From the NCBI RefSeq assembly GCF_007859915.1, contig NZ_SJPM01000002.1, forward strand, positions 871,919 through 935,918: DNA of 64,000 bases, read 5' to 3'. The stretch comes from Neorhodopirellula pilleata. Its GTDB lineage: Bacteria > Planctomycetota > Planctomycetia > Pirellulales > Pirellulaceae. How positions within the stretch are numbered: position 1 is the stretch's first letter; each line of letters starts with the position of its first letter. The translations under genes and the position numbers were made by a program. Under the pieces are notes generated by a model that was given only the letters and a program-made list of their open reading frames with translations, searched no databases and was not told the DNA's origin. Below are positions 1 to 64,000 of the stretch, piece after piece.

Positions 1-1521
1 CATCAAACGCTCCAACTCGGTGCGAGGATGGACGTCGGTATCACGAAGCTCGGCGGGCAGTTCGGCGATACGCCGTTTGGTTTGATCGTCGAGTGACTCT
101 TGACGGACGAGCGTTTGCTGGATCGGGGCCGGACGAAAATCAAACGAACTGTTCGCAAACACATACGCGAGTGCGGCGATCAACGCCGACATCAATAGAA
201 ACAACAAAAACCAACCGAACAGATTGCCCCAAGTGAGCGCTCCCCAAAACGTCGTCGGGCCTGTCGTGGCGGGCGGTGGAGTGTTTTTCTGGGCCGTCTT
301 GGCTTTCGATTGAGGCGGCTTCGGGGTCCAACGCGATTCGCGATTGAGTGTGTCGGTGCGTCGATCGACTACTTCGATGGGCACGATCGTTTTGGACTCT
401 GAATCGAACCAAGCCGAATCTGCCACAACTGGATCGAATCGAGTCTCCGACGCCGAATCGAGCGATACGTCTTGGGCGAACCCATGTGAATTGACACAAC
501 TAATCAACGCGAACAGCAAGATCGCCGTCCCGGCACCGACCCGAGACGCTGTCGCACCGGACGAGTTGCCCGTGACCGGCGAATCGACGATCTCCGCTGG
601 TGTCGGAATCGACATGATGTCTTCTCCGAATTGCCGAATCGCCTCGGCCCGGATCGCAAGTTCCACTTCCCAACCTTCCAAACGAATTCGAGCGTCGAGA
701 TAGCCGAGCAACCGCACTACGACACTCAGCGAGGCGATGACCCACAACGCCAATGGATAAAAAACCAACATTGCCACCGTGTCCACTGTCCAGTCACTCA
801 GTGTGATGCCGCGGACCCAGAAGATCGAATAAAACACACATCCGAGCAGTGCCGACAGAACTAATGCGACACTCAGAAAGCGACCTCCCAGTTCACTCGA
901 CAACGGCGTGTGCAACGCTTTGGATCGGCGGGCCAATGTGATCACGTTGGGGGAAGGCGATTTGATCGGGCATCGTTCCAACAAAATCATCTCGGCAAGG
1001 AACGGTCGATTGCTACGGACCACCGAGGCAACAAGAACCAATGTGATCGGCAAGGCGACATCATAAAACCCGCTAGACTCCTGGCCCCATCGAAAAGCGA
1101 CGATCGCCACCGCCGGGATCGCCATTCGTTTAACACCGAGCGTCCAAACGAGCGGCCAAAACATCTTGCGGCATTCGCGAAGCGTACGCCGCAGTGGTGG
1201 CTGTGATTCGAAGATCGATTGTCCGAGCGAATACGTCGACAGCACACCCGCGATCGGCGTTTGCAAAAATACGAGTGTCGCCATCCAAATCAAATAACGC
1301 CAAAACAATGCGTCGGTTTCGCCTTCGAAAGTTTCGTTACTGGAAAAATCGAGCGTCATCCAGCCGAGCAAAATCGTGTTGACGATCATCCAAAACACCG
1401 CGCCCAAGATGAACTCCCGAACAAAGGCACGCGGATAACGGCGGACCATCATCAGCGACAAGTCACCGATTTCCGATAACGTTCGAACGCGAATCGCGAC
1501 ATTGGTTTGGTCGAGTTGCAA
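1..1521 (-). CDS. Large membrane protein, probable DUF4129-type, 3' end beyond the window
   Basis: The minus-strand frame is open without a stop from just after the SpoIIM-like gene to position 1, giving 507 codons before the edge cuts it. I start it at TTG 1521, 10 bases after the SpoIIM stop; the first ATG in frame is at 1452 (reads MMVRRYP). The N-terminal half holds several hydrophobic segments (for example FILGAVFWMIVNTILLGWM and ALPITLVLVASVV). A second hydrophobic stretch, ILLFALISCVNSHGFAQD, around residue 340 looks like an internal signal or membrane segment. A Pro/Lys-rich linker follows, then a last helix (LFGWFLLFLLMSALIAALAYV), then a soluble tail starting IQQTLVRQESLDDQ. A membrane region followed by a soluble tail beside a SpoIIM gene is typical of planctomycete DUF4129 proteins, but the diagnostic C-terminus lies outside. 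The family is inferred; the open frame is seen directly. Confidence 0.8.
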   Translation of the reverse strand, partial: MQLDQTNVAIRVRTLSEIGDLSLMMVRRYPRAFVREFILGAVFWMIVNTILLGWMTLDFSSNETFEGETDALFWRYLIWMATLVFLQTPIAGVLSTYSLGQSIFESQPPLRRTLRECRKMFWPLVWTLGVKRMAIPAVAIVAFRWGQESSGFYDVALPITLVLVASVVRSNRPFLAEMILLERCPIKSPSPNVITLARRSKALHTPLSSELGGRFLSVALVLSALLGCVFYSIFWVRGITLSDWTVDTVAMLVFYPLALWVIASLSVVVRLLGYLDARIRLEGWEVELAIRAEAIRQFGEDIMSIPTPAEIVDSPVTGNSSGATASRVGAGTAILLFALISCVNSHGFAQDVSLDSASETRFDPVVADSAWFDSESKTIVPIEVVDRRTDTLNRESRWTPKPPQSKAKTAQKNTPPPATTGPTTFWGALTWGNLFGWFLLFLLMSALIAALAYVFANSSFDFRPAPIQQTLVRQESLDDQTKRRIAELPAELRDTDVHPRTELERLM

Positions 1522-1531
1522 GGACGCTCAG

Positions 1532-2533
1532 TCAATGGGAACGAGGTGAAACTTCGCGGGGAAAGCCGAGTACGACGAAGTAAAAACTAATCAGCGCGGA
1601 CGACATGATCGCCCACATCGCCTTGATTAAATAGGGCGCGGGGCTGGGCGATAAGAACCCCTCGGTAAACGCCGCAAGAACAAACAGCGTCGCCGCCGCC
1701 GACATGATCGGAACACTGCGATGAGCCGACAATCGCATCGAATCCATTCGTGTCAATCCGGCGGTGTGAAACAGACCCACGCCCAACCGCAAACCGGCTG
1801 CCGCCGACAACGCGATCGCGGTCAGCTCGAACGGACCATGGGCGGTCACGAAGTGAAAAAAATTGTCACTGCCGCCGACATCTTCACGGGCCATATAACC
1901 GAAGATCGTTCCCAAGCTGACGCCGTTGAAAGCAAGGATGAACAAGCACGGGATGATCAAGATGCCATAGGCAAAGCACTTCAGCCCGATGCCGGTGTTA
2001 TGCATGATGTAGAATCCCGACATCGTGACGTAGTGATTCAGCGAGCCGTCGACTTTTAGCTCGTACATCTCCTCGACTTGGTCCAGTTGAGCTTGGCCGA
2101 CGATCGTTTGCGCGAATTCGGGAAAGAGGTTCTGTTGGTAGCCGAGATACATCGACAGCGAGAACAGACCGAAAAAGACGATCGTGGCGATCCGCACGCA
2201 GGGATCAGCAAATATTTGTTGGGGAGCATCGCGAAAGATTAGGTCAACCCATCCCGCCGCGGAAAACTTACCCGAGCGGTAAAGTTGGTTGTGTGCCCGG
2301 GCGACCAAACGATGCAGGTACGTGACCGTTGCCGGCGGCAATTGATAGGCGTCGGCCAATGCCAAATCCGCACACGCTCCGCGATAGAGTGTGGCGAAAC
2401 GGGTGATGCCTTCGGGGCCGGCGTACTTGGCACCCGCCTTGCGGGTCCGGCCACCGACTTCCATCGCCTCGCAGAGTCGTTCCAATTCGGTCCAATTGGA
2501 CCGTCGTTTATCAAGCAGTTTGGCGATGTTCAC
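1532..2533 (-). CDS. Stage II sporulation protein M (SpoIIM)-family membrane protein
   Basis: 333 aa. The N-terminal ~110 residues are soluble and basic (starting MNIAKLLDKRRSNWTELERL). Several membrane helices follow, such as IATIVFFGLFSLSMYLGY and CFAYGILIIPCLFILAFNGV, the latter followed by SLGTIFGYM. The match is to the SpoIIM/DUF95 fold. In non-sporulating bacteria these proteins are of unknown role and usually sit with RDD, DUF4129, MoxR and DUF58 genes. The start is GTG at 2533 with a GGAG about 9 bases upstream. The gene is 10 bases from the long membrane gene downstream, so the two are probably one operon. No sporulation function is implied. Confidence 0.85.
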   Translation of the reverse strand: MNIAKLLDKRRSNWTELERLCEAMEVGGRTRKAGAKYAGPEGITRFATLYRGACADLALADAYQLPPATVTYLHRLVARAHNQLYRSGKFSAAGWVDLIFRDAPQQIFADPCVRIATIVFFGLFSLSMYLGYQQNLFPEFAQTIVGQAQLDQVEEMYELKVDGSLNHYVTMSGFYIMHNTGIGLKCFAYGILIIPCLFILAFNGVSLGTIFGYMAREDVGGSDNFFHFVTAHGPFELTAIALSAAAGLRLGVGLFHTAGLTRMDSMRLSAHRSVPIMSAAATLFVLAAFTEGFLSPSPAPYLIKAMWAIMSSALISFYFVVLGFPREVSPRSH

Positions 2534-2614
2534 TCGTCACTCCGAAGCGGCCCGCTTTTTCCTTGGGTGTTGTTCCTTGGGGGCGAGCCGCGAGTATAAC
2601 CGAATGAAGGCGAG

Positions 2615-3031
2615 TTAAACCGGGTCGACCTCGGTCATGTCGAAGATTCGGTTCCAAGGGGGGGCGGACCCTTCGAGTTCGAGGTCCATTTCCTCGCGGC
2701 GTTTGCACTCGATGCATTCGTTCGCGTAAGGCAGCGCCTTGAGCCGATTCAAAGGGATCGGCTTGCCGCACTCTTCGCAGTCCCCGAAATTCCCACTGTC
2801 GAACTTCGCAATCGCCTCTTCGATGGCTGCCAGTTCGCGGGCTTCGACCTCGACGAGTTGGCTATTGAGTTCGTCTTGAACGGTATCGGCCGCCGCATCG
2901 AGTGGGTCGCCGGTCTTTTGTTGGTGCAATTCACGCAGCAGGCTCAGGTCACCGACCAAGGCTTTTCGCAGCGCATCCCGCCGACGCAACAGAGTTTTGC
3001 GGAGGGTTTTCAGAGTTTCTTGACGTGACAT
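2615..3031 (-). CDS. DksA/TraR-type C4 zinc-finger protein
   Basis: 138 aa. An N-terminal helical, charged coiled-coil-like region is followed by a four-cysteine zinc finger: C85 and C88 in CEECGK, C106 and C109 in CIECK. This is the DksA/TraR arrangement. DksA binds RNA polymerase in the secondary channel and works with ppGpp; many short relatives are of unproven function. The acidic residues at the coiled-coil tip of true DksA (DxxDxA) may correspond to DPLDAAAD at residues 42-49. An AAAGGT ribosome binding site lies just before the ATG at 3031. The gene stands alone, divergent from the FHA gene. Confidence 0.88.
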   Translation of the reverse strand: MSRQETLKTLRKTLLRRRDALRKALVGDLSLLRELHQQKTGDPLDAAADTVQDELNSQLVEVEARELAAIEEAIAKFDSGNFGDCEECGKPIPLNRLKALPYANECIECKRREEMDLELEGSAPPWNRIFDMTEVDPV

Positions 3032-3510
3032 TGGTTTACCTTTCGTTCAAGCATGAGGCCTGCGGACGGGGGGTGACTACTTTTCGGGCAATCCTGGTTG
3101 CCACGCGGGCACCCGTTGAGACGTCCGGCGGGATCGCAAAGTTCACGACCGATGAGGCGAAAACCCGTCTTCCCGTGCAAGGGTAGACGTTTTCACGAAT
3201 TATCAAGCCAAAAAAGCAATCGAACGCCGACATTTTTCCCTCGGTAGCAACGATTGTGCCGAATCCTCGGATTTGCCGCTAAAAAGATATTCGGGCGGGA
3301 AACCGCTCATTGACAAGACATTTTGGTAATGAGTCAACCTGAACAGCGTTCGCCCCTCGTGTCACAGTGGGTTGAGTTTGCCGATTGTTCCGAAAACCGG
3401 GCAGTTCCCTTCATGCCCGCGAGTCGAATAACCGATCCAACCGTTACAAGTGGACGTGCGAACGCCCATTTGGACTTCAATCGAATACACAATCAACGAT
3501 AGGCAACGCA
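3032..3510. other. Divergent intergenic region without a gene
   Basis: About 480 bases lie between the divergent DksA-like and FHA genes, so it must carry both promoters. A TTGACA-like hexamer is at about 3311, but I do not find a convincing -10 element at the right spacing. No long hairpin and no coding frame with codon character. In-frame codons upstream of GTG 3511, back to TTG 3385, read like non-coding sequence. Confidence 0.5.
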
Positions 3511-6500
3511 GTGAAAACCACGGCGCGACCCACCCAATCGGACGATCTGGCCCACGACTCGGCGTTCATTGTTTCCTCCGCCCTCGAACTGGGGCAGGGA
3601 ATCAAGGACTCCTACGCGGACGATATGTCGGGGACTCAGGCGTGGGCGAAGTCGCCGTCGAAATGGGACCACGAAGCGGGCTTGGAATTTCGCGTCCGTT
3701 GTGAGGGCCAGCCGACTCGTCGGCTGCGTTTGTCGGGAGCCCGGTACACGCTCGGCAGCGGCGTGGGTTGCTCGATCCGCTTGGACGATCCGAGCTTGCG
3801 TCCCTTGCACGCGGTCTTGATTCGGGATCATGAACGGGTGCTCGTGCGCGCCTATGCCGTTCCGTTTCAAATCAACGGCGTTCGCATCTCCGAAGGCACG
3901 TTGGAACTGAATGATCGTTTGCGGTTGGGAAATTATGAATTCGAACTGCTCGCCAATACGCCTTTGTCGCTAAACCCGAGCCGACCCACTTCACACCGCG
4001 ATTCCGATCCGGACACACGAGACTACGAAGCACCCAAACGAAGGCCCGAGCCGGAAGCCCAAGACGATCTCGACCAATGGCAAAAATCGTTTCATGACGA
4101 AGCCAAACATTGGCGAGCGCTCAAGCATGATGTGGAACGCCGGGAACAATGGTGCCGGACACGCGAACGTGAAGTCGCCGAACAACGTGAACAACTCGAC
4201 CGACAAATGGAGTTGTTCCAAAAACGTCAGGATGAGCTAGCGACTCAAGAGTCCGCCGCACTGGAAGTTCATGACGAATTCACCCAACGCTACGATGAGC
4301 TGCGCCGCCGTCAAACCGAGATCGAGTTGCAACAAGAGGAACTCGAAGCCGGACGTGAGCATTTGCGGTTGCAACAAGAGCGTTTGGACGGCCGCGATCG
4401 TTTGCACCGCATGCAGATCGAAAAGCTACTCGGCGAGCATGAACGTTTCAAACAAGTCGATTCCGCTCAGAAACAACTCATCGCCGAATCCGAAGAACGC
4501 CTTCGCCGGTCCCACGAGCGGGCCGACGCGGCCAATGCCGCCGTTGAGCAAATGCGGACGAAATTCGCGTCACTCAATGAACAACTGTTGCAGCTCACCG
4601 AGCAACAGGAGATCCTGCAAAAACTCGAAGCTCAACGGAACCGCGAGCACCAACTTCGCTGTGATACACTCGCCGACTCACGCGACGAAGCGTTGGCACA
4701 GTGCAACGAGATCGCCCGCCAGCGTGACGAGCAAATCGACGCGCGAGCACTTAGCGAGGCTCGTCGCGAGAAGACGTTACAGCGATGCAATGAACTCGAG
4801 GCCATCGAAGAGCAACTTCGCGCCGAGATCGGCCTGTTGCAGGATGAAATCTCTGCCGCACGTGGGAACGCGGCCAAGCTCGACCAAGAATATCACGAAG
4901 CTCGCCAAACCATCGCTCATCTGGAATCTTCAATTCGCTCGAGCGAGCAACGGCACGAGAATGATCGCGATTCGTGGACGCTGGAAGTTGAATCGCTGCG
5001 GAGGAATGTCGACGAGCTAACGGTCGAACTCGCCAGTGCTCAAGTGCAACTGACTAAACTTCGCGAAGAAAATGAAAGGTTAGCCGAACAACTTTCCGGT
5101 GCTCATCTTGAACGCGATGATGCTCGTCAAAAACAAGAGGCCGCCGCGAAAGAGTGTGCCGCCGCCAATCAGCTCTGCAGCGAGACCAAAGCTGAACTGG
5201 ATGCTGCCAACGAACGGCTCGCTGAGGCGACTTTAAAATACGAAGCGGCCAAACAAGAACGCGATCAAATCGAGCAACAACGACTCCAGATAGCCGAACA
5301 GTTGACCGGGTCCCAGGAGCAAATCGAACAGTGGGAACGACGCGTCGAAACGGCCGAGCTTCGTTGCACCGACGCACAAGGTCTGCTTTCGGAGGCTCGG
5401 GATCAATGGCAAAAGGCGGAACACGCTCGCGATGATGCCGAAGCGTCTCGCGCCGAAGCTGAAAGCAAGCTTGCCGAGGCTCAACGCGAACTCGAAGCCA
5501 TGCAACGTGAACGTGACCAAGCCGTCAACGATCAAGAAAGCATGCGACGCCAGCGCGATCAGGCCAAAAAGGACGCCGAAGAGACCCGACTGCTGTACGA
5601 CCGCTCCAATCGCGAACACGACGATACGCTCAATCGAATCGAAACGCTCGAACGCAAAACTCGCCAAACCATCGAACAGAAGGTCCCCGCAGACGAGCAT
5701 ATTGCCGATGCGAAACGCGACGATGCTCAAGCAATGATTGGCCTGATCCACCAAGACAGTGCCCCGATCCGATCGATCGCGCCTGCACAGTCGGAGATCC
5801 GATCCGTATCCTCAGAACTAAAGCAAACGCCATCGGATGAACCACCATCTGCTGTCGTAGAGCCTGCAGTTGAGGCTCCTACTTCTCATGGCGAAATCGA
5901 CACAACGAAGGACAACGACGCTGATCATGTTGATGACGACGTGTGGCCAATGTACTCGGTTCAATCAGCAACCGATCAAGCCGACGTATCTCCAACCTCG
6001 CCCGCCAAAGAAATGTCTGGCGATTTGCAGTCCGGGGAATCAGACCTGAGCGCCAAGTGGTCCGACGATGTCTCTCAACGATATGAAGATCGCTTCGATG
6101 AAACGTCGACCGGGCCGTCAATGGCGACCATCGAAGAGGCTCAACCGCAGTGGCCCGAAGAAGACCAGTCTTACCTGAAACCTGAAGAGCGTCTGGAATT
6201 TGAATCGCGCCAACAGTGGAACGAGCCGCTATGGGACCAAGCCTCGCACGACGCGCCGATTGAATCGACGCTAGGTTCACTCAGTCACCTATCGCCGGAT
6301 GAATCTGACGCCACCTTGGAATCCGATTACGATTCGGAATCCACGTTCGAATCAAAATCCCCATTCGAGGCCGAGTTTCATTCCGAAGCCGAGTTTCATT
6401 CCGAAGCCGAGGCTAGCATCGAAAGTGAATCTTCGTTTGAGCCGGAGCTTCAAGCCGAAGAGTCACTTGGTGATCGTTTACTTCGTGAGATGGGGCTTGC

Positions 6501-7620
6501 CAAGCACGAAACGAATGACTTCAACAACGGCGCGAATGATGATCAAGATTTTGAACATCCCGAGATGACAGCGATGTTCACCGGCGCACTGACCGACGCG
6601 TTGATCGATTCAACAAGCAACGATGAGAGCTCGGAAGATTACGAGTTGCCGAACATGACTGCCCAGTGGCAACCAACCGAAATGATCGCCCAGGATTCGA
6701 CAGTCGAATTTCAGGACAACGAAGCAACTGCTTCGCCGTACGCGGCGATGCTGTCGTCGACCGCAGAATCACGATTGCAAGACGGTTTCAGATCACAAGA
6801 CATGCAAGACGCAGGCGATCAAACCATTGATGCGTCTTTCGGTGGCTCGACGGTGAACGTTTCCTCAACGGTCTCTCATGTCTTTAGTGAAGCTGAAGAG
6901 GTGATCGCGACCGAGAGTGTCGTCACATCGGCTAGACAAGAAGCGACCGCCCGTACGGTCGTGGCAACGGAACCCAAGGTTGCCGACAACGGGGTAGCGA
7001 ACAAGGACTCGAGCGACGATCCAGAGGATGACTCGATCGAGGCATATATGAATCGCCTCTTGCAGCGAGTGCAGGGAACGCCCGCAACCAACGAATCAAC
7101 ACCGTCGAATGTGACGAATGTTTCCAAACCTGCCCCCAGGGCAATTGAAATTGCGAAACCCGTGTCGGCACCTGTGGCGATGCCATCACCCACGAATGCA
7201 CCGGCATCGACTGTATCTCGAAATGAATCGATCGATCAAGGCGATGAGGAATCGGGGACGATCGAAAACGAAGGACCATTGATTCCACGCTCGCAAGCTC
7301 CCGAACGGAACAGCAATCTTTCGGCGATGCGAGAATTGGCTAACGAATCCGCTCGTAGCGCGATCACCCAAAGCCATCGCTCCCAAAGTCATTCAACTCG
7401 CATTCAAGCGATGTTGAAATTCATCTATGCCGGCGTGGCCTTGATGTGCGGATTGGTTGCCGTCGCAATGATTGATTTGATGATGCTTAAGGTGGTCGCG
7501 GTGATCGCCGCAATCATCGCCGCCGCGGTGTTTGTCAAGGAAGGCTTCGAACTAATGACCGATTTGAGTAGCCGCACTCGACCTTCGACGGCAGCCGAAA
7601 ACGTCACCGAAGAGGAATGA
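3511..7620 (+). CDS. Giant FHA-like, coiled-coil, membrane-anchored protein
   Basis: 1369 aa from GTG 3511, which has AGG 8 bases upstream; the frame also extends to TTG 3385. Layout: an FHA-like domain at about residues 70-150; a very long Glu/Gln/Arg-rich coiled coil at about 180-725; an acidic, Ser/Thr-rich and probably disordered region to about 1280, including a short tandem repeat with EAEFHSEAEFHSEAE; two closely spaced hydrophobic segments at about 1297-1347 (FIYAGVALMCGLVAVAMIDL and VVAVIAAIIAAAVFV); then a short basic tail. In the FHA region the usual GR and SRxH phosphothreonine-binding residues read GS and RPLH, so phosphopeptide binding is doubtful. It is probably a structural or scaffold protein held at a membrane, but the function is unknown. 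The SRAP gene follows after 26 bases. Confidence 0.9.
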   Translation: MKTTARPTQSDDLAHDSAFIVSSALELGQGIKDSYADDMSGTQAWAKSPSKWDHEAGLEFRVRCEGQPTRRLRLSGARYTLGSGVGCSIRLDDPSLRPLHAVLIRDHERVLVRAYAVPFQINGVRISEGTLELNDRLRLGNYEFELLANTPLSLNPSRPTSHRDSDPDTRDYEAPKRRPEPEAQDDLDQWQKSFHDEAKHWRALKHDVERREQWCRTREREVAEQREQLDRQMELFQKRQDELATQESAALEVHDEFTQRYDELRRRQTEIELQQEELEAGREHLRLQQERLDGRDRLHRMQIEKLLGEHERFKQVDSAQKQLIAESEERLRRSHERADAANAAVEQMRTKFASLNEQLLQLTEQQEILQKLEAQRNREHQLRCDTLADSRDEALAQCNEIARQRDEQIDARALSEARREKTLQRCNELEAIEEQLRAEIGLLQDEISAARGNAAKLDQEYHEARQTIAHLESSIRSSEQRHENDRDSWTLEVESLRRNVDELTVELASAQVQLTKLREENERLAEQLSGAHLERDDARQKQEAAAKECAAANQLCSETKAELDAANERLAEATLKYEAAKQERDQIEQQRLQIAEQLTGSQEQIEQWERRVETAELRCTDAQGLLSEARDQWQKAEHARDDAEASRAEAESKLAEAQRELEAMQRERDQAVNDQESMRRQRDQAKKDAEETRLLYDRSNREHDDTLNRIETLERKTRQTIEQKVPADEHIADAKRDDAQAMIGLIHQDSAPIRSIAPAQSEIRSVSSELKQTPSDEPPSAVVEPAVEAPTSHGEIDTTKDNDADHVDDDVWPMYSVQSATDQADVSPTSPAKEMSGDLQSGESDLSAKWSDDVSQRYEDRFDETSTGPSMATIEEAQPQWPEEDQSYLKPEERLEFESRQQWNEPLWDQASHDAPIESTLGSLSHLSPDESDATLESDYDSESTFESKSPFEAEFHSEAEFHSEAEASIESESSFEPELQAEESLGDRLLREMGLAKHETNDFNNGANDDQDFEHPEMTAMFTGALTDALIDSTSNDESSEDYELPNMTAQWQPTEMIAQDSTVEFQDNEATASPYAAMLSSTAESRLQDGFRSQDMQDAGDQTIDASFGGSTVNVSSTVSHVFSEAEEVIATESVVTSARQEATARTVVATEPKVADNGVANKDSSDDPEDDSIEAYMNRLLQRVQGTPATNESTPSNVTNVSKPAPRAIEIAKPVSAPVAMPSPTNAPASTVSRNESIDQGDEESGTIENEGPLIPRSQAPERNSNLSAMRELANESARSAITQSHRSQSHSTRIQAMLKFIYAGVALMCGLVAVAMIDLMMLKVVAVIAAIIAAAVFVKEGFELMTDLSSRTRPSTAAENVTEEE

Positions 7621-7646
7621 CGCAGTGTCTGGTCGCTTGATCTCTG

Positions 7647-8399
7647 ATGTGTAATCGTTTCAATCTCAAGACAAATCTGGCCACGCTCGGCGAATTGTTC
7701 GACGCGATGTTGTCGCAGCGTTTCGAAGTCGCCCAAGATGTCTTTCCTAACCAGCCGACGCCCGTCGTTGCGATCAATCGTGATCAGCAACGTGAACTTT
7801 TACCGATGCGATTCGGGTTGATCCCGTTCGGCAAAGACCCGGCGGCTCAAAAGCGTCCGTTGACCAACGCACGGGTCGAGAATCTTGATAAATGGCCATG
7901 GCGTTCATCGATCAAGTCGCATCGCTGCGTCGTCCCGATGAGTAGCTTTCGCGAGCCATGCTATTGGGGTGACACCGCCGGCACTGAGGTCGATTTTTCC
8001 GTTCAATCGGACCGCCCAATGATCGCGGCGGCCATTTACACATGGTTCGATGCGACCGGTGACGACGACCAGTCGTCTTCATCGATGCCGGCGGTCTTGA
8101 CGATGAGCTTGATCATGCGACCGGCACTGCCGATCGTGATGCAGCACGGCCATCACCGCAGCCCATTCTTCCTGTCCGACGACGGAATCGACGAATGGAT
8201 CTCGCGGGAGCCGCGATCAGTGGACGAGTCATGGAACGTATTGCGGGCACACGCGATGGTTCCCGACTTGAACGCGACGGTCGCAAGGGAGATGGCACCG
8301 GCGTGGAAAAAACGGCAAGCCGAACATCTCACCAAACGTGACGAACAACTCGCCGCAATCGAAGCGGTCGGCGAACTTGGGATCCGCGGCACAGAATGA
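7647..8399 (+). CDS. SRAP-domain protein (YedK/HMCES family)
   Basis: 250 aa. It begins MCNRF, so Cys2 becomes the N-terminal catalytic residue after Met removal. SRAP proteins cap abasic sites in single-stranded DNA by forming a thiazolidine link through this cysteine. Other family landmarks are present: NARVEN (usual NARxE), FREPCYW in place of the usual FYEW (the Glu is kept), and an active-site His region QHGHHRSPFFL. Length is normal for the family. The insert DDDQSSSSMP near residue 140 is not conserved. It lies 26 bases after the FHA gene on the same strand, so co-transcription is likely, with no obvious functional link. The region downstream is filled with R-type palindromes. Confidence 0.92.
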   Translation: MCNRFNLKTNLATLGELFDAMLSQRFEVAQDVFPNQPTPVVAINRDQQRELLPMRFGLIPFGKDPAAQKRPLTNARVENLDKWPWRSSIKSHRCVVPMSSFREPCYWGDTAGTEVDFSVQSDRPMIAAAIYTWFDATGDDDQSSSSMPAVLTMSLIMRPALPIVMQHGHHRSPFFLSDDGIDEWISREPRSVDESWNVLRAHAMVPDLNATVAREMAPAWKKRQAEHLTKRDEQLAAIEAVGELGIRGTE

Positions 8400-8439
8400 T
8401 TAGTCCAGAACCAGCCCGGATGATTCATAACCCGATACG

Positions 8440-8737
8440 CAACGGCTTGATGATTCAATCGTAACCCGAAGCGTAAGCGAGGGATGAGTCAATATCAACT
8501 ATCCCTCGCTTACGCATTTTGAAGTTGCGCTTTTGCCTGTGGCATTGGTTTATCGTAACCCGAAGCGTAAGCGAGGGATGAGTCAATATCAATTATCCCT
8601 CGCTTACGCAGCGGGTTACGAAAAAAGCGCAACTTCTAAAAGCGTGAGCGAGGGATTCAGCGTTATTAAATCATCTGTATGCATCCCTCGCTCACGCTTC
8701 GGGTTACGATGCGAACTAAATCAACACGTTCCTAGCG
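8440..8737. repeat. R-family palindromic element, composite of three hairpins
   Basis: Three related hairpins in a row share arms containing GCGTAAGCGAGGGAT and its complement (roughly 8458-8516, 8551-8620 and 8639-8710). The middle one is bracketed by a second inverted repeat, GAAGTTGCGCTTTT at 8521 and AAAAGCGCAACTTC at 8625, which suggests one unit is nested within another. The right end (ACTAAATCAACACGTTCCTAGCG) and left end (TTGATGATTCAATCG) are degenerate forms of the R terminus seen intact near 53.6 kb. No reading frame of note. Confidence 0.8.
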
Positions 8738-8755
8738 CCGTCGGCTGACTTCACT

Positions 8756-8787
8756 AACCCTAATTTTAGGGTTTAACGAAGCACTAG
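8756..8787. repeat. Hairpin and T-element end overlapping the SNF2 stop codon
   Basis: AACCCTAATTTTAGGGTT (8756-8773) is a perfect short palindrome, followed by AACGAAGCACTAG. CTAG at 8784-8787 contains the TAG stop of the minus-strand helicase gene. The sequence resembles the right end of the T elements at 22.9 and 53.9 kb. The hairpin could also act as transcript end for the helicase gene. Confidence 0.6.
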
Positions 8788-11700
8788 CCTCGTTTCAGCA
8801 TCGCGATGAGTTCTTCATTGCTAAGCTTGCCCGCCGCAGTGGTTCCTTCCATGATACCGGCGACGAGGTCGCGTTTGCTTTCGTGCAGCGCCAAGATTTC
8901 TTCTTCGATCGTCCCGCGGGCGATGATCCGGTACACCATGACCGGTTTGTCTTGACCGATCCGGTGGGCGCGGTCGGTGGCCTGGTCTTCGACGGCCGGA
9001 TTCCACCACGGGTCCATGTGAATCACATAGTCTGCGGCAGTCAGGTTCAAACCGGTGCCGCCTGCTTTGAGTGAAATTAGGAATACGTCGGCGGCCCCAT
9101 TCTGGAACGCATCGACGCGTTCTTGTCTTGCTTTGGCGGGCGTCGAGCCATCGAGATACTCGTACGTGAATCCCTTGGCCTCGAGTTCGGCGCGGATCAA
9201 TCCTAAGTGCTCGGTGAATTGGCTGAAGATCAACGCCCGGTGGCCTTCCTCTTTGAGCCCCGTCATCGTTTCGATCAACTGCTGTAACTTAGCCGACTCG
9301 CCTTTGAAATTCCGATTCACGAGCGCCGCGTTGCAACTGATCTGTCTCAATCGCGTTAACATGGCCAGAATCCGAAATCGTTGGTCTTGGGTCGTCGTGA
9401 TCGCTTCGACCTCTTCGATTTCGCCGATCGCTTGCAGTCGAATTTTTTCGTATTCGGCCCGCTCGGAGTCGGACAAGTCGACGTACAAATTCATCTCCGT
9501 ACGCGGCGGAAGATCCTTCAGCACTTCGGATTTCTTGCGACGCAACACGAACGGCTTGAGGCGCTCTGCTAAACTCTCTCGCGCGATTTGACTGTCCTTG
9601 AGTTCGATCGGGGCGGCGAACCGTTTCCGGAACGATTCCCAACCCCCGAACACGCCCGGCGACACGACGTGGAATAGGCTCCACAACTCGCCGAGATGGT
9701 TTTCGACCGGCGTTCCGGTTAACGCCACCTTCCATTTCGCCGGGATGTCGGCAATCGCGCGAGAGGTCTTGCTGCGACTGTTCTTGATCGCTTGGGCTTC
9801 GTCGAGGACTAGCGTTCCCCACTCCACGCTCGATAGTTCTTGCTCGTCACGCAATGCCAGTCCATAACTGCAAACAACGAGATCGCCAGGCCCGACGGTT
9901 GATAGAAATTCCTTGCGGTCGGTTTCGCGGTACAGATGAACGTTCAATTCCGGCGCGAATCGATTGGCTTCGCGGACCCAATTGAAACCGACACTCGTTG
10001 GCGCAATCACCAACGTCGGGCCTTCGTCTTTGCGGTCCAGAACGACGGCGAGGGTCTGCAACGTTTTTCCCAAACCCATGTCATCGGCCAAGACGCCGCC
10101 GACGCCCCATTCGGCGAGTCGTCGCAGCCACTGGAAACCTTCGATTTGGTAATCACGCAACGTCGCGTCGAGACTGTCGGGGACTTTTGGTACGAGTTTC
10201 TCCGCCCGCGCCAATCGTTTCAAACAATCTTGCCACGCCTTGGTCGCTTTAAGTTGGATCTCGCCGTCGGCCATGATGTCTCGCATCGCCGGTGCGGAGG
10301 TCGCGTCGAGCTTCAAGGTCTTGCGATCGCTGTGGGTGGCGTCACGGATGCTCCGCAGCCGACGCCGCAACTTCTCGCTGATGCGAGCCCATTGACCGTC
10401 CTTCAAGCGAACGAAGTCGCCGTGAATGCGTTCGGCATCGTCACCGGACAAGTTCTCTAACAAATCATTCAATTCGATTTGCTTTCCCCCAACTTCGCAC
10501 TGCCCGGTGACGCCGAACCAATCGCGTTTCTTTTGGACTTCGACACGCACGTTGTTACTGGAGATGCTGCCGAGCACCGAGACCGGCTTTTCGCTGTTTC
10601 GATCCCACAAGATTTCTAATCGTTCGGACTCGGGGGTGTCTTCGCGATTGAAAGTTTGCAAGCGATCGATCAAATCCAATGCGTCAGTAAAATTGGAAAT
10701 GTGAGCCGCGAAATGTTCGCCGATCAGTGACTCGTGATCGGATTGTTCTTGGAAATGGAATCGCTCGGCAATCGATTCGGCATGACGTACTTCGCCGCGC
10801 AAGTTGCGACAAACCTGAATGGACTTTCCGTCTCTGGTTTCAGGGGCGAACGCCGGACCGGTCCCCGGTTTTCGCAAACGTCCGGTTGCATCGCGTACAC
10901 GCAGAGCCACATCGAGGGTGCCATCGGCGTTGCTCCGCAATAGGACCACATGGGTGACCGACGCTGGGACGCTGGGGCCGAGCAACTCTTCGGGCACCTT
11001 GACCGAAATTTGGTTTTGCAATGAGTTCAAGCGACGAGCCAGTTCCGGTCCCTGAGCTTTGGGAACCGGCCTTAGTTGACTGAGCTTAAAGATCGGTTCG
11101 GCCATGCCGGGCGAGGCGTCGATCAATCCGATCAAGTGACGTTGCATTTCCAAACGCAAGATCGGACCACGAGCATCGTGTGCCATGAATTTGTTCTGCG
11201 GAGTCGCTCGCGCGAATTCGGGATCACTGACCCGCCGAATCAAAAGATCGCGATCAAATTCTTTAACCGATTCATCGCTGCCGGCGAGATGGTTCAGAAC
11301 GCAGTAATGATCACTGACTTCGATCAACTCGAACTCCATCGAATCGCGACGGATCGTCCACGGTTCGGTATCGTTGAAAACGTTGTCCGCGCCGATCAAT
11401 CTCTCCACCGCATCGAACACGTTCAAGGTTGCTTCGGGACGATAACGGTGGTAGCTATCCGAATAACGGATGCACCCTAACACTCGAAGGTCTTGGGGCG
11501 TTTTGCGAAGGGTCGAATCTTGGGCCGCGTCCTCGAGCGTCAAGCGACGTCCCTTCGTGTACCCACCGCCGCGTTTTTTAGGTTGCTGAACGATCGGATA
11601 AAACTCGATTCGGTTGTTTTTCATCTCCAAACGCCAGGCCAAACGTTGATCAGACTGATTCGCTCGAGGGGCCAAGGTGTCGTCGTTTCCATCAACGCCG

Positions 11701-12290
11701 ACGCGTTCGAGTTTCTCGATGCATTGATCCAAATCGCCGAATAATTCTTGCACCGGGTCCGGTCGATATCGATCGTAGTTCGGCTGACCGGATGAGAATC
11801 GCCCTTGATTGATATCTTGATGAAGACTCGTCTGAGCGCCGAACAGTTGCCGCCTCAAGAAGGACAAGAACGCCGCGTTGTGGATACAGGGGCGTTCGCC
11901 ACCGGAGGTGCTGCAGGCGCAACCGGACGGCGTCGGCTCGAACGTCTGCCGCGCGAAAACCGGATAAACTCTGCCTCCATGCAAACAGGTTCCATGAATC
12001 TCGCCACTGTCGTAAATCGCGCTGACTTCACATTTGAACGATGCATCGACTGCATCGAACAATTCATCGGGGACCTGATAGAGGATCGCCTCGAACTTAC
12101 GAGCCCATTCCAATGCACGATTGGGTTTCACCGATGACGCAAGAAGTTTGAATGCCGGTGACTCGAATAAGTCGTCCTCATCGTCTTCAATCTTTTCGCG
12201 ATTGGCACGCAACTTGGCGATCGCATTCATGATCGCCAGCGATTGTTTTGGCGATCGGTTCGGTAGCGTTGGGCGTTGCTTGCGAGCCAT
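8784..12290 (-). CDS. SWIM zinc-finger SNF2-family helicase
   Basis: 1168 aa. The N-terminal region has a SWIM zinc finger (C124, C126, C135, H137). A middle region has no clear motif. The SNF2 ATPase follows, with motif I DDMGLGKT at about residue 740, motif II DEAQ at about 828, LTGTPVEN, and the C-terminal helicase lobe with GGTGLNLTAADYVIH and DRAHRIGQ. The SWIM-plus-SNF2 architecture is common in bacteria; roles in transcription recycling or DNA handling have been proposed for relatives (RapA/HepA-like) but are not shown for this class. AAGGA precedes the ATG at 12290. The stop codon TAG lies inside a T-element CTAG. It is followed on the same strand by nothing coding. Confidence 0.95.
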   Translation of the reverse strand: MARKQRPTLPNRSPKQSLAIMNAIAKLRANREKIEDDEDDLFESPAFKLLASSVKPNRALEWARKFEAILYQVPDELFDAVDASFKCEVSAIYDSGEIHGTCLHGGRVYPVFARQTFEPTPSGCACSTSGGERPCIHNAAFLSFLRRQLFGAQTSLHQDINQGRFSSGQPNYDRYRPDPVQELFGDLDQCIEKLERVGVDGNDDTLAPRANQSDQRLAWRLEMKNNRIEFYPIVQQPKKRGGGYTKGRRLTLEDAAQDSTLRKTPQDLRVLGCIRYSDSYHRYRPEATLNVFDAVERLIGADNVFNDTEPWTIRRDSMEFELIEVSDHYCVLNHLAGSDESVKEFDRDLLIRRVSDPEFARATPQNKFMAHDARGPILRLEMQRHLIGLIDASPGMAEPIFKLSQLRPVPKAQGPELARRLNSLQNQISVKVPEELLGPSVPASVTHVVLLRSNADGTLDVALRVRDATGRLRKPGTGPAFAPETRDGKSIQVCRNLRGEVRHAESIAERFHFQEQSDHESLIGEHFAAHISNFTDALDLIDRLQTFNREDTPESERLEILWDRNSEKPVSVLGSISSNNVRVEVQKKRDWFGVTGQCEVGGKQIELNDLLENLSGDDAERIHGDFVRLKDGQWARISEKLRRRLRSIRDATHSDRKTLKLDATSAPAMRDIMADGEIQLKATKAWQDCLKRLARAEKLVPKVPDSLDATLRDYQIEGFQWLRRLAEWGVGGVLADDMGLGKTLQTLAVVLDRKDEGPTLVIAPTSVGFNWVREANRFAPELNVHLYRETDRKEFLSTVGPGDLVVCSYGLALRDEQELSSVEWGTLVLDEAQAIKNSRSKTSRAIADIPAKWKVALTGTPVENHLGELWSLFHVVSPGVFGGWESFRKRFAAPIELKDSQIARESLAERLKPFVLRRKKSEVLKDLPPRTEMNLYVDLSDSERAEYEKIRLQAIGEIEEVEAITTTQDQRFRILAMLTRLRQISCNAALVNRNFKGESAKLQQLIETMTGLKEEGHRALIFSQFTEHLGLIRAELEAKGFTYEYLDGSTPAKARQERVDAFQNGAADVFLISLKAGGTGLNLTAADYVIHMDPWWNPAVEDQATDRAHRIGQDKPVMVYRIIARGTIEEEILALHESKRDLVAGIMEGTTAAGKLSNEELIAMLKRG

Positions 12291-12373
12291 GAGGGCATCC
12301 TTGCGAGAGTGGCGGTCGGATTATGCCAGAAAAGTTTACCGTCGGAGGGGTTGGACGAATACACCCTTCGCGC

Positions 12374-12940
12374 TTAAACGCCAGCGATCTCGCAAGCCTT
12401 GTAGACTACTTTCGATCGACGAAAACCGATCTTCTCGTACAATCGCAACGCTTGCGTGTTGGCCGTCGTGACTTCCAAGTTCATCTTTTCAAGTCCTGCG
12501 GCCCGAAATCCCGCCGCCGCTCTTTGCATGAGCAGCCGGCCTAATCCGCGGCCACGGTGCTCGGGAATCACGCCGAGATTCTGAATCGCGCCCCATCCGT
12601 CCTGCTCGATCCCTTGAATCGTGGCGACCGGCATGGTTCGCCCCCCCCGGCGATCCTGGTAACGGACCAGCCATGTGGCCCCGGGGACGAACGTCGTCCG
12701 TGAGGCGATTTCCCGCATCAAACGCAAACAACCGTCACGGCGGCCTAGACAAGGGAAAACGTCCGAGTCCATTTCGTGCCGAAAGCTTTGGTATTTTGCC
12801 TGGGCATGTTCGCGAATCAAGCCTTCCTCGAATCCCACCAAGGTGTAGCCGGACGAGGTCAACGCATCCCGATCCCAGTCCGCGTCAAAATCGCAGAGGG
12901 AAAGTTCCATTCGGAATCGGCGGAAATACGTCATCCCCAT
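12374..12940 (-). CDS. GNAT-family N-acetyltransferase
   Basis: 188 aa. The acetyl-CoA binding motif A is clear: NLGVIPEHRGRGLGRLLM around residues 130-147. It is followed by the typical beta-strand region LEVTTANTQALRLYEKIGF, with the family Asn and Tyr. The N-terminal half (WDRDALTSSGY to FPCLGRRDG) is divergent, so the substrate cannot be named. AAGGGGG lies about 10 bases upstream of ATG 12940. The gene is upstream of the SNF2 gene on the same strand with an 83-base gap. Confidence 0.9.
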   Translation of the reverse strand: MGMTYFRRFRMELSLCDFDADWDRDALTSSGYTLVGFEEGLIREHAQAKYQSFRHEMDSDVFPCLGRRDGCLRLMREIASRTTFVPGATWLVRYQDRRGGRTMPVATIQGIEQDGWGAIQNLGVIPEHRGRGLGRLLMQRAAAGFRAAGLEKMNLEVTTANTQALRLYEKIGFRRSKVVYKACEIAGV

Positions 12941-13092
12941 CGTCGGTCAACCCCCTTTGACGAAGCGCTAACATTCTGAACACTCATGATGAACTGCCGA
13001 ACAATCGATTGGTTTGTTCGAGTCACCTGAGTTTAACATGTTCCCCCCGCTTCTAGCGTGTCTTGGTCCGGATCGGAAACCATTTTTTGAAT

Positions 13093-14148
13093 ATGACGCC
13101 CTTTGAGTCCCTCTTTGATCGCGTCATCGTTCTGACCGGACCCACCGCATCGGGCAAATCCGAACTCGCGCTCGGCGTGGCCGAACGGTTGGCGGGCGAG
13201 AAAGGCGGTCCGACGATCGAAATCATTTCGCTCGATTCGATCGCCGTGTACCGCGGAATGGACATCGGTTCGGCCAAACCCACGTCGGACCAGAGAGAAC
13301 GCGTCATCCATCACCTGATCGATATCGTCGATCCGCACGACGAGTTTAGCGTCGCCGGCTATCTGGAGCGGGCGCATCATTGCGTCGAAACGATCCTCGC
13401 TCGCGGACACGTGCCGATGTTCGTGGGCGGCACGCCGATGTACCTCAAAGCGATCTTAAAGGGATTTCATCCCGGCCCACCCGCCGACGAATCGTTTCGG
13501 CAAGCCGTTGCTCAAGACGTCCAGCGGTATGGCGTCGACGCGTTGCGATCTCGTTTGAAACAAGTCGATCCGTTGTCGGCAAACAAAATCCATCCGACGG
13601 ACGTGCGTCGAATGACCCGGGCGTTGGAGTTTGCCAAAGCGACCGGCGTCCCGATGAGTCACTTTCAAACACACTTCCATCGCCGCCAAAAAGCGGAGGA
13701 GGGTCTCGTGTTCGCCTTGAGGACGCCGCGAGCGGTTCTGCATCAGCGAATCGAGGAACGTGTTGGTAAGATGTTTCAACAAGGACTTCTGGACGAAGCC
13801 AAGTGTCTTTGGAATGGTAACGATCCGCTCTCCAAGACCGCCCGGACCGCAGTCGGCTATCGCGAGATCTTCGACGCGATCGAAGCGGTCTCGCAAGAGT
13901 CAAACTCGACAACGTGGGACGTCGACGCGGTCGCCGAGCAAGTTTTGTTTCATACTCGACGGCTCGCACGTCGGCAGGAAACTTGGTTCCGATCGTTCTC
14001 GGAAATCCGATCGGTCGCCACGCATCAAGACGATCGGGCAAGATCGCTGGACGAACTTGCCGACGAAATTGTCGGCATTGTGCAAGCGAACTGGCCACAC
14101 ATGTTTAGCAGCATTGCCCTAAACGAACAAGCATCGCGTGAACAATAA
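13093..14148 (+). CDS. miaA: tRNA dimethylallyltransferase MiaA
   Basis: 351 aa from ATG 13093 (TTG 13063 in the same frame is possible). MiaA transfers a dimethylallyl group to N6 of A37 in tRNAs that read codons starting with U. The P-loop GPTASGKS is at residues 16-23. The DSIAVYRGMDIGSAKP stretch matches the family DSxQVYRGMDIGTAKP and keeps the catalytic Asp, and VGGTPMYLKA matches VGGTGLYLKA. The last codons, reading ASREQ and the TAA stop, are identical to the terminal sequence of an M-family palindromic element, so the native C-terminus has probably been replaced by the insertion. Convergent with the TonB receptor gene. Confidence 0.95.
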   Translation: MTPFESLFDRVIVLTGPTASGKSELALGVAERLAGEKGGPTIEIISLDSIAVYRGMDIGSAKPTSDQRERVIHHLIDIVDPHDEFSVAGYLERAHHCVETILARGHVPMFVGGTPMYLKAILKGFHPGPPADESFRQAVAQDVQRYGVDALRSRLKQVDPLSANKIHPTDVRRMTRALEFAKATGVPMSHFQTHFHRRQKAEEGLVFALRTPRAVLHQRIEERVGKMFQQGLLDEAKCLWNGNDPLSKTARTAVGYREIFDAIEAVSQESNSTTWDVDAVAEQVLFHTRRLARRQETWFRSFSEIRSVATHQDDRARSLDELADEIVGIVQANWPHMFSSIALNEQASREQ

Positions 14149-14467
14149 GCGTCATAGGCTTCCAGCCTTCTTATCTCCCACAAGTCCTCATGTATTGCTC
14201 CCCTGCCAGCTCGTCTGGCAGGAAGCCGAGGTTGGCAAGCTAGACACGAGCCGCAATTGCCCCAACCTTCCGATTTTCACTTGTGCTCGCCGCTTCAAGC
14301 GGCGAGCACAAGTGAAAATCGGAAGGTTGGGAGGGCGTCGTTGTCTAGCTTGCGAGCCTTATTCACCCACGAGACGAGCTCGTGGGGGTCAAAAAAGATG
14401 TGGGGTATAAAAAGGCTGGAATCCTATGCCACTTTCTCAATGCGGCAGTTAATGTTCACGCGATGCT
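14130..14467. repeat. M-family palindromic element, copy 1
   Basis: 338 bp bounded by AGCATCGCGTGAACAATAAG and its near-complement ending CACGCGATGCT. The core is a perfect 69-base palindrome at 14262-14330 (34-base arms, one central base). Outer shells form further hairpins, including CCTGCCAGCTCGTCTGGCAGG and an arm pair with GCTAGACA/TGTCTAGC. The left end contains the miaA stop codon; the right end abuts a T-type CTAG at the TonB receptor stop. A second copy with the core reversed is at 28.3-28.6 kb and a short one at 29.9 kb. Between two convergent genes it could also serve as a two-way terminator. Confidence 0.9.
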
Positions 14468-14472
14468 AAGCA

Positions 14473-16935
14473 CTAGTATTCGACCTCGACACCGATGTAC
14501 GGCGTGATGCCGGGCGACAACACGATCGTCGGTTCAAAATCGGGGTCGGGTGCGATGTTATCCTCCGCCGGTAGCCGCAGGCTGAGGTGTTCGTAGTAAT
14601 TACGATCGAACAGATTCTCGATCCCGCCGGTAAAACTCCAACGATCGTTGGGGCGATAGAATCCACGCAAATATGCCGTCGCAAATCCAGGTGTTTCGGT
14701 TTCGAGGGCCACCGGCGGCAGGGCATTGTTGACCGAACGTAACGAAGCCAAACGGTCTTGATTATCGACGATCCGCCAACCGGTTTCGAAACCCCAAGCC
14801 TGCTTGGGTGTTGTATCGCTCAGACGCATTCCGATTCGGGATTCCAAAGGAGAAATGCCGGGCAAGGGTTGCGAGATTTCACGGTCGCGTCCATCGACAT
14901 ACGCGATCGACCCGAACCATTGCCACGCGTCGGTCATGTCGGCTTCGACGTAACCTTCAAAACCAGCGAGAGTGGCTTCGTCCGTGTTGACCGCTTGCAG
15001 CAATCGCGCACCGCTCGGATCACCGATCTCGTTGGCGGCGTAGGTGTTGTAGTCCAATACCCAAGCGTGAAATGCACTCAAGCGGGTGCGAATGTTTTCG
15101 TACGATCCGTCAAACCGAACGTCGATTTGATATGCACGCTCCTTGTCCAGATCCGGATTCCCGTTAACGCGGCTGAACCCGCTCTGAATCACAGCCAAGA
15201 ACAACCCGTCGCTGTAACGATCTGTTAAGTCCGGCAATCGTTCGGCATAACCAAACCCGATCCGACTGGTCCAGTTCTGCGACAATTCGAAGTCATTGTT
15301 GAAGTAGTAAGACACCAAAGTATCGTTTTGTGAAAGGTCGGCGATCAGATTCCCACCGGCATCCCGGAAGTTCGATTCAGGACGAACTTCGTCGGCGTCG
15401 GCTTCGGTGTTGGTGAACCCGACACGTGCTCCCACGGCGACGCTCCAAGGCTCGAGCAACTTGGCGGTTCCTTCGACATACAACCCGGCATCAATCAGTT
15501 CCGACTGCGGCAAGCCGGTTTGAAACAATCCGTCGGCATCATTGAATCCAAAGTCTCGGATGTCGTAACTTTCATCAATGTCTTGCCGCACGTATCGCAG
15601 GTCCGTGCCCGCACCCCACGAGTAGCGATCGTCGCCGCCGTTGGTGAGGCCGGCCCGATAACCGGTCGTCGTCAATTCACCTTCAACGTCACCGCTGAAT
15701 CGCGGGTCCGCAGCGATCGGACCGAGACCGGGATTCTGCGCCAGCGCGAAATCGACGCGATTGAGTACAGGGAAGTCATCGCGGCGTTTTCCACCTAGAT
15801 CCGTATCGCCCCGAAAGTCCGTATTGGAGATCCATCCGTCGAGTCGGAAACCGATGCCGGTTCGATCATTATCGTAGATGAAACTGTGTGAGAGACCGTA
15901 GTGTTTCAGACTATCGACGTCAAAGAACTGACCGGCGTATTCGGTCTCACCTTGGTCGAGCAAACTGAACTTGGTTTCCATCTTGAGGTGGTCACCGAGA
16001 TCACGACCGTAGGCGGAAAACAAATTGAAAGCGTCGTAACTCGAGGGAATATCCAAGCCGTTGCCCGCTTCATAATCGCTCCCGCGACGATAGCCGACGT
16101 TGGCGTAATAACCACCGACGTCGCCCCCACCCATCAACGTGGCCGTGTTATAAGTTTGACCGCCGTTGGGACGAACGTGCGTTCCCAAACGCAGGTGGTT
16201 CTCTAGTTGGTCGTAACGGGGCGTCGGCAGTGTATCCACGTTGATGAATGAAAAACCACTACCGTATCGTAGACCATACGGACCGCTGATCACTTGGCTC
16301 GATCCGATCAGTGATTGGTCGACCTTGGTCAGCAATGCGTCCAAGTCAGGACGCACGGGGGTCATATAGGATCCGTCCATCATCGTGTAAATTTGGCCGC
16401 CGTGATAACCTCGAATGCGAGGTTCCATCGCGATCGGGCTGCGTCGTTGCGTTTTCACCGTCGGCGCGACGGCCACCTCGGCGAGCGTTTCGGCCACGTC
16501 CGGTTGCGAAGTCAGCGCGAATGTACTCGCCGGGATGACGTTGACCGGTGCGGTCGCGCTGACGCCGGTATCAACCCGCTGAGTCACCGCTTCGTTCACC
16601 TGAACTTGCGCGGGTGTTGAAAGGTCCGTCTCCGCTACCTGGGGAAGTGCCGCTTGACGAAATTTCCCTATGTCCGAGGGATCAAAAGTGCGTCGAATAC
16701 GAACCCCCGTTTCGCGCAGCGAAGACAGCGGATCCCGTTGCGTCGGAACGTCAGGGGGCTGAATCACTTCGTTGGAAGTCTCTTCGGCCTGAATCAGCTT
16801 GATCGTGCCTTGAACGTCGCTATCGATCGCTTCGGCGTAACGCAGGAAATCGAATCGCGGTTCGTCCGCTGACCCGATCATCGGCCCTAGCGTTAAGAAC
16901 CCGATGGTCCCCATTAAAGTTCTACGATTGAACAT
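14473..16935 (-). CDS. TonB-dependent outer-membrane receptor
   Basis: 820 aa. A short signal-like N-terminus (GTIGFLTLGPMIGSA) precedes a ~100-residue unassigned region and a plug-like region with RIRGYHGGQIYTMMDGSYM and SGPYGLRYGSGFSFINVDT. A long beta-barrel follows with many alternating aromatic strands. The C-terminal half keeps the signature SRIGFGYAERLPDLTDRYSD and the end GIENLFDRNYYEHLS. The family imports siderophores, cobalamin, sugars or metals; no substrate can be read here. A GGGGGGA sequence lies about 10 bases before ATG 16935. The upstream region shows no recognisable riboswitch or Fur box. The stop codon TAG lies in a CTAG that abuts an M element. Confidence 0.93.
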   Translation of the reverse strand: MFNRRTLMGTIGFLTLGPMIGSADEPRFDFLRYAEAIDSDVQGTIKLIQAEETSNEVIQPPDVPTQRDPLSSLRETGVRIRRTFDPSDIGKFRQAALPQVAETDLSTPAQVQVNEAVTQRVDTGVSATAPVNVIPASTFALTSQPDVAETLAEVAVAPTVKTQRRSPIAMEPRIRGYHGGQIYTMMDGSYMTPVRPDLDALLTKVDQSLIGSSQVISGPYGLRYGSGFSFINVDTLPTPRYDQLENHLRLGTHVRPNGGQTYNTATLMGGGDVGGYYANVGYRRGSDYEAGNGLDIPSSYDAFNLFSAYGRDLGDHLKMETKFSLLDQGETEYAGQFFDVDSLKHYGLSHSFIYDNDRTGIGFRLDGWISNTDFRGDTDLGGKRRDDFPVLNRVDFALAQNPGLGPIAADPRFSGDVEGELTTTGYRAGLTNGGDDRYSWGAGTDLRYVRQDIDESYDIRDFGFNDADGLFQTGLPQSELIDAGLYVEGTAKLLEPWSVAVGARVGFTNTEADADEVRPESNFRDAGGNLIADLSQNDTLVSYYFNNDFELSQNWTSRIGFGYAERLPDLTDRYSDGLFLAVIQSGFSRVNGNPDLDKERAYQIDVRFDGSYENIRTRLSAFHAWVLDYNTYAANEIGDPSGARLLQAVNTDEATLAGFEGYVEADMTDAWQWFGSIAYVDGRDREISQPLPGISPLESRIGMRLSDTTPKQAWGFETGWRIVDNQDRLASLRSVNNALPPVALETETPGFATAYLRGFYRPNDRWSFTGGIENLFDRNYYEHLSLRLPAEDNIAPDPDFEPTIVLSPGITPYIGVEVEY

Positions 16936-17268
16936 CTACTTGGTCCCCCCAGACCCGAGCGGTCCGACCTCTGGCCGGACTTCTCGCCTAACCCGCATAC
17001 CTGCGGGGTATCCAATAATGAAAAAACGGGACGTATCTCCCGCCCCCCTGATGCATCGACTCTGTGGGCTCTGACGATTACTCCAATTCTCGAGGTTAAA
17101 TCGCATTTCCGTATCAGACCGCGCATTTGGAAAGATGCGTCGACTTTGCGGGCAATGAACGGGGAGCTAACTCCAAATGCGATCGTTTTTACGGTTGCGT
17201 TACCAAAACGGAAATCGCTACAAGCAACTCTTGAACCCATTCAGAGATCTTGTTCAGGAATCGATCGG

Positions 17269-18468
17269 ATGACCACTGTCAGCTCAATCTCCGCTTTCCA
17301 CGTCGATGCCGCCTCGCTTAACGTCTCGCAGTTGCTCGAATTGACCGGCGGGGAACTGAAACCATTGGTCGATCGCAAGAATCAATTGTTGTCGCCATCG
17401 CGTCAGGATGATCTGGTTTTCACCGGTGCCGCCCCACCCCTGGAAGCCGTCCGGGGCGACATCACGATGATCGATCAAGCCAAAAACTCAGCCGCGGCGC
17501 AGGCATCCGATGCAACCGTCTTGCTGACGCCGGTCGCCTTGACGGCGGAAAACTTGCAAGGCAAAGGCCCCGCCTGGCAAATCGTCGTCGAGGATCCACA
17601 TGCCGCGTTCACGGCGGTCATCTGGCATTTTCGCCCGCCGATGGACAGCGATGTTCCCGGAGCAGGCGTTCATTCGACCGCTCAAATCCACCCTTCCGCA
17701 CAAATTAGTTCCGCAGCGTCGATCGGCGCGGCCGTGACGATCGGACCGGGGTGCAAGATTCATGCGGGAGTGTCGATCGCCGCCGGTTGTACCGTCGGTG
17801 CCAACTGCACCCTGTTTCCCAACGTCACCATGTACTCCTATTGTCGGATCGGCGATCGCGTCGTCATCCATGCCGGTTCGGTCATTGGTGCCCACGGTTT
17901 CGGCTATCGCCAAGAAGGCGGTCGCCACGTCCCCACCTCCCAACTCGGTTACGTCGAAATCGAAAATGACGTGGAGATCGGTGCGTCGGTAACGATCGAC
18001 CGCGGCACCTACGGGGCGACGTTGATCGGTGAAGGCACCAAGATCGATAACCAGGTCATGATCGCTCACAACTGTCGCATCGGCCGGCATAATCTCCTGT
18101 GCAGCCAGGTCGGCATTGCGGGAAGCTGCTCGACGGGCGATTACGTCATTCTAGCAGGCCAAGTCGGGTTGAAAGACCACGTTCATTTGGCCGACGGCGC
18201 GATCGTGGCTGCTCAATCGGGCGTCATGGAAGACCTTTCCGCAGGCGTTTATTTGGGCTCACCGGCGACGTCACAACGCGAACAGATGCAAATCATCGCC
18301 GTGCAGCGACGTTTGCCGGAACTTCGCCGCGAAGTCAAGCGACTCAACCGCCAAGTCGAGGAACTCACCGCCCAATTGCAACCGGGATCGAGTTCCGCGT
18401 CCGCCAACGAATCGGTCAAGGCGACGCGTGATGGGGATGCCTCCAGTCAATCTTGCAAAGCGGCATGA
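17269..18468 (+). CDS. lpxD: UDP-3-O-acylglucosamine N-acyltransferase LpxD
   Basis: 399 aa from ATG 17269, with AGGA about 9 bases upstream. LpxD adds the N-linked hydroxyacyl chain in the third step of lipid A synthesis. The N-terminal uridine-binding domain is followed by a left-handed beta helix of hexapeptide repeats (IHPSAQISSAASIGAAVTIG and on). The catalytic His is in DNQVMIAHN, and VEIGASVTIDRGTYGATLIG matches the family. A C-terminal helical extension follows (RRLPELRREVKRLNRQVEEL), then a Ser-rich tail. Its stop overlaps the lpxI start (ATGA), so the two form one operon. This indicates a lipid A-bearing outer membrane. Confidence 0.95.
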   Translation: MTTVSSISAFHVDAASLNVSQLLELTGGELKPLVDRKNQLLSPSRQDDLVFTGAAPPLEAVRGDITMIDQAKNSAAAQASDATVLLTPVALTAENLQGKGPAWQIVVEDPHAAFTAVIWHFRPPMDSDVPGAGVHSTAQIHPSAQISSAASIGAAVTIGPGCKIHAGVSIAAGCTVGANCTLFPNVTMYSYCRIGDRVVIHAGSVIGAHGFGYRQEGGRHVPTSQLGYVEIENDVEIGASVTIDRGTYGATLIGEGTKIDNQVMIAHNCRIGRHNLLCSQVGIAGSCSTGDYVILAGQVGLKDHVHLADGAIVAAQSGVMEDLSAGVYLGSPATSQREQMQIIAVQRRLPELRREVKRLNRQVEELTAQLQPGSSSASANESVKATRDGDASSQSCKAA

Positions 18469-19379
18469 ACGACGAAGCGATCCATGACTCGCCGGTGGCA
18501 TTGGCCCCAGGCCAGACCGTCGGCTTGATCGCCGGTTGGGGAAGTTTCCCGTTTCGTGTCGCCACTCGGTTACGTGCCGATGGGCATCCGGTCGTCTGTG
18601 TCGCGATTACCGGACACGCGCAACCAGAAATCGCATCGGTATGCGACGAAATTCTTTGGTCGGGCGTGGGACGGTTCGGCAAGCACTTGCGTTTCTTCAA
18701 GAAACAAGATGTTCATCACGTCACGATGGCGGGAAAATTGTTCAAATCCGATCTGCTTTATGGCGGCTCATTGTGGATGCGACATGCACCGGACCTGACG
18801 TGCCTGCGCACGTTTTGGCCGATGCTTTTCGGTCGCCGACGAGATGCCCGAGATGATCGATTGTTGACCGCCGTCATCAACACCTACCATCGACACCAGA
18901 TTGAAATCTGTTCGGCAACCTCGCTCGCCCCGGAGTTACTCGTGAAGTCGGGAAATTTAACGCGTCGCAAACTATCGGTCCGTTTGACCAGTGACGCTGA
19001 GTTCGGGTGGACGATCGCCAAAACGATGGGCGGATTGGACATCGGCCAAGCCGTCGCGATCAAAGACGGCACCGTGATCGCAGTCGAAGCGATCGAAGGC
19101 ACCGACGCCTGCATCACACGCGCCGGTCAATTGTGCCGTCGCGGCGGGTGGACGTTGGTCAAGGTAAGCAAACCGAATCAGGACATGCGTTTCGACGTGC
19201 CCACGATCGGTACCAACACGGTTCAAAACGTGGCCGATGCGGGTGGCGTGGCGATCGTGATCGAGGCGGACCGCACGATCGTTCTCGACCAGGAAGCCAC
19301 GATCGCTCTGGCCGATCAACTCGGCATCGCGATTGTCGCCATCTCGGGCGCCCAGCAGGCGGCGCGAGCGGCCGCTTGA
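18465..19379 (+). CDS. lpxI: UDP-2,3-diacylglucosamine pyrophosphatase LpxI
   Basis: 304 aa. The start at ATG 18465 is fixed by the ATGA overlap with lpxD; TTG 18453 in frame is less likely. The product matches the LpxI (DUF1009) family: GLIAGWGSFPFRVATRL at the N-terminus, FFKKQDVHHVTMAGKL, DDRLLTAV in the middle, IGQAVAIKDGTVIAVEAIEGTD, and KPNQDMRFDVPTIGTNTV at the C-terminus. LpxI cleaves UDP-2,3-diacylglucosamine to lipid X and replaces LpxH in several phyla. The neighbouring lpxD gene supports this. Confidence 0.95.
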   Translation: MNDEAIHDSPVALAPGQTVGLIAGWGSFPFRVATRLRADGHPVVCVAITGHAQPEIASVCDEILWSGVGRFGKHLRFFKKQDVHHVTMAGKLFKSDLLYGGSLWMRHAPDLTCLRTFWPMLFGRRRDARDDRLLTAVINTYHRHQIEICSATSLAPELLVKSGNLTRRKLSVRLTSDAEFGWTIAKTMGGLDIGQAVAIKDGTVIAVEAIEGTDACITRAGQLCRRGGWTLVKVSKPNQDMRFDVPTIGTNTVQNVADAGGVAIVIEADRTIVLDQEATIALADQLGIAIVAISGAQQAARAAA

Positions 19380-19403
19380 TTTCATCCTAATATGACGTGT
19401 GAC

Positions 19404-19866
19404 AGCGTGTTGATTGAATCGTAACCCGAAGCGTAAGCGAGGGATGAGTCAATATCAACTATCCCTCGCTTACGCAGCTCGTCGTACCACACAAGTCCGT
19501 AGATTGATGCCGTTGCGTTTGAAACCTTGATTGGTTTTCGAGATGGACAGTTTTGTGGTCCGATTCAAGTTGCCCAGCGGAGCAAGGCAGAAGAACCCCA
19601 CCCTTTGGGAGGGGTTCATGGGAATCGTGGTACTCGTCAATCACCTAGAGAACGAGAGCACTGGGTGAACCATCATTCGCGTGCCGAACTGAATGTCCTG
19701 CCCACAGTTTTGTCGTCCTCAAAAGACACGACAGATGTGTGGTACAGTGAGCTTACGCAGCGGCTTACTAAAAACCGATGCCACAGGCAAAAGTGCAACT
19801 GGTATGTTGCTCTTCAAAACTCACGCGTCGGGTTATGATTCAGACTAAGTCAACAGGCCGGTAAGC
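19404..19866. repeat. R-family element interrupted by a 273-bp insertion
   Basis: The left part (from AGCGTGTTGATTGAATCG, with the GCGTAAGCGAGGGAT hairpin) and the right part (CGGCTTACTAAAAACCGATGCC to AAGTCAACAGGCCGG) match the R elements at 8.5 kb. They are separated by the insertion at 19478-19750. The interrupted and uninterrupted copies line up at the junction GCTTACGCAG. Confidence 0.82.
19478..19750. mobile_element. Small non-autonomous insertion with 10-bp target duplication
   Basis: 273 bp flanked by the direct repeat GCTTACGCAG (19468-19477 and 19751-19760). Imperfect terminal inverted repeats are visible: left CTCGTCGTACCACACAAG, right end the complement of CTCACTGTACCACACATC; the shared part is GTACCACACA. 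The empty site exists in the R copy near 8604 (GCTTACGCAGCGGGTTACG). There is no coding frame of transposase type inside. It is likely mobilised by a transposase elsewhere. The family is not determined. Confidence 0.8.
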
Positions 19867-19981
19867 GAGGCACCGTTAATAGCGATTATTCGCTTCATTC
19901 GGAGGCCATCGATGGACGATGTAACGAATTGAGTATGTTCGTTTCCATCTTTCTATCGCTTCCTTGCCCCAGAAAGCTGCC

Positions 19982-22819
19982 ATGTCGACTGCGGCCCAAA
20001 CCAACCCCGAAGCCGAATCGGTTCGCCCGGTTTCGCTTCGCCGTGACGTTCCGGCCCTGATCATCGTCGCCGGAACACTGTTGACGTTTGTGGCCGTGTT
20101 GACCCACGATCCCGCCGATCCGGTCCCGACCAACGTTTGGCCGGTGTCGGAATTTTATACGCCGGACGTTTCAGTCTATCCGATCAACTCGACGGTCCAG
20201 AACGCGTGCGGCTCGCTCGGCGCGTTGATCTCGGCGCTGTTGCTTGAGGCCGTCGGCATCGGCGTTTCGCTGTTGATCGGCGCTGGTGGCGGGGTCGCCA
20301 CGGCACTGTTGATCCGCGGCAAAATGAACGCCCCCGTCCTCCGTTCGCTCGGCGGTTGCATTGTCCTGGTCGGCGCTTGCACGGCCGCCTCGATGACGAC
20401 GATCGATTTAAAAGGCATGCCGGTCGTCGGCAACGGCGGGTACCTCGGGGCCATGGGATCGACGTTCCTTTTGCAGCATTTTCATCCGGTCGGCTCTTGG
20501 ATTCTGACGCTATCAATCCTAGCCGTTGGGCTACTTTTGACGACCGACTACATGCTCGTTTACGCGGGAAAGAAAGTCGTCGTTGGTGGTGCCAAGGTAT
20601 CCCGCAAAGGCATCGTCCGCGCCGCCGGCGTGATGCCGGTGACGCTTAAACGACGCCGCCAACCGTTCACGGACGTCGGCAGCCCGATCCAGCTTGACGG
20701 GGAAACTCCACCGATCGTGCAAGATCGAATCGATCCGCCCGAACCACAGATCTCCATTCGATCGCCCGGACGCATCGCCGAGGAAGCCGCCAAGGCGGCC
20801 GAGTTGGCCGCATCCGAAAAGGCGACTGCGGAGAAGGCATCGGCCGATGCGGACAACGAATCTAAACGCAAGAGCGGTTTGGCCAAAGCTGCCGCGATCA
20901 CCGCAGGACTGGCCGCCGCAGCAGGTTTAACCGCCGCCGCCCAAACATCCGACAGCGATGCGGCAACCGGCGACGAGGAATGGGAAGACGAAAATGACGA
21001 AGACGAATCGGTGACCCGCGAACTGGTGATCGACGACGAATCCCATGTACTCCGTAACGACGACGCCCACGAATTAGTCGAACCACCGAGTATCCAAACG
21101 CCGCGTCGCAAGAACTTCCGCGAAGAACTCGACGACGCCGTCCTCGATGCCGCCGATGACTTGTCCGACTACCGCTTACCAAGTCTAGAATTGCTCGAAA
21201 GTAGCGATGGATTCGACTACGCCGAACAGGAAGCCGAAGCGAACCGCAAAGCAATCCTGTTGCAAGAAACGATCTGCAACTTCGGTTGTAAGGTCCGGGT
21301 GACGAACATCACCCTCGGCCCGGTTATCGCACAATACGAGATCGAACTCGAACCCGGTTTACGACTCAACAAGATCAGCGCGCTGGCCGACGACCTCGCG
21401 ATCGCGCTGCGAGTCCCCAGTGTTCGCGTCGTCGCTCCGATCCCCGGCAAGAATACGGTAGGGATCGAAGTCCCCAATGAAATCCGCCAAGTCGTGCGAT
21501 TGCGTGATGTGATCGAGCAATCCGATTCACGCATTCACAAAATGAACATCCCGGTCTTCCTCGGACAAGACGTTTCGGGCGATCCGATGCCCGTCGATCT
21601 GGCTAAGATGCCTCACCTGTTGATCGCCGGTCGGACCGGTACGGGTAAGTCGGTATGTTTGAACGCGATCATCACGTCCATCTTGATGTGCTGCAAACCC
21701 GACGAAGTTCGAATGCTGATGATCGACCCCAAGATGGTCGAACTGAGCGGATACGGACGACTGCCGCATCTGATGCACCCGGTGATCACGGACATGCGAA
21801 AAGCCGAAGCCATCCTGGGATGGGCGGTCGACAAGATGGAAGAGCGATACTCATTACTCGCCAAAGCGGGCGTGCGTCACATCAATAGCTACAACGATCT
21901 CGGGCGCGAAGAAGTGTTGCGCCGTCTGGAAATCGATGAGGCGGAAGGCGGCGTCGACGTACCCGACAAGCTTCCCTTCATCGTCATCATCGCCGACGAA
22001 ATGGCGGACCTGATGATGACCGCCGGCAAGGACGTCGAACAACACATCATTCGTTTGGCGCAAAAATCTCGAGCCGTCGGAATCCACTTGATCCTCGCGA
22101 CGCAAAAACCGACCGTCGACGTCATCACCGGTTTGATCAAGTCGAACCTTCCGGCGCGTTTGAGCTTCCAAGTCGCGTCGAAGACCGACAGCCGCGTGGT
22201 GCTCGACGAAAACGGTGCCGACAAGTTGCTCGGTAACGGCGATATGTTGTTCCTGTGGCCCGGCACGAGCACGCTCATCCGAGGCCAGGGCACCTATCTG
22301 TCCGACGCGGAAATTGATCGCGTTTGCGATCATTGCAGTAGCGGGGGAGAACAGCGGTTTATCGGCGAGTTGATGAACCTGAAAGTGGACGAGGAAGGCG
22401 AAGGTGGCGGCGGCGACTTGGACGTCGACAGCTTGCGAAAGAAGGATGAGCTTTACGAAAGCGCGATCGAGGTCGTCATTCGCGAAGGTCGTGGCTCGTT
22501 ATCGTTGATCCAACGATGCCTCGGAATCGGCTACGGACGCGCCGCGAGGCTGATCGACTACATGGCCGAAGACGGAATCGTGGGCCAGTACAACGGTTCC
22601 AAATCGCGGGACGTGTTGTTGACCATGGAGCAATGGAACGCGATGCAGGGCATCGAATCCGAAACGCAGTCCGACGCGGATTCGGAACCGGTCCTAACGA
22701 GAAAATCGAGTGTTTCCGCCGTGAGCGTTCCGACCGAAAGCGTTCCGACCGAAGATGACGAGACCGACCGTGACGACTACGCCGACGACGAATACGAGGA
22801 CTACGACGAGGACGCCTAG
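19982..22819 (+). CDS. ftsK: DNA translocase FtsK/SpoIIIE
   Basis: 945 aa from ATG 19982 (TTG 19964 also in frame). FtsK pumps DNA at the division septum and brings chromosome dimers to the XerCD site. N-terminal membrane segments (LIIVAGTLLTFVAVL, LISALLLEAVGIGVSLLIG, FHPVGSWILTLSILAVGLLL) are followed by an Ala/Glu/Asp-rich linker and the motor. The alpha-beta motor has Walker A GRTGTGKSV (K556) and Walker B IIADEMADLMM, with KSRAVGIHLILATQKPTVDV. The gamma winged helix is present (SLSLIQRCLGIGYGRAARLI). The C-terminal tail is acidic (DDYADDEYEDYDEDA). The TAG stop lies within the CTAG that borders a T element. Confidence 0.95.
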   Translation: MSTAAQTNPEAESVRPVSLRRDVPALIIVAGTLLTFVAVLTHDPADPVPTNVWPVSEFYTPDVSVYPINSTVQNACGSLGALISALLLEAVGIGVSLLIGAGGGVATALLIRGKMNAPVLRSLGGCIVLVGACTAASMTTIDLKGMPVVGNGGYLGAMGSTFLLQHFHPVGSWILTLSILAVGLLLTTDYMLVYAGKKVVVGGAKVSRKGIVRAAGVMPVTLKRRRQPFTDVGSPIQLDGETPPIVQDRIDPPEPQISIRSPGRIAEEAAKAAELAASEKATAEKASADADNESKRKSGLAKAAAITAGLAAAAGLTAAAQTSDSDAATGDEEWEDENDEDESVTRELVIDDESHVLRNDDAHELVEPPSIQTPRRKNFREELDDAVLDAADDLSDYRLPSLELLESSDGFDYAEQEAEANRKAILLQETICNFGCKVRVTNITLGPVIAQYEIELEPGLRLNKISALADDLAIALRVPSVRVVAPIPGKNTVGIEVPNEIRQVVRLRDVIEQSDSRIHKMNIPVFLGQDVSGDPMPVDLAKMPHLLIAGRTGTGKSVCLNAIITSILMCCKPDEVRMLMIDPKMVELSGYGRLPHLMHPVITDMRKAEAILGWAVDKMEERYSLLAKAGVRHINSYNDLGREEVLRRLEIDEAEGGVDVPDKLPFIVIIADEMADLMMTAGKDVEQHIIRLAQKSRAVGIHLILATQKPTVDVITGLIKSNLPARLSFQVASKTDSRVVLDENGADKLLGNGDMLFLWPGTSTLIRGQGTYLSDAEIDRVCDHCSSGGEQRFIGELMNLKVDEEGEGGGGDLDVDSLRKKDELYESAIEVVIREGRGSLSLIQRCLGIGYGRAARLIDYMAEDGIVGQYNGSKSRDVLLTMEQWNAMQGIESETQSDADSEPVLTRKSSVSAVSVPTESVPTEDDETDRDDYADDEYEDYDEDA

Positions 22820-22946
22820 CGTTTCGTCAATATTTAAAATGAGGGTTGGCTTAAAACGTGGCACGGTGGTCCCCACCGTGAAACACGGCGGGGACCGCCG
22901 TGCCACGATATGCCAACCCGAACTTAACGTTGGAACAAAGCACTAG
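22816..22946. repeat. T-family palindromic element after ftsK
   Basis: 131 bp bounded by CTAG on both sides; the left CTAG contains the ftsK stop codon. The inner ends are CGTTTCGTCAAT on the left and the complement of TGCTTTGTTCCAA on the right. The core is a hairpin with 24-base arms (22857-22880 and 22884-22907, two mismatches, AAA loop) beginning CGTGGCACGG. The 10-mer CTAGCGTTTC occurs at both ends (22816 and 22943), consistent with a target duplication. Confidence 0.78.
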
Positions 22947-23034
22947 CGTTTCCTTTTTCGCTCAGCCGGTACACGGAGGGGCCGCATCAATTACAATGCG
23001 GCCCCTCCGTTTCATTCCCACCGAGCGACCGTCG

Positions 23035-26000
23035 ATGCCACGTTTTCTTTCCCGCTTACCGGCCCCCGTTTTAGCCGCGTTTTTGGCCTTTTGGGTCAAC
23101 CTCTTTGCCGTGATCGATTGTCCCGCCGCCGGGACGCCTGATCTCACGACCGCTCAACAAGACGACGATTTCGCGATTCAGGGCGAGTACGTGGGCGTCG
23201 ACCAAGCGATGCAGGTGATCGCTCGCGGTGAAGGCGAGTTTGACCTAGTCATCTTCGAAGGCGGACTGCCGGGTGCGGGTGCCAAACCGAACCCACGGCG
23301 GATCGAAAGTGATCGTGACACCGTCGAAGACCTGATCGATTCGATGAAACTGACCAGGGTGGAACGCAAAAGCCCCACGCTCGGTCGGCCCGCCCCCGTC
23401 GGGGCGACGGTGCTGTTCGATGGTTCCCAAGCGTCCGCCGAACAACATTGGGACGGCGCTCGCGTCAGCGAAGAGGGTTGGTTGATGCAGGGAACCCAGA
23501 CCCGGCAAACATTCGGCGATTATCAATTGCACGTCGAATTTCAGACACCATGGGCACCCGAGCGAACCGGACAACAGCGTGGCAACAGCGGAATTTATCA
23601 CCAAGCTCGCTACGAAACTCAAGTCCTCGATTCGTTTGGCTGCGAAGGCCTCGATAACGAAGCCGGAGGCATCTATACGGTTAGCGCACCGTCAGTCAAC
23701 GCGTGCTTCCCTCCATTGACTTGGCAAACCTACGACGTTGATTTCACCGCCGCACGTTACGACGAGGCAGGAAAAAAAATCGCCAACGCAAGAATGACGG
23801 TTCGCTTGAACGGCATCATGGTTCAAAACGACGTCGAGGTGCCCAAGTCAACCACGGCTTCGAAGTTACAAGAAGGGCCGCAACCTGGACCGATCTATTT
23901 GCAAGACCACGGCGACCCGGTTCGCTTTCGCAATATCTGGTTGTTGCCTCGTGACGCAGATCGTGAAGCCCGCCGACCGATCGTTCCGGGCTTCGAACGC
24001 TTCGTCGGAACCGAGTCCACGTCGACCGCCGACGCCGGGGCACTCTTGGTTAGCAATTTGGCCTGTGCCGCTTGTCACTCGCAAGGTGACGCCGCTTCAG
24101 GGATGTTGCCCGATCAACGCGGCCCGGACTTGAATCGCTTGGCCGGGCGAGTTCGTCATGACGCGATTCACGCGATGATCGCCGACCCACATGCGGCCAA
24201 GCCCAACACCACGATGCCCGATCCATGGCCCGGCGCGGACGCCGCAACGCGGAAAAATAATGCCGCGAAGATCGCCAGCTATCTGATCGCGCGCGGAACC
24301 GGACAAATCGCCGATCGACCGGTCAACCAAGCCCTGATCGACCAAGGTGAGAAACTTTATCACACCGTCGGCTGCGTCGCCTGCCACGCGTCACGTCGCG
24401 AACCGTCAACGCCTCATTCGACTTCGGTGCCTTTGGGCGAATTGCATCGCAAATACACCGTCCCATCCTTGGCCGCGTTCTTGCGAAATTGTAACGAAGT
24501 GCGACCGGGGATTCGGATGCCCGCGCTCGTGGGGAATGGGACCGACGCAACGGCTATCGCGGCTTACCTGACCGGTGAAGTCACCAAGTCCGAATCGACC
24601 GCCGGATGGGTTCGAAAAATTTACCGTGGTAAGTGGGAAAACCTGCCCAACTTTGATGAATTGGAACCCGTCAAGATCGATGAAGTCGGCACGCTCAAGA
24701 TCGACGACATCCGCCCCAACCAACATTTCGGAATCGTGTTCGAAGGCAACCTGTCGATCGAGGCCGACGGAAAGTACCGATTCGTGCTACGCAGCGATGA
24801 CGGATCTCGCCTTCGCATCGGTGACCAAGAGCTGGTCAATGACGGCATTCATCCGGCGAACAACCGTGAAGCGACATTCGAATTGAAAGCGGGCATCCAG
24901 CCGATCCGAGTCGAGTACTTCGACGGCGGCGGGCAGATCGAATTGAGTTTGCAAATGGACGACCCGCAAATGGGGCGATCGGACATTTCAACCTGGATCT
25001 TAACCGCCAAGGCCGGGGCCGGGCCGCTGGATCTGTTGCCCAGTGATTTTCAACCCGACGCGTCCTTGGTCGATGAAGGCCGGCGATTGTTCGCGACGGC
25101 AGGATGTGTCAACTGCCATGTGTTCGCGGACGCGACGTCCGATTCCAATCTGACCTATCCATCCCTGGCTCCGGCTTGGAACCAAATTCAACCTGGACGA
25201 GGCTGTCTGTCAGATCAAGTGAAGTCGCCCGCCGTCGACTATCAACTCGGCTCGACCCAAGTCGCCGCGATCGAATCGATGATGTCGCAATCTCCGAAGA
25301 CCACCGCCGACAAGGCCACTGCCGACACGTCCACCGCCGACACATCCCGTGCCATCCACCTCACCCTCGCGGCACTGAACTGTTACGCCTGCCATGTTCG
25401 CAATTCCATCGGCGGACCGGAACCTTCGCGTGACGGTTACTTCACCACCACGATTCCCGAGATGGGTTGGGAAGGCCGCTTGCCGCCGCCACTCGATGGC
25501 GTCGCGGACAAACTCAACGACGACTACTTGACCTCGGTTCTCAAAAATGGTGCCAACGCGCGAGACTACATGGGCACGCGGATGCCCGCGTTTCATGATG
25601 AAAAACTGAAGCCATTGATCGCCGCGCTCATCCAACTGGAACGACGCGACGAGATGCAATCCACCCAAACCGATCTCAGCGATGAAGAGGTCGTCATCAA
25701 CGGCCGTAAACTATGCGGCGACGAAGGTCTCTCGTGCATCAAGTGTCACTCCTTCGGTGGTGACAAGGGCGGCGGACTCGGCGCAATCGACATGCTGATG
25801 ATGCCTCAGCGTTTGCGTCCGTCGTGGTTCCAACGCTACTTGCAAGACCCGACGAAATACCGGCCCGGAACGCGCATGCCGAACAGTTTCGTCGACGGCC
25901 GATCCGCGATCGTGGACATCAATGACGGCAGCCCGCCGTTGCAAATCGACGCGATGTGGAAATACCTCTCCCTCGGCAATGCGGCGAAAGAACCACTCGG

Positions 26001-26664
26001 TCTGAATCAAGCCGCGATCGTTTTGAAAGCCGTCGAGCGACCTCGCCTCTACCGAAATTTCTTCAGCGACATCAGCGCCCGCGGGATCGGAGTCGCGTAC
26101 CCGACCCGAGTCAATCTTCTCTGGGACGCCGAACAGATGAGTCTGGCCCGTATTTGGCGAAACGAATTCGTGGACGCATCGATGCACTGGGTCGGCCGCG
26201 GGCAAGGTCGCCAAAAACCACAGGGTGATGCGATCACCACAATCGACGTCGCGATGCCGATCATCTCACTTGATTCGGACAACGTCACCGATCGACTCAG
26301 TGCCACTTGGCCGACGCAAACCGCACGTGAACTGGGCTACCGTTTCGTCGGCTATCGCCTCGATGCCGATGGCAATCCGATGTTCGGGTATCGCATCAAC
26401 GAAAGCCTCGTCGAAGATTACCCCGTCGCGAACGAAAAGGGATTCGATCGGCAACTGATCATCGATGCGAAGGAAGACTTGGTCGTGCAACTCGGTTCGG
26501 GCAAGATTGAAGTCAGCGACGGCGGCTACCGCATCAATGATGAGATCAACGTTCATGTCGAAGGAATCGAACTCAGCGTCGTCAATCTTGATGGCAAGTC
26601 ATTCCTGCGTGGCATCGTCCCGAGCGGCACCAAAACGACCATCACTCAAATCATTCGCTGGTAG
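23035..26664 (+). CDS. Secreted DUF1080/PA14 multihaem c-type cytochrome protein
   Basis: 1209 aa from ATG 23035, which gives a signal peptide (LPAPVLAAFLAFWVNLFAV). Domains in order: a DUF1080 (3-keto-disaccharide hydrolase) concanavalin-like domain at about 120-310 with GNSGIYHQARYE and VRFRNIWLLPRD; c-haem motifs CAACH at 344 and CVACH at 447; a PA14 carbohydrate-binding-like domain at about 525-645 (FVLRSDDGSRLRIG); then CVNCH at 691, CYACH at 783 and CIKCH at 901; finally a beta-rich C-terminal domain. Such proteins are a hallmark of planctomycetes and are thought to take part in periplasmic or surface carbohydrate oxidation with electron transfer. The next gene starts 6 bases after the stop, so the two form one operon. 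Confidence 0.93.
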   Translation: MPRFLSRLPAPVLAAFLAFWVNLFAVIDCPAAGTPDLTTAQQDDDFAIQGEYVGVDQAMQVIARGEGEFDLVIFEGGLPGAGAKPNPRRIESDRDTVEDLIDSMKLTRVERKSPTLGRPAPVGATVLFDGSQASAEQHWDGARVSEEGWLMQGTQTRQTFGDYQLHVEFQTPWAPERTGQQRGNSGIYHQARYETQVLDSFGCEGLDNEAGGIYTVSAPSVNACFPPLTWQTYDVDFTAARYDEAGKKIANARMTVRLNGIMVQNDVEVPKSTTASKLQEGPQPGPIYLQDHGDPVRFRNIWLLPRDADREARRPIVPGFERFVGTESTSTADAGALLVSNLACAACHSQGDAASGMLPDQRGPDLNRLAGRVRHDAIHAMIADPHAAKPNTTMPDPWPGADAATRKNNAAKIASYLIARGTGQIADRPVNQALIDQGEKLYHTVGCVACHASRREPSTPHSTSVPLGELHRKYTVPSLAAFLRNCNEVRPGIRMPALVGNGTDATAIAAYLTGEVTKSESTAGWVRKIYRGKWENLPNFDELEPVKIDEVGTLKIDDIRPNQHFGIVFEGNLSIEADGKYRFVLRSDDGSRLRIGDQELVNDGIHPANNREATFELKAGIQPIRVEYFDGGGQIELSLQMDDPQMGRSDISTWILTAKAGAGPLDLLPSDFQPDASLVDEGRRLFATAGCVNCHVFADATSDSNLTYPSLAPAWNQIQPGRGCLSDQVKSPAVDYQLGSTQVAAIESMMSQSPKTTADKATADTSTADTSRAIHLTLAALNCYACHVRNSIGGPEPSRDGYFTTTIPEMGWEGRLPPPLDGVADKLNDDYLTSVLKNGANARDYMGTRMPAFHDEKLKPLIAALIQLERRDEMQSTQTDLSDEEVVINGRKLCGDEGLSCIKCHSFGGDKGGGLGAIDMLMMPQRLRPSWFQRYLQDPTKYRPGTRMPNSFVDGRSAIVDINDGSPPLQIDAMWKYLSLGNAAKEPLGLNQAAIVLKAVERPRLYRNFFSDISARGIGVAYPTRVNLLWDAEQMSLARIWRNEFVDASMHWVGRGQGRQKPQGDAITTIDVAMPIISLDSDNVTDRLSATWPTQTARELGYRFVGYRLDADGNPMFGYRINESLVEDYPVANEKGFDRQLIIDAKEDLVVQLGSGKIEVSDGGYRINDEINVHVEGIELSVVNLDGKSFLRGIVPSGTKTTITQIIRW

Positions 26665-26670
26665 ATCATT

Positions 26671-28182
26671 ATGAAATTACAACTCTTTGCACCGAATTTT
26701 CCCGCCGTCGTTTTGGCGGTCTCTTGGCTCACGTTTGGCATGTCATTGGTGACGGGCCCTGCGGCTGGAGCGGACGAGAAAACTCAACCGACCGAAGACG
26801 ACTACTATCGCATCACCACGTTCGAAACTCCTGAAGGCGAGGTGATCGAAGCGTGCGGGTTCGAGCGGATGGATGATGGTCGGCTTGCGGTCTGTACCCG
26901 CCGCGGCGACATTTTCATGATTCGCGATCCGCTCGCCGAGAAGGTCACCGCCGACCAGTTCAGCTTGTTCGCACGCGGTCTTCATGAAACGCTCAGTTTG
27001 GCCGAACGCGACGGTTGGCTCTACGCGACCCAACGTCCCGAAGTCACCAAAATCAAAGATACCGATGGCGACGGCCAAGCCGACGTGTTCGTCACCCACG
27101 GTGACGGTTGGGGCATCAACGGTGACTACCATGAATACGCCTTCGGTTCGAAGTTCGACGATGCCGGCAACCTGTACGTGACCTTGTGTTTAACCGGATC
27201 GTTCAGCAGCCATTCGCCGTTTCGCGGATGGGCGATGAAGATCAGTTCGGATGGAGTAGTGACTCCCTACACCAGCGGCGTGCGATCGCCCGGCGGGATG
27301 GGGTTCGATGCACACGGCAACTTGTTCTACACCGACAACCAAGGCCCGTGGAACGGAACGTGTGGATTAAAACTATTGCGACCCAAAGCCTTCGTCGGTC
27401 ACCCAGGCGGTTTTGATTGGTACAAGGACGCACCCGACATGGGTCCCAAGCCGACCGAACCGGAAAGCGGCAGCCGGATGCACGTCGAAGCGACCAAGAT
27501 CCCCGAATTGATTCCGACGGTCATCATGTTCCCTTATGACAAGATGGGCAAAAGCGCCTCGGGAATCACCTGCGACACCACCGGCGGCAAGTTCGGTCCT
27601 TTCTCCGGGCAACTGTTCGTCGCCGATCAATCGCACTCGACCTTGATGCGGGTTGATTTAGAAGAAGTTGCCGGACGTTGGCAGGGAGCCTGTTTCCCGT
27701 TCAAGAAAGGCTTCGCGTCGGGGAACGTCGGCGTGGAGATGGACGCCAGCGGGGCGATCTTCGTCGGCGGCACGAACCGTGGATGGGGCTCCCGAGGCCC
27801 CAAGCCGTTTGCGGTGGAGCGTTTAGATTGGACCGGCAAGGTCCCCTTTGAAATTCAACACATGCGTTTGACCAAGGACGGATTTGAATTGACCTTCACG
27901 CAAAGAGTCGATGCTAGCACTGCGGAAAACGTCTCGTCGTACGAACTGGAAACGTACACGTACGAATACCGATCGCAATACGGCAGCCCCGAAGTCGACG
28001 CGACCAAGCCGACCATCACAGCGGCGAAGGTTTCCGACGACGGGATGAAAGTGGCGATCACCGTCGAGGGCCTGCAACTCGGCCACGTCCATCAACTCAA
28101 CGTCAGCGGCGTTCGCAATACCAACGCGGAGCCGCTGTTGCATTCCCAAGCCTACTACACGCTCAACGCGTTTCAGCCTTAG
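26671..28182 (+). CDS. Secreted sorbosone-dehydrogenase-like beta-propeller protein
   Basis: 503 aa with a signal peptide ([22 protein letters not shown]). Propeller-type repeats follow, with [20 protein letters not shown] (a calcium-binding-like DxDGDG loop), [22 protein letters not shown] and [20 protein letters not shown]. The C-terminal ~110 residues form a beta-sandwich-like region ([20 protein letters not shown]). The family resembles glucose/sorbosone dehydrogenases, but I see no quinone-binding residue that can be named. Its operon partner carries five c-haem motifs, a plausible electron acceptor. The TAG stop is the first base run of a 102-base inverted repeat. Confidence 0.9.
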
Positions 28183-28282
28183 AGCCTCTCCGTAAAGGGG
28201 TCTGACCCTCTCCGGCGATACCAATAAAACAACGATTGTCGACTCGCCTCCAAAGGGTCAGACCCCTTTTCGGAGAGGCTCT
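28181..28282. terminator. Long inverted repeat starting in the stop codon; terminator-like
   Basis: Two 29-base arms (28181-28209 and 28254-28282, one mismatch) begin AGAGCCTCTCCG and contain AAAGGGGTCTGACCCT; the loop is 44 bases. The first arm begins at the A of the propeller-gene TAG stop. It could end the transcript, but there is no U-run of the usual type. The GGGTCAGACCCC core is a sequence often met in REP-like repeats, so it may itself be a mobile palindrome. Confidence 0.65.
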
Positions 28283-28284
28283 AT

Positions 28285-28620
28285 GCGTCGCGTGAACAAT
28301 AAGTGGCATAGGCTTACAGCCTTTTTATACTCCACAACTTTTTGACCCCCACGAGCTCGTCTCGTGGGTGAATAAGATTCGCAAGCTAGACAACGACGCC
28401 CTCCCAACCTTCCGATTTTCACTTGTGCTCGCCGCTTCAAGCGGCGAGCACAAGTGAAAATCGGAAGGTTGGGGGAATTGCGGCTCGTGTCTAGCTTGCC
28501 AACCTCAGCTTCCTGCCAGACGAGCTGGCAGGGGAGCAATACATGAGGACTTGTGGGGTATAAAAAGGCTGGAAGCCTATGCCACTTTTATAATGCGACG
28601 GTTAATGCTCACGCGATGCT
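28285..28620. repeat. M-family palindromic element, copy 2 (core reversed)
   Basis: 336 bp with the same ends as copy 1 (one change: GCGTCGCG for GCATCGCG on the left) and the same perfect 69-base palindrome at 28404-28472. The shells that are left of the core in copy 1 (the TGCCAGCTCG hairpin) are on the right here, so the interior is inverted between identical ends. It is followed by a small hairpin ATGCTTTGTCAAGCAT at 28623-28638, just after the stop of the minus-strand hydrolase gene. Confidence 0.9.
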
Positions 28621-28670
28621 TGATGCTTTGTCAAGCATGAAACTTAGGGTAGCGAAGCCCATCGCCCTTT

Positions 28671-29672
28671 CTACTTCCATTGCCAGACATCCCCGTCAAT
28701 CAGTCCCGCATCGTGCTCGACCGAACTGGATTGCAACCAAGATTTTGATTTTTGGTCGTCTCGCAAATACGCGTTCCAAAATTCTGTGCTGATCTTCTGA
28801 ATCGCCCCGTGATGATGAGGCAGCCTCGGGCCGCGTCCGCGCGCGGTCGCGTCGCTAAATGCATGGTGTTCACCATCCTTGAAGACAAGTTCGAATTTAT
28901 CGCCGATGGGCAGTGCTCTGTAAACTTCACGTCGCGAATCGGGGGTGGAGCGATTCGGATCGATGGGGCTGTCGTCTTTGGTTCCCGTCATGCACAAGAC
29001 CGGAGCCGCGATATGGCTGAATTGCCGCTCCGCCGTCGATCCACGGCTAAGCGATGGACTCATCAACAAAAATGCATCAAGCCGTGGATCGGCAAACGAT
29101 CGATTGAAAGGATACTTCCGCCCCATCATGTCTTGCGAAGTAACAGCCCCGAAGCTGTGACCGCTCATGCCGATGTGCTCAAGGTCCATCTTTCCTTTGA
29201 GCGGATGCCCTTCTTCCTGCTGCCATTGAGCAAGCCGATCGATCACAAACGGAACATCACCTTGACGATCCTTGAGCGACGGACCGCTTGCCGCGTTCCG
29301 CAAGGCCGTCATGACTTCGCGGGCCGGCACCCCCTTCCACACCGATTCATCACTGCCGATGTGCTGCATGAAGACCCCGATATAGCCGGCCTCCGCCCAG
29401 TGTCGGCCTAGATAAACCGAGTTCATTCGCGAACCGCCAAGCCCATGAGAGAAGAGGATGACCGGCGCAGGAGACGATTCAGATGCCGTCGAGGGAATGT
29501 ACAACTTGATCGGCACCGTTCTGGATCGCGCCGAATCGACTGGTTCAAGCAGATGTTCGTTGACTTCGACTCGACTCGGTGCGTCAGCGAAAGAGAGGGT
29601 CGAAATCAATACCAAACTTGCAACTACCAAAACTCTTCGAATTCGAATGAAATGGCAAGGTAACGGCCCCAT
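28671..29672 (-). CDS. Secreted alpha/beta hydrolase (dienelactone hydrolase/PAF-acetylhydrolase-like)
   Basis: 333 aa. The N-terminal signal segment is VLVVASLVLISTLSFA. The fold markers are an oxyanion region ILFSHGLGGSR at about 72-82, a nucleophile elbow GHSFG with Ser173, a likely acid in TGTKDDSPID, and a late His in DGEHHAFSD. The substrate is unknown; related secreted enzymes hydrolyse esters. AGGAG lies about 6 bases before ATG 29672. It is a single gene, diverging from the broken Uma2 gene with about 120 bases between. Confidence 0.9.
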   Translation of the reverse strand: MGPLPCHFIRIRRVLVVASLVLISTLSFADAPSRVEVNEHLLEPVDSARSRTVPIKLYIPSTASESSPAPVILFSHGLGGSRMNSVYLGRHWAEAGYIGVFMQHIGSDESVWKGVPAREVMTALRNAASGPSLKDRQGDVPFVIDRLAQWQQEEGHPLKGKMDLEHIGMSGHSFGAVTSQDMMGRKYPFNRSFADPRLDAFLLMSPSLSRGSTAERQFSHIAAPVLCMTGTKDDSPIDPNRSTPDSRREVYRALPIGDKFELVFKDGEHHAFSDATARGRGPRLPHHHGAIQKISTEFWNAYLRDDQKSKSWLQSSSVEHDAGLIDGDVWQWK

Positions 29673-29790
29673 GAGGCTCTCCTGAGTGAAACGGAAACGT
29701 GCTCGCGATTCCGTTATACTATACGCCGTTTTGAAAAGGGGCGGCGAGCGAGCGATCTGCCCGTTGATCTTGTTGGTTTTGAGGGAAGCG

Positions 29791-30121
29791 ATGACCGCAC
29801 TGAGAAAATACGTACCGCACTACACGTTCGCAGATTACCGAACCTGGGAAGGTGACTGGGAATTGTGGGACGGAATCGCAGACTCTGGAAGCTTAGCATC
29901 GCGTGAACAATAAGTGATGGATTCTTAACGTGGCGTCGACTTTCAGTCGACGTTTCAGGGTTTGGCGACTGAAAGTCGCCACCACTTAATGTTCACGCGA
30001 TGCTTACCGCCGAGATGCCACAGGACGTTGGCTGCAGGAGAAGGTGGAGGAGTCACTGCGTTTTTCCTTGTGCGACGACTACGAAATCGAGTTAACGCGA
30101 TCGCCATTGTTTCCGACTTAG
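29791..30121 (+). pseudogene. Uma2-family nuclease gene, internally deleted and carrying an M element
   Basis: From ATG 29791 (GAGG upstream) the first ~34 residues, MTALRKYVPHYTFADYRTWE then GDWELWDGI, match the N-terminus of Uma2 (DUF820) endonuclease-fold proteins. The frame then runs into an M element at 29895 and stops at its TAA (29911-29913, reading ASREQ). On the far side of the element a frame reads DAYRRDATGRWLQEK and ESLRFSLCDDYEIELT to TAG at 30121, which resembles a Uma2 C-terminus. About 100 middle residues, including the catalytic Asp/Glu/Lys region, are missing. The N-terminal match is firm; the C-terminal assignment is an inference. Confidence 0.7.
29895..30004. repeat. M-family palindromic element, copy 3 (short core)
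   Basis: 110 bp with the same ends as copies 1 and 2 (AGCATCGCGTGAACAATAAG and its near-complement, one mismatch over 22 bases). The core is different and shorter: two hairpins, GTCGACTTTCAGTCGAC and GGCGACTGAAAGTCGCC. It lies inside the Uma2 remnant. Confidence 0.9.
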
Positions 30122-31084
30122 AATGCTCAACGCGTTTCAAGATCTTGGCAGCCAAGACAATCGCCCATTTCCCCTCGCAAGCGCCGAATTTCTTTGATGG
30201 CTCCATCGGCAGAGACGGATCCGGCTCCTGATAATGCCCAGACTTTGGTCAATGCGGAAGAAATACCGCGCCGACTGCCCATCCACACCAAAGCCCGCAG
30301 TACCCTTAAATCACCGGCCTCTGGCTAGATCGGCGGGCAACAGCGGGGTATATTGGCAAAATAAAACCTGGTGTATGAACATATACCGGTTCAAACCTGT
30401 ATAATTATTTTGTTCGTCGGTGCTGCAACGCCCGTCCCCGGCCCGAATCCAGGACTGAATCAACGCTCGTTGAACACTGGTTCGCCAACGTTCGATACAC
30501 TGGCATGTGGCCAAACTCGTTCAAACTTTCGCTGTTGTGTCGACTATTCGGTCGTGAACTCGGGACAAGGATTAGCGTTCGATTAGTGCTGATTAGTGTT
30601 CCCTAAAGACGGGCTGCGCTGAACGCTAATCTTCGCTAATCGCACACTGATTCAACGTTCGGGATTTTGGCCGTTCGGAAGTGTAGTGTTGGAATTGATA
30701 GACTTTATCTGTGTAAATCGGTACGATTTTGGGTACAGCAACCGCCTTACGTGACCCCATCGGACACGACGAACTATCCGATCCACGGCAGCGGCCAAGA
30801 CGACTTTCTACAACTTCCAACTTTTCACCGGCCGCTCCGTGATCGGTGGTGTTCGTCGATGTTGCAACGCCCGTCCCCGACCCGAATCCAGCACTGAATC
30901 AACGCTCGTTGAACACTGGTTCGCCCGCGTTCGATACACTGACATGCGGCCAAACTTGTTCGAACTGTCGCCGTTGGGACACGACGAACTATCCCGATGC
31001 ACGGCAGCGGCCAAGACGCTATTTTGGAACTTCAAACCTTTTACCGGCCGCTCCGTGATCGGCGGTGTTCGTCGGGCTGAAACG
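30122..31084. other. Non-coding tract with partial and full 215-bp repeat units
   Basis: No convincing gene. It holds a partial unit (30416 to about 30555), about 200 bases of unrelated sequence with a small inverted repeat around GATTAGCGTTC/GAACGCTAATC, a half unit from about 30763, and a full unit at 30856-31071. A TATAAT at 30400 lies just before the first unit, but no good -35 is seen. Frames that stay open across the units on both strands are repeat-driven and have no start signals. Confidence 0.6.
30856..31071 (+). repeat. 215-bp repeat, unit B
   Basis: A 216-bp unit from the TCGATG after GTGTTCG to the next TCG. It contains several palindromes: CAACGCTCGTTG; GTTCGA...TCGAAC; and AGCGGCC...GGCCGCT enclosing a central TTGGAACTTC-type hairpin, imperfect in this unit. 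It ends 13 bases before the ATG of the MHSNPYSSP gene. Units C and D repeat this with about 90% or better identity by eye. Confidence 0.8.
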
Positions 31085-31423
31085 ATGCACTCGAATCCAT
31101 ACTCTTCACCAACCGCTAACGCTCATCACGACTTGGATCGTGGCTTATTGCTACGTCGGATCCGATTCGCGAGTGGCTTGATCGCACCGCTAGCGATCGT
31201 CAGCGGAGTGGTACTGACAGTGATTGGAATAATGCGTTCCTTTGACGCGTTAGCGAAGTCGGAAAACGTAGATCCGAGTCAATTGGGGGGCGACATTTCG
31301 ACATCTCTTTCCATTGGATCAATATCAATTCCGGTAGCGATAGTGGCATGCGCAGTATGGATATGGGCGACACTCAAGCTTCGCAAGATTAAACGTTCTG
31401 CTGCCGTCGCATCGACACAATAG
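31085..31423 (+). CDS. Small two-helix membrane protein, MHSNPYSSP type
   Basis: 112 aa. The N-terminal MHSNPYSSPTANAH motif is typical of many short planctomycete proteins. Two hydrophobic helices follow: FASGLIAPLAIVSGVVLTVIG and IGSISIPVAIVACAVWIWA. The linker IMRSFDALAKSE and LGGDISTSLSIG recalls the MotA/TolQ/ExbB proton-channel core (FxAL..s..sd..elaggis.aL), so a reduced ExbB-like protein is possible, though too short for a complete channel subunit. It begins directly after a 215-bp repeat unit. The function is unknown. Confidence 0.7.
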   Translation: MHSNPYSSPTANAHHDLDRGLLLRRIRFASGLIAPLAIVSGVVLTVIGIMRSFDALAKSENVDPSQLGGDISTSLSIGSISIPVAIVACAVWIWATLKLRKIKRSAAVASTQ

Positions 31424-32022
31424 ACTTTCCGATTTGATTGTAGACGCTGCATTGTGGTACACTAAATATGGTTACCACACCAAGAATGACCGACGAACCA
31501 AGCGATGCACCCCAGTCCCGGAGCCGAGCGTTTTGACAATTGAAAATCTTTCGCCGCGACGGGGTGATCGCGGTCGTTCGTCGATGCTGCAACGCACGTC
31601 CCCGGCCCGAATCCAGGACTGAATCAACACTCGTTGAACACTGGTTCGCCCACGTTCGATACAATGACATCTGGCCAAACTCGTTCGAGCTGTCGCCGTT
31701 GGGACACGACGAACTATCCGATCCACGGCAGCGGCCAAGACGCTATTTTGGAACTTCCAACTTTTCACCGGCCGCTCCGTGATCGGCGGTGTTCGTCGAT
31801 GTTGCAACGCCCGGCCCCGACCCGAATCCAGGACTGAATCAACGCTCGTTGAACACTGGTTCGCCCGCGTTCGATACACTGACATCCGGCCAAACTCGTT
31901 CGAACTGTCGCCGTTGGGACACGACGAACTATCCGATCCACGGCAGCGGCCAGGACGCTGTATTGGAACTTCCAACTTTTTACCGGCCGCTCCGTGATCG
32001 GTGGTGTTCGCCGACTGAAGGC
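31424..32022. other. Intergenic tract with 215-bp repeats and a short frame
   Basis: The first ~150 bases include a promoter-like pair TTGATT and TACACT (18-base spacer, about 31433-31466) and a 16-codon frame starting ATG at about 31486 (MTDEPSDAPQSRSRAF). The frame stops just before repeat unit C and may be the remnant of a gene start. The rest is units C (31581-31795) and D (31796-32010). Confidence 0.55.
31581..32010 (+). repeat. 215-bp repeat, tandem units C and D
   Basis: Two head-to-tail copies of 215 bp each, same orientation as unit B. Sequence is nearly identical, including GGACACGACGAACTATCCGA and ACCGGCCGCTCCGTGATCGG. Unit D ends 12 bases before the ATG of the following lipoprotein gene, just as unit B ends 13 bases before the preceding small gene. 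Confidence 0.85.
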
Positions 32023-32502
32023 ATGTCCGCAAGACTACGAAATACCAACGCTTTGGTCGCCTGCTTGATCGTCGCCACGATTGGCTGTGGCCCTAGCACG
32101 GAAACCTTCAATTCCGCATCGAGCGTTCCGAGCAACTCCGTTATCGAGGTTCCTTCTAACGCTACACATATTGCCGTTACTCACCTTTCCGGACAGCATC
32201 GCGCGACCTTCACCGCCGATCTGCAAGGCGTGCAACAATGGGTTGATGACCTTCGGGCCCTCAAGCCCGAACTTAACTCTACTCCGCGTTCACCGAACTG
32301 GCTCGTAGACGCCAATGAATACTTAAAACCAACGCTGATCAACGAGGAGCGTGATACGTTTACGCTGCGCATGGGGTCACCCAGCGGCTTCTCCGAACAT
32401 ATGCTAAAATTTGTGATCGTTCGATCTACGCGCGGAGGCGTGACAACCCTTTGGCACGATCCGCACACATCGAGAAACTACCTCTGGGCCGTATACAGAT
32501 AG
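32023..32502 (+). CDS. Small putative lipoprotein of unknown function
   Basis: 159 aa from ATG 32023. A short hydrophobic N-terminus ends in a lipobox-like stretch (LVACLIVATIGCGPS), so lipid attachment at the Cys near residue 22 is likely. The mature part has no motif I recognise; it contains regularly spaced aromatic residues (VQQWVDDLRALK, TLWHDPHTSRNYLWAVYR). It directly follows repeat unit D. There is a possible but very close AAGG just before the ATG. The start and function are uncertain. Confidence 0.6.
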   Translation: MSARLRNTNALVACLIVATIGCGPSTETFNSASSVPSNSVIEVPSNATHIAVTHLSGQHRATFTADLQGVQQWVDDLRALKPELNSTPRSPNWLVDANEYLKPTLINEERDTFTLRMGSPSGFSEHMLKFVIVRSTRGGVTTLWHDPHTSRNYLWAVYR

Positions 32503-33041
32503 CGGCGAACCAATAAGGATTTGACTTCGCGGCGAGGCGTGGTTTGAGTTCGAATCTTTTTCTTGGCTGGTCCGTAAGTCGCTGCCCGAAGCCAGTGCCA
32601 CTAGCCGAAGCTCAAGTCCTCTGTTCAAGAAGCCCGGTTGGATTTCCCACGCAGCCTATCGCCTGTATGGTTTTTGCTTCCGTGCTTGGTACTCCGGTGC
32701 GGATGGTGGTACCTATGCGAGATCGAATGCGTGGATTGATTGGGTGCTTTCGCGCCAAAACGAGCGAAGTCACCACGCAGTTCAGCCGTCTCAAGCACAC
32801 TGTTCGTGTTTTTTGACGCGTTTGACTGCCACTTAGACGCACCTTCATCATTCGCCCTCCCGAAGACGTTTCGTGTTCATTGATGGGTGGGAGTCGCTTC
32901 ATCTTTCCTTATCCGCTATCGAAGTACGTCAAGCCACGCTCGATCTGGATGCCCATCGAATCAAGGCTCTGATAAGTCACCTCGACCACTCGCATCTCCC
33001 CGCCGCACTCGGTGCACTGCATCGGTGCGGTCAGATTTTGG
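32503..33041. other. Intergenic region, no supported gene
   Basis: About 540 bases follow the small lipoprotein gene. Short frames exist on both strands but none has a ribosome binding site, a recognisable domain or a plausible composition. No hairpin longer than about 8 bases was noticed. The region ends at the 149-bp tandem array. Confidence 0.5.
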
Positions 33042-33613
33042 CTAGTCGTAGGCTGGGTCGCAGCGATAGCGGAGACCCGGCACGCATCGGTTCAAACTAC
33101 ATTGACCCAAAACCGCTGCCGGGTGTTCGTCGTCAAAGCCCTCCTCCACCCAGCCTACTTAACAAGCAACCCGACTAAAGCAATCGCCGGCTAGTCGTAG
33201 GCTGGGTCGCAGCGATAGCGAAGACCCGGCACGCATCGGTTCAAACTACCTTGACCCAAAACCGCTGCCGGGTGTTCGTCGTCAAAGCCCTCCTCCACCC
33301 AGCCTACTTAACAAGTAAACCGACTAAAGCAATCGCCGGCTAGTCGTAGGCTGGGTCGCAGCGATAGCGGAGACCCGGCATGCATCGGTTCAAACTACCT
33401 TGACCCAAAACCGCTGCCGGGTGTTCGTCGTCAAAGCCCTCCTCCACCCAGACTACTTAACAAGTGACCCGACAAAAGTAATCGCCGGCTAGTCGTAGGC
33501 TGGGTCGCAGCGATAGCGGAGACCCGGCACGCATCGGTTCAAACTACATTGACCCAAAACCGCTGCCGGGTGTTCGTCGTCAAAGCCCTCCTCCACCCAG
33601 CCTACTTAACAAG
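33042..33613. repeat. 149-bp tandem repeat array, 3.8 copies
   Basis: Units start at 33042, 33191, 33340 and 33489, each with CTAGTCGTAGGCTGGGTCGC, a constant 149-base period and only scattered differences; the last is cut at about 33613, 3 bases from the galM stop. Each unit folds on itself: outer arms GTAGGCTGGGT and ACCCAGCCTAC, inner arms ACCCGGCA and TGCCGGGT. There is no spacer-repeat pattern, so this is not a CRISPR array. Confidence 0.92.
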
Positions 33614-33615
33614 AC

Positions 33616-34659
33616 CTAATCAACCAAAAAGCGATGAACCGTGATTTCTCGGACTTCATCGCCGGGGCGCAATAGCGTTGATTGGAAATTCTCATGATTG
33701 GGCGCGTCCGGTGCGTGCTGAGTCTCCAGACAAAACGCATCGTGACTGCCATGTCCCGCCGATGATTCGTTGCCACCCAAATGATTGGCGGTGTAGAGCT
33801 GCATCGTCGGTTGGGTGGTTTCGATTTCCAATACTCGGCCGGTTGAATGATCCGTTACCCGAGCCGCTGGACGCAAGTTACCGGGCTGACCTGCGACGAC
33901 ATAGCAATGATCGTATCCCTTCGTCGCGGGCAACTGGTCGATTCGTTTGGCAAACGTTTCAGGATGCAAGAAATCAAATGGCGTATTCTGGACGGAGTTC
34001 AGCTTACCCGTCGGGATCAAATCATCATCCACGTCGAGCAGTTCGTTCGCATGAATGACCGCAATATGTTCGCGAGCCGTCCCCGATCCCACTCCCGCCA
34101 GATTCCAATAACTGTGGTTGGTCAAGTTCACGTGCGTGGGTGCGGTTGTTTTAGCGGTGTAGACGATGGTTAATTCATTGTCATCGTTCCATCGGTATTC
34201 CGCGGTGGCGGTGACTTCGCCGGGGAACCCTTCGTCTCCGTCTGGACTGATCAACGTGTATCGCACCCCTTCACCGGTCATGGCGTCGGCTTCCAGCGTC
34301 TCGCCCGTCCATAACTTGTGAGAGAAGTTCACTTTTCCGCCATGCAGGCAGTGTTTGCCATGATTGATGGTGACCTGATGTTGGACGCCGTCGATCGTAA
34401 AGGTTCCGAATCCGATCCGATTGCAAAACCGACCGATCGAGCTGCCGAATCCAGGGTGCGGTGCGAGATAACGCTCGATCGAATCAAACACCATGTTCAC
34501 ATTGGCCAGTTTGCCGTCTCGATCGGGAACGTTCACTTCCAGCAAGGAGGCACCCCAATCCATCACCGAAATGGAGTTTCCGTGACGATTGGTGAGGGTC
34601 ATTCGGGTAACCGCTTGGCCGTCGGAGGTCTTTCCGAATGAAGAGGTTTGGATGGTCAT
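33616..34659 (-). CDS. galM: Aldose 1-epimerase (galactose mutarotase)
   Basis: 347 aa, normal for the family. GalM interconverts alpha and beta anomers of galactose and glucose. Landmarks: SIGRFCNRIGFGTFTIDG, LHGGKVNFSHKLW, the catalytic His in THVNLTNHSYWNLAG, GYDHCYVV, and the catalytic Glu in FCLETQHAPDAPNH. No signal peptide, so it is probably cytoplasmic. It stands alone, with a 149-bp repeat array running up to 3 bases from its stop codon and the Ser/Thr kinase gene divergent upstream (230-base gap). Confidence 0.95.
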   Translation of the reverse strand: MTIQTSSFGKTSDGQAVTRMTLTNRHGNSISVMDWGASLLEVNVPDRDGKLANVNMVFDSIERYLAPHPGFGSSIGRFCNRIGFGTFTIDGVQHQVTINHGKHCLHGGKVNFSHKLWTGETLEADAMTGEGVRYTLISPDGDEGFPGEVTATAEYRWNDDNELTIVYTAKTTAPTHVNLTNHSYWNLAGVGSGTAREHIAVIHANELLDVDDDLIPTGKLNSVQNTPFDFLHPETFAKRIDQLPATKGYDHCYVVAGQPGNLRPAARVTDHSTGRVLEIETTQPTMQLYTANHLGGNESSAGHGSHDAFCLETQHAPDAPNHENFQSTLLRPGDEVREITVHRFLVD

Positions 34660-34889
34660 AGGGCGATCGGTGGGGCTCGAAAGTGAAGCTGGAAACTGGA
34701 GAATTCGACCAGTCTGTGGAAGTCTGCGGTCGCTTGCAAGAGTGCTTCGAGACGGAGTTTTAATGCTGGAAATCGTTCCGAACCATTAGGATTGACTGGT
34801 TTTTAGTCCCACCACGTCAAAATTAGAAAAAGTTTTCATGAAGCAACTATGATGGGTCACCGCCGGTCCCCCACTCCGTCCGATCCCAC

Positions 34890-37394
34890 ATGTCTGACGC
34901 CACGTCCCCAACCGAACGATCCGCATCGACAGATCCGCTGGCTGAAAACCAGCAGATTCTGCTGCGTTCAGCTCGAACTCCCGCCGGGGACGGCGGAAGG
35001 CGTGAGAAGGTTCCCTCGCCTTTGCCTGATCTGGTGGCGACCCAGGACTTCACGCCGACGGTCGATCAAACTGATACCGACGCCAATTTGTCTCAGTCGT
35101 CGACTGATACTTCGCTCGATAAACAAGTTTCGGACCTAGCGTTCGCCGCCGCATTGGTCCGCAGCGGCAAGGTCAAAGAACGACAACTCGAACGCGCGGT
35201 CAAAGATTGGACCGTGTTCGGCAATCAGTCGCTGGCCGAGCAACTCGTCCGCAATGGCATCTTGACCGAGGAAGAGATCTCGCACTGGCAAGCCGAGGCG
35301 CGGAAGCTCAAAGATTCGGTGAACCAATCGGTTGCCGAGGATCCGCGATCGCAATCCATGTCTTTGGGCGGCAGCCAAATGCTCCGGATCGACGGAAGCG
35401 GTCGTTTAGCCAAGCTACTCGGCTTGGGGCACAGCTCGGAGCCGAAATCTGACGACAACGAACGGGGGCTCATTACCCGGTTCAGTCTTGTGCGAAAAAT
35501 CGGTGAAGGCGGTTTGGGAACCGTCTGGCTCGCCCGAGATGAAAACCTTCGCCGCTACGTCGCGATCAAGGAGATTCGAAATCAAAACGACCGGGTCAGC
35601 GCAAGCACACTGGCCCGATTCCGCCGCGAAGCCGAGGTCACCGGACGATTAGAGCATCCCGGCATCGTTCCCATCTATGAGTTCGGCACCGACATCCAGA
35701 CGGGCCGGTTTTTCTATGTGATGCGTTTCATGGGTAAACAAACCATGCAAAACGCGATCAGTGAGTACCACGAGCTACGCGAGACCGGCAACGACGACCC
35801 GCTGATTCTGCATCGCTTAATTAGCGCGTTTGTGGAACTTTGTAACTCGGTCGCGTACGCTCACTCCAAACAGGTTATTCATCGTGATTTGAAACCCGAG
35901 AACGTTGCGCTGGATAGCTTCGGCCAAGTGATCTTGCTCGACTGGGGGCTGGCCAAGATCAACGACGATACGGGAGCCGCCGAAGCGGCCTTTGAAATCG
36001 GTGACGATGAAATCGCATCATCGAATTTGACCCTGGCAAGTCAAGTATTGGGTTCGCCGATGTACATGGCGCCCGAACAGGCATCCGGGCACATCGAACT
36101 GATCGACGAACGCACCGATGTTTACGGTTTGGGAGGCATTCTGTTCGCCATTCTGACCGGCCAATCGCCTCACGAGCCGTCGCACGATAGTTCGGTCAAT
36201 GTGACCTTCAGTGAGCTATTGACGGAGATCGTCAGCGGCAAGGTCGTCCACGCCAAAGAAGTGGTTCCGACGGTTCCTCCCGAACTCGACGCGATCTGCT
36301 TTCGTGCTCTTCAGAAGAAAAGATGCCTGCGATATCCATCGGCTTCCGCGCTCGCCGAAGACTTAGAGCGTTACATGGCCGGACGTAAAGTTTCGGCTTA
36401 CAAGGAACCTTCCCGTCGCAAAGTTAGTCGGTGGGTTAGCGAACATCCGAAATGGTCTCAGTTCATCGGCGTCGCGTCGGTCGTTTTGATCCTAGTGATT
36501 TTTATTTCAACATATCTGGTGCGGCAAAACCAAAAAGCTGCGATGTCGCATCGCTTCCAACAAGCCGCCGACGTCGTCAAGGAACTCGCTTTTCACATGC
36601 AAGCCCAAGCCGAGGACGGAATCAAAGACGCTCGGTTTTTGGCCAGTTTGCCCGCCGTGCAACAGATCATCGAGGGGGCTCATGATTCGCCCCCGACGGC
36701 CGCCACGGAATCGATTGATGCTTCGAACCGCTCGGAGATGCAAAATCGTTTTGCATCCATCGCGGAAGCACTACTGCATCGCAACCAATCGTACCACTCG
36801 ATCGAAATGATCGCATTTGCCCGTGACCAAGCCAAACAGATCACACGAGTGGAACGCAATGTGGGAACCGGGCTGGTTCGCCGTGTTCCCGAGGCGCTTC
36901 TTTCATCGTTCACGATCGACGAACAAAATGCCACCATGGCGTCATTGATGCCGGGTGACGTGCTGTTGAACACCAGTGACAAGACCGTTCAGGGAGTCGA
37001 CGCCGAATACAACGATTCGCTCGCTCTCACAGTCACGACTTCGGTATACGATCAAAGAAACGATGTCGCGTTCGGGCTGCTTGTCATCCAACTTGACCTC
37101 CGTGGTTTGATGCGAGACCGGATCGAATCGACTCGACGTGACGGCGTGAATGTTTACATTGCCGATGGAAACGGTTTGATTCAAATGGTTCTCTCGGAAG
37201 GTGTGTTTCGTTCGCACTACCACGGCAAACCGATCGCCACGTTGGCTCCCGATGCCTCTCGCATTTTCGGCGGTACGACGTTCGAAACCAGCTACTCTGA
37301 TGAAACATCTTTGTACGCCAAACGCGTACGATTGGGCGAGCGAATTTCCAAGTCCAGCGCCGATGTCGGCGTCGTTGTCCAGGTACACAATTAG
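34890..37394 (+). CDS. Transmembrane Ser/Thr protein kinase with C-terminal sensor domain
   Basis: 834 aa. A disordered N-terminus precedes a short helical region with AALVRSGKVKERQLERAVKD and LVRNGILTEEEISHWQAE. The Hanks-type kinase at about 205-500 has the Gly loop GEGGLGTVWLA, Lys227 in VAIKE, catalytic HRDLKPEN (Asp333), DWG in place of DFG (351-353) and an APEQASG activation segment. One membrane helix at about 524-546 (FIGVASVVLILVIFISTYLV) leads to an extracytoplasmic ~285-residue domain with Cache-like features (FGLLVIQLDLRGLM, GVNVYIADGNG). The kinase is predicted inside and the sensor outside. Its stop overlaps the convergent lipid-kinase stop. Confidence 0.93.
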   Translation: MSDATSPTERSASTDPLAENQQILLRSARTPAGDGGRREKVPSPLPDLVATQDFTPTVDQTDTDANLSQSSTDTSLDKQVSDLAFAAALVRSGKVKERQLERAVKDWTVFGNQSLAEQLVRNGILTEEEISHWQAEARKLKDSVNQSVAEDPRSQSMSLGGSQMLRIDGSGRLAKLLGLGHSSEPKSDDNERGLITRFSLVRKIGEGGLGTVWLARDENLRRYVAIKEIRNQNDRVSASTLARFRREAEVTGRLEHPGIVPIYEFGTDIQTGRFFYVMRFMGKQTMQNAISEYHELRETGNDDPLILHRLISAFVELCNSVAYAHSKQVIHRDLKPENVALDSFGQVILLDWGLAKINDDTGAAEAAFEIGDDEIASSNLTLASQVLGSPMYMAPEQASGHIELIDERTDVYGLGGILFAILTGQSPHEPSHDSSVNVTFSELLTEIVSGKVVHAKEVVPTVPPELDAICFRALQKKRCLRYPSASALAEDLERYMAGRKVSAYKEPSRRKVSRWVSEHPKWSQFIGVASVVLILVIFISTYLVRQNQKAAMSHRFQQAADVVKELAFHMQAQAEDGIKDARFLASLPAVQQIIEGAHDSPPTAATESIDASNRSEMQNRFASIAEALLHRNQSYHSIEMIAFARDQAKQITRVERNVGTGLVRRVPEALLSSFTIDEQNATMASLMPGDVLLNTSDKTVQGVDAEYNDSLALTVTTSVYDQRNDVAFGLLVIQLDLRGLMRDRIESTRRDGVNVYIADGNGLIQMVLSEGVFRSHYHGKPIATLAPDASRIFGGTTFETSYSDETSLYAKRVRLGERISKSSADVGVVVQVHN

Positions 37395-38317
37395 TCCCCA
37401 TCGCGTCGGATAGATCCGTCGCGTCCGACGTACATGGCGATAGCGGCTGGTTCGATGCAAAAGCGAATCGGTTCTTCGTCGACAATCTCGCCATCCATCG
37501 TGAATCTCATCGGGGGCGAGGACTGCAACTCCACGCATTTTGCCTGACGATAGATCACTTGATCGCATTGCTCGAAGGAACCGGACAAATTCCCGGCGAC
37601 AATTTCTACCATATCCATCACGTTGCCGTCCTTAATCAAAACAACATCCAATAAACCATCGTCGGTTGATGCCAAAGGGGCAACCTCGATGCGTCCCGCA
37701 TTGGTTCGGCCGTTCGCAATGAGGATCGCCCAACTATCCATTTCTATTTGATCACCGTCGATGTCAATCCGCACGCGGTAGCTGTTCATGTCCGCAAGTA
37801 CCGAAATCGCGCCACGGACGTAACTCAGCGCACCCCAACGTTGCTTGATCTCGTCTGTCATCTCTTCGGAGACGCGGACGCAATTTCCTCCGGCGGCGAC
37901 GTTGGCGAACCATCGTTGATAGTTTTCCGCAAACACCTTTACCACGTCCATGCGAATCGGCTCGCTGTGACGCATTTCGGCGACGGCGAGATTGATCTCG
38001 TCAGAGATTCCGAGTGTTCCGGCGAAATCGTTGGCGGTTCCAAGCGGGATGACCGCAAGATTCGGTCGGGAGGCAATGTCGATTTTCATCATCGCGTTAA
38101 CGACCGCATTAACGGTGCCGTCTCCTCCGGCGGCGATGACGGTTTGGCATTCGCTCGCGGCGATGCATTGATGCAGGTCGACGTCACGCTGCATCTCGGT
38201 CCATCGAGTCGGCACGTCCACGAGCAATCGACGCAACTGCTCGATCTGTAAGGATTTTCCGGAACCACCGTTCCAAATGACGTGATATTGCATGACTATG
38301 ACTCGATCAACTTTCAT
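37391..38317 (-). CDS. Diacylglycerol-kinase-family lipid kinase (YegS/DgkB-like)
   Basis: 308 aa. The nucleotide-binding signature GGDGTVN is at residues 64-70, followed by the family stretch LAVIPLGTANDFAGTLGI. The C-terminal beta-rich half contains ANVAAGGNCVRV and LASTDDGLLDVVLI, ending with a segment like FTMDGEIVDEEP. The family phosphorylates diacylglycerol or related lipids; some members act on sphingoid or glycolipids. The ATG at 38317 overlaps the stop of the branching enzyme gene (ATGA), so it is the last gene of the five-gene operon. ATG at residue 9 (MQYHVIWN) is an alternative start that begins closer to the catalytic fold. Confidence 0.92.
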   Translation of the reverse strand: MKVDRVIVMQYHVIWNGGSGKSLQIEQLRRLLVDVPTRWTEMQRDVDLHQCIAASECQTVIAAGGDGTVNAVVNAMMKIDIASRPNLAVIPLGTANDFAGTLGISDEINLAVAEMRHSEPIRMDVVKVFAENYQRWFANVAAGGNCVRVSEEMTDEIKQRWGALSYVRGAISVLADMNSYRVRIDIDGDQIEMDSWAILIANGRTNAGRIEVAPLASTDDGLLDVVLIKDGNVMDMVEIVAGNLSGSFEQCDQVIYRQAKCVELQSSPPMRFTMDGEIVDEEPIRFCIEPAAIAMYVGRDGSIRRDGD

Positions 38318-40146
38318 TCATTTGGATCTTGGGAATAGATCAGCGCGGTGTACGGCGGTATTTCGACGCGTCCGCGATAAGGATGCCCGTCGTAGGCTTG
38401 GTCGATGGACTCAATGTCGCCGCTCGCATTCCCGCCGAAATCGTCGCTGAAGATTTTGCGATCACTACTGAATCGTCGTCTCCATGTTCCTGGTGACGGC
38501 AAACCGAATTCGTATTGCCCGTAGTGCTGATTCGCAAAATTAATCACCACGACGGTTTCATCGCCCAAACCGCCGTCGCGCCGACGGATGAAAGCAATCA
38601 CCTTGTTTGATTGATTGACATGATGAATGTCAATGTGTTGTCCGGTGAGTCCTCGCGTGTTGCCGTCACGATTGAGTCGCAAGCGGATCAACCTCGACGT
38701 CAGTTTCACAATCCCCGCGTGCTCATCGCTTTTATCCCAGTCAAGCGACTCGGCATCTTGGAACCAACCATCCTCCAAAAACTCTTGGCCTTGAAACAGC
38801 ATCGGGATCCCTGGGGCGGTCAAAGTCAGCGCCAGTCCGATCGTCGCGCGTTTTTGGGCATACCAGTTGTCCGGTTCGGATTCATCGACCTCGCTGGGCA
38901 CTCGTGACTTTCCGTTGGCAACCTCGTCATGTGATTCGGTGTAGACGATTCGTTGAAACGCATCGCCGTTGTAGCGATGTCGTAGCGCATTGCAGACTTG
39001 ATTCATGTCGCGGTGTCGATCGTCACTTTGTGTAATGACATCACGGATGGGGTGAACGAATCGGGCATCCCACTGCGTAGCGAATCCAGCGCCGCCTTCG
39101 TCATTCGACTTCGTAAGGTAGGCGTTGTTCTGCAGGTCTTCGGCGATTGTGATGGCGGAAGGTTTGAACGCGTGGATCTCGCCGTTGATCCACTGTGTCA
39201 GGCTCCATCCTTCGGGAATATCTTGCGTTCCACTGGCATCAATACTTCGAATGTAGAGTGTCATGTCATAGCGTAGTCCATCGACATGGTAGTCTTCCAA
39301 CCACATCATCGCGTTGTCACGGATGTAGGCTCGCACTTCGCCTCGCCCGTAGTCCGGTCGTGTGTCACCCCAGGGAGTGCTAGATCGATGGTCGTTGTAG
39401 AAGTAGATTCCGCCTTTATCGTTCTCGCTCCAACCGTCGAACTGCCATAAATCTAGGTCGCTTGGCCCAAAATGGTTGTAGACCACGTCGAGAATGATCG
39501 CGAACCCGGCTTGATGAGCCTCTCGAACAAAGTGTTTGAAACCGACCGGACCACCGTAGGCTGATTCGATTGCGAACGGATGAGCTGGGTTATACCCCCA
39601 GGAATAATCGCCTGCGAACTCTGCGATCGGCATGATTTGAAGTGCATTGACGCCAAGCTTTTGTAAGTGTTCGAACTTCTTGGTGAAGTCTTCGAAGGTG
39701 CCTACCGAGTCCTTGTTGGAGCGGAAGAACGTACCGATGTGCGCTTCGTAGATGACCAGTTCGTTCCACGGAGGCATTGTGAAATGGTCCCCTTGCCATT
39801 CAAAATTAGGATCATGAACGACTCCGTTTCCGACGCTGTTGGTGACCTCCCGTGCTCGGGGATCGATTCGCTGGAATTTCTTGTCGCCATATCGAACCTC
39901 GTACTTGTAGTGATCTCCCGGCCTGGCGTTCTCGACGATCGAAAACCAGCAACCGTTGTCCTCACGCTGCAACGAATGGTCGTCTGAGTTCCAACCGTTG
40001 AAGTCACCGACCACTGCAACATGGTTCGCGTGGGGTGCCCAAACGCGGAAAGCAACGCCACGGTCGAGAGGAATTGCACCCATTCCTTCAACGAATTGGT
40101 CCGTCGAATATGCCTCCCGATGCGCGGGCGTGACGATATGGTTCAT
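38314..40146 (-). CDS. GH13-family 1,4-alpha-glucan branching enzyme-like protein
   Basis: 610 aa. An N-terminal CBM48 domain (GVAFRVWAPHANHVAVVGDF, FNGWN) is followed by a (beta/alpha)8 barrel with conserved regions DVVYNH at 220-225, the nucleophile in GLRYDMT (Asp294), the acid in IAEDLQ (Glu336) and SHDE (His406, Asp407). A C-terminal beta domain follows. The combination fits glycogen branching enzyme of the shorter type or a maltooligosyl-trehalose trehalohydrolase relative; I favour branching enzyme on YEAHIGTF and the region around YTESHDEV. No glycogen synthase or phosphorylase lies nearby. It follows the transglutaminase gene by 54 bases and overlaps the lipid kinase gene. Confidence 0.87.
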   Translation of the reverse strand: MNHIVTPAHREAYSTDQFVEGMGAIPLDRGVAFRVWAPHANHVAVVGDFNGWNSDDHSLQREDNGCWFSIVENARPGDHYKYEVRYGDKKFQRIDPRAREVTNSVGNGVVHDPNFEWQGDHFTMPPWNELVIYEAHIGTFFRSNKDSVGTFEDFTKKFEHLQKLGVNALQIMPIAEFAGDYSWGYNPAHPFAIESAYGGPVGFKHFVREAHQAGFAIILDVVYNHFGPSDLDLWQFDGWSENDKGGIYFYNDHRSSTPWGDTRPDYGRGEVRAYIRDNAMMWLEDYHVDGLRYDMTLYIRSIDASGTQDIPEGWSLTQWINGEIHAFKPSAITIAEDLQNNAYLTKSNDEGGAGFATQWDARFVHPIRDVITQSDDRHRDMNQVCNALRHRYNGDAFQRIVYTESHDEVANGKSRVPSEVDESEPDNWYAQKRATIGLALTLTAPGIPMLFQGQEFLEDGWFQDAESLDWDKSDEHAGIVKLTSRLIRLRLNRDGNTRGLTGQHIDIHHVNQSNKVIAFIRRRDGGLGDETVVVINFANQHYGQYEFGLPSPGTWRRRFSSDRKIFSDDFGGNASGDIESIDQAYDGHPYRGRVEIPPYTALIYSQDPNE

Positions 40147-40200
40147 GGGAAAGTTCCTTGAGGTTAGCTTTGATCAAAAAGTAAAAAAATCCCAAACGGC

Positions 40201-41043
40201 TCATACGGAGCTGACAGCGGTTTGAACGTTGTCGGGATCAAGCAGGTGGTCGTCGGCCTGTTGCTCATCGGCCCAGACCTCTAGGTTCGTGCTCTGAGCG
40301 TCGCCTCGGATGGTTGCGAAGGCGACATCGGCGGCATCACGACCGGTTCCGATTCGAACAAAACCGCCGACGGGAGCCAGACGTGTGGCGTCAAACAAGT
40401 ACCAACGTCCACCCAGATAAGCTTCGAAGAATCCATGGAAATCAGGCGGTTGCAGATTGACCGCGTATCCCGAAACGTATCGAGCCGGTATACCCATCGC
40501 GCGGCATAAACTAATGGCAACGTGGGCGTAGTCTCGACATACGCCCGTTCGCTGCAACAACACGTCGCAGGCCGTCGTCGTCGGGCCGGTACTGCCGGGA
40601 GTGTACGTTAAATGCTCGAACGTCCAATTGCAGATCGCCGTGACTCTTGAATAACCCGGCAATAAACTGCCAAACTCTTCACCGGCGAATCGAAACAACT
40701 TATCCGATTCGCAGTACCGACTCGGGTTGAGGTAGGCCAGTGCATCTGCAGGAAGATCTTCGTACTCGCTCTCCATGACGTTTGCTGAGTCGACTTCGTC
40801 TGCGTGCAACTGAACCGTCGCCTGATACTGAATCGTTAACTCGCCTGGTAGTGCATTGATCCGCACCAAACGATTGCCAAGGGGACCGACCGCACACTCC
40901 TCAATTTTGTGAAAAGGTTCGATTTCGATCGACTCATGTGAGGTGGACTGATGGTCGTTTTGAGCCACTGAGATATTGAGCAATAGCGTGGTGGGTGACT
41001 GTACGAAGTATTGCAAACGGCTGCCGACTTGGATCTGGTTCAT
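40201..41043 (-). CDS. Transglutaminase-like cysteine protease-fold protein
   Basis: 280 aa. A beta-rich N-terminal domain (the bacterial transglutaminase N-terminal region) is followed by the core with catalytic Cys169 in RTGVCRDYAH, His203 in PDFHGFFEAY and Asp218 in WYLFDATR. No signal peptide is seen, so it is likely cytoplasmic. Such proteins often occur beside circularly permuted ATP-grasp and alpha-E proteins in peptide-modification loci; neither is present in this window. It lies 9 bases after the metallopeptidase gene and 54 bases before the branching enzyme gene. Confidence 0.92.
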   Translation of the reverse strand: MNQIQVGSRLQYFVQSPTTLLLNISVAQNDHQSTSHESIEIEPFHKIEECAVGPLGNRLVRINALPGELTIQYQATVQLHADEVDSANVMESEYEDLPADALAYLNPSRYCESDKLFRFAGEEFGSLLPGYSRVTAICNWTFEHLTYTPGSTGPTTTACDVLLQRTGVCRDYAHVAISLCRAMGIPARYVSGYAVNLQPPDFHGFFEAYLGGRWYLFDATRLAPVGGFVRIGTGRDAADVAFATIRGDAQSTNLEVWADEQQADDHLLDPDNVQTAVSSV

Positions 41044-41052
41044 GGGAAAGAC

Positions 41053-42081
41053 TCATTGGGTTGGAAGTTGCCCATCGATTGAAAGGCTGCGTAAAGAGTG
41101 AACGTAGGAAAGTTTTTGAACGACCGACGGTGGAAGTCGTTCGGGCAGCAACGGGAGCAAACCGAGATCGAAGTTGTATTCGCTGACCTGGATCACGATG
41201 TCTAGAACCGACTTCACTAATTTGGCCGCATCGCTCACCGGCGACAAATCAAGATGTTGGCCTCCGATGTCGTTCGCCGTCGTAGCGATCGCCATGATGT
41301 CCAAGTACACATTGACAGTTTCAGCGAAATCCTCCCAGGGGTGCATCGTGGCGTAGGCGCTAACATGATTCTCGTGCCAATCCGCTGGTGCACCCCGTTC
41401 GTAGTGTTGCTTCATCGCTTGGGAGTAATCGACCTCGCCCGGATTGCCGAACAATCGATGGTACTCCTCTACCGCAACTTGACTGGCCCAGGCCCAATCG
41501 ATGTAGTGCCCGACCTCGTGTCGCATATGACCGATCAAGGTTCGTTGTGGTTCGCCGAATTGGACCCGCAAACGTTCGCGATGAACGCTGTCTGCTTCTG
41601 CCAGGTTGATCGTAATTAATCCGTTTTCATGACCGGTCGTGACCTTTTGCGGCTTTCCTTCGGCATCGACGGAATCCTCGAGAAATTCGAATCGCAGCCG
41701 ATGGGTTCGACGGGTATCCGCAATGAACGGCGGCAAACTCAGGTCCTCCAATTGCAGCAGCAGTCGTCGTTTGGCAGATTCCAAGGCACCCCAGCGGACC
41801 ACGCGATCGGGTTGACTCAGAGGCGGGATGACGTTGGTGAATTCACACCAACGACACAAGGTCTCCGCCGATTGATTAAATGAATGACAGACGCCATGCA
41901 TTTGATTCAAACATGGATATACGACGCTATGACAAGCATCACACCTTATGTCGGCTTCATCGGTCGTCAGACTCGTGAGAGAACCGCACACGGTGCAGCG
42001 GCCCAATCGAGCATGGCAAGAAAGGCATTCGTGGTTATTGAAAAAGATGCGGTTCCCGCATCGGCAGGTACCCGTTTTCAT
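41053..42081 (-). CDS. Zinc-ribbon metallopeptidase (Peptidase_Mx-like)
   Basis: 342 aa. The first ~85 residues form paired cysteine clusters: CRC, CLSC, CTVC, CDAC and CRWC, at least two zinc ribbons. A domain with the zinc-peptidase motif HEVGH at 188-192 follows (MRHEVGHYIDWAW), with a later WEDFAETVNVYLD stretch that could supply the third ligand, Glu. This matches a family of putative zinc-binding metallopeptidases (Peptidase_Mx) of unknown substrate. Its start overlaps the stop of the AI-2E-type gene (ATGA, 42078-42081), and the transglutaminase gene follows after 9 bases. Confidence 0.88.
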   Translation of the reverse strand: MKTGTCRCGNRIFFNNHECLSCHARLGRCTVCGSLTSLTTDEADIRCDACHSVVYPCLNQMHGVCHSFNQSAETLCRWCEFTNVIPPLSQPDRVVRWGALESAKRRLLLQLEDLSLPPFIADTRRTHRLRFEFLEDSVDAEGKPQKVTTGHENGLITINLAEADSVHRERLRVQFGEPQRTLIGHMRHEVGHYIDWAWASQVAVEEYHRLFGNPGEVDYSQAMKQHYERGAPADWHENHVSAYATMHPWEDFAETVNVYLDIMAIATTANDIGGQHLDLSPVSDAAKLVKSVLDIVIQVSEYNFDLGLLPLLPERLPPSVVQKLSYVHSLRSLSIDGQLPTQ

Positions 42082-44072
42082 ATTCGTAACGGCACATGTT
42101 CACGGGCAATTCTTTGTTGTTTCATAATCGAGTGAATTTTGGCTTGGGTTTGCGAGAAGGAGGTCGTCATGCTGGTTGCGCCGACCTTGCGAAACTTGAC
42201 AAATAACTGATCGAAGTGCTTAAACTTGCCCAAACACGAGACAACAATTGGCCCCGCATAGCCCATGCTGCGTAGCCGTTTGCATAAGTAACGTGATTGA
42301 GCGAATCCGCCCGGGGGTAAGACCACAATCACGACCATCGCCGGAGGCTCCGAAAGGACCTGCTGACCGATTTCTTCGGGAAGGGTTTCATCGTCAACCG
42401 ATTGAAGACGATAATTCTCGTCTTCATTGATGACGCCGGTTCCTCCCGTACGTAGCAAGTTTAAGACCAACATCTCACTGAAGTGATGTGAAGAACAGCC
42501 GACGATCAACGGCAACATGTCCGCACCGTCTTGGTTGATTTCTTGGTTGCCTTCTTGGTCGTCTTGTATAACTTCAGCCGCAGACTCGGTGATTTGCGGT
42601 TCGACGTCTTTTAGGAGGTGCTCACGCAGCTTGGCACTTTGACCACCGATCATTGCCAACAGTCGGTTGGCGTCGGCATCGGTAAGGTACTCGGCGTCGT
42701 GATCGGTTCGAACGCGTTTCAGCGTGGGGATGAGAACCTCGTCGCAAGTTTGCGCAAAATCGGATTGATCAGCGGTCTCACGAAGGAACTCCCAGGCGCG
42801 ATGTTCGTCGTTGGCTAAAAGCCGTTGATAAAACCGCATCGCCGTTCGGACTTCAATGGTCTCGGCAAAAAGGGTCGACAGAATTTTGAAGCGTGGCACA
42901 TAGCGGCCCAACACCACCAAGCAAACCGTCAGTGGTGTTGAGAGGAGCAACCCGACCGGCCCCCAAAGCCATCCCCAGAAGACGGCGGCGAGGATCACGG
43001 CGACGGCCGAGATCCCTGTGCTGGCACCATAAAGCCACGGCTCAAGTACGTTGTTGCTGAGTAGTTCCATCGTGATGATCAGACCGAACACCGCCAAGGC
43101 AACGCCGTAACCTGGAAAAACGGACAAAGCGATCGTAAGCGGAAACGCGGCTGCCGAAATGGGGCCGAGGTACGGAATGAATCGCAGACACGTTGCGAGC
43201 ACGCCCCACAAGATTGCATTGGGAAATCCTCCCGCTTGCGTCATTGCGGCGCCAATGGACATCAGACCGATAGTTAGCACGGCGCCATACGACGTGTTCA
43301 CGATCGTCTGTGCCATCAGGTAGCGGCTGATTCGGCCGGCCGCCTCATCGAGCGCTTCGGTCGTCGTGACGTAGTCACCGTGACTGACCACCGCGATGAT
43401 TCGGTCCCGCAGGTCTTCACGATGAATCAACATGAACAACGCGAACACGCTGACCAAGCCCGCCGTTGCGAACGGGCCCAAGATCGTACCGGCCGACGAC
43501 GCCCAGGAAGCGAGTGGCAAATCGTCTTTCACCACCTGAACATAAAGCGGACCACGGAGAGAGGTGCCGTCATTGGGCGAACGATCCTTGTCGGTATCAG
43601 CCGCCGGGAAGACTTGATCGGTGATCCGTTCGAAGAACGTCGGCTTTGGCTGATTGGTGATCTCCTTTTCAGCAACACTCTCCATCGCCTCCGTCATCTC
43701 GTCGGCGAGTTCGTCGAGCGATCCGCCGACACCGCTGGTCATTCCCGCAACACTTCGCGCTTTAGTGATCAATTCACCTTTATGCTGCGGCAGGTCGGCG
43801 ACCAGGCTGGTCAGTTCTCGACCAAGCAGAGTAAAGCCGCCAGCGAGAAGCAAGAATGCGAATGTCGCTGTCATCACAACCGCGGCGACATTCGGAATCC
43901 CCAAGCGGTGCAGACGATCGACGATCGGGCTGAGCAAAAATGACAGCAGTAGCCCAAGTGCAAGCGGAATGAATACATCGCGGGCGAGATAGAGCGAGAT
44001 GACCGTCAGGACAACCGCAAACCACTGCGCAACCCCCGCGATGGTCGCCAAATCAGATCTAGGTTTTGCCAT
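42078..44072 (-). CDS. AI-2E family transporter (PerM-like) with extra C-terminal alpha/beta domain
   Basis: 664 aa. The first ~390 residues are an AI-2E/PerM-type integral membrane region: IPLALGLLLSFLLSPIVDRL at the start, the family segments MAQTIVNTSYGAVLTIGLMS, LRFIPYLGPISAAAFPL and VLEPWLYGASTGISAVAVIL, ending GPVGLLLSTPLTVCLVVLGR. A soluble acidic helical stretch follows (about 400-530). Then a ~120-residue alternating beta/alpha region, with LIVGCSSHHFSEMLVLNLLR, VVIVVLPPGGFAQSRYL and GPIVVSCLGKF, looks like a Rossmann or B12-binding fold, without the DxHxxG cobalamin motif. Transport substrate unknown. First gene of the five-gene operon; the cupin gene lies 79 bases upstream on the same strand. 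Confidence 0.9.
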   Translation of the reverse strand: MAKPRSDLATIAGVAQWFAVVLTVISLYLARDVFIPLALGLLLSFLLSPIVDRLHRLGIPNVAAVVMTATFAFLLLAGGFTLLGRELTSLVADLPQHKGELITKARSVAGMTSGVGGSLDELADEMTEAMESVAEKEITNQPKPTFFERITDQVFPAADTDKDRSPNDGTSLRGPLYVQVVKDDLPLASWASSAGTILGPFATAGLVSVFALFMLIHREDLRDRIIAVVSHGDYVTTTEALDEAAGRISRYLMAQTIVNTSYGAVLTIGLMSIGAAMTQAGGFPNAILWGVLATCLRFIPYLGPISAAAFPLTIALSVFPGYGVALAVFGLIITMELLSNNVLEPWLYGASTGISAVAVILAAVFWGWLWGPVGLLLSTPLTVCLVVLGRYVPRFKILSTLFAETIEVRTAMRFYQRLLANDEHRAWEFLRETADQSDFAQTCDEVLIPTLKRVRTDHDAEYLTDADANRLLAMIGGQSAKLREHLLKDVEPQITESAAEVIQDDQEGNQEINQDGADMLPLIVGCSSHHFSEMLVLNLLRTGGTGVINEDENYRLQSVDDETLPEEIGQQVLSEPPAMVVIVVLPPGGFAQSRYLCKRLRSMGYAGPIVVSCLGKFKHFDQLFVKFRKVGATSMTTSFSQTQAKIHSIMKQQRIAREHVPLRI

Positions 44073-44151
44073 TCAAGGGAACAAAAGAGGGGAAACAAAG
44101 CACTGGAAAGATCCCAGGAAGCCCCGAGAATCGACGAGTCGAGGATTGGCT

Positions 44152-44490
44152 CTAAGCAACTGCGCCATCTCGATTGCCGAACCGCGCCGGCGGGGCGGTT
44201 GCTTCGATAACGACCACCGGTTCGAGAACGCGGTATCGATGATCGGCACCTTCGGGAACCAACCAGGAATCCCCACTGGAGAGCTTGGCAGTTTGCCCAT
44301 CGAGCTCCAGTTCCAACACTCCGCTAACGAGATAACCAACGGTTTCGTAATCACGGGCATGAATCGGTTCAAAGTCGCAGACGTTCTCGACCCATCGCCG
44401 CAGTGAGACCTGCTTTCCGGTGGCTAGGTACTCCTGTCCCATCTCTCCCCTCGAGGCTCCGCTTTGGGAAGTAATCTGAGGAATGTCCAT
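44152..44490 (-). CDS. Small cupin-domain protein
   Basis: 112 aa from ATG 44490, with AGGA about 8 bases upstream; the frame extends further but without coding character. It is a single cupin: HARDYETVGYLVSGVLELEL and LSSGDSWLVPEGADHRYRVL match the two conserved motifs. Metal ligands: His in IHARDYETVGY and in GADHRY are possible; the usual HxH pair of motif 1 is not present. It could bind a small ligand or act as a regulator. It is 79 bases upstream of the five-gene operon and divergent from the small membrane protein/KaiC operon. Confidence 0.8.
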   Translation of the reverse strand: MDIPQITSQSGASRGEMGQEYLATGKQVSLRRWVENVCDFEPIHARDYETVGYLVSGVLELELDGQTAKLSSGDSWLVPEGADHRYRVLEPVVVIEATAPPARFGNRDGAVA

Positions 44491-44733
44491 CGTGTCGTCC
44501 TTCGTTGCTGATGTTTTGATTGTTTCGTCGGCGGAAGTCCATAGCCGGGCGATGCGGCATTGCAACTGGGCAATTGTCGTGCCGCAATGCGATACGCCGC
44601 ACCGATTGTATGCACGATCGCGTTTTCGGCACGTCGATTGCTTACCCCTGCCATGCGTTTTAAAACTCGGGCGGTGGATTGAGGCGATCGGCGTGCATCG
44701 CGATCCCTGCCAATCCCCTCTGAAAGCGAACCG
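44491..44733. other. Divergent intergenic region between cupin and KaiC operons
   Basis: 243 bases that must hold the promoters of both directions. No clear sigma-70 pair, hairpin or repeat was noticed. The arrangement suggests shared regulation of the two operons, which cannot be confirmed from sequence alone. Confidence 0.4.
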
Positions 44734-44949
44734 ATGCGTGCTGTTGTCGTGATTCTGGTAATCCTCCTCATTCTCGGGCTGGTAGGTTGGATTCAATTCG
44801 GTTCACCCAATGGTGACCCTGGAATCCGCATCGATACCGAGAAAGTCGAGCAGGACACCTCCGAGATGGTTGAACAATCCAAGCGAGTCATTGGAGACAC
44901 GGCCGAGAAAATAGATGAAAGCATTCAGCGAGAGACGATCACGGAGTAA
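44734..44949 (+). CDS. Small single-span membrane protein upstream of KaiC
   Basis: 71 aa. One N-terminal membrane helix (VVVILVILLILGLVGWIQF) is followed by a charged helical tail (DTEKVEQDTSEMVEQSKRVI). A GAAAG lies shortly before the ATG. It ends 9 bases before the KaiC gene and is on the same strand, so it is likely the first gene of that operon. It could be a membrane anchor or sensor for it, which is inference. No named family recognised. Confidence 0.75.
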   Translation: MRAVVVILVILLILGLVGWIQFGSPNGDPGIRIDTEKVEQDTSEMVEQSKRVIGDTAEKIDESIQRETITE

Positions 44950-44958
44950 GGAACCGTA

Positions 44959-46479
44959 ATGCCTCGAATCACTCGACAAATTAGCACCGGCATTCCTGCC
45001 CTCGATGACGTGATGAACGGTGGCTTTACGGCGGATCGTCTGTCTCTCGTCGAAGGCTATCCCGGCACGGGGAAAACAACCTTGGCTTTGCAATTCCTGC
45101 TTGACGGAGCCAAAGCTGGAGAGCGTGGCTTGTATGTCACGCTGTCCGAAACGCGAGATGAGTTGCAAGAGATTGCTGCTTCGCACGGTTGGTCGCTTGA
45201 CGGCATCGATATTCATGAACTTGTCGATCAAGAAGATCTGCATCAGAAACAGGCGCAGTACACCATGTTTGAACCGGCCGAGGTGGAGTTGGGCACTACC
45301 ATTGACCGAATTCTGCGACGCGTGGAAACGCTCGGCCCACGTCGCGTCGTGTTTGACTCCTTGTCCGAGATGAGGTTGCTGGCCCAAGGGCCGCTCCGAT
45401 ATCGGCGGCAGGTGCTTGCGTTGAAACAGTTCTTTGTCGGTCGTGGTTGCACGACGCTATTGCTTGATGACAAATCCGGTGACGACCTGCACGACGATAA
45501 CGATCAACATCTGCAAAGTATCGCTCATGGTGTCATTCGACTCGAACAAGAACTGAATCACTACGGAACAGAGCGACGTCACTTGCGAATCATCAAACAC
45601 CGCGGCCGAGATTTTTTAGGTGGTCGCCATGATCTCGTGCTCCAGCAAGGTGGAATGAAGGTCTATCCGCGCAAGACGATTGAGTCGCTGATCTCCCAAC
45701 CGACCGGCGAAACCGTTAGCAGCGGGAACGCAGAGTTAGACAAGCTAATCGGCGGGGGAATTCTTTCGGGAACCAGCACGTTGTTACTGGGTCCCGCCGG
45801 CGTCGGAAAATCGTCGACCGCGATGCAATTCTCTTGTGCCGCGGCCGATCGGGGAGAACGCGCGGTGTTCTTTGAATTCGAAGAAAGCCAGCACTCGATG
45901 TTGACCCGAGGCGATGGTTTGGGTTTTCCCATGCGTAAACATCTTGAATCCGGATTGATCGAGATCCGCCAGTTTGTTCCGGGAGAAACGACGCCGGCGG
46001 AATTCGGCGCGAAGGTACGTGAATCCATCCAACCCGACGATCAAGGACGTCGTGTTTCGGTCATCACGATCGACAGTTTGAACGGCTATCTCAATTCGAT
46101 GCCTCACGAACAGTATCTCGTTATCCAGCTCAACGACATCTTGCAAAGCCTTAATCGATCAGGTGTCATCTCTTTCTTGATCGCGGCGCAGCACGGAATG
46201 ATGGGACAATTGGTAAGGACACCCGTGGATGCGAGCTACTTAGCCGACAATGTCTTGTTGTTTCGTTACTTTGAAACGTTCGGCGAGATCCGGCAAGCAA
46301 TTTCCATGGTAAAGAAACGCAGCGGTGCTCACGAACGAACAATCCGTGAATTCAATCTTAGCGATCGCGGAATCGAGATCGGCAACCCGCTGCGAGATTT
46401 CCATGGCGTGTTGACCGGCACGCCGAAGTACACCGGCGACGGTGAAAACTTGATCGATCGCCGAGGAGACGGTCGGTGA
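44959..46479 (+). CDS. KaiC-like double-domain RecA-family ATPase
   Basis: 506 aa with two KaiC domains. CI: P-loop GYPGTGKTT (Lys39), YVTLSETRDE, Walker B VVFDSLSEM. CII: P-loop GPAGVGKSS (Lys284), FFEFEESQHSM with the catalytic Glu pair, Walker B ITIDSLNGY. The Ser-Thr phosphorylation pair of cyanobacterial KaiC is not visible after the CII Walker B, so clock function is not implied. KaiC proteins outside cyanobacteria act in stress or signalling, often paired with histidine kinases. The next gene overlaps the stop (GTGA), so translation is coupled. Confidence 0.94.
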   Translation: MPRITRQISTGIPALDDVMNGGFTADRLSLVEGYPGTGKTTLALQFLLDGAKAGERGLYVTLSETRDELQEIAASHGWSLDGIDIHELVDQEDLHQKQAQYTMFEPAEVELGTTIDRILRRVETLGPRRVVFDSLSEMRLLAQGPLRYRRQVLALKQFFVGRGCTTLLLDDKSGDDLHDDNDQHLQSIAHGVIRLEQELNHYGTERRHLRIIKHRGRDFLGGRHDLVLQQGGMKVYPRKTIESLISQPTGETVSSGNAELDKLIGGGILSGTSTLLLGPAGVGKSSTAMQFSCAAADRGERAVFFEFEESQHSMLTRGDGLGFPMRKHLESGLIEIRQFVPGETTPAEFGAKVRESIQPDDQGRRVSVITIDSLNGYLNSMPHEQYLVIQLNDILQSLNRSGVISFLIAAQHGMMGQLVRTPVDASYLADNVLLFRYFETFGEIRQAISMVKKRSGAHERTIREFNLSDRGIEIGNPLRDFHGVLTGTPKYTGDGENLIDRRGDGR

Positions 46480-48125
46480 GTTCAGCCACCACCATCTTGG
46501 ACGATTGCAACGATCCCGACAGCCATCGTGTGACGATCCTCGCGCCTACGCCTCATGACGCTGAAGTTTGTCGTAAAATTCTGCATGAAGAGAATGTTGC
46601 CGCCGAGTTTGTCTCGTCCATGCACAGCCTCGTCGCGCGAATTCGACAGGGAGCCGGCGTCGTCTTGATCGCTCAGGAGTTCTTGACCGGTGAATCACTC
46701 GAGTATCTTCGGATGGCGATGAGGTCGCAACCGTCATGGTCGGATGTTCCCATCGTTATTCTGCTCAACAGCCGGGAAAGCTCGTCGGAACAAATCGCGG
46801 ACTGGCTGTCACTCGGTCATGTCACGCTGCTAGAACGTCCGCTGCGGATCGCCCTGTTCGTCAGCACATTGCGATCGAAGATGCGAGATCGTGAACGACA
46901 GTATGCGGTTCGCGAATTGTTACGACGCGCCGAAGAAGCGAACCGATCCAAGAGTGCGTTCTTGGCCAACATGTCACATGAGATCCGAACGCCGATGACC
47001 GCGATCCTCGGATATGCGGATCTGATGGAGGGTTTAATCGAAAACGAAGAAGCCATCGGTTACCTCAAAACGATCCGTCGCAACGGTGATTTTTTGCTCG
47101 CGATTATTAATGACATTTTGGATTTATCAAAGATCGAAGCGGGCAAGCTTGCCATCTCGAGCGAACCGTTCTCGCTGGTTGCCTTGCTCGACGACGTCAG
47201 CAGTATCTTGTCCGTCCGAGCGTCCGAGCGAGGCATCGATCTCATACTGGACTACCAAACGCCGATCCCCAAGTCGATCAAGAGTGATCCCAAACGACTC
47301 AAACAAATTCTCGTCAATTTGATCGGCAACGGCATTAAGTTCACTCCACAAGGCAGCGTATCGGTGACGGTTGACTACCAGACCGAATCGTCGTCTGCGG
47401 GCCGAGTTCGCAACGACAACGCTACGGGAACACTGCGCTTTCGCATTCGCGACACCGGCATCGGAATGAGCCGCGAACAACAACGTCGCTTGTTCAAGCC
47501 CTTTTCTCAAGGCGATGAAAGAGTCAATCGCCAATACGGGGGAACCGGATTGGGGCTGGCGATCAGTCGTCGTTTGGCGAATATGCTCGGTGGCGACATC
47601 GAAGTCGAAAGCGTCGAAGGGCAATTCAGTCAGTTCACTTTCTCGATCGCGACAACCGAGGTGGTACCCAGTTCCGCGAACCAGTCGCAACCATCCAATG
47701 GTTTGCCCAACGCCAATAGCCTTGATGACGAAGTTCGAATCGAAGGTCGGTTTTTGGTCGTTGACGATCGACGAGATATTCGCTTTCTATCCAAACGCTT
47801 TTTATCGTCGGCGGGCGCGACGGTGGAAGAAGCCGAAGACGGGCGAGCCGCCGTCGACTGGGTGCGGCAAGCCATGGTCGAGCGACGTGAACCGCGACTG
47901 ATTCTCTTGGACATGCAGATGCCACGCATGGACGGATACCAAGCCGCCCGAGAACTCCGGCGGATGGGGTTTGCCGGTCCGATCATCGCACTGACCGCAG
48001 ACGCCATGCAAGGCGATATGACAAAGTGTCTCCGGGCAGGTTGCAACGACTATCTGTCCAAGCCGATCGACAAGTCCGCGATGCTCCGCAAAGTATCCGA
48101 TTTGTTGTTGGAATCGTCGACGTAA
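46476..48125 (+). CDS. Hybrid histidine kinase with N-terminal pseudo-receiver
   Basis: 549 aa from GTG 46476, which overlaps the KaiC stop. Residues ~1-130 look like a receiver fold, with VTILAPTPHDAEVCRKIL and VPIVILLNSRESSSEQ, but the phospho-acceptor position lies in VVLIAQEFL with no Asp, so it is probably inactive. A linker helix leads to HisKA (MSHEIRTPMTAILGY, His168) and HATPase (NLIGNGIKFTPQG, RDTGIGMS, GGTGLGLAIS). A C-terminal receiver follows, with Asp479 in LILLDMQMPRMDGYQAA and Lys in DYLSKPID. No membrane helix, so cytoplasmic. It most likely signals with the KaiC partner. No separate response regulator is next to it. Confidence 0.94.
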   Translation: MSSATTILDDCNDPDSHRVTILAPTPHDAEVCRKILHEENVAAEFVSSMHSLVARIRQGAGVVLIAQEFLTGESLEYLRMAMRSQPSWSDVPIVILLNSRESSSEQIADWLSLGHVTLLERPLRIALFVSTLRSKMRDRERQYAVRELLRRAEEANRSKSAFLANMSHEIRTPMTAILGYADLMEGLIENEEAIGYLKTIRRNGDFLLAIINDILDLSKIEAGKLAISSEPFSLVALLDDVSSILSVRASERGIDLILDYQTPIPKSIKSDPKRLKQILVNLIGNGIKFTPQGSVSVTVDYQTESSSAGRVRNDNATGTLRFRIRDTGIGMSREQQRRLFKPFSQGDERVNRQYGGTGLGLAISRRLANMLGGDIEVESVEGQFSQFTFSIATTEVVPSSANQSQPSNGLPNANSLDDEVRIEGRFLVVDDRRDIRFLSKRFLSSAGATVEEAEDGRAAVDWVRQAMVERREPRLILLDMQMPRMDGYQAARELRRMGFAGPIIALTADAMQGDMTKCLRAGCNDYLSKPIDKSAMLRKVSDLLLESST

Positions 48126-48133
48126 GAAGGCGA

Positions 48134-49459
48134 CTACTCCAGCCCCAAACGCTGACGGGCTTCGTCGGCCCAAGGACTGCCGGGGGCGAGCTGCAGAAAG
48201 CGTTTCCAATGCTCGTCGGCCTCCGGTTGACGGTCGAGCTGATCGAGCAATCTGCCAAGGCTGTAATGAACATCCGGGTAATCGTCATGCAATGCGAGCG
48301 CGCCTCGATAGGCCGCGACCGCTAATTCGAGCTGACCGGTTTCGCTCAATACCCCCGCGAGACTCGAGCGAGCTTCCACGTAATCGGGGTCAACCTCGAT
48401 GGCTGCATAATATCGTTCACGGGCGGCCAACGTTTCGCCCATGCGATACAGCAATTCGCCGATCTGAAAGTGCCATTCAGCGCGGGCTCCGTCACGCGCT
48501 AGCAAAGCGTGATAACAATCGATCGCGTAAGCCAAATCGCCATCGTCTTCAGCCGCGTAGGCGGACATCAATAAGTCATCTTCGGTCTCGTCCGCCGCTT
48601 CGCTCGGCGGAAATGCGAAAGGATCGGGGAAACGGATCGATATCGGATCGTCACTGGACCGAGTCGGCTCGCTCGATGACGCCGACTCAAGGCGGTCGAA
48701 ATCAAAACGCAGTTGTCCGCCCGGTTCGATCAAGCCTTCGCCCTGACGCAATAGCACGTGTTTGCCTTCGACCAAGATCGAAAGTTGATCGAGCGGACGA
48801 CGGAGCTCGGGGACAATCTCAATCAGTTGGATCAATCGTCGCTCGATCGCCTCAGGACTCGCCCCCGACGCTACCCATTGGGCCAAGCGCCGGGCCGTTG
48901 CGACTTCTTGAAAATCGAAATAGGGCAAACGATGCAAGGTGCGAACCGGTTGAATCAGTCCTCGCCGGTGCCACCGCCTGATCACGCGAACGGAAACACC
49001 GAGCAAGTGCGCCAGCATCGCCGGTGTATGAAGTTTGCGAACGGAGTTCTCGGCGTCAACCAACCCCAATCGTTGCCACAAATCCGTTTCGTGCAGAATT
49101 TGCGTTTGGCCGATTTGTAGCCGACGCCGACTGGCCTCTTCGATCAATTCGGCCTCGGCCAATGGGGATTCCTCGGCACCAATCACGATCCAATCCACCG
49201 GAGCGGTTTCCGACTCAACGATCACTGCGCCGTACGAACGCAGTAAGTTCCCGGCTTCCCGACGGCTCATTCCGCCCAGACGGCCGACCAGGGTGATCCG
49301 GCGACCGGCCAAGGTCTCTTCGTCCGGAGTCTGCCTCGCATTGCGGTACTCCGAGATCGCATCATGCAGGGTCAAGACATCGACGGTTTCGCCGTCAGAC
49401 GCGTCATCGAAATGGAGGTCCATGTCGTCTTCCGAACCCGATTCGTTCATCACGTCCAA
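48134..49459 (-). CDS. BRCT-like, MerR-type HTH and TPR fusion protein
   Basis: 441 aa. Three parts are visible: a BRCT-like domain at about 45-125 (LAGRRITLVGRLGGMSRREA, YGAVIVESETAPVDWIVIGA); a MerR-type helix-turn-helix at about 140-210 (LAHLLGVSVRVIRRWHRRGL, YFDFQEVATARRLAQW); and C-terminal tetratricopeptide repeats at about 330-440 (RYYAAIEVDPDYVEARSSL, YPDVHYSLGRLLDQLDR). The middle is acidic and disordered. A DNA-binding regulator with a protein-binding tail is inferred. The gene is convergent with the histidine kinase gene, with 8 bases between stops. Confidence 0.88.
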   Translation of the reverse strand: MDVMNESGSEDDMDLHFDDASDGETVDVLTLHDAISEYRNARQTPDEETLAGRRITLVGRLGGMSRREAGNLLRSYGAVIVESETAPVDWIVIGAEESPLAEAELIEEASRRRLQIGQTQILHETDLWQRLGLVDAENSVRKLHTPAMLAHLLGVSVRVIRRWHRRGLIQPVRTLHRLPYFDFQEVATARRLAQWVASGASPEAIERRLIQLIEIVPELRRPLDQLSILVEGKHVLLRQGEGLIEPGGQLRFDFDRLESASSSEPTRSSDDPISIRFPDPFAFPPSEAADETEDDLLMSAYAAEDDGDLAYAIDCYHALLARDGARAEWHFQIGELLYRMGETLAARERYYAAIEVDPDYVEARSSLAGVLSETGQLELAVAAYRGALALHDDYPDVHYSLGRLLDQLDRQPEADEHWKRFLQLAPGSPWADEARQRLGLE

Positions 49460-49488
49460 CTCTTTCGGCTATGAATGGATTCGGACTT

Positions 49489-49869
49489 TCAGAAAAGGCG
49501 TTGATAGCAAGCAAAGAACAGTCCCGCGTGAGCGATTAGCAAAACCGATGCCGGGATCGGTCGCGACGAGAACAGTCCGACGATTGCCAGGGCGCACCCG
49601 AGCGCCGTGACGAGGACTCCGCCGCCGGGGAAGTATTGATAGCAAGCGAGCGAGAAAATAGCCACCCACGCCGACGCCCAAATGGCCGAACGAAGGACTC
49701 CCCATTCGGGATCCAAGACGTCGTTGGCTCGTATTTCGACGGCTCGAAAAGCGATCGTCGCGTCAGCTTGAACTGCATTGCCGAGCGTTTCGCCTGCCGG
49801 CATCGATTGCGCGAACGGACTGCCTTTGCGAACCGTATCGTCTCGGGGCGTGTCAGCAGGTTCGGTCAC
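49489..49869 (-). CDS. Small membrane protein of unknown function
   Basis: 126 aa. The N-terminal ~65 residues are soluble and hydrophilic. Then come two or three hydrophobic segments: LRSAIWASAWVAIFSLACYQ, VLVTALGCALAIVGLFSS and PASVLLIAHAGLFFACYQ. No family recognised. It lies 29 bases upstream of the BRCT-MerR-TPR gene on the same strand, so the two could be one transcript. Confidence 0.7.
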   Translation of the reverse strand: MTEPADTPRDDTVRKGSPFAQSMPAGETLGNAVQADATIAFRAVEIRANDVLDPEWGVLRSAIWASAWVAIFSLACYQYFPGGGVLVTALGCALAIVGLFSSRPIPASVLLIAHAGLFFACYQRLF

Positions 49870-50089
49870 GATGAGTGTTCTTCGTTGGGTAAGCTAGGTT
49901 GAACAACATATCAAACGTCAGTGCCACAAAACGTGGAGCGGAATCGCCGATTTCGTGAGGTTGAATCTTGTTCATTCGAAACTTGCCCAGCTATCCTAGT
50001 GGTCTGGGGCAGATCAACATTCTACGCGATGTTCCTTGTTTGCGGGGCCGCCGGGTGCTCTTCCGTTCGAATCTTCCATTGGTTTCAAG

Positions 50090-53000
50090 ATGCCGCTTTC
50101 ATTCGTTTTCAGTCGAACCCGCTCGCCTCGCGTCTTGCTCGCCGTTTACCTGTTGGGAGTGAACATCGTCGGAGGCGTTTCGCCAAGTCTATCCGTCGCT
50201 GCCGACGTTGCCAGCGTCAAGCGTACCGCCGCGACTCCTCAGATTTCGGAATCGTCCGACGAGCCGATGGAGTCCATGTCGGCCATCCGACTACCCCCGA
50301 ATTGGTCGATCGATTTGTTCGCCGCCGAACCGGACGTCGCCAACGTAGTCGCCTTCGACGTCGATCACCAAGGTCGCCTTTATGTTTGCGAAACCTTCCG
50401 TCAAAACCGCGGCGTTACCGACAATCGGGCTCACGACGAGAAATGGTTGCTCGCTGATTTAGCGGCCGAAACGGTCCAAGATCGCATCGACTATCACAAG
50501 CGTTTGCTCGGCGACGGCGCGAACGCCTTTGCTCAACAGGAAGACCGAATCCGTCGGATCGTGGACACCGACGGCGACGGTTCGGCCGACGAAAGCACGG
50601 TGTTCGCCGATGGATTCAACTCGCTCGAAGAAGGCACGGGCGCCGGCGTGCTCGCCCACCGAGGTAAGGTCTATTACACCTGCATTCCTAAATTGTGGCA
50701 GTTCACCGATCCCGACGGGGACGGAGTTGCGGATGAGCGAACGATTCTCTCGGATGGCTATGGGGTGCGCGTCGCCTTCCGCGGTCACGACTTACACGGC
50801 GTGACGGTCGGGTACGACGGGCGTTTGTATTTTTCGATCGGCGATCGAGGCTTTTACGTTATCAACAAAGAAGGCGAAACGCTGGCCAATCCCGCCGAAG
50901 GAGCCGTGTTTCGATGCGAACTCGATGGCACCGGTTTGGAGGTTTTCGCCCACGGACTTCGCAACCCGCAGGAACTCGACTTCAACGACTACGGCGATTG
51001 GTTCACCGTCGACAACAATTCCGACAGCGGAGACAAGGCCCGCATCGTCCATCTGCTCGAACACGGCGACAGCGGTTGGCGAATGCACTATCAATACCTG
51101 CCCGATCGTGGTCCCTTCAATCGACAAAAGATCTGGGAACCGCACCACAACGAACGGCCCGCTCATTTGATTCCTCCGGTCGCGAACTTTACTGACGGGC
51201 CTTCGGGATTGGCCTACTATCCCGGCACCGGATTCGGCGATGAACTCAACGATCGATTTCTGATCTGTGATTTTCGTGGCGGCCCGAGCAACAGTGGCAT
51301 CCGTTCGTTCCAGCTACAAAATGACGGCGCGTTTTATCAGCTCGCCGCGGACGCCCAACCGATCTGGAGTGTGCTCGCCACCGATATTGCGTTCGGGCCC
51401 GGAGGGGAATTGTTCGTCAGCGATTGGGTCAACGGCTGGGACGGATTGGGCAAAGCGAGAATCTACCGGATCACCGATCCCGCAGCTCAACAAGAACCGA
51501 TCGTCGAAGAAGTCAAACGATTGCTCGCTTCGGACGTTTCGCAAATCGAGGTCGCTGCGCTGACTGAACACTTACGGCACGCGGATCGGCGAGTCCGTTT
51601 GATGTCGCAGTGGGAACTGGCGATCCGAGGCGAAGCCGACGCGTTGGTCGGCGTGATGAAGAATTTAGAGATTAAACCGCGATTTCGGTTGCACGGTTTC
51701 TGGGGTGCCGAACACGCGGCAAGACTTCAGCCCACGTTACGACCAGCCGTCGTGGCAGCCGCTCGTGAGCTGCTCGACGACCCGAGTGAGTGGATTCGCG
51801 CGGCCGCCTGCTCGCTGCTCGGTGATCAGAAAGATGGCGATTCGGTCGTCAAGCTGATTCAAAAGGTCAACGACGAAAACGCTCGCGTTGCTTACTTTGC
51901 CACCATGGCTTTGTCGGAACTGATCCAAGCCGACACGTCGGCATCGGACTCGGTGACCTCCCAAGCGTTCGTGTCGGTCGTCGCGATGACCGCCCGCAAT
52001 GCCAACGCAGACCCCGCTTTGCGACATGCGGCGATCCGATTCATGACCGAGTCGGTTCGTGAATCCGATTTGGTCGACCTGCGAACTCATGAAAGTGTCG
52101 ACGTGCGCCGCGCCGCCGTTGCCGCCCTTCGAGGCAAGCACAGCGAACAGATCGCCGAGTACCTCTCCGATTCATCTGCGTTGGTTGCTACCGAAGCCGC
52201 CATGGCGATTCACGACGAACCGATTCCGGCGGCCGAGGATAGCTTGGTTGAACTACTCAGTTCCAAGGATCTTCCGCTCGACTCCGATCCGCTGCTGCGA
52301 CGGGTACTCTCGGCGGCCTACCGGATCGGCACTCCCTCCGCAGCAGCGTCCGTTGCCGGGTTTGCGGCGTCGGACTTATCGCCGAAATGGGCTCGGATCG
52401 AGGCCATCGATCTGCTCGGTCATTGGGCGGATCCCGATCCAAGATGTCGCGTGACGAACGAGTTTCGACCGCTCCCTCCGCGGCCCGCACCGGCGCAGGG
52501 CACGACCGAACCGGTTGCCAAAGCCGCCCTTTCCGCTCGCATCGACGAACTCATGCTCGCGGGCGACGAAGTCCGCGAGAAAGTCATCGACGTTGCTTCC
52601 AAACTGGGAATCTCCAAGATCACGCCGAACCTGATCGCCCGTTTCGAAAAGGCTAACGCGCGTCCCGAAGCGCGAGCTTCCGCGTTGACCGCAATCGGTC
52701 GATTGAGCCCCGCCGAAGCCATCGCACTGGCGAAAAAAGTTGATGGACAGCAACCGGTTAAAGTCATTTTGGCCAGCCTGGATGTTTTGGGGCGTCTCGA
52801 CGCGAAGCAATCGGTCGAGCGTATCGTCGATGCCACCAAGAGCGAAAGCCAATCCGTTCGTGGTCTTGCTTGGGACTTGCTCGCTGAGAATAGTTCGCCG
52901 CTCGCGGTGGAAACGATCTCAGCCGGTTTCAAGGACTATCTATCCGATACACTGCCGACGGATGTGCGTTTGAACGTTGCCGAAGCGGTTCGGAAACGAT

Positions 53001-53539
53001 TGCCGCAATCAACCATCGACGATCTGCTCGACTATCAAGCGAAAAAGCAAACCAGCGAGCCGCTTGCGAAATGGTACGACTCCTTGCACGGCGGAGACGC
53101 AGAGGCAGGAAAGAAGGTCTTTTTCGAGAAAACCGAGCTATCCTGCGTTCGATGCCATAAAGTCGACCGAGCCGGCGGCGAAGTGGGCCCGAACTTGACC
53201 GTGATCGGCAAGACCCGCGATCGCCGCACGTTGCTCGAAGCAATCTGTTTGCCCGACGCGAAGATCGCCGAAGGGTTCGAAACCGCCGTGATCGCCGACG
53301 AAGACGGCCAAGTCTACACGGGAATCGTCGCCAGCGAGAACGAAGAGTTCGTCGACCTGATCGCCGCCGACGGCACACGGTCGTCGATCGACAAAGAGCT
53401 GATCATCGCCCGCAAGAAAGGCAAATCATCGATGCCTGCAGGACTCGTCGATCAGATGACTCCACGCCAACTCCGCGACCTCGTCGCGTATCTCGCGAGT
53501 CTTCAAGTCGACCCGAGAGCGACCACCGAGGTGGAATAG
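50090..53539 (+). CDS. PVC-type propeller/HEAT/c-haem secreted protein
   Basis: 1149 aa from ATG 50090, which gives a signal segment (VLLAVYLLGVNIVGGVSPSL); the frame also extends to an upstream start at 50036. The N-terminal propeller of the 'putative membrane-bound dehydrogenase' type has DVDHQGRLYVCETFRQ, VDTDGDGSADE and FTDPDGDGVADE (DxDGDG loops) and GGPSNSGIRSF. HEAT-like repeats at about 480-960 follow, then a haem-binding C-terminal domain with CVRCH at Cys1019 and GGEVGPNLTVIGKTRDRRTL. This three-part architecture is characteristic of planctomycetes and allied phyla. A dehydrogenase with a built-in electron acceptor is inferred. It stands alone and ends near a T element. Confidence 0.93.
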   Translation: MPLSFVFSRTRSPRVLLAVYLLGVNIVGGVSPSLSVAADVASVKRTAATPQISESSDEPMESMSAIRLPPNWSIDLFAAEPDVANVVAFDVDHQGRLYVCETFRQNRGVTDNRAHDEKWLLADLAAETVQDRIDYHKRLLGDGANAFAQQEDRIRRIVDTDGDGSADESTVFADGFNSLEEGTGAGVLAHRGKVYYTCIPKLWQFTDPDGDGVADERTILSDGYGVRVAFRGHDLHGVTVGYDGRLYFSIGDRGFYVINKEGETLANPAEGAVFRCELDGTGLEVFAHGLRNPQELDFNDYGDWFTVDNNSDSGDKARIVHLLEHGDSGWRMHYQYLPDRGPFNRQKIWEPHHNERPAHLIPPVANFTDGPSGLAYYPGTGFGDELNDRFLICDFRGGPSNSGIRSFQLQNDGAFYQLAADAQPIWSVLATDIAFGPGGELFVSDWVNGWDGLGKARIYRITDPAAQQEPIVEEVKRLLASDVSQIEVAALTEHLRHADRRVRLMSQWELAIRGEADALVGVMKNLEIKPRFRLHGFWGAEHAARLQPTLRPAVVAAARELLDDPSEWIRAAACSLLGDQKDGDSVVKLIQKVNDENARVAYFATMALSELIQADTSASDSVTSQAFVSVVAMTARNANADPALRHAAIRFMTESVRESDLVDLRTHESVDVRRAAVAALRGKHSEQIAEYLSDSSALVATEAAMAIHDEPIPAAEDSLVELLSSKDLPLDSDPLLRRVLSAAYRIGTPSAAASVAGFAASDLSPKWARIEAIDLLGHWADPDPRCRVTNEFRPLPPRPAPAQGTTEPVAKAALSARIDELMLAGDEVREKVIDVASKLGISKITPNLIARFEKANARPEARASALTAIGRLSPAEAIALAKKVDGQQPVKVILASLDVLGRLDAKQSVERIVDATKSESQSVRGLAWDLLAENSSPLAVETISAGFKDYLSDTLPTDVRLNVAEAVRKRLPQSTIDDLLDYQAKKQTSEPLAKWYDSLHGGDAEAGKKVFFEKTELSCVRCHKVDRAGGEVGPNLTVIGKTRDRRTLLEAICLPDAKIAEGFETAVIADEDGQVYTGIVASENEEFVDLIAADGTRSSIDKELIIARKKGKSSMPAGLVDQMTPRQLRDLVAYLASLQVDPRATTEVE

Positions 53540-53606
53540 GTGCATGGATTGGGCTAGTGCTTTGTCTAGATTCAACATTAGGGTTGGCAACATTAGCCGT
53601 TTGGGC

Positions 53607-53733
53607 GCTAGCGGGTGTTGATTTAATCGTAACCCGAAGCGTTAGCGAGGGATTGAGCGCCATTAAATCCTTTGTAGGTATCCCTCGCTCACGCTTCGGG
53701 TTACGATGCAAACTAAATCAACAGCCCGCTAGC
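53607..53733. repeat. R-family element E1
   Basis: 127 bp with ends GCTAGCGGGTGTTGATTTA and the complement of GCTAGCGGGCTGTTGATTTA. The core hairpin starts ATCGTAACCCGAAGCG with arms of about 27 bases, as in the R copies at 8.5 and 19.4 kb. Confidence 0.88.
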
Positions 53734-53758
53734 CCCGGTTTTTTGCGACGGAACCGTG

Positions 53759-53885
53759 GCTAGCGGGCTGTTGATTTAGTGCACGATTGGGCGTTTTCGT
53801 TTAACGGCAAGCCGCAGGCGTCTGCGTTCTCAAGCTCTGTCGCCTGCGGCTTGCCGTTAAACGATTAAATCAACAGCCCGCTAGC
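53759..53885. repeat. R-family element E2 with a different core
   Basis: 127 bp with the same ends as E1, but the core is a different hairpin: CGTTTAACGGCAAGCCGCAG arms of 23 bases, perfectly paired around a 20-base loop. Equal total length to E1. Confidence 0.88.
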
Positions 53886-53929
53886 GCCAAAACGGCTAAT
53901 CCTAAAATTAAAGTTGGACAAAGCACTAG

Positions 53930-54083
53930 GCAAACGGACGGGCCGTTGGCCCCAAAACTATGAAGATTCAAGGGATCTCCGCCGGGTTTGCCCCGGCGGG
54001 ATCACAACTGCAAGCTACAACGTTACGCCTGCCTGCGAAACTCTTAACGAGTTTCGCTACCTTAAAAATTAAGCTTTACCGAC
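53930..54083. other. Intergenic region after fusA
   Basis: Small hairpins such as CCGCCGGGTTTGCCCCGGCGG (about 53980-54000) and AAACTCTTAACGAGTTTCG (about 54038) lie just downstream of the minus-strand fusA stop. Either could end its transcript. No gene. Confidence 0.5.
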
Positions 54084-56171
54084 CTAGCGAGCGCCGGCCA
54101 GTTCAGCTTTCTTCTTCATCGCGATGATGTCTTCTTGGATGTTCGATGGAGTTTGGCGATAAGCACAAAGTTCCATCGTGAACGTTCCTTGACCTTGAGT
54201 CATCGAGCGAAGGTCGGTGGCATAACCGAAGGTTTCAGCCAATGGAACTTCGGCCCGAATGATCGTCATGCCTTCATTGGTATCGTTGCTGGTCATCAGA
54301 CCACGACGACGAATCACGTCACCGGTAACGGTACCTTGGAAGTTTTCGGGACATTCAATTTCGACGTTCATGATCGGCTCGAGCAGCTTTGGTGCGGCTT
54401 GCTTGAAGTACTCGCGGAAACAACCTTGGGCGGCGGTGTAGAACGCCTTTTCGCTCGAGTCGACGTCGTGGTAGCTGCCGTCGAGCAATTCGATCCGGGT
54501 TCCCACCACGGGGTATTCCGCGACGGGGCCTTTGCCCAAGATGTCACGGAAGCCTTTTTCCACGGCTGGAATGTACTGCTTGGGAATCCGGCCGCCGACG
54601 ACCTTCTCTTCGAACTCAAAGCTATCTTCGCTATCCGAGGCGATCGGGATCAACTTGCCGACGATGTGAGCGTACTGGCCCGAACCACCGGTTTGCTTCT
54701 TGTGCTTGTAGTTGAACTCGACTTCGCGGGTCGGGCTTTCTCGATAAGAAACCTTCGGTGCACCGACTTCGATCTCGACGCCGTATTCACGACGAATTCG
54801 TTCGATATAAATATCCAAGTGCAACTCACCCATTCCCGAGATCAAAATCTCGTTGGTTTCTTCGTCGGTTTCGACGCGGAACGTCGGGTCTTCCTTGCGG
54901 AAACGTTGCAACGCTTTGCTCATCTTATCGCCGTCGCCACGGTTCATCGGATTGACCGCAATCTTGATCACCGGCTCAGGCACGAACATCGATTCGAGCG
55001 TGCAGTAATCGCGTTCGTTGCCATAAGTATCCCCGGAGGCACAATCGATGCCCATCACGGCGACAATGTCACCGGCCGATGCTTCGTCGATTTCTTCGCG
55101 CTTTTCGCTGTGCATCCGCACAATGCGGCTGAAGCGTTCCTTCTTTCCGGTTCGTTGGTTGGTGTAGGCTTCACCCTTCTTGATGCTGCCTTGATAGACT
55201 CGCATGAAAGTCAACTGACCGAACGGGTCTTCGACGATCTTGAACGCCATGCCCACGAACGGCTTATCGGCATCGGGGTAGAGTGGCATCTTGTTGGCTT
55301 CGTCGGCCGGGTCGCGACCATGGATCTCACGATCGAGCGGACTGGGCAGATACTGCGTGACCGCGTCGAGCAAAGGTTGAACGCCTTTGTTCTTGAATGC
55401 ACTGCCCATGTAGACCGGAGTTGCACCGTTGAGAACGGCTTGACGCATGACCTTGTAAATCATGGCCTTGGGCACTTCCTCTTCGCTGAGCAACAGTTCC
55501 ATGACTTCGTCGCTGTAGTTCGATAGCGAGTCCAACATGGCCACGCGTGCTTCTTCAGCTTCGTCTTGCAAGTCGGCGGGAATCGCACTGGTGACGACCT
55601 TCTCGCCTTGGTCGCCCTCGAATGTGTAGGCCTCCATTTCGATCAGGTCGACGACGCCACGGAAGTTTTCTTCCGCACCGATTGGGATTTGGGCCATGAA
55701 GGCGTCCGCCCCGAGTTTATTGCGAAGCTGCTCGACGACGCGACGGGGATTGGCACCCGTTCGGTCCATCTTATTGATGAACGCCAAACGAGGAATCTGG
55801 TAGCGTTTCATTTGGCGGTCGACGGTGATCGATTGGCTCTGCACGCCACCGACGCTGCACAATACGAGCACGGCTCCGTCGAGAACCCGCAACGAACGTT
55901 CGACTTCGACGGTGAAGTCCACGTGGCCGGGTGTGTCGATCAAGTTGATGTGGAAACCCTTGTGCTGGACGCTCGTGGCGGCGCTGGTGATCGTGATCCC
56001 ACGTTCTTTTTCGAGTTCCATGTGGTCCATCGTCGCTCCGTCCCCGCCACCGCGAACGTCTTCGATTTTGTGAATTCGACCGCTATAAAACAGGATTCGT
56101 TCGCTCAGCGTGGTCTTCCCCGAGTCGATGTGGGCGCTGATACCGATGTTTCGGACTTTCTCCAGTTTCAT
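54084..56171 (-). CDS. fusA: Elongation factor G, mitochondrial EFG1-like subgroup
   Basis: 695 aa. EF-G drives ribosomal translocation with GTP. G1 is AHIDSGKTT, G3 DTPGHVDFT and G4 NKMD. Switch I has MELEKERGITI, followed by SAATS. All five domains are present to the normal C-terminus (TMELCAYRQTPSNIQEDII). The Ser in HIDSGKTT, the stretch LRVLDGAVLVLCSVGGVQSQ and GSAFKNKGVQPLLDAV mark the subgroup shared by mitochondria, spirochaetes and planctomycetes (spdEFG1). It is encoded alone, not beside rpsL, rpsG or tuf, which fits that group. The divergent neighbour is the PNP gene. Confidence 0.96.
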   Translation of the reverse strand: MKLEKVRNIGISAHIDSGKTTLSERILFYSGRIHKIEDVRGGGDGATMDHMELEKERGITITSAATSVQHKGFHINLIDTPGHVDFTVEVERSLRVLDGAVLVLCSVGGVQSQSITVDRQMKRYQIPRLAFINKMDRTGANPRRVVEQLRNKLGADAFMAQIPIGAEENFRGVVDLIEMEAYTFEGDQGEKVVTSAIPADLQDEAEEARVAMLDSLSNYSDEVMELLLSEEEVPKAMIYKVMRQAVLNGATPVYMGSAFKNKGVQPLLDAVTQYLPSPLDREIHGRDPADEANKMPLYPDADKPFVGMAFKIVEDPFGQLTFMRVYQGSIKKGEAYTNQRTGKKERFSRIVRMHSEKREEIDEASAGDIVAVMGIDCASGDTYGNERDYCTLESMFVPEPVIKIAVNPMNRGDGDKMSKALQRFRKEDPTFRVETDEETNEILISGMGELHLDIYIERIRREYGVEIEVGAPKVSYRESPTREVEFNYKHKKQTGGSGQYAHIVGKLIPIASDSEDSFEFEEKVVGGRIPKQYIPAVEKGFRDILGKGPVAEYPVVGTRIELLDGSYHDVDSSEKAFYTAAQGCFREYFKQAAPKLLEPIMNVEIECPENFQGTVTGDVIRRRGLMTSNDTNEGMTIIRAEVPLAETFGYATDLRSMTQGQGTFTMELCAYRQTPSNIQEDIIAMKKKAELAGAR

Positions 56172-56457
56172 TCTTCTTTACCTAGGCTGACGTACACGCT
56201 CGACCAATGAATCGCCGGGATGCGACAAACGTGTGCATCTCAAAAAACCGGCAGGTTCGGAGGCGAAATGCCTCGATCGTAAGGGTGTGGATGGGGTAAG
56301 ATTTCGCGTGCGCGAAGCGGAAAATATCGCAAAGGACCGCCCAATCGGGAAGCCCAAAACGACGATTCACACGACTTGGGGGCATTTTTTGAACCAAACA
56401 GGTGCCAAACTGGTGCCGAATCTGGCCAACGGCCCCTCTCACACACGGGATCTTCAT
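56172..56457. other. Divergent intergenic region between fusA and PNP
   Basis: 286 bases. The PNP frame is open through most of it from GTG 56233, but the translated stretch (MHLKKPAGSEAKC and on) does not look like the start of a PNP protein. No clear promoter or repeat noticed. Confidence 0.45.
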
Positions 56458-57387
56458 TTGATTCAGACGGAACAAGCTGATGCCGAGTTCAGCCGGGAGC
56501 GTTTGCTTTCGGACGATGAGATCCCTTCGCCGCTGCGTGCTTTGGTCCGTATGGCGCGGGATTGGTTCGCGAATCTCGAACAGGCTCCCCTCGCGGTCGT
56601 CCTAGGCAGTGGACTGGGTGGTTTGGCGGACGCGATCATCGACCCGATCGCGGTCGGCTATCACCAGATCCCCGGCCTAGCTCGATCGACCGCGTCAGGA
56701 CATCGGGGCGAGTTTTTACTGGGCCGTTTGGAGAACATGCCGATCATCGCGATGGCGGGGCGGCTGCACGCCTACGAAGGTCATTCGATTGAGGCGTTGA
56801 CCCGACCGATGGCGATCATGGCCGCGATGCGGCCCCGTGCCGTTGTGGTCAGTTGTGCCGCCGGTGGCCTGAATCCGCGATACGAAACCGGCGATTTGGT
56901 GATCATCGACGAGCATCTCAGCCTTCTGCACGGCAAGATTGGGCTGGGTGGCGTGCCGCTCGGCGAGCCTCATTCGCTTCACCGATCCGGTCGTCCGACG
57001 TGTGACGAATCGCTCGCTGTTTTGGCCGAACAAACGGCGTGGAAGGCCGATTTTCGTTTGCACCGGGGCAGTTATCTCGCCGTCACCGGTCCGAACTACG
57101 AAACCCGCGCTGAGTGCCGGATGATGCGTTCGTGGGGATTTGACCTGATCGGAATGAGCACCGTCCCCGAAGTCGTTCTGGCTAGTTCGGCCGGATTGCC
57201 GACGTTGGCGATCGGTATTGTCACAAACATGGCGGTGCCCGATGCTGCCCAAACGGCCAGTCACGAGGACGTCCTTGCGGTTTCCTCCGCGGCCGGAGAC
57301 CGTTTGGAACAAATCGTTCGGGCCATCGCCCGCGACAATATATCGACCTTCGCCCCAGCCGGATGCCCCAGCGAGACGACAACATGA
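56458..57387 (+). CDS. Purine nucleoside phosphorylase
   Basis: 309 aa if TTG 56458 is used; GTG 56233 (384 aa) and ATG 56551 (278 aa) are alternatives. The family length of about 270-290 favours a start near 56458-56551. The trimeric PNP class splits purine nucleosides with phosphate. Motifs: VVLGSGLGGLADAI (phosphate loop), ARSTASGHRGEF, AMAGRLHAYEGHS, SCAAGGLNPRYE, VTGPNYETRAECRM, then MSTVPEVVLA and the base-binding Asn in GIVTNMAV. The stop overlaps the next start (ATGA at 57384). Confidence 0.9.
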   Translation: MIQTEQADAEFSRERLLSDDEIPSPLRALVRMARDWFANLEQAPLAVVLGSGLGGLADAIIDPIAVGYHQIPGLARSTASGHRGEFLLGRLENMPIIAMAGRLHAYEGHSIEALTRPMAIMAAMRPRAVVVSCAAGGLNPRYETGDLVIIDEHLSLLHGKIGLGGVPLGEPHSLHRSGRPTCDESLAVLAEQTAWKADFRLHRGSYLAVTGPNYETRAECRMMRSWGFDLIGMSTVPEVVLASSAGLPTLAIGIVTNMAVPDAAQTASHEDVLAVSSAAGDRLEQIVRAIARDNISTFAPAGCPSETTT

Positions 57388-58142
57388 CGACCGAAATCCA
57401 AACTCCCGATTTGACGCTCGATGTCAGCCAGATGACCAACGAGCAAATCCGCTCGGCGATCTCGGGTTTGCCGGCTCCCGAAGCTGTTCGCCTGAACGAT
57501 TCGGCGTCGGGCGAAGAATGTCCGCCGCCGCTGGTCGAATTAGCGGGGCTAAACCATCAAGCCGCGATGTGCATGAGGATCACGCAGGCGGTTCGCATTC
57601 ACGGCAAAGGACACTTGGGCGACTTTGCCTTTGCCTGGTGCGATGCGGCCGACGTGCATCTCGAAGGCAGCGTCGGCGACGGTGCCTGCGAAGGCATGAC
57701 GGGCGGAAGGGTGCGAATTACGGGAAATGCCAAGTGTGGCCTGGGGGCGGCGATGACCGGCGGGACCTTGGCGGTCTACGGCTCAGCCGGTCCGCGGGTG
57801 GGCGCGGCGATGCGCGGCGGCAGCATCTTCGTGCGCGGTGACGTCGGTGAAGATACCGGTGCGGGCGCGCTCGGAGGCACGATCGTCGTCGGCGGGGATG
57901 CGGGCATGAACTTAGGTGACGGACTCAATAACGTGACGGTGTTCTTGCGCGGCAAAGCCGAATCGTTGGCCCCGGGCGTCATCCAAGCCCCGCTTCGAAA
58001 ACGCGAGGAAGTTCGTTTGGGATTGCTGTTGATGAACGCATCGATCCGTGGCAAGCCGTCGGATTTCCGCCGAATCATTCCCGCCGCCCGCTGGCAAGCC
58101 GAGGAAGCCGGCGCGGGTGAAGTCCGCCCCAATTGGCGGTAA
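57384..58142 (+). CDS. GXGXG-domain protein (GltB C-terminal/GlxC/FwdC-like)
   Basis: 252 aa from ATG 57384, fixed by the ATGA overlap with the PNP gene. Repeats of a beta-helix type are clear: GDGACEGMTGGRVRITGN, AAMTGGTLAVYGSAG, GAAMRGGSIFVRGDVGED and GALGGTIVVGGDAGMNLGDG. This is the fold of the C-terminal domain of glutamate synthase, of formylmethanofuran dehydrogenase subunit C and of GlxC/MgsB. The C-terminal ~45 residues (VRLGLLLMNASIRGKPSDFR) favour the GlxC/MgsB type. None of the partner subunits is next to it, so the role is unknown. Only its PNP operon partner gives context. Confidence 0.8.
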   Translation: MTTEIQTPDLTLDVSQMTNEQIRSAISGLPAPEAVRLNDSASGEECPPPLVELAGLNHQAAMCMRITQAVRIHGKGHLGDFAFAWCDAADVHLEGSVGDGACEGMTGGRVRITGNAKCGLGAAMTGGTLAVYGSAGPRVGAAMRGGSIFVRGDVGEDTGAGALGGTIVVGGDAGMNLGDGLNNVTVFLRGKAESLAPGVIQAPLRKREEVRLGLLLMNASIRGKPSDFRRIIPAARWQAEEAGAGEVRPNWR

Positions 58143-58260
58143 CGAAAGTCGCCAAGACTTTCGGTGACCCAATGGCTGGATCGAAATTCTCTCGTCGTTT
58201 CGCTATCTGCGAAATCAATCTGGTTAAATCACAACTCCAATCTTTTCAAACAATTCATTC

Positions 58261-60246
58261 ATGAGACTTGGCAATACGGCGGCGGCGATCGCCTTGCTGC
58301 TGATCACGCTATTGGTTTACCTCCCTGCGATCGGTGGTGGATTCATTTGGGATGACGATGATTACGTCACCGAAAACCCGACGCTGCACGACTTGTCCGG
58401 ATTGAAAGCGATTTGGTTCGATCCTTCGGCGACGCCACAATATTACCCTTTGGTCCATTCGTCGTTTTGGATCGAGAATCATTTGTGGGGACTTCATCCG
58501 CTCGGCTATCACCTCGTCAACGTGTTGATCCACGCGGCCAACGCGTTGTTGCTTTGGCGACTGTTGGTTTGGCTCGGCGTGCCCGTCGCGGGGTTGATTG
58601 CCATGATCTTTGCAGTGCATCCGGTTCATGTCGAATCGGTCGCTTGGATCACCGAGCGAAAGAACGTCTTGTCTGGCTTGTTTTACCTGTCGGCGGCTTG
58701 GTGCTTTTTGAACTTTCGTGATTTCACTCGCTCGGAAGATTCACCTTCTTCGGATCGATGGCGATGGTACGCGGGCTCATTGGCGTGTTTCATCGGAGCA
58801 TTGTTGAGCAAAACCGTTGCGGCAACGTTTCCGGCAGCCCTGTTGGTTATGATTTGGTGGAAGCGAGGACAGATACGAGCATCACATGTCATTGGCTTGG
58901 CCCCGTTTTTTGTATTGGGGATCACACTCGGCTTGCTTACCGTTTGGTTAGAAAAGAACCAAGTCGGTGCGAGCGGAATTGATTGGGAACTGAGCTTCCT
59001 GGAACGATGCCTGATCGCCGGTCGCGCGTTGTGGTTTTATGCCGGAAAGTTAATTTGGCCGGCGCCGCTGATTTTTAGCTATCAACGCTGGGACATCGAT
59101 CTGTCGCAGACTTGGCAGTGGTTATTCCCGATCGCCGCCATCGGCGTCATGCTGGCATTGTTCGGATTGCGGCATCGAGTCGGACGTGGTCCACTCGCGG
59201 CCGTGCTGTTCTTTGCCGGTACGTTGTTTCCCGCATTGGGTTTTTTCGACGTTTATCCGATGCGTTTTTCGTTCGTAGCCGATCACTTTCAATACCTCGC
59301 CAGCATCGGCGTGATCTCACTCGTCGTCGTGACGGGGAACGTGCTTTTCGCGCGTTGGTTTGGGAAATCGTCCCGAGTTCAAACAGGCGCTGCGGTGGTC
59401 GTGGTGTCGTGCCTTGGAACACTGACATGGCAACAGGGACGGGTCTATCATGACGTCGAAACGCTATGGCGGGATACGCTGGCCAAAAACCCGACTTCAT
59501 TTTTGGCCCACAACAATCTTGGGGCAATTTTGAATCGGCGAGGCGAATTTATCGAAGCCGAATCGCATTTAAGACAGGCCGTCGCATTGAAGCCAGGGTT
59601 CGCCGATTCGGTCGTGAATTTAGCCAAAGCTCGCGAAGGCCAAAGTGACTTCGGCGAAGCCTTGACGCTCTACGAAGAAGCCACGCGGATCAGTCCCGGC
59701 TTGGCGGTGGCTTGGAACGGATTGGGTGCCACCTATGGCATGAAGGGCGATTTCGGGGCGTCCGAAAAAGCGTTGCTGCAGGCATTGAAGCTTGATCGTA
59801 GCTACGCGCAGACCCACTCCAATCTCGCAACGCTCTACGCCAGCCAAGGTCGTTTTGAAGAAGCCGTTGCCGGTTATCAAGCAGCGATCGAGCTGGATGC
59901 CGAGTTGATCGAGGTAAGAGAGAACTTGGCGCGCGTGTTGATGTCGTTGAACCGACCCGCGGAAGCGCAAACGCAATGGCAAGAAGTTTTGCAACGCAGC
60001 CCGAAAAACACAGTGGCGATGTTGAATCTGGGCGTCATCGCGGCGGGGGACCAACGTCTCCAAACTGCCGCGAATTATTTCGAACAAGTCATCGAAATCG
60101 ATCGCAAGAACCTGAAAGCAATTTACAACGCGGCCGTCATGCATGAACAGTTAGGCAACGCCAACAAGGCGAACCAATACTTCGGCATGTATGAGCTACT
60201 GCAACCATCGTCCACCTCTGATGCGACTCAAAGTTCCAATGAATGA
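58261..60246 (+). CDS. TMTC-like polytopic membrane protein with TPR tail
   Basis: 661 aa. About ten membrane helices fill residues 1-390, starting AAAIALLLITLLVYLPAIGG. The early acidic motif IWDDDDYVTENPTL and HPVHVESVAWITERKNVLSG match the O-mannosyltransferase-like TMTC proteins. The C-terminal ~270 residues are tetratricopeptide repeats (AHNNLGAILNRRGEFIEAES, YAQTHSNLATLYASQGRFEE). Glycosyl transfer at the membrane with TPR-based substrate binding is inferred. The thioesterase start lies inside its last codons (60239-60246). Confidence 0.88.
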   Translation: MRLGNTAAAIALLLITLLVYLPAIGGGFIWDDDDYVTENPTLHDLSGLKAIWFDPSATPQYYPLVHSSFWIENHLWGLHPLGYHLVNVLIHAANALLLWRLLVWLGVPVAGLIAMIFAVHPVHVESVAWITERKNVLSGLFYLSAAWCFLNFRDFTRSEDSPSSDRWRWYAGSLACFIGALLSKTVAATFPAALLVMIWWKRGQIRASHVIGLAPFFVLGITLGLLTVWLEKNQVGASGIDWELSFLERCLIAGRALWFYAGKLIWPAPLIFSYQRWDIDLSQTWQWLFPIAAIGVMLALFGLRHRVGRGPLAAVLFFAGTLFPALGFFDVYPMRFSFVADHFQYLASIGVISLVVVTGNVLFARWFGKSSRVQTGAAVVVVSCLGTLTWQQGRVYHDVETLWRDTLAKNPTSFLAHNNLGAILNRRGEFIEAESHLRQAVALKPGFADSVVNLAKAREGQSDFGEALTLYEEATRISPGLAVAWNGLGATYGMKGDFGASEKALLQALKLDRSYAQTHSNLATLYASQGRFEEAVAGYQAAIELDAELIEVRENLARVLMSLNRPAEAQTQWQEVLQRSPKNTVAMLNLGVIAAGDQRLQTAANYFEQVIEIDRKNLKAIYNAAVMHEQLGNANKANQYFGMYELLQPSSTSDATQSSNE

Positions 60247-60673
60247 TGCTTGGTTTGATTTTCATCACACAGTCACGATAGACGAGGTCGATGCACAGCA
60301 GCACGTACACAATTTACGTTATCTGCAATGGACGTTGTGGGCGGCCCGGGATCACAACGCGGCGATCGGATGGGACGCTCAAGCGGCACTCGAGGCTGGA
60401 TTCGGCTGGGTCGTTCGTGATCACGAAATCACCTACCGAGTCGCGGCGGTCGCCCATGATGAGATTGTCGTGCGGACTTGGATCAGTCAAACCAATCGTT
60501 ACGCATGCGTTCGGAACGCAATGATTTATCGGCCTAGCGATAAGCGATTGTTGTCCAAAGCCAGTACCCGATGGGTCTACATCGATTTAAAACGCCATCG
60601 TGCGTTGGAGGTGCCCAAACTCGCGATCGAAGGTTACCAAATATGCGAGAAGATACCGCCAGCTCCCTGGTAA
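60239..60673 (+). CDS. 4HBT hotdog-fold acyl-CoA thioesterase
   Basis: 144 aa from ATG 60239, overlapping the previous stop by 8 bases; upstream in-frame starts are less likely. Hotdog signature with the active-site Asp/His: VDAQQHVHNLRYLQW, then WVVRDHEITYRVAAVAHDEI and RWVYIDLKRHRAL. The family hydrolyses acyl-CoA thioesters; chain length unknown. The overlap with the TMTC-like gene implies coupled translation. It is convergent with the lipoprotein gene, with 8 bases between stops. Confidence 0.88.
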   Translation: MNDAWFDFHHTVTIDEVDAQQHVHNLRYLQWTLWAARDHNAAIGWDAQAALEAGFGWVVRDHEITYRVAAVAHDEIVVRTWISQTNRYACVRNAMIYRPSDKRLLSKASTRWVYIDLKRHRALEVPKLAIEGYQICEKIPPAPW

Positions 60674-60681
60674 GAATCGGC

Positions 60682-61542
60682 TCAGCGAAGCTTGACCGCT
60701 TCGTCTCCGATTTCCGACGCGATCATCGGAGGCACTTCGTCGCCTGGGACCAAACCTTCTCCCGGCAACATACCCGAGGCACCACCGCCACCGATCGACT
60801 GCAGCACCGGCCAGCCGTTATCAAACCTGGTTTCGGCCGTGTAATCGACCGGCGGTCGATCGAACGACTTGGGCGGCGACCCCGTCAGCGAGCGGCCAAA
60901 TTTGAGTAGTTTGGAGCCTGCCAAGCGAGTTTCTTTCCGAATCGATCCGGCCTGGAACGGCCCAACCCCCATTACCCACGTATCGCGGGCGGTCGATCTG
61001 GATTGACTGATGCCCGACTGCCAAATCGCTTTGCGGGATTCTCGTTCATAGGCGAACGCCGCGATCTTGGCAGCACCTTCTCGGGCATCCCGTCGCGCCA
61101 CCGCGATCTCAGGCACATTCGGGATTTGTGGGGCGCTGCTGATCAACGAAGCGGCTGATCCGATCGCGTTGTTTTCAGGGACCCCAAAGGTCACCCGGTG
61201 GTCATCAGCGCCGAGAGTTCCGATGCGGGCTTCGATGATGATGTCCGCGTTATTGCTGCTTTCTTGCAACAGACAACCCGCCGCCATGATTTGTTGCCGC
61301 AGCGCGCTGGTGACGTACTCTGCGTTAACGAAAGAGGTGCTTTTGACCGTACGCAAGTAGCTTTCGTCCAGGAAAACCTTCTCGCCGCTTAGCGGCCGAA
61401 AGTCGATCGTTGAAACGCTACGGTCGACCGCATCCGATAATAGCAATTGCTCGGTCGCTTGGTGTTCACGCGTCGTGCCGCAACCGATCGCCAAGACGGC
61501 GAAAGTGCCTAGCGATAGGAGCACGAAGCGATACCAATTCAC
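60682..61542 (-). CDS. Planctomycete lipoprotein, DUF6655-like
   Basis: 286 aa from GTG 61542; a start at TTG 61563 would give 293 aa. The N-terminal VLLSLGTFAVLAIGCG is a lipoprotein signal with the Cys in the lipobox LAIGC. The mature part begins TTREHQATEQLLLSDAVDRS and IDFRPLSGEKVFLDESYL, which I recall as the conserved start of the DUF6655 family of planctomycetes. Function unknown; the segments that follow suggest a periplasmic lipoprotein anchored in the outer or inner membrane. The C-terminal 70 residues are Pro/Gly-rich. Confidence 0.78.
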   Translation of the reverse strand: MNWYRFVLLSLGTFAVLAIGCGTTREHQATEQLLLSDAVDRSVSTIDFRPLSGEKVFLDESYLRTVKSTSFVNAEYVTSALRQQIMAAGCLLQESSNNADIIIEARIGTLGADDHRVTFGVPENNAIGSAASLISSAPQIPNVPEIAVARRDAREGAAKIAAFAYERESRKAIWQSGISQSRSTARDTWVMGVGPFQAGSIRKETRLAGSKLLKFGRSLTGSPPKSFDRPPVDYTAETRFDNGWPVLQSIGGGGASGMLPGEGLVPGDEVPPMIASEIGDEAVKLR

Positions 61543-61563
61543 GGGACAGCCAAGACAAATCAA

Positions 61564-61853
61564 TAGGTGGGCGAGGGAGGCAGGAAGTTGCTCGATACCA
61601 AACCTTGTGGTCCCCGGACAAGATCAACCCCGTCCACCCTTGAGCGAGCCAAGTGACGGACGAATGCACGAGTCGCAAAGCGACGGTAGTATGTAGCCCT
61701 ACGCGTCAGCATGGGGGGTCCCAACCCAACAACTCTCCCAGCAGCGGAGCGGCGACACCTGCTGCCGTCGTTCCACGACTCCTTAACGTGTTGCTCATGC
61801 CCACCCCATGCTGATGCATGGGGCTACATGCTGTCGCGGCTACGCCGCTGAAA
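61564..61853. other. Intergenic region with an inverted-repeat element
   Basis: No gene. It contains a palindromic element at 61691-61829 (see that entry) and an otherwise unremarkable stretch upstream of the lipoprotein gene. Confidence 0.5.
61691..61829. repeat. Palindromic element with ATGTAGCCC ends
   Basis: Arms of 26 bases (61691-61716 and 61804-61829, three mismatches) begin ATGTAGCCC and contain CAGCATGGGG; the interior is about 87 bases. The ends are unlike the M, T and R families, so this is a fifth repeat type. Confidence 0.75.
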
Positions 61854-63245
61854 TCACGAGCCGTTCTCGTCGTCCATCTCGAATCGGACCTGCTTGGAAT
61901 CGCCGCCGTCAAGCAGGTTTCCTTGCCCGTCCCTGATCCAATCAGCACTTCGTGATGTGATCGTCAAACCACCCAGGCTCGGCTCGATGCTCAGCTCCTC
62001 TTCCGCGTCGGCGATCTCCTGCGAACTCCAACCGAAACGAGCGAGATCCGTGAAGGTGAACGTGAAAGCGCCCGATTGATCCTCGCTCACCCATGCGTCT
62101 TTCAACCGGGCGACCGCCAAACACACGCGCGTGAACAGAATTTCTTTTTGAGTTTTCTCAAGCGATTGCGAGAACGACTGCATGCGACTGTTACCTAGAA
62201 TCGGAAGTCGCCTGTGGGTCAACCCAGATGACTTGAGCCACTGATCAATCCCGTAGAAATGAACGACGCTCCGATCAGTGACCGGGATACTTCTTGACAT
62301 ATTCTTGCGGTCTTTCGGCGGGAGCAGCGCCCGTGCGATCGCTAGCGTTTCGCTCGGTGCATACGACCCCGGTTCGTCCTGCGTGGACCGGGAGGCGCGG
62401 TTTGAATAACTACCAAACCAATTACGAGATCGAGAGGTCACCTCAGGGTTTTGCAGAAACAGCCCCGCCAGCCATGCTTGATTGGATCGCTCGTCAATCC
62501 ACGATTGTTCCCAATCGATGGAGACTTTCAGTATTCGATCCAGTTCCGCGTATTGTTCGTCGTTGAGCCACCCCTTCGCCGCCGCGATACGAGTGATCCT
62601 CATCGGGTGAGACAAGTAGAGCGAGTGATTCCAGGAAATCGATTCATTGGGAGCCGGCAAGGTTAAACCGTATAACCGGGTGAGTTCGTTCATGACAAGA
62701 CTCGGATCTGGCTCGTCGCCACGGATTGTTAATCCTAGGTCGCCGGTCGGAATTTGAACCAAGAGCCAAACGGGTGCCATGGATACGTACCCATGTTCGA
62801 TTCCCTCGTACTGAAAAGTAGCCGGATAAACACGATGGAGCGAGCTATCCGTTGACAACATCAATGTCTTCAAGCTTTGATCTAGAACTTTGAATCGGTC
62901 GTTCAACTGGTCGATCAAACGCCTCCTTTCTTTGCTTAGTGACTCGGGTTGAGTCCAAAGCAGGTCTTCGACTTGCTCACCTAACAACACATTGGTGTAC
63001 CAAGTTCGCGAGTAAGCCGAACCGGCCATCAGTTCATGAATCTTACGCACTTGCAATCTTTCCGCATCGCTTCGGATCGGTTCAAGAACTGGTTCGTTGA
63101 CAACCAACTCGGCGATCAGGTGACGCTGCGTCGAAGCATTTCGCAGCCACTCCCACGAGGAGGCGGTTAGCATCACGACCAAGGTGGCCATCGGAGCCAG
63201 AACGATCGCCGGAAACATCCAATCGGCTTTGAACCATCGCATCAT
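61854..63245 (-). CDS. Membrane-anchored protein of unknown function
   Basis: 463 aa. One N-terminal membrane helix (FPAIVLAPMATLVVMLTASS) anchors a large soluble domain rich in Leu, Asp, Glu and Arg. No motif I recognise. Its start overlaps the stop of the upstream gene (ATGA, 63242-63245), so both are translated together and likely act together. Confidence 0.8.
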   Translation of the reverse strand: MMRWFKADWMFPAIVLAPMATLVVMLTASSWEWLRNASTQRHLIAELVVNEPVLEPIRSDAERLQVRKIHELMAGSAYSRTWYTNVLLGEQVEDLLWTQPESLSKERRRLIDQLNDRFKVLDQSLKTLMLSTDSSLHRVYPATFQYEGIEHGYVSMAPVWLLVQIPTGDLGLTIRGDEPDPSLVMNELTRLYGLTLPAPNESISWNHSLYLSHPMRITRIAAAKGWLNDEQYAELDRILKVSIDWEQSWIDERSNQAWLAGLFLQNPEVTSRSRNWFGSYSNRASRSTQDEPGSYAPSETLAIARALLPPKDRKNMSRSIPVTDRSVVHFYGIDQWLKSSGLTHRRLPILGNSRMQSFSQSLEKTQKEILFTRVCLAVARLKDAWVSEDQSGAFTFTFTDLARFGWSSQEIADAEEELSIEPSLGGLTITSRSADWIRDGQGNLLDGGDSKQVRFEMDDENGS

Positions 63246-64000
63246 CGTGTTCCCTTCGTTTGATCGGTCGCACCGTTTCGAAGCGTTTCAATCTGTTGTT
63301 CCCACGGCAATCCGACGTAACGAACCGGATACAACGACTCGCCATAAAACCCCCACGGGATGGTCGCAATGGTGGGGACTTCGTTTCGATGCCAATCGGA
63401 ATACGGTCCTAACTCAAACGGGACTGCGCCGAACACCGTCTGCTCGTGCAACGTGATCTGCCACGGTTGAATCTCGCCCGGTCGCGATTCCGATTCGATC
63501 GCCGAAAGTGCGGCGGCGACGAGTGTTCGCATTCGAGACTGACGCGTCCCCCGACCTTTGGCACCGGCCAACGATTGGTCCTCCGGATCGATCGTCAGAC
63601 CGTCGATCAATGTGTGCGAATCGACCGTGCTCCGGGAATTGAAGTCGTGATAGCTGACGAGAATCGCTCGACGCCGAGCCTCATGTCGCTCCGCCGTGGT
63701 TGGCAAACGACTCAAAGCTGTCACGAGCGTCGGGCTGGACGGGTCGAGATTCAATTCGGGATCGGTCAACGTATCGGCAATGAAAATCTCCAACCGGTCG
63801 GCCGATTCCTGGTCGAGCCAACGTGTACTGCGTCTGAGACCGGCGACCAGTGTCGCCACATCTTGAACGGAATCGACGAACCGATCGTTTGCCTTCTCAC
63901 GGTACTCGATTCGTTCAAACATCAGGACGCTGAAAAGATCCCCGAGAGTTGGAGTTTCCATTTGAACGATCGCATTCGGACTTTCGATCAATCGATCCAT
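63242..64000 (-). CDS. Protein of unknown function, 5' end beyond the window
   Basis: At least 252 aa; the frame is still open at position 64000, so the Met there (MDRLIESPNAIVQ) need not be the true start. Predicted soluble in the visible part, with a possible HEXXH-free helical N-terminus and Trp-rich stretch near the end (PYSDWHRNEVP, TIPWGFYGESLYPV). No family recognised. The stop overlaps the next gene (ATGA). Confidence 0.75.
   Translation of the reverse strand: MDRLIESPNAIVQMETPTLGDLFSVLMFERIEYREKANDRFVDSVQDVATLVAGLRRSTRWLDQESADRLEIFIADTLTDPELNLDPSSPTLVTALSRLPTTAERHEARRRAILVSYHDFNSRSTVDSHTLIDGLTIDPEDQSLAGAKGRGTRQSRMRTLVAAALSAIESESRPGEIQPWQITLHEQTVFGAVPFELGPYSDWHRNEVPTIATIPWGFYGESLYPVRYVGLPWEQQIETLRNGATDQTKGTR

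Follow-up and report, generated by a model that had tools for sequence, protein, structure and literature searches.

Six genes of unrelated chemistry in Neorhodopirellula pilleata probably form one operon, read from a predicted sigma-54 promoter at 44584-44569 and belonging, as cargo, to an RpoN stress regulon of the Rhodopirellula group. The operon, located within the 64,000-nucleotide stretch of DNA that was analysed (the window), would comprise genes for a cupin, an AI-2E/B12-type protein, a Peptidase_Mx protein, a transglutaminase, a GH13 enzyme and a YegS-type lipid kinase, while a second, back-to-back sigma-54 promoter would drive the gene for a conserved 71-aa membrane protein. It would be regulation, and not a pathway, that joins these genes, and related species would arrange the same regulon cargo otherwise. 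To our knowledge, the organisation of the general stress response in planctomycetes is poorly known; a shared stress switch would account for the juxtaposition of genes with unrelated chemistry, and such clusters should, as a matter of caution, not be taken for pathways. The features on which the argument draws are these:

37391-38317, minus strand: YegS/Rv2252/BmrU-family lipid kinase (PF00781 and PF19279; TIGR00147)
38314-40146, minus strand: GH13 enzyme with CBM48, GlgB/TreZ-like (PF02922, PF00128 and PF02806)
40201-41043, minus strand: transglutaminase-like protein (PF01841, PF21295; solved relative 3isr, E 6e-70)
41053-42081, minus strand: Peptidase_Mx putative zinc metallopeptidase with zinc ribbon (PF15887, PF10005)
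42078-44072, minus strand: AI-2E family transporter, long form, 664 aa (PF01594, E 3.1e-40)
42081-42881, minus strand: C-terminal domain of the AI-2E protein (aa 398-664), predicted helix bundle and Rossmann-like fold of B12-binding/SCHIC type
44152-44490, minus strand: cupin-domain protein of 112 aa (PF07883, E 2.8e-10), which would be the operon's first gene
44584-44569, minus strand: sigma-54 (-24/-12) type site CGGCACGACAATTGCC, score 14, proposed operon promoter, 78 bp upstream of the cupin start codon (ATG)
44627-44642, plus strand: sigma-54 type site CGGCACGTCGATTGCT, score 15, 91 bp before the 71-aa gene
44734-44949, plus strand: 71-aa membrane protein, conserved in relatives, partner across the divergent promoter pair
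44959-46479, plus strand: KaiC-like ATPase (PF06745), 9 bp downstream of the 71-aa gene
46476-48125, plus strand: hybrid histidine kinase (4-bp overlap with the KaiC gene)

A preliminary description of this DNA had outlined a unit of five open reading frames, from the AI-2E gene to the lipid kinase gene, all on the minus strand and bound together by two ATGA overlaps (42078-42081 and 38314-38317) and by gaps of 9 bp (41044-41052) and 54 bp (40147-40200); these coordinates proved exact, and Pfam agrees with each of the functions assigned. The linkage of the five genes stands, but the boundaries of the unit do not, since the cupin gene, 79 bp upstream of the AI-2E gene and on the same strand, is probably its first member. 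Relatives of the cupin (62-66% identity) are present at long-form AI-2E loci in four other genomes, and in three of those four they lie on the same strand and directly upstream of the AI-2E gene. Also lacking from the earlier outline were the pair of promoters, the 71-aa gene that diverges from the operon and the transporter's B12-type domain. Its term 'glucan branching' is only a best guess for the GH13 enzyme: the CBM48, GH13 and C-terminal domains are all present, as in GlgB, but the protein scores 310.1 bits, below the cut-off of 577 for the best NCBIfam branching model (NF008967), and its best solved relatives are GlgB first and TreZ second.

The lipid kinase exceeds the curated TIGR00147 cut-off (174.7 versus 118.65 bits), and the peptidase scores 258.5 bits against a PF15887 cut-off of 27 and carries the HExxH motif, read as HEVGH; a search for solved relatives of the peptidase returned none at E 0.1. 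A terminator after the transglutaminase gene, suggested by eye from a hairpin and T-run in the 54-bp gap, was considered and rejected: the scanner did not report one there, and the gap folded no better than its shuffles (z of -1.35 and +1.21 for two cuts). The five terminator-like matches that the scanner did report fell below a shuffle mean of 9.5.

Both sigma-54 type sites lie inside the 243 bp that separate the cupin gene from the 71-aa gene, and they point apart. The -24/-12 element GG-N10-GC is present upstream of the cupin gene, and both wrong-spacer and shuffle controls were run. Sites were scored with a weight scale on TGGCACG-N4-TTGCW, its weights and threshold having been chosen in this analysis, and a divergent pair with scores of 14 and 15 on the two strands was equalled in 0 of 300 dinucleotide shuffles of the 243-bp region. 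The operon site deviates from the pattern in having C and not T at its first position and TTGCC at its 3' end; the opposite site, which faces away from the operon, is among 13 strict matches in the genome, a small excess over the 8 obtained with a reversed control pattern. Genes that follow other strict sites in this genome encode GroES, an MscS-type channel, and ferritin-like and SOUL proteins. The sites in the window are predicted promoters, identified as sequence matches. The genome holds a single rpoN gene (one PF04552 match), together with 16 strong and 4 weak PF00158 matches for enhancer-binding proteins, the weak ones carrying little meaning because PF00158 also matches in 14 of 14 control genomes; none of these 20 places falls within the 64-kb window, a nearby cognate activator being common and not required.

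Of the 68 transcription units that carry module genes, 17 have a site scoring at least 14 upstream, whereas only 4 of 163 background units, taken from 20 regions at even spacing, have one (Fisher p 4e-7), and the wrong-spacer control gave 0 of 68; counted by gene, the figures were 24 of 82 and 3 of 135. The p-values overstate independence, because the motif was chosen after a screen, the weights and threshold were the analysis's own, and many of the sequences are orthologs: the search for it followed a de novo screen of those very sequences for dyads; the screen's matches were mostly put down to orthologs, and one fragment among them, TGGC.CGAGA, prompted the sigma-54 test. The remaining 51 of the 68 units have no site of at least 14, nine stand-alone transglutaminase units reach scores of 10-11 only, and the window itself was negative in the automatic unit-level test (score 11), because the ORF caller had omitted the cupin gene.

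The divergent unit is itself conserved, and the gene opposite the 71-aa gene varies by species, encoding an AI-2E protein, a GH13 enzyme or a PP2C phosphatase. The arrangement was seen at 8 further loci where the partner is the long AI-2E form or GH13, and was equalled in 0-7 of 300 shuffles at each. Across the 15 copies of the 71-aa gene that matched strongly among the 24 genomes searched (weak matches in G023, G037 and G049 being excluded), a site of at least 13 points toward the 71-aa gene in 14 (wrong spacers, 0-3 of 15) and toward the opposite gene in 11 (wrong spacers, 2-5 of 15), wrong spacers too yielding some sites near the 71-aa gene at this looser threshold; with a threshold of at least 14, the counts are 8 of 15 (0-2 of 15) and 7 of 15 (0 of 15), respectively. 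In an additional case (G008), a score-15 site that faces the AI-2E gene lies across the 71-aa gene's start. A Pfam search at E 1 returned nothing for the window copy of the 71-aa protein. KaiC was rejected as a fixed member of the unit, 9 of 9 KaiC orthologs in relatives having no site of at least 13 within 600 bp upstream; the plus-strand site therefore probably serves the 71-aa gene, with the KaiC and kinase genes probably following it only here, and co-transcription of the KaiC gene with the 71-aa gene is possible in this genome alone. One KaiC paralog (L270, in G007) does have a site, with a score of 14.

The C-terminal tail of the AI-2E protein is predicted, from its modelled structure, to adopt a B12-binding/SCHIC-type fold. 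The AF2 model (pLDDT 89.5) retrieved 8jbt with Foldseek (E 6.2e-7) and compared well with the AppA SCHIC structure 4heh (VIA Z 19.1, rmsd 3.1, 198 residues) and with MetH 1bmt (Z 17.2), whereas receiver domains gave a Z of about 14 on the Rossmann part alone. A Pfam search of the window tail matched no family, B12-binding included, at E 0.01, and phmmer with the tail returned nothing convincing; PF02310 is matched by 20 of 44 members of the tail family. The DxHxxG cobalt-ligand motif occurs in 1 of those 44, the window tail reading SSHHFS at the equivalent loop, and at an aligned position that is Arg in 25 of 44 relatives (counted by eye) the window tail carries His, a position that may correspond to H177 of CarH. 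This fusion class is already published: HaAI-2E, as described in the available portion of PMC11796333, carries a B12-type domain after its AI-2E domain, and the B12-type domain bound hydroxocobalamin and not adenosyl- or methylcobalamin.

The five genes of the original outline occur together in 0 of 59 relatives (GH13 being counted among the matches listed, and transglutaminase, GH13 and lipid kinase having been searched in 24 of 60 genomes, the window's own included), and a conserved five-gene set or pathway was accordingly rejected; the statement of the preliminary description that no pathway uses all five continues to hold. Nor do the five appear together in the best 80 of 585 named long-form AI-2E loci, some of which have short flanks: Peptidase_Mx is present at 1, transglutaminase at 3, GH13 at 3 and lipid kinase at 0 of those 80, so that beyond the Rhodopirellula group such neighbours are rare beside the long AI-2E gene. 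The preliminary description had reasoned that scattering of the genes in relatives would mark the cluster as local chance. On a chance account, a rearrangement would have left genes that share no regulation under a single promoter. The five are indeed scattered, and each is found elsewhere in most genomes examined, as that account would predict. Local chance does not follow, however, since groupings of two or three of these genes recur in several other arrangements: long AI-2E with receiver and GH13 (L065, L068, L070, L072), long AI-2E with receiver, transglutaminase and a proteasome-type gene (L066, L067), short AI-2E with Peptidase_Mx (L084, L085, L087, the first two again with 4-bp overlaps), Peptidase_Mx with transglutaminase (L086), and receiver with Peptidase_Mx (L088, L089). 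With one promoter type common to the recurring families, a chance cluster is unlikely; the locus represents more than chance as recurring partial clusters with a common promoter type, and not as a fixed five. The earlier guess of a stress module also gains support from the predicted sigma-54 sites that head this and related units, and from the stress-type genes (CsbD, PNPOx-like, PRC-barrel, EcsC, ferritin-like) at related loci or other strict sites. The lipid kinase is a weak candidate for a core gene of the module, adjoining a PAP2-type gene at 4 of 8 relative loci (L126, L128, L130 and L131, Pfam having been run on the L126 copy only).

A stress operon controlled by sigma-70 or an ECF sigma factor, with the sigma-54 sites coincidental, is quite improbable. 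The sigma-54 sites show specific spacing, the two sigma-70-like matches in 36800-45100 are both on the plus strand and fall below the shuffle mean of 4.8, and the EcfG-type motif GGAAC-N15-19-CGTT was rejected for lack of enrichment (1 of 79 versus 7 of 578), even though the sigma-54 scores are moderate and ECF sigma factors are stressed for the R. baltica stress response in the text available from PMC2754498. Very doubtful, finally, is the idea that the transglutaminase and zinc peptidase are the basis of a variant Anbu, alpha-E and ATP-grasp system for modifying peptides. The consulted part of PMC5666114 describes operons in which Anbu is accompanied by transglutaminase, ATP-grasp and alpha-E, and relatives place the transglutaminase beside a proteasome-type gene (L066, L067, L108, L115-L117) that, from its Pfam Proteasome match and that same part of PMC5666114, would be Anbu; against this, window positions 24001-58000 contain no proteasome-type gene, the alpha-E partner is absent from the locus (as the preliminary description had noted), both of the genome's copies lying on another contig (C41), and such a variant has no place for the GH13 enzyme and lipid kinase. 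A general scan of 19 window ORFs gave no ATP-grasp family.

In the preferred reading, an RpoN-dependent six-gene operon, a stress signal would act through one of the genome's enhancer-binding proteins to open both promoters, and the products would act in parallel: the AI-2E and B12-type domains in membrane transport and sensing, the peptidase and transglutaminase on damaged or tagged protein, the GH13 enzyme in glucan or compatible-solute metabolism, and the YegS protein in membrane lipid turnover. In the excerpted text of PMC12316311, MscS channels, chaperones and universal stress proteins are reported as enriched for sigma-54 in Planctomycetia, while that of PMC2754498, from array work on R. 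baltica, places Dps, PNPOx and SOUL genes in a shared response to heat, cold and salt and calls regulation global, not operon-based; it also gives rpoN as down under high salt and unregulated by heat, which counts against the model.

A broader proposal is possible, and is put forward tentatively: that, in the Rhodopirellula group, the 71-aa protein and two sigma-54 promoters constitute a conserved regulatory unit whose effector is swapped between species (AI-2E with a B12-type sensor tail, GH13 or PP2C phosphatase), with sigma-54 in the role that sigma-B or EcfG have elsewhere, the AI-2E/B12-type protein as membrane sensor-transporter and the 71-aa protein as a constant partner, the window representing this unit after it had gathered five regulon genes under a single promoter. 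A conserved, divergent sigma-54 unit in which a small membrane protein stays constant and the effectors are exchanged offers a concrete, mutable target, and would give the published AI-2E/cobalamin-domain fusion a regulatory setting.

The sigma-B and EcfG general stress regulons place mixed genes for envelope, storage and protein quality under one stress sigma factor. The unit in the window resembles them in that combination, and differs in the class of sigma factor and in that an EcfG-like motif is not enriched here. The sigma-54 regulon of Planctomycetia was reportedly the subject of earlier work by Studholme and Dixon in 2004. As described in PMC12316311, that regulon has GroES and an MscS-type channel at its sites, as do strict sites in this genome; that text makes no mention of AI-2E, KaiC, transglutaminase or 'glycogen branching', and its portion considered here does not describe a divergent unit that pairs a 71-aa protein with varying cargo. 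Anbu operons, as far as the excerpt of PMC5666114 describes them, share the transglutaminase family with the window operon, which is without alpha-E and proteasome-type genes and has other companions; the proteasome-type neighbour is shared only by relatives. HaAI-2E, in the available portion of PMC11796333, matches the window protein in the order of its AI-2E and B12-type domains, but adds a diguanylate cyclase domain where the window protein stops, and has Arg at the cobalt-ligand position, the window protein having His at an aligned position that may be the equivalent one.

Examination of the minus strand of the window confirmed five same-strand open reading frames between 37391 and 44072, joined, as the preliminary description had claimed, by ATGA overlaps at 42078-42081 and 38314-38317 and by gaps of 9 and 54 bp. 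Pfam searches assigned them to an AI-2E transporter, a Peptidase_Mx protein with a zinc ribbon, a transglutaminase, a CBM48/GH13 enzyme and a YegS-type lipid kinase, the last of which also scored above the NCBIfam cut-off for TIGR00147. The label of glucan branching is no more than a best guess: GlgB models ranked top for the GH13 enzyme in NCBIfam (TreZ was third; 25 of 34 families shown), but its score fell under the cut-off of every family shown. At the far end of the cluster, the 3' end of the lipid kinase gene overlaps by 4 bp (37391-37394) that of a Ser/Thr kinase gene running toward it (34890-37394), leaving no room for a terminator between them. Around their starts (41028-41049 and 40131-40152, minus strand), the transglutaminase and GH13 genes have in common a 15-base identity, CTTTCCCATGAACCA, that covers both start codons; it might represent a junction left by recombination or a translation signal used by both genes.

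The conservation of the set, which the preliminary description had proposed as a check, was not borne out, as the full five were found together in none of 59 relatives, contig breaks aside. Peptidase_Mx and the long (664-residue) AI-2E protein were each searched for in the same 60 genomes, the window's own included (27 and 42 with a match, respectively), and the transglutaminase, GH13 enzyme and lipid kinase in 24. In these searches, Peptidase_Mx lay directly beside an AI-2E gene, the window apart, only in genomes G004, G007 and G011, where the partner is a distinct AI-2E paralog of short form; a second-type Peptidase_Mx copy was found 4-5 kb from another AI-2E gene in the window's own genome (G000, locus L092) and in G003 (L091). 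Profile scans of the best 80 of 585 named loci that encode the long AI-2E protein detected Peptidase_Mx in one, transglutaminase in three, GH13 in three and the lipid kinase in none.

What does recur is a series of partial clusters, of roughly six distinct arrangements by our own count, in which orthologous loci are not independent. The long AI-2E gene is accompanied by a receiver and GH13 gene in G003, G009, G012 and G023, and by a receiver, a transglutaminase and a proteasome-type gene in G002 and G010, while a transglutaminase lies 2-5 kb from a distant long AI-2E paralog in G000 (contig C16), G003 and G025. Pairs were also observed of short AI-2E with Peptidase_Mx (G004, G007 and G011, the two genes overlapping by 4 bp in two of these genomes), of Peptidase_Mx with transglutaminase (G025), and of a receiver with Peptidase_Mx (G006 and G008). 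Their neighbours include CsbD, PRC-barrel, EcsC, PNPOx-like and APP1-type phosphatidate phosphatase genes, as well as CHASE3 hybrid kinases and sigma-54 activators. The window's genome has a second island (L079, on C16) containing a transglutaminase, a proteasome-type protease, a long AI-2E paralog, a CHASE3 hybrid kinase, a receiver and a ferritin-like gene; several putative sigma-54 sites also lie there. Separately, a PAP2-type gene adjoins the lipid kinase ortholog in four of eight relative loci (L126, L128, L130 and L131), which is an ordinary lipid-turnover pair.

Two further genes, absent from the preliminary description, flank the intergenic region upstream of the cluster:

44152-44490, minus strand: cupin, 79 bp upstream of the five genes
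44734-44949, plus strand: 71-residue membrane protein, on the far side of the intergenic region from the cupin

Cupin relatives (62-66% identical) occur at long AI-2E loci of four other genomes, on the same strand and directly upstream of the AI-2E gene in L065, L070 and L072 and divergently in L068. The 71-residue gene is followed by a KaiC-like ATPase and then a hybrid histidine kinase.

A dyad screen prompted a weighted scan for -24/-12 matches (TGGCACG-N4-TTGCW). At the gene level (transglutaminase, Peptidase_Mx, long and one short AI-2E, GH13, proteasome-type and EcsC families), a score of at least 14 was reached by 24 of 82 module genes. The rate was lower among the remaining genes of those loci (52 of 611) and among genes from 20 regions of 20 kb spaced evenly along G002 and G004 (3 of 135); wrong spacers of 2, 3, 5 or 6 yielded 0-1 of the 82. 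With the lipid kinase replacing EcsC, and across 16 genomes, sites of at least that score preceded 17 of 68 module transcription units versus 4 of 163 units in evenly spaced regions; with wrong spacers the counts fell to 0 of 68 for the module units and 1-3 of 163 for the evenly spaced regions, which thus display hardly any excess of their own. Weights and threshold were picked while viewing the same sequences, and significance is inflated by the presence of orthologs; the stronger argument for these putative sites comes from the spacing control. The window's own unit scored negative because the cupin was not called as an open reading frame; its site reaches 14 once the cupin is taken as first gene. 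Nine stand-alone transglutaminase units scored 10-11. Elsewhere in the window, GGGGACGKGCGTTGCA is present as three near-identical copies within 1.2 kb (30439, 30878 and 31603, minus strand), forming a small family of repeats with sigma-54-like scores.

The gap between the 71-residue gene and its divergent neighbour was found to contain a site in each direction at nine loci (at L123 the scan was carried 250 bp beyond the gap, into the GH13 frame as called), scoring at least 13 toward the 71-residue gene in all nine and toward the neighbour in eight, with 12 in the ninth. Wrong spacers gave single or double matches of at least 13 in five of the nine, and of 300 dinucleotide shuffles per locus, between 0 and 7 equalled the weaker site on both strands. 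The neighbour is the long AI-2E gene, with or without the cupin in front of it, in the window, G001, G003, G008 and G009, and a GH13 gene in G002, G004, G005 and G011. A search of 24 genomes returned 18 matches to the 71-residue protein, 15 of them strong. Within 300 bp upstream of these 15, sites of at least 13 were found toward the gene in 14 (wrong spacers 0-3) and toward the opposite gene in 11 (2-5); at a score of at least 14, the counts were eight (0-2) and seven (0). Further opposite partners were GH13 in G010 and a PP2C phosphatase in G025; two copies sit close to the start of a contig, and for two second copies no partner was recognised. All nine KaiC orthologs examined in other genomes lack a sigma-54 site, while one KaiC paralog has one. 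No description of the divergent unit was found in open-licence literature, in a search of which little was aimed at the unit itself.

The window's genome, of 8.5 Mb, encodes one rpoN and 16 strong sigma-54 activators, none of the latter within the window. A strict form of the pattern matched 13 sites genome-wide versus eight for its reversed form, a small excess. Nine of the 13 precede a gene (GroES, a ferritin-like protein that is Dps-like by reading, a SOUL protein, an MscS-type channel, an NMT1-like protein, a COX2-domain protein, a histidine kinase, a methyltransferase-like protein and the 71-residue gene), and four have no convincing gene downstream. In published studies, MscS, chaperones and universal stress proteins are described as enriched for sigma-54 in Planctomycetia (PMC12316311), and Dps RB4433, PNPOx RB4438 and SOUL RB13222 as common to the heat, cold and salt responses of R. 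baltica, in which, however, rpoN itself is reported as lowered in high salt and not heat-regulated (PMC2754498). In the working scheme, stress would act through a sigma-54 activator on both putative divergent promoters, whose products would function in parallel at the membrane, protein, glucan and lipid level, roles assigned by family membership.

The C-terminal tail of the long AI-2E protein (residues 398-664) was modelled with a pLDDT of 89.5 as a four-helix part and a Rossmann-like part, which Foldseek and VIA group with B12-binding and SCHIC domains. Its structural matches include 8jbt (Foldseek E 6.2e-7), AppA SCHIC (VIA Z 19.1), photocobilins (Z about 18), MetH (17.2) and CarH (about 15); receiver domains match the Rossmann part alone (about 14). 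A Pfam B12-binding match is present in 20 of 44 family members and absent from the window's copy; the DxHxxG motif is found in one of the 44, and one column, counted by eye, holds Arg in 25 members and His in the window's copy and nine others. Among seven longer relatives from other genomes (L153, L156, L168, L171, L175, L176 and L178), the C-terminal domain behind the linker is GAF in six and SpoIIE in one, with a B12-binding match in four; their domain composition suggests that AI-2E signalling proteins form a broader family. Proteins of the AI-2E family are described in the literature as exporters of AI-2 or as Na+/H+ antiporters (PMC7221264 and PMC9134010), and PMC11796333 reports an AI-2E+CBD+DGC protein with a B12 domain that bound hydroxocobalamin only, so that the fusion of AI-2E to a B12 domain was itself already known.
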